A stretch of 10,798 bases of DNA from the NCBI GenBank assembly GCA_021781185.1, contig JAJXXI010000123.1, forward strand, positions 1 to 10,798. The letters run 5' to 3'. Below are positions 1-10,798 of the stretch, piece after piece. How positions within the stretch are numbered: the stretch's first letter is position 1; the number at the start of each line of letters is the position of its first letter. The stretch is from a bacterium. Lineage in GTDB: Bacteria > Verrucomicrobiota > Verrucomicrobiia > Limisphaerales > UBA11358. Below the pieces are notes generated by a model. It was not told where the DNA came from. It saw only the letters and a program-made list of their open reading frames with translations, and ran no database searches. The position numbers were made by a program, and so were the translations under genes.

Positions 1-1890
1 ATTGACCGTGATTACTCCGACCGGTTCGTGGACCAGGAGCGCCGGGACCAGCGCATGGTTTTATCGCCGGAACGTTCGCTCGGCTCGGTCATCAAGCTGC
101 TCACGCCGGATGAACATGATTACACGGCGGCCTACAACACCTGGCTGGCGGCGGTTCCCCAGCACGTCAAGGAGCTCGTCTTCGTGGTCAAACGCTATTA
201 CAAACCGGAATGGGGCGCGAACTGGCGGGACCATTTCAGCGTGGACATCATCAACGGCACGCCGGGCAACGAGCTGAAGTGCGACAACCGCAAGCTCGTC
301 ACCACGTATCTCCGCGTCGGTTTCGATGACGACGGCGCGTGGCGCACCTTCGGTCTGCGCAAGGATTTTCATCCCGCCGTCAAGGTGCAGATGGAGGATG
401 ACATCACCGCCTCCACCGTCGTGCCGGCGGCCCGGCTGGAAGACCTGCCGGAGGGTGTCAACAAGAAGTTCTCCCTCAAGTTTGCGCAGAACTGCGAGCA
501 GCGCCTGTTCCAGCGGCCCGACGACGCCATTCATCGCGGCTACGACAAGCAGGCGGAAAACGATTTCGTCCAGCCGGACAACTTTTTCTCGAACTACCAG
601 CCGCTCACGCCGGCGGAGGCCCGGAGCATGGTCGAGGATGCGCTGGGTTTTTACCAGTTCACCCAGCCGATGCAGAATTTCATCCGCGAAGTCGCCGAGA
701 CCGGCATGCCGGATTATTTCGTCTGCACCGCCAGCCCGCGCCTCGTGGACGGCAAACCGACGAAAAACCCGCGCTATCTTCAGAAGCGTCCCGATGTCGT
801 CCGCGCCGCCGAAACGTATCTGGCGGAAATTTCCGCGCGCCTGCGCCGCCGCGTGCCGCCGGACCGGCCGCTGCACACGCCCGTCACCGCCGTGCTCCCG
901 GGCCGCCGCAACAATCCGCCCGACACCGGCGTCCGCCCGCTGGCGTGCTACAATCCGATTCATTTCATGGAACTGCCGGAGCTGTTCATGGAAGTGATTT
1001 GCAGCATGACCGGGAAATCGCCTTCCACCACGGGTGCCGGCTCCGAGGGGGCGCTGACCAAGGGTCCGTTCAACGCGTTGCCGCCCATCATTGACCTGAA
1101 CAATGCGCTGGTGTCGTTCATCCTCACCGGCCACAACGCCTTCGTCACCGCCGCCGGCTACGTCGGGCCGAACCTCCGCGTGGACCACGACGTGAGCCTG
1201 CTCGTGCCGGAAGTCTGGTGCCGCATGACCACCGGAGAGCATGACCCGAAATTTCTCATCGCCAACCGGTTTCTGGAAAAATGCCAGGACTTCGAGCACA
1301 ACGGGAAAAAAATTCTCGCCAGCCGGCTTGGCTGGCGCATCAACGCGCGGTTTGTCCACGCCTTCTTCGGCCGCGTTTTCAATCATCCGCATGCCGTCTT
1401 CACCGAGGCGATGCTCAAGCCGGAGTTGCAGAGCCGGGATATTTTTGCGGACGGCATGGACAACATCATCGCCACGCAGAAACGGGTGGCCAAAATGTAT
1501 TTTGACGACGGCAGCATTGCGCAGGCCAGCCCGCCGCTGAAGGCGCTGCTCCACATCATGCTGCACGACGAGTTCGAGGGCAAAGGTCTGGACCATCCCG
1601 AAATCCGGAATCTCTTCACCCGTGAAGATCTCCTCGCCAGTCCATGGTATGCGGCCCGGCTCGCCGCCAAACAAAAAGTGGACCGCGCGCTCTGGCGCCG
1701 GCATGTCGAATATCTCAACGCCTTCCTTCGCCGGCCCAGCCACACCGATGTCGCCGAGCAGATGCATATCGCCGAACGGCTCAGCGCCGCGCGCAAAACC
1801 CTGGAAGCCATCGAGTCGGCGGACTACCCGAAGAAACTGGCCGGCACCATCGGCGCGGAACCGATTGGAAATTACGCCGGCGCGAGTTAA
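1..1890 (+). CDS. PPi-dependent phosphoenolpyruvate carboxykinase-like protein, C-terminal part (partial)
   Basis: The frame is open from the first base, so the 5' end of the gene is missing; 629 residues and a TAA stop are visible. It resembles the C-terminal half of pyrophosphate-type PEP carboxykinase (about 1,100 residues), which interconverts PEP, CO2 and phosphate with oxaloacetate and PPi in the cytoplasm. Blocks I recognise, numbered from the first visible codon, are LRKDFHPAVKVQMEDD (119-134), a Gly/Ser/Thr-rich MTGKSPSTTG (336-345) followed closely by GSEGALTKGPFNALPP (347-362), and DHDVSLLVPEVWCRM further on. I see no signal peptide or membrane segment. There is no classical GTP/ATP-PEPCK P-loop of the GxxGxGK type. 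A GTG (28) and an ATG (55) lie in frame, but aligned-looking sequence continues upstream of both, so neither is taken as the start. The gene converges on mqnC. The family call is from memory of conserved blocks, without a database search. Confidence 0.62.
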   Translation: MDRDYSDRFVDQERRDQRMVLSPERSLGSVIKLLTPDEHDYTAAYNTWLAAVPQHVKELVFVVKRYYKPEWGANWRDHFSVDIINGTPGNELKCDNRKLVTTYLRVGFDDDGAWRTFGLRKDFHPAVKVQMEDDITASTVVPAARLEDLPEGVNKKFSLKFAQNCEQRLFQRPDDAIHRGYDKQAENDFVQPDNFFSNYQPLTPAEARSMVEDALGFYQFTQPMQNFIREVAETGMPDYFVCTASPRLVDGKPTKNPRYLQKRPDVVRAAETYLAEISARLRRRVPPDRPLHTPVTAVLPGRRNNPPDTGVRPLACYNPIHFMELPELFMEVICSMTGKSPSTTGAGSEGALTKGPFNALPPIIDLNNALVSFILTGHNAFVTAAGYVGPNLRVDHDVSLLVPEVWCRMTTGEHDPKFLIANRFLEKCQDFEHNGKKILASRLGWRINARFVHAFFGRVFNHPHAVFTEAMLKPELQSRDIFADGMDNIIATQKRVAKMYFDDGSIAQASPPLKALLHIMLHDEFEGKGLDHPEIRNLFTREDLLASPWYAARLAAKQKVDRALWRRHVEYLNAFLRRPSHTDVAEQMHIAERLSAARKTLEAIESADYPKKLAGTIGAEPIGNYAGAS

Positions 1891-1935
1891 AACTGGCGGC
1901 GACGGGCCCGGCCTGAACAGCTTAACCTTTGCGGG

Positions 1936-1958
1936 AACCGGCAAGCAGAGTGCCTGTT
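1936..1958. other. Imperfect hairpin between convergent genes
   Basis: This lies in the 82-base gap between the two convergent stop codons. The arms AACCGGCA and TGCCTGTT pair with one C/T mismatch around a 7-base loop. Neither strand has a T-tract after the stem, so it is not a convincing intrinsic terminator, although the position would suit shared termination. Confidence 0.22.
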
Positions 1959-1972
1959 GGCTCAAAGAACAA

Positions 1973-3106
1973 TCAATTCACCAACCGATACCAGTTGTCG
2001 CGCTGGTGCGGCTCGTAGCCGAGTTCCTTGATCAGGCGGTGCATGTCCGGCACAGTCATCTGAAAGGTCGTGCCGGCCTGGGAAACGACGTTCTCCTCGA
2101 TCATGATGCTGCCGAGGTCGTTGGCACCGTATTTGAGCGCCACCTGGCCAATGTCGAGCCCTTGCGTGACCCAGGAACTCTGGATGTTCTCAATGTTGTC
2201 GAGGTAGATGCGGCCCAGGGCCTGCGTCTTGAGATATTCATGGGCACCAACGGTGGGCGCTTTCAGCTTCGTGTGCTCCGCCTGAAACGTCCAGCAGATG
2301 AACGCCGTGAAGTGGGCCGGTTTCACGCCGGTGCCGTTGTATTCCGCCACCCGTTTCAGCGACTGGTCCTGCTGTCGGCGCAGACGATCCAGATGCTCAA
2401 TGCGGTCGGCCACCGTCTCGACGTGACCAAACATCATCGTGGCGCTGGAATACAAGCCCAGCCGGTGCGCGATGTCCATGACCTCCAGCCAGTCGTCGCT
2501 CATCGCCTTGAGCGGCGCGACGCGCTGACGCACGCGGTCCACGAGAATTTCCCCGCCGCCACCGGGAATGGAGCCGAGGCCGGCCGCCTTGAAATCGCCG
2601 ATGATCTTTTCCAGCGGTTCATTGAACACCTCGCGGAAATGCACAAATTCGCTCGGACTGAATCCATGGATGTTCACCTGCGGAAACTTGGCTTTGATGT
2701 GCGAAAGCAGGTCCAGATACCACTGTTTGGTCAGCTTGGGATGATGCCCGCCCTGCATGAGAATCTGCGTGCCGCCTAGCGCCAGCGTCTCCTCAATCTT
2801 CTGGTCCATCTCGGCCAGGCTGATGACGTAGGAATCGTCATCTTTTTCCGTCCGGTAAAACGCGCAAAACTTGCAATAAACATTGCAGACGTTCGTGTAA
2901 TTCACGTTGCGGTCCACGTTGTAGGTGACGATCGCATTGCCGCGCTGGTTGTAGGCTCCGGCCTTGGCCAACTGGCGGCGGCGGTCGGCCAGCGCGCCGA
3001 GTTCCTCCAGCGGAAGCGAATAAAGCCTTAACGCCTCGGCCTGGTCAATCCGTGTGCCTGCCCAGACCTTTTGCAGCAATTCATCAAGTGACGCGTCGTA
3101 AATCAC
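1973..3106 (-). CDS. mqnC: Cyclic dehypoxanthinyl futalosine synthase (radical SAM)
   Basis: MqnC catalyses the radical-SAM cyclisation of dehypoxanthine futalosine to its cyclic form in the futalosine route to menaquinone, in the cytoplasm. The 377-residue product is full length for the family. The [4Fe-4S] motif CNVYCKFC supplies Cys74, Cys78 and Cys81 (CX3CX2C), preceded by the family-typical NVDRNVNYTNV. QGGHHP (118-123), HGFSPSEF (147-154), the glycine-rich SIPGGGGEIL (179-188) and AFICWTFQ fit MqnC rather than its paralogue MqnE, whose cysteine region reads differently. The start is a GTG at 3104-3106 without a clear Shine-Dalgarno sequence, so it could be slightly off. No other mqn gene is in the window. 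The gene stands about 97 bases downstream of the TPR gene on the same strand and converges on the PEPCK-like gene. Its presence implies menaquinone respiration through futalosine rather than the classical Men route. Confidence 0.95.
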   Translation of the reverse strand: MIYDASLDELLQKVWAGTRIDQAEALRLYSLPLEELGALADRRRQLAKAGAYNQRGNAIVTYNVDRNVNYTNVCNVYCKFCAFYRTEKDDDSYVISLAEMDQKIEETLALGGTQILMQGGHHPKLTKQWYLDLLSHIKAKFPQVNIHGFSPSEFVHFREVFNEPLEKIIGDFKAAGLGSIPGGGGEILVDRVRQRVAPLKAMSDDWLEVMDIAHRLGLYSSATMMFGHVETVADRIEHLDRLRRQQDQSLKRVAEYNGTGVKPAHFTAFICWTFQAEHTKLKAPTVGAHEYLKTQALGRIYLDNIENIQSSWVTQGLDIGQVALKYGANDLGSIMIEENVVSQAGTTFQMTVPDMHRLIKELGYEPHQRDNWYRLVN

Positions 3107-3202
3107 GCTGAGAAGTTAGCAGGAATTCCGGCGGCGACAAGTCACAGCCTCAGTCCGGTTTCGCGTCTGAAGGATCGAGGCAGATTGGAAAACCCGTATT
3201 GG

Positions 3203-3754
3203 TCAGCGGGCTCGCTGGAATTTCTCCCAGGGGATTTTGGCCAGGGCCTCGCTCGCGGCCTGGACGATTTCCGGTTTGCGCAGCGCCTGGGCGGCGCGGG
3301 CGCGATGCAAATGCGCCTCCACCATCAACGGATCCAGCGCCAGCGCGCGTTCCGCACATTCCAACGCCTGCCCGTGGCGGCCGATCTGGCCGTTCATGCT
3401 GGCGAGTTTGGCCCAGCCCAGTTTGTTGCCGGGGTCCAGGTTCATCGCCTGGGCCAGACATTGCATGCCCTCGGCCTGACGATTCATCGTTTCAAAAAGC
3501 AGGGTGCCCAAATTGTTCCAAATCTTGAAACTCTGCGGGTCCAGTTGCAGGGCGCGCCGATAACTGGCTTCCGCCTCTGCCAGACACCCCGTTGCGGCCA
3601 GCGCCATCCCTTGATAAAAATGCGGCCGGGCGTCGCCGGGACTCTCCCTCTGCCAGGCCTGCGCAAATTCCAGCAATTCCGGCCAGGAACCCGCCTCGCA
3701 AAGCGAACGGGCCTGCATCACGGGATCCGGCGCGATGACGGGTGAACGATTCAT
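3203..3754 (-). CDS. Small TPR-repeat protein
   Basis: This 183-residue protein is made almost wholly of tetratricopeptide repeats, helical hairpins that act as protein-protein docking scaffolds. The clearest units are residues 42-75 (ending RRALQLDP), 76-109 (ending AQAMNLDP) and 110-143 (ending RALALDP), with a degenerate unit before them (about 10-40) and a partial one after. The 34-residue phase and the LDP ends are plain to see. There is no signal peptide or transmembrane segment, so it is probably cytoplasmic. The start is an ATG at 3752-3754 with only GGGA a few bases upstream. It lies between the mla block and mqnC on the same strand, and a candidate terminator upstream suggests it is transcribed separately from mlaD. 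The partner and process are unknown. Confidence 0.85.
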   Translation of the reverse strand: MNRSPVIAPDPVMQARSLCEAGSWPELLEFAQAWQRESPGDARPHFYQGMALAATGCLAEAEASYRRALQLDPQSFKIWNNLGTLLFETMNRQAEGMQCLAQAMNLDPGNKLGWAKLASMNGQIGRHGQALECAERALALDPLMVEAHLHRARAAQALRKPEIVQAASEALAKIPWEKFQRAR

Positions 3755-3770
3755 TTTCCCGCATTAAACG

Positions 3771-3814
3771 AAAAATCTTCCGGGGCAATTTTCCCTGCTC
3801 TGAACAATGCCCGG
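3771..3814 (-). terminator. Candidate intrinsic terminator of the mla operon
   Basis: Read on the minus strand, CCGGGCA and TGCCCCGG can pair (7 bp with one bulged base) around a loop of about 20 bases. A T-rich ATTTTT follows three bases after the stem. It sits 39 bases beyond the mlaD stop and just before the TPR gene, where a terminator is expected. The large loop and short T-tract keep confidence low. Confidence 0.35.
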
Positions 3815-3852
3815 GCCCACGGCGCAGCCCTCGGTCGCGGCGGCCGCTCCAA

Positions 3853-4827
3853 TTACAACCCGAACTGGTTGGCCATGAGCCCGATGACGCTCAAGGGGCC
3901 GGTGTCTTCCAAGCCGTCCGCCGCCTTGTCGAGCTTCTGCAGCGAGAGCTTGGCGTTGTCCAAAAATTCCGGACTGTTGACCAGCTTGCCAACCGAGCCC
4001 TGGCCCTGATTCACCTTCAACAAAATGGAATTCAGGTTCGTCATGGAGGACGTGGTCGCGCGGTAAAGCGTGTCATCCGTCAGCAATTTGCCAAAGGTGC
4101 CCTTGCCGGCGCGCACGTCGCTCATGACCAGTTTGGCAGAGGCAATGACCTCATTCGCCGAGGCGGCCGTGTCCTGCAAGTTGCTGACGGTCGTCAGCGC
4201 GGAGTTGTAGAGGGCTTGGTCGTAAACCAGCTTGCCGATGGTGCCCTGGCCGGCGGCGATCTGGCTGGAGACATTTTTCACGTTCGCAATGGTCGCGGTG
4301 ATGGGCCCGCTGTTTTGCTTGATGAAATCCGTGAGCGGCCCGAGCAAATTGTCAATCTTGTCACCGGTGAAACTTTTGGTGAGGTTCTGAATCCCGCCGG
4401 CGGCGTTGTCCAGCTTGGCCATGATGGCGTTCAAATCCGGCTGCTCCCGGGTCTCCAGCACCGTGCCTGCCGCCGCCTTGGGCGCATCCGGGGTGCCAAA
4501 GGAGATGGCGACAAAATTTTGCCCCATCAGACCGGTGAATTCGATGACGGCCTTGCTGTCCGTTTTCACCATGGCATCCGTGTTGAGTTTCATGGTCACA
4601 CTGACTTTGTTGTCGGCGAGGGCAATTTTTTCCACGCGCCCGATTTCGACGCCGGCCATCTTGACGCGGTCGCCCACCTTCAAGTCCTGTGCCGTGTCAA
4701 ACTGCGCGCTGACCAGGTAGCCGCGGCTGAAAATGTCGGCGCTGCCGAGGGTTTCAATAATGAGCACGGCCGCGAGCACGGTCAGGGCCACAAAAATGCC
4801 CAGCTTGGTTTCGAGTGAATTTTTCAT
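3853..4827 (-). CDS. mlaD: MCE/MlaD-family lipid-binding protein with long C-terminal extension
   Basis: This is the substrate-binding MCE subunit of an MlaEFD-type ABC lipid transporter, anchored in the inner membrane and facing the periplasm, where MCE rings form a hydrophobic channel for phospholipids. One N-terminal transmembrane helix (about 10-27) is followed by a single MCE domain (about 36-115) containing the typical LKVGDRVKMAGVEIGRV (49-65) and GLMGQNFVAI (99-108). The protein has 324 residues, against roughly 180 for E. coli MlaD. The extra C-terminal part (about 130-324) is probably helical and carries three copies of a G-[QK]-G-[TS]-x-G-K-L motif at 193-200, 241-248 and 275-282. 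The start ATG lies 16 bases after the mlaF stop and has no clear Shine-Dalgarno sequence. It is the last gene of the block, and no mlaC or mlaB follows. Confidence 0.92.
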   Translation of the reverse strand: MKNSLETKLGIFVALTVLAAVLIIETLGSADIFSRGYLVSAQFDTAQDLKVGDRVKMAGVEIGRVEKIALADNKVSVTMKLNTDAMVKTDSKAVIEFTGLMGQNFVAISFGTPDAPKAAAGTVLETREQPDLNAIMAKLDNAAGGIQNLTKSFTGDKIDNLLGPLTDFIKQNSGPITATIANVKNVSSQIAAGQGTIGKLVYDQALYNSALTTVSNLQDTAASANEVIASAKLVMSDVRAGKGTFGKLLTDDTLYRATTSSMTNLNSILLKVNQGQGSVGKLVNSPEFLDNAKLSLQKLDKAADGLEDTGPLSVIGLMANQFGL

Positions 4828-4843
4828 AGGCTGAATCGTTGAA

Positions 4844-5602
4844 TTAAGTTTCGCGTTTGAAGTCCGCGTGCAAAAACTTTTGCACCAGCGGGTCGTTGAA
4901 GTTTTTCACCTCGTCGGGCGTGCCGATGGTCACAATCCGCCCGTCCACGATGACCGCAATGCGGTCGGCCACCCCAAAGGCGAGGTCGCGGTCGTGGGAA
5001 ACCACAAACGAGGTGACGTGCGTGCGCCGGTTGAGGTTCAAAATCTCGTTGCCGATCACGACGGAGGAAAGCGGATCCAGTTCGCTGGTCGGTTCATCAT
5101 AAAGAATCAATTGCGGCTCAATGACGAGGGCGCGGGCGATGGCGGCGCGCTTTTTCATGCCGCCGGAAAGTTCACCGGGCATTTTGTTCATCGCCTCCCT
5201 GAGGCCGACATCCTCGAGTTTTTCCGCGACGATCTGCTGGATTTCCCCGGGTGATTTCAGGCGGTGTTCCGTCAGATACAGCCCGACATTTTCGCCGACG
5301 GTCAGCGAGTTGAGCAGCGCGCCGGACTGGAACACGAGCGCCATGCGGTATTTCGCGGCGATTTCGGGCGTGGTGATGGATTCGCCGTTGATGAGAATTT
5401 CGCCGGCATCCGCCTCTTCCAGCCCGATGAGGTGCTTGAGCAGAACGCTTTTGCCGCTGCCGCTCGGCCCCATCATCACGAAGATTTCCCCGGGCCGGAC
5501 TTCAAAATCAATGCCCTTGAGCACTTCCTGGCCGTCAAAACTTTTGCGCAGGCCGCGCACCACGAGGCCGACGCTGGAGGACTGATGATTGGAATTGCTC
5601 AT
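4844..5602 (-). CDS. mlaF: MlaF-type ABC transporter ATPase
   Basis: This is the cytoplasmic ATPase that powers the MlaE permease, with MlaD, in phospholipid transport between inner and outer membrane. In its 252 residues I see Walker A GPSGSGKS (45-52), the Q-loop FQSGAL (91-96, a form common in MlaF proteins), the signature LSGGM (145-149) followed by KKRAAIARAL, Walker B LILYDE (165-170) and the H-loop histidine H203. All catalytic residues are present, so it should be active. The D-loop reads SELD (173-176), where most relatives have SGLD or SALD. The start ATG overlaps the mlaE TGA as ATGA (5599-5602), which indicates translational coupling. The mlaD gene follows after 16 bases. The gene order E-F-D differs from the F-E-D of E. 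coli. Confidence 0.95.
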   Translation of the reverse strand: MSNSNHQSSSVGLVVRGLRKSFDGQEVLKGIDFEVRPGEIFVMMGPSGSGKSVLLKHLIGLEEADAGEILINGESITTPEIAAKYRMALVFQSGALLNSLTVGENVGLYLTEHRLKSPGEIQQIVAEKLEDVGLREAMNKMPGELSGGMKKRAAIARALVIEPQLILYDEPTSELDPLSSVVIGNEILNLNRRTHVTSFVVSHDRDLAFGVADRIAVIVDGRIVTIGTPDEVKNFNDPLVQKFLHADFKRET

Positions 5603-6336
5603 TTCAGAAGGAAACGGGTGAGGATGTAGTCAAAAATGACGATGAGCACAATGGAGTTGACCACCGCCTTGGTGACCGAACGGCCAATCCCGCGCGGTCC
5701 GCCAATGGTCACCAGTCCCTGGTGGCAGGAAACCACGCCAATGATGATGGCAAAACAGAAACTTTTGAACACGCCGTTGGCCACATCCTTCAAGCCCACA
5801 ATATCCCGCAAATCGGCAAAAAAGACGCGGAACGGAATTTCCATGCGATGGTTCATATCCGCCACCACGGCTCCGCCAAACCAGCCCACCAGGACTGCGA
5901 ACACGACCAGCATCGGCAGTGCGACGGCGATGGCCAGCAACCGTGGCAGCACGAGGTAGTGGATGGGATTGATGTTCATCGTGCGCAGCGCGTCAATTTC
6001 CTGATAGACGCGCATGGAGCCGATTTCCGCCGCCATGGCGGAGCCAATGCGGCCGGCAATGAGGATGGCCATCATGACGGGGGCCAGCTCCTTGGCAATG
6101 GCAATGCCGACCACGCCGCCGACGGCGCTGGGCAGGCTGCGTTCAACGAGCACCGGTCCCGTTTGCAGGGAAATGACCGCGCCGATGAAGAAAGACAGCA
6201 CGCAGACCATCAGCAGGCTGGCATTCCCGATCTCGAAAAACTGGTCCAACACTTTTTGCCGCTGGCGCCACGCGTTGGGCAGGGCCAGCAGCGTGCGCCA
6301 GAACAACAGGACAATTTCACCGATGTTCTCAAACAT
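5599..6336 (-). CDS. mlaE: MlaE-type ABC transporter permease
   Basis: This is the integral inner-membrane permease of the MlaEFD lipid transporter. The 245-residue length is usual. An amphipathic N-terminus (1-30) precedes hydrophobic segments near 38-58, 72-95, 128-157, 190-205 and 222-240. The diagnostic MlaE/Ttg2B block is present: KELAPVMMAILIAGR (82-96) continuing into IGSAMAAEIGSMRVYQEIDAL (97-117), which contains the coupling helix that meets the ATPase. The conserved GLVTIGGPRGIG (207-218) is present near the C-terminus. The start ATG lies 17 bases after the stop of the aromatic-proline repeat protein, and the stop overlaps the mlaF start. This placement argues for cotranscription with both neighbours. 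Confidence 0.95.
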   Translation of the reverse strand: MFENIGEIVLLFWRTLLALPNAWRQRQKVLDQFFEIGNASLLMVCVLSFFIGAVISLQTGPVLVERSLPSAVGGVVGIAIAKELAPVMMAILIAGRIGSAMAAEIGSMRVYQEIDALRTMNINPIHYLVLPRLLAIAVALPMLVVFAVLVGWFGGAVVADMNHRMEIPFRVFFADLRDIVGLKDVANGVFKSFCFAIIIGVVSCHQGLVTIGGPRGIGRSVTKAVVNSIVLIVIFDYILTRFLLK

Positions 6337-6353
6337 AATGGTTCAGGCGCGGT

Positions 6354-7844
6354 TCATTTGGCGGCGGTGGTTTTCCGTGAAACAGTGACGTAAAACAGCT
6401 TCAGACACCGGTTTCCCCGGTCACATTGATACTGAAAAAGCCCGAAGAGGAGCGAGACTTTTTTGTGTTCCGGCGACCGCTCGTCCCGATACAAATTCCA
6501 CAACAACGAATGGCTGGCCGCGCCGGTGCCGGGATTGTTTTCCGCCCGCCAGAGCGACCACAGCGGCGACCAGTTGCGCTCAATGCCACGGTTGTCCGGC
6601 ACCGCCGGCTCAATCGGCGCAAACACCTGCAACCGTTCGTTGCCGTTGAAATCGCGGTGCATCGTGAAGAATGGCCACATGTCCAGCCGCCGCTTGTAAC
6701 GGCCGGTCTTGGTGTTGCGTTCCACGGTGTCCGAATATAAATAAAAAACGATGCGGGTGCGGCGGAGATCGAGTGGATCGGAATGCGTGCGCTTGAAGAC
6801 ATAAACCGGCCAGAGATACGAATCGCTCTCCAATGTGGCGTTATGCGAAAGGCTGAACAGCGGGAACACCCGCGAGGTGGTCTTGCCTTCGCCCCGGGCA
6901 AAAACCACGATCGGCCACGGTGCCTGCCATTCATGGTATTTCAATGCCCGGTTGTCAATCCAGTTGAAGAACGGCCAAATGACCGTCGTCAAATCCAGTT
7001 GCGGGGAGCGGGTGTAAACAAACAGCGGCAGGCTGGCGCGGAAGGTTTCAGGATTGGTGGTGCCCAGGCCATTGTCCTGCCGCAGATATAGCGGCCAGGC
7101 CCAAAACGACCGGTCATGGCCGCCGATCAGCGTCACATCGCCAAAGCCGTTTGTCTGCCAGGTCACCGCCTTATGCTCCCGACCGACCAGCGGCCAGACC
7201 TGCCAGCCATGCAACCCATCGCCGTGGCGAACATGCACGAAGGGATAAAGGTAGGTGTCGGTGACGACATCGCGTTTGCGCGTTTCGCTGTAAAAGGGAA
7301 ACATGATCACGAAAATCTGGTCATGGAACATCCGGTTTTTCACCGTGCCGTAAAAAGGGAAAACCGCCGTATAATCCAGATTCGTGTCGGTGGAACGCTG
7401 CCGGAAAAAAATCGGATACAAGGTCTGCCGCCGGGTGGTTGCGCCGTCAGGTTCCTGTCCGCCGGCCCCGCTGATCAGTTGGAAAAACTGCCAGCGCCAC
7501 TCCTGGCCGTAATGCAGATAGCTAAACAGCGGATATAAAAAATCATCCTCTTGTGACTCCACGGAAGAATCCCGGTCACGCGAAAAAAACGGCGGCACGG
7601 CCCAAGTCGTCTCCGCTTCCCGTTGCTGCGAATAGTAAAACGGGCCGGCCGCTTCCACGCGATAGCCCTGATCTAAAGTCAGATTGAACCGGTCAAACAG
7701 AAAGCCATAGCCCCCCGCCTCGCCGGCTTGGATTCGATTTGCGCACGACAAATAAAGAAAAATGCCCGCCAGCGGAAGAACGATGGCCGCCAGAGCCGAA
7801 AAAAAACCTTTGTGGTTCGTTATCGTTATTTTTTGTCTATCCAT
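6354..7844 (-). CDS. Unrecognised envelope protein with about 22 aromatic-proline repeats
   Basis: I do not recognise this 496-residue protein. After a short charged N-terminus there is one hydrophobic stretch (about 13-34), either a signal peptide or an anchor; Cys34 follows LYLS, a poor lipobox, so a lipoprotein is possible but unproven. The rest is tiled by short hydrophobic motifs of the type [WFYL]-P-[LFIV]-[FYV]: residues 104 (YPLFSY), 143 (YPIFF), 162, 182, 200, 217, 250, 272, 290, 310, 327, 345, 390 and 426, with weaker copies between them. Mean spacing is about 19 residues, and polar, charged turns lie between. This suggests repeated beta hairpins, as in a beta-barrel, propeller or solenoid, exposed to the periplasm or outer membrane. 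It lies 17 bases upstream of mlaE and downstream of the RND gene, so a role in envelope lipid traffic is inferred. The start ATG has no clear Shine-Dalgarno sequence. Confidence 0.85.
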   Translation of the reverse strand: MDRQKITITNHKGFFSALAAIVLPLAGIFLYLSCANRIQAGEAGGYGFLFDRFNLTLDQGYRVEAAGPFYYSQQREAETTWAVPPFFSRDRDSSVESQEDDFLYPLFSYLHYGQEWRWQFFQLISGAGGQEPDGATTRRQTLYPIFFRQRSTDTNLDYTAVFPFYGTVKNRMFHDQIFVIMFPFYSETRKRDVVTDTYLYPFVHVRHGDGLHGWQVWPLVGREHKAVTWQTNGFGDVTLIGGHDRSFWAWPLYLRQDNGLGTTNPETFRASLPLFVYTRSPQLDLTTVIWPFFNWIDNRALKYHEWQAPWPIVVFARGEGKTTSRVFPLFSLSHNATLESDSYLWPVYVFKRTHSDPLDLRRTRIVFYLYSDTVERNTKTGRYKRRLDMWPFFTMHRDFNGNERLQVFAPIEPAVPDNRGIERNWSPLWSLWRAENNPGTGAASHSLLWNLYRDERSPEHKKVSLLFGLFQYQCDRGNRCLKLFYVTVSRKTTAAK

Positions 7845-7872
7845 TGGCTTGTCTGCGTTAAAATGGCTGCTT

Positions 7873-7889
7873 TTAACATTGCATGTTGA
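7873..7889. promoter_or_regulatory. Imperfect inverted repeat in AT-rich intergenic region
   Basis: TTAACAT and ATGTTGA flank a 3-base centre (TGC) and match as an inverted repeat except at one position. It sits about 30 bases upstream of the repeat-protein gene, in an 86-base gap (7845-7930) that is much richer in A and T than its surroundings. Such a place could hold a promoter and operator for the gene that leads into mlaEFD. I cannot assign clean -35 and -10 boxes, so this is only a candidate. Confidence 0.25.
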
Positions 7890-7930
7890 CTTTAACTACT
7901 GATGCCTTATTTTTCTACTAATTGAGGTTT

Positions 7931-10702
7931 TTACCTCGGTTCCTCCTGACCCGGTGTTGGCGATGCGTTGCTGACACTGGGTTTTTTAACCAGCGGACGC
8001 CAGCGACCAATCAAATTCAACAGTGCCGGCAAGAAAGTCAGGCCCGCAACCATGCATAAAGCGATGCCGCCAGACATGATGATGCCCAGGCTGTGAATGC
8101 CCTGATGCTTCGCGAGAATGAGACTGCCGAATCCCGCAATGGCCGTCAATCCCGACACCAACACCGCTTTTCCCGTGCTGCGTGCCAGAATGCCCGGCGT
8201 GCGCTCCTCCGCGTATCGGTTCAGGATGTGAATCCCGTTCGTCACACCGATGCCGATGACCAGCGGCAGGGTCATGATGTTCGCGGGATTGAACGGCACC
8301 TTTTGCCAGCCCATCAAACCCAGCAACCATAAAGTTCCAATGCCCACCGGAACCAACGCCAAAATGGCTGCGGCGAGACTGCGGAAATGGAAAAACACCA
8401 TCACGGCGATGGCGATCAGCGAATACCACGCCGCCGTCATGTAACTATTCTTGAGCAGGGTCGTGTATTGCAGCAGTTGCACCGGCGTGCCGGTGATGAT
8501 CGGCTGGTCGGTATCCTGCGGGTCCAGCGCCCGCCGTAACGTGTCCACAAATTCCTTTTGGTTGTCGTGCTGCCAGACATTTTTCTTCGGATAAACCTGC
8601 AGCAAAAATTTCCCCGTCACCCCCACAAACCGGTCGCGCAGGGCGGACGGCAGATCTTCGATCCGCAGCGGCGCGTGATCGTCCTGCCGTTGCAGCGTTT
8701 CAAAGGTCACGCGTAAATCGTCAAAGAGCGCCTGTTGATATTCCGCCAGCTTGTCCGCGTGTTCCTCCATCGCCGTGCTGTCGCCAGCCAACATCGCCAG
8801 CCGCAGGTCCAGCACGGATGTTTGCAGCGTGCCGAGTTCACGGGCAAGGGCGGGATCATCCTTGCCTACCTCGTCCCGGGCCGCGCCCAGATAGCCGGAA
8901 AAGGAATACAGCGTGCGGCTCAAGCCATAAATATCCACTGGTCGCATGTCGGGCGCGCCAAAGGTCAGCGGCTTGACCTCCGCCTTGATTTGGGAAATCA
9001 GCGCCAGCTTTTGATTCGGGTTCTGGTGCAAATATCCGGCAATGGATTCCACGTCGGCCACCACGTTGGTCAGCGTGTTGATTTTTGCCTCCAGCCTGAC
9101 CGCCTCGTCCAGATTGGTCGCCACCACGGCGCAATACAGCACCGATTTGTCGGCGGAATTAATCAACTTCTGTTCATACACCACCGCCGGCAATCCCTTG
9201 CTCTGCATGTTCAGCAGGTCATAGTCGAAATAAACCTTTTTGGCCTGCCAGCCCGCCAACAGGCAGGTCACCACAATCACCGCCGTCACCAGCACCGGTC
9301 GCTGCAGCCAGTATTGCTCAATCCGCGCGCGTTTTTCCTCAAAATGCATCTGGTGATCAATCACATTCTGTTTGCCGCGCAACAGCATCACCGGCAGCAG
9401 GGTCAGCATGGGCACCAGACAGACCAGTAATCCGCCGCCGCAAATGACGCCCATTTCCTGAATGCCCTTGAAATGCGTGAAGGCCATCGCCACAAATGCC
9501 CCCGATGTGGTCAGCGCCCCGACGATAATCCCCTGGCCGGTGAACATCATGGCCTTCATCATCGCCTCCTGCGCGGATTTGCCGTGGTGCAATTCCTCCT
9601 CGTAGCGCGTGATGAGATGCACGCCGAAATCAATGGCCAGGCCAATCAGCATCGGCAGAAACGTGATGGTCAGGATGTTGAGATGGCCGATGGTCAACGT
9701 CGCAAACGCGAACGTGTAGGCCAGGCCAAACAGCAGGCAGATCGTTGCCTTGATGGGCCGTCCGGTTTCGTTGTAGCCGTAGATGAAGATGAGCGCGCAC
9801 AACACCAGCGCCACAATGCTCGCGAGGGTCGTGTCCTTTTGGGACTGCTCCATTTCATCGTGATCCAAAACCGGTTCGCCCGTCAGGCCGACATTGACGC
9901 CGGGCACCTCCAGCTTCGTTTCATTCATCAGGGTGCGGATGCGTTCAATGGCGTCATCGCTCAGGTCATCGCTGGGCGCATGGGCGGTGACGAGAAAAAT
10001 TTTTCCCTTGTCGAAGGTGATGTAAGTCGCCGCCGCCGCTTCGTTGCCAGGATCAAACAGGGCGGTCACACCCGGCGAGGGCGGCGTGCCGGAACGGGCC
10101 AGACTTTCGGTGGCCTGCTGCAAGATCCGGTTCAGTGCCGGCAACGACTGGAGCAGGGCGTCGTTCTGCTCATTTTCCTCGCGTTTTGCGCTGCTGAACT
10201 GGCGGTTCACCAACTCAAAGAAAGAGTCCAGATTGGTGGTCTGCGTGAATTTCTGGATGAACGGCAGATCACTCTTCAGCGTGTCCCGCAGCCCCACCAG
10301 ATCCGGCTCCGGCACGAACAACAGGGCTTTGTTGCCCATCATCGCCAGGTCGCCTTTGTAGAAGACGTCTTCAAACAGGTTGGTTTCCGCCTCCAGCTTG
10401 GCCCCCAGCCGTTCCACAAACTGGCGGTTTTTCTCGACATTGTCGCTTTCCACCACCACCACCAGATCGTCCTGCTGGGGAAACTCCTTCTCATATTCGA
10501 GGTAGTTGTGGTGGTAACGATGGTTGCCGCCCACGAGATCGTCCCGCGAGGTGTTAAACTGGAGATACTTGACCGTAACCGCGATGCAGAGGAAAAACAG
10601 GCCGATCTGCGGCCAGAAAAACCAGCCCGGCCGGCGGATCACCGCCGCGGTAAGTTTGCCCAGCAACCGCGCCAGAAAACTGTCTGCGCTCAACGCTTTC
10701 AT
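7931..10702 (-). CDS. HpnN-like MMPL/RND family transporter
   Basis: This is a 923-residue RND-superfamily exporter of the MMPL group, built as a tandem duplication. Each half has one transmembrane helix, a large periplasmic domain, then five helices. The first half has TM1 (about 30-48), a periplasmic domain (50-290) and TM2-6 (292-311, 318-338, 341-362, 390-410, 418-440). The second has TM7 (468-486), a periplasmic domain (490-755) and TM8-12 (758-900). The early YLEYEKEFPQQDDLVVVVE (68-86) and the helix motif GLAIDFGVH (354-362) resemble HpnN, the inner-membrane transporter of hopanoids, and related lipid exporters. The subfamily and substrate remain inference. In the matching helix of the second half the motif reads GIGVTNGIH (817-825), with Thr where relatives usually have Asp. 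The ATG start lies 6 bases after the YbjQ-like stop, so cotranscription is likely. No hopanoid synthesis gene is in the window. Confidence 0.88.
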   Translation of the reverse strand: MKALSADSFLARLLGKLTAAVIRRPGWFFWPQIGLFFLCIAVTVKYLQFNTSRDDLVGGNHRYHHNYLEYEKEFPQQDDLVVVVESDNVEKNRQFVERLGAKLEAETNLFEDVFYKGDLAMMGNKALLFVPEPDLVGLRDTLKSDLPFIQKFTQTTNLDSFFELVNRQFSSAKREENEQNDALLQSLPALNRILQQATESLARSGTPPSPGVTALFDPGNEAAAATYITFDKGKIFLVTAHAPSDDLSDDAIERIRTLMNETKLEVPGVNVGLTGEPVLDHDEMEQSQKDTTLASIVALVLCALIFIYGYNETGRPIKATICLLFGLAYTFAFATLTIGHLNILTITFLPMLIGLAIDFGVHLITRYEEELHHGKSAQEAMMKAMMFTGQGIIVGALTTSGAFVAMAFTHFKGIQEMGVICGGGLLVCLVPMLTLLPVMLLRGKQNVIDHQMHFEEKRARIEQYWLQRPVLVTAVIVVTCLLAGWQAKKVYFDYDLLNMQSKGLPAVVYEQKLINSADKSVLYCAVVATNLDEAVRLEAKINTLTNVVADVESIAGYLHQNPNQKLALISQIKAEVKPLTFGAPDMRPVDIYGLSRTLYSFSGYLGAARDEVGKDDPALARELGTLQTSVLDLRLAMLAGDSTAMEEHADKLAEYQQALFDDLRVTFETLQRQDDHAPLRIEDLPSALRDRFVGVTGKFLLQVYPKKNVWQHDNQKEFVDTLRRALDPQDTDQPIITGTPVQLLQYTTLLKNSYMTAAWYSLIAIAVMVFFHFRSLAAAILALVPVGIGTLWLLGLMGWQKVPFNPANIMTLPLVIGIGVTNGIHILNRYAEERTPGILARSTGKAVLVSGLTAIAGFGSLILAKHQGIHSLGIIMSGGIALCMVAGLTFLPALLNLIGRWRPLVKKPSVSNASPTPGQEEPR

Positions 10703-10708
10703 CGCCCG

Positions 10709-10798
10709 TCAGTCCGCCTTCTCCACGAAAACCGCCGTGCCGTAGCACAGCACCTCCGTGATGCCGGGAGCAATCTCCGTGGCATCGTAACGCACGCC
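10709..10798 (-). CDS. YbjQ/UPF0145 family protein, C-terminal end (partial)
   Basis: Only the last 29 codons and a TGA are inside the window; the start lies beyond the right edge. The visible peptide includes GVRYDATEIAPGITEVLCYG (residues 1-20 of the fragment), followed by TAVFVEKAD. This matches my knowledge of the C-terminus of the YbjQ/UPF0145 family, small proteins of about 105 residues that form ring-like oligomers and are sometimes labelled a heavy-metal-binding domain; their role is not established. The stop lies 6 bases before the RND transporter start, so the two genes are probably cotranscribed. The call is limited by the short fragment. Confidence 0.72.
   Translation of the reverse strand, partial: GVRYDATEIAPGITEVLCYGTAVFVEKAD

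Follow-up and report, generated by a model that had tools for sequence, protein, structure and literature searches.

An aromatic-proline beta-repeat protein encoded beside mlaEFD is a candidate component of an MCE lipid transporter in Verrucomicrobiota

What does a repeat protein without a family name do directly upstream of the genes for a lipid ABC transporter? This question was raised by a verrucomicrobial contig (JAJXXI010000123.1 of assembly GCA_021781185.1), of which the whole analysed stretch of 10,798 nucleotides is here called the window. The genes concerned all lie on the minus strand, in the order HpnN-like RND transporter (7931-10702; TIGR03480, 549 bits, below the cut-off of 752), the 496-aa aromatic-proline repeat protein that we named REP (6354-7844, ATG start), MlaE permease (5599-6336; PF02405, E = 9e-71, 238 bits), MlaF-type ATPase next to mlaE (4844-5602; PF00005, E = 2e-32, 113 bits; 171 bits to the MlaF equivalog, below the cut-off of 441), and MlaD (3853-4827; PF02470, E = 9e-20, 71 bits), a long form of 324 aa with one MCE domain and a GTxGKL-type extension. 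The plus strand of 6354-7844 is interrupted by stops. The gap between REP and mlaE (6337-6353) measures 17 bases, as had been stated. MlaE, an MlaF-type ATPase, and an MCE-domain MlaD, the three marks of an Mla/MCE lipid ABC transporter, were all found in the window operon. In addition, the window holds a large ORF on the plus strand (28-1890; 620 aa in the window, its start possibly cut by the window edge), for which a Pfam scan gave nothing better than E = 0.1.

The regular repeat of about 19 residues, on which the original prediction was built, proved to be real. Residues 40-496 contain 12 copies of the motif [WFY]P[LFIV][FYVL], against 0.32 on average and never more than 3 when the sequence was shuffled 5000 times, and the periodogram of hydrophobic residues and prolines peaks at 19.0 residues with a power of 7.3, the highest of 1000 shuffles being 2.8. 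The spacings between the 17 repeat prolines are 17, 20, 39, 19, 20, 18, 17, 33, 22, 18, 20, 17, 18, 45, 19, and 17 residues; thus, three gaps (39, 33, and 45) are about double. Weaker copies had been expected within such gaps, and those near 367 and 408 were recovered (Pro 367 in 47 of 79 aligned rows, Pro 410 in 26 of 79), but conserved prolines were not seen near 122 and 237. Furthermore, the alignment of 79 REP proteins has 13 invariant columns, 12 of which are repeat prolines or the tryptophan before them and the 13th a glycine. The mean repeat unit (16 repeats in 79 rows) opens with [L/V][W/F]P[L/F][Y/F/W][G/S] and goes on with two polar strands joined by a short turn; the first is rich in Arg, and the second has an aromatic residue four positions ahead of the following proline in 39% of cells. 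According to this profile, hydrophobic residues would run along one edge of a ribbon (the WPLF turns) and polar residues along the other, and the two edges may face different surroundings.

AlphaFold2 predicted REP with a pLDDT of 91.8 (92.9 for the N-terminal half alone), in agreement with the beta-rich repeat fold suggested earlier. The repeat domain (residues 51-491; 6372-7694, minus strand) contains 45 short strands by count in the model, two per repeat. Thus, the count of some 22 repeated elements given earlier stands, but these are better described as about 22 WPLF-type beta-hairpins than as 22 strands. The domain is broken once by a short helical and conserved stretch (residues 419-429; 6558-6590, minus strand) with the consensus ERNWxPLW. 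Beyond the predicted local fold, the overall shape of REP would be that of a ribbon. A closed barrel, propeller, or solenoid, any of which had been named as support for the prediction, was not found among the structural matches listed; the nearest folds were open single-layer beta-meanders (TCP10/G-box, MORN, and OspA), with matches that are local and weak for a repeat, at 2-10% sequence identity and with Z in the range termed ambiguous for repeats. REP differs from these meanders in its distinct WPLF motif and invariant prolines, and Pfam gave no match to the MORN motif, in the place of which stands the invariant WPL-type motif. Meanwhile, AsmA, TamB, and YhdP were found neither in the Pfam search of REP nor among the fold matches listed.

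The predicted hydrophobic N-terminal segment was seen in the model as a helix at residues 14-37 (7734-7805, minus strand), either a signal peptide or a signal anchor. Export is supported by this segment and by the signal-peptide-like segments with which the homologues begin. A loose lipobox pattern matched 5 of 82 REP N-termini, 3 of them convincing by eye, and gave no match in the window protein.

Searches of Pfam (E up to 1), NCBIfam, and PDB sequences with REP gave no match, including to the MlaA and MlaC profiles; the family therefore has no name in these resources, as had been suspected. When the REP alignment was used as a profile, 112 of 194 genomes, all from the same phylum, matched at E up to 1e-3. 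We took E below 1e-60 as REP proper and found it in 86 of the 194, a count that rests on the best 8 profile candidates scored per genome, so that further REPs are possible. Among the other 26 matching genomes, one (G185) carries a REP fragment at the edge of a contig, and the rest have weak matches to other kinds of ORF; seven of these ORFs were read (G191, G083, G103, G188, G175, G002, and G058), and all encode proteins carrying the repeat motif. REP is present in 49 of 49 genomes of the window's family, all of one genus, and the closest named loci belong to Verrucomicrobia subdivision 3 or Limisphaerales MAGs, apart from two named less precisely. Homologues are mostly 430-580 aa long, and outside the window's own clade their identity to the window protein falls to about 20-33%.

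The link to mlaE is conserved. In 74 of the 86 REP genomes mlaE directly follows REP; linked here means that mlaE starts downstream on the same strand, less than 700 nt away as measured profile to profile (median 104 nt). The 12 unlinked genomes are G012, G065, G084, G090, G104, G107, G114, G118, G129, G136, G171, and G183. The two genes also adjoin in 11 of the 12 named loci, and in the other one (L011) only 0.6 kb of contig remains, without mlaE. Genes upstream of REP mostly vary (10 proteins scanned in 7 loci): they encode a phosphoglucomutase family protein (two loci), an FtsX/MacB permease, threonine synthase, a metallo-beta-lactamase fold protein, CofD, a carbamoyltransferase, or a protein without a match. 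Because the mlaE adjacency is steady and the upstream genes vary, the conserved unit is REP-mlaE-mlaF-mlaD. Set against the original prediction, REP fell into no known unrelated family, its beta repeat was present in the model, and its homologues did lie near lipid-transport genes. We also noticed a second mlaE-mlaF-mlaD set a few kilobases from the REP-mlaEFD operon in one locus (L055).

MlaE was found in 178 of the 194 genomes, MlaA in 73, and MlaC in 23. All 86 REP genomes have MlaE, and REP without MlaE was found in none of them. MlaA, however, occurs in 8 of the 86 REP genomes versus 65 of the 108 others (REP only 78, neither 43; Fisher P = 5e-14, with kinship ignored). For MlaC the trend is weaker (both 5, REP only 81, MlaC only 18, neither 90; P = 0.025, again with kinship ignored). 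Within families, the avoidance looks as follows: in f5, 15 genomes have REP without MlaA and 3 have MlaA and MlaC without REP (one REP genome there, G155, gave a weak MlaC match), and in f11 the corresponding numbers are 1 and 2. Searches of the window's genome, which is 74.6% complete, gave no match to PF05494 (MlaC) or PF04333 (MlaA). Among the eight genomes with both REP and MlaA, two (G101 and G177) have a second mlaE with MlaC-MlaA next to it, two (G059 and G168) have an MlaC-MlaA stretch with another RND-type gene and no mlaE, and four of family f20 have MlaA inside ORFs of 684-808 aa. Thus, even in these genomes REP and MlaC/A are in different loci. The idea that REP replaces or supplements MlaC/MlaA is supported by the strong anti-correlation with MlaA, the weaker one with MlaC, and the matching long, tailed MlaD described below.

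Two side observations concern the MlaA genes. At L158 and L159, MlaA-MlaC genes lie near an RND-type transporter gene, not near mlaE, and the genomes also carry REP-mlaEFD. In addition, several genomes without an MlaC match (G002, G006, G028, and others) have an MlaA domain within open frames of mostly 600-900 aa, which suggests that MlaA is fused there to something else.

In the MlaE tree, the MlaEs linked to MlaC/A, with 11 rows from 9 genomes, grouped apart as one clade (support 98/93). Unlinked REP genomes contributed 9 rows, each of which fell among the REP-linked MlaEs. The REP-linked MlaEs are not one clade; they formed two strongly supported groups, one of 31 rows and one of 53 rows within a group of 64. 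The second group joins MlaEs without REP at weak support (87/24), and long branches were flagged there.

The MlaD proteins differ as well. Counted from the profile start, REP-linked MlaDs at 74 loci, which include some genomes twice, are 231-361 aa long with a median of 321 aa, and those linked to MlaC/A are short (140-169 aa; 8 loci). MlaDs with neither partner are also long, 238 aa and more; thus, length alone is no marker of REP. Past the MCE domain, the window MlaD and the 74 REP-linked MlaDs have GTLGKL-type repeats and then, at the same place, a short conserved hydrophobic tail at the C-terminus, for example RETSPITTFSSIFFGAF or, in the window's class, DTGPLSVIGIMANQFGL; in the window the tail is the last 15 residues of MlaD (3856-3900, minus strand). 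Among the linked genomes, the end of MlaD was read in 63, in G115, and in the window, the fetched DNA being too short in 9. A profile of the tailed MlaD was applied to 120 of the 194 genomes, namely the 12 unlinked REP genomes and the 108 counted as REP-less. The tail or a variant is kept on an MlaD encoded elsewhere in 11 of the 12, and in the remaining one (G090) the profile found no tailed MlaD. Among the 108, 85 have MlaD-type matches that stop before the tail (absence was mostly judged by the end point of the profile match), 19 lack any match, and 4 are tailed. Of these four, G185 has the partial REP gene at its contig edge, and G130, G086, and G133 are broken at contig ends next to the expected place of REP. 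The pairing of REP with the tailed MlaD is thus independent of gene adjacency, although it may come from common descent of one transporter type.

Short MlaD of 140-169 aa together with MlaC and MlaA was seen in this phylum at eight loci (L134, L140, L141, L142, L155, L157, L160, and L161); according to a survey from 2023, short MlaD is confined to Proteobacteria (PMC10665443). Meanwhile, five MlaEFD-type loci without REP (L130, L131, L133, L136, and L139) have MlaD tails of another kind, such as LRKKGILFY or LRDYGILRYR, which perhaps mark yet another partner.

Known systems place REP in context. MlaE, MlaF, and the single-MCE MlaD of the window are homologous to those of Escherichia coli Mla (MlaFEDB-MlaC-MlaA); however, the window genome (about 75% complete) gave no MlaC or MlaA match, its MlaD is long and tailed, and REP is added. 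The minimal MlaEFD of Veillonella parvula likewise has an elongated MlaD and no MlaA or MlaC, but there an outer-membrane barrel fused to MlaD is thought to let it bridge the envelope, and tolC-tamB follow (PMC10665443); the window has a short MlaD tail and a separate beta-repeat protein before mlaE. The same survey reports the MlaD barrel as absent from PVC and FCB bacteria, and for barrel-less MlaDs it considers small barrels from multimers or unidentified barrel-folding helper proteins (PMC10665443). In the Pqi system, a separate operon-encoded lipoprotein, PqiC, is proposed to hold the C-terminus of the MCE needle at the outer membrane (PMC10897342). REP resembles PqiC as an operon-encoded candidate outer partner; however, PqiC is small (about 187 residues), octameric, and lipidated (PMC10897342), and few of the longer REP homologues seem to be lipidated.

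REP is exported, operon-linked, always accompanied by MlaE, rarely found with MlaA, and paired with a long, tailed MlaD; thus, it plausibly fills the place of the outer partner. We lean, with some reserve, towards the reading that REP is a dedicated component of an MlaEFD-type (MCE) lipid ABC transporter on the periplasmic or outer-membrane side, doing the job done elsewhere by MlaC and MlaA. From the sequences and models we infer its function, lipid binding, cellular location, and the direction of transport as follows. REP would be exported by Sec and, once in the periplasm, would fold into a long ribbon of beta-hairpins one layer thick, with aromatic WPLF turns on one long edge and polar Arg-rich turns on the other. 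MlaE and MlaF would power lipid movement at the inner membrane, and the long MlaD would span part of the periplasm, where its conserved hydrophobic tail may contact REP, the outer membrane, or both. REP would then receive or pass on lipids, or tether the MlaD needle to the outer membrane, and either role would make MlaC and MlaA dispensable. Between carrying lipid on its aromatic edge and only anchoring MlaD, we are undecided.

Each of these two roles can be taken further. A tentative and bolder proposal makes REP the first member of a new class of lipid conduit that would span the periplasm. Its roughly 45 short strands would form a single-layer ribbon, of the order of 200 Å if extended, and the aromatic WPLF edge would carry lipid between an MlaD hexamer, at its hydrophobic tails, and the outer membrane. 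Somewhat less probable, in our judgement, is that REP is a mere scaffold or assembly collar for MlaD and has no contact with lipid. Many of the single-layer repeat ribbons in the PDB act as protein-binding scaffolds, which counts for this idea, as does the co-occurrence of REP with the MlaD tail. PqiC has been described as a collar that anchors the C-terminus of PqiB (PMC10897342). However, the conservation of the aromatic edge is stronger than one would expect of a pure scaffold, and the evidence is not decisive between the two roles.

We consider it unlikely that REP is instead a porin- or LptD-like outer-membrane beta-barrel through which MlaD delivers or collects lipid. The strands of the model are mostly 6 residues long, its best structural matches are the open single-layer sheets, and hydrophobic residues cluster at the WPLF turns with no alternation along the strands. 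In addition, query-normalised Foldseek TM-scores among the 50 matches listed do not exceed 0.17 for the whole protein and 0.24 for its N-terminal half, and LptD matches have rmsd values of 12-27 over 123-242 residues, with one exception of 3.0 over 76.

Still less probable is that REP is a general envelope protein that sits in the operon by descent and has no functional tie to MlaEFD. The 12 unlinked genomes would fit this explanation, and so would the giant WPL-repeat lipoproteins encoded elsewhere in these genomes (L103-L116, same phylum), which share the aromatic-proline repeat with profile E-values of 8e-42 to 7e-9. These giants differ from REP in their length of 435 to about 1400 aa, in mostly having a lipobox, and in having no obvious mla link. 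Against this explanation, the tailed MlaD persists in 11 of the 12 unlinked genomes, and MlaE accompanies REP without exception. The giant proteins (for instance, L105:779-3265 on the plus strand and L106:1978-5913 on the minus strand) are present also in genomes without REP, and 8 of them that were scanned matched no Pfam family above its cut-off.

Finally, the suggestion that REP assists the HpnN-like RND lipid pump and adjoins mlaE only incidentally is hardly credible: the RND gene adjoins REP at all 13 loci from the clade of the window (L001-L013), but none was found beside REP in the other REP loci examined (at least 3 kb of upstream DNA covered for 61 of the 74 linked genomes, the window's genome G000 included), mlaE is the steady neighbour, and the RND transporter is probably outside the conserved system.

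REP is thus a real, widely conserved but unnamed candidate component of an MCE lipid transporter; our verdict is that the transporter is of a known kind and that its proposed outer partner is new. One proposal is that MlaEFD forms the ancestral core of lipid traffic between two membranes and that MlaABC was added later; the MlaD barrel, put forward as a substitute for MlaABC, is reported absent from PVC bacteria (PMC10665443). A large group of two-membrane bacteria encodes REP with its lipid pump, apparently in place of the usual carrier proteins. REP is a specific, conserved, and easily cloned candidate for what meets the outer membrane in these bacteria, and the repeat family and the paired MlaD tail motif can serve as markers for recognising the system. 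If the conduit proposal were true, lipid would follow a path that needs no shuttle and differs from MlaC, from the LetB/PqiB tunnels, and from TamB-like grooves, and this path would be standard in much of the phylum.
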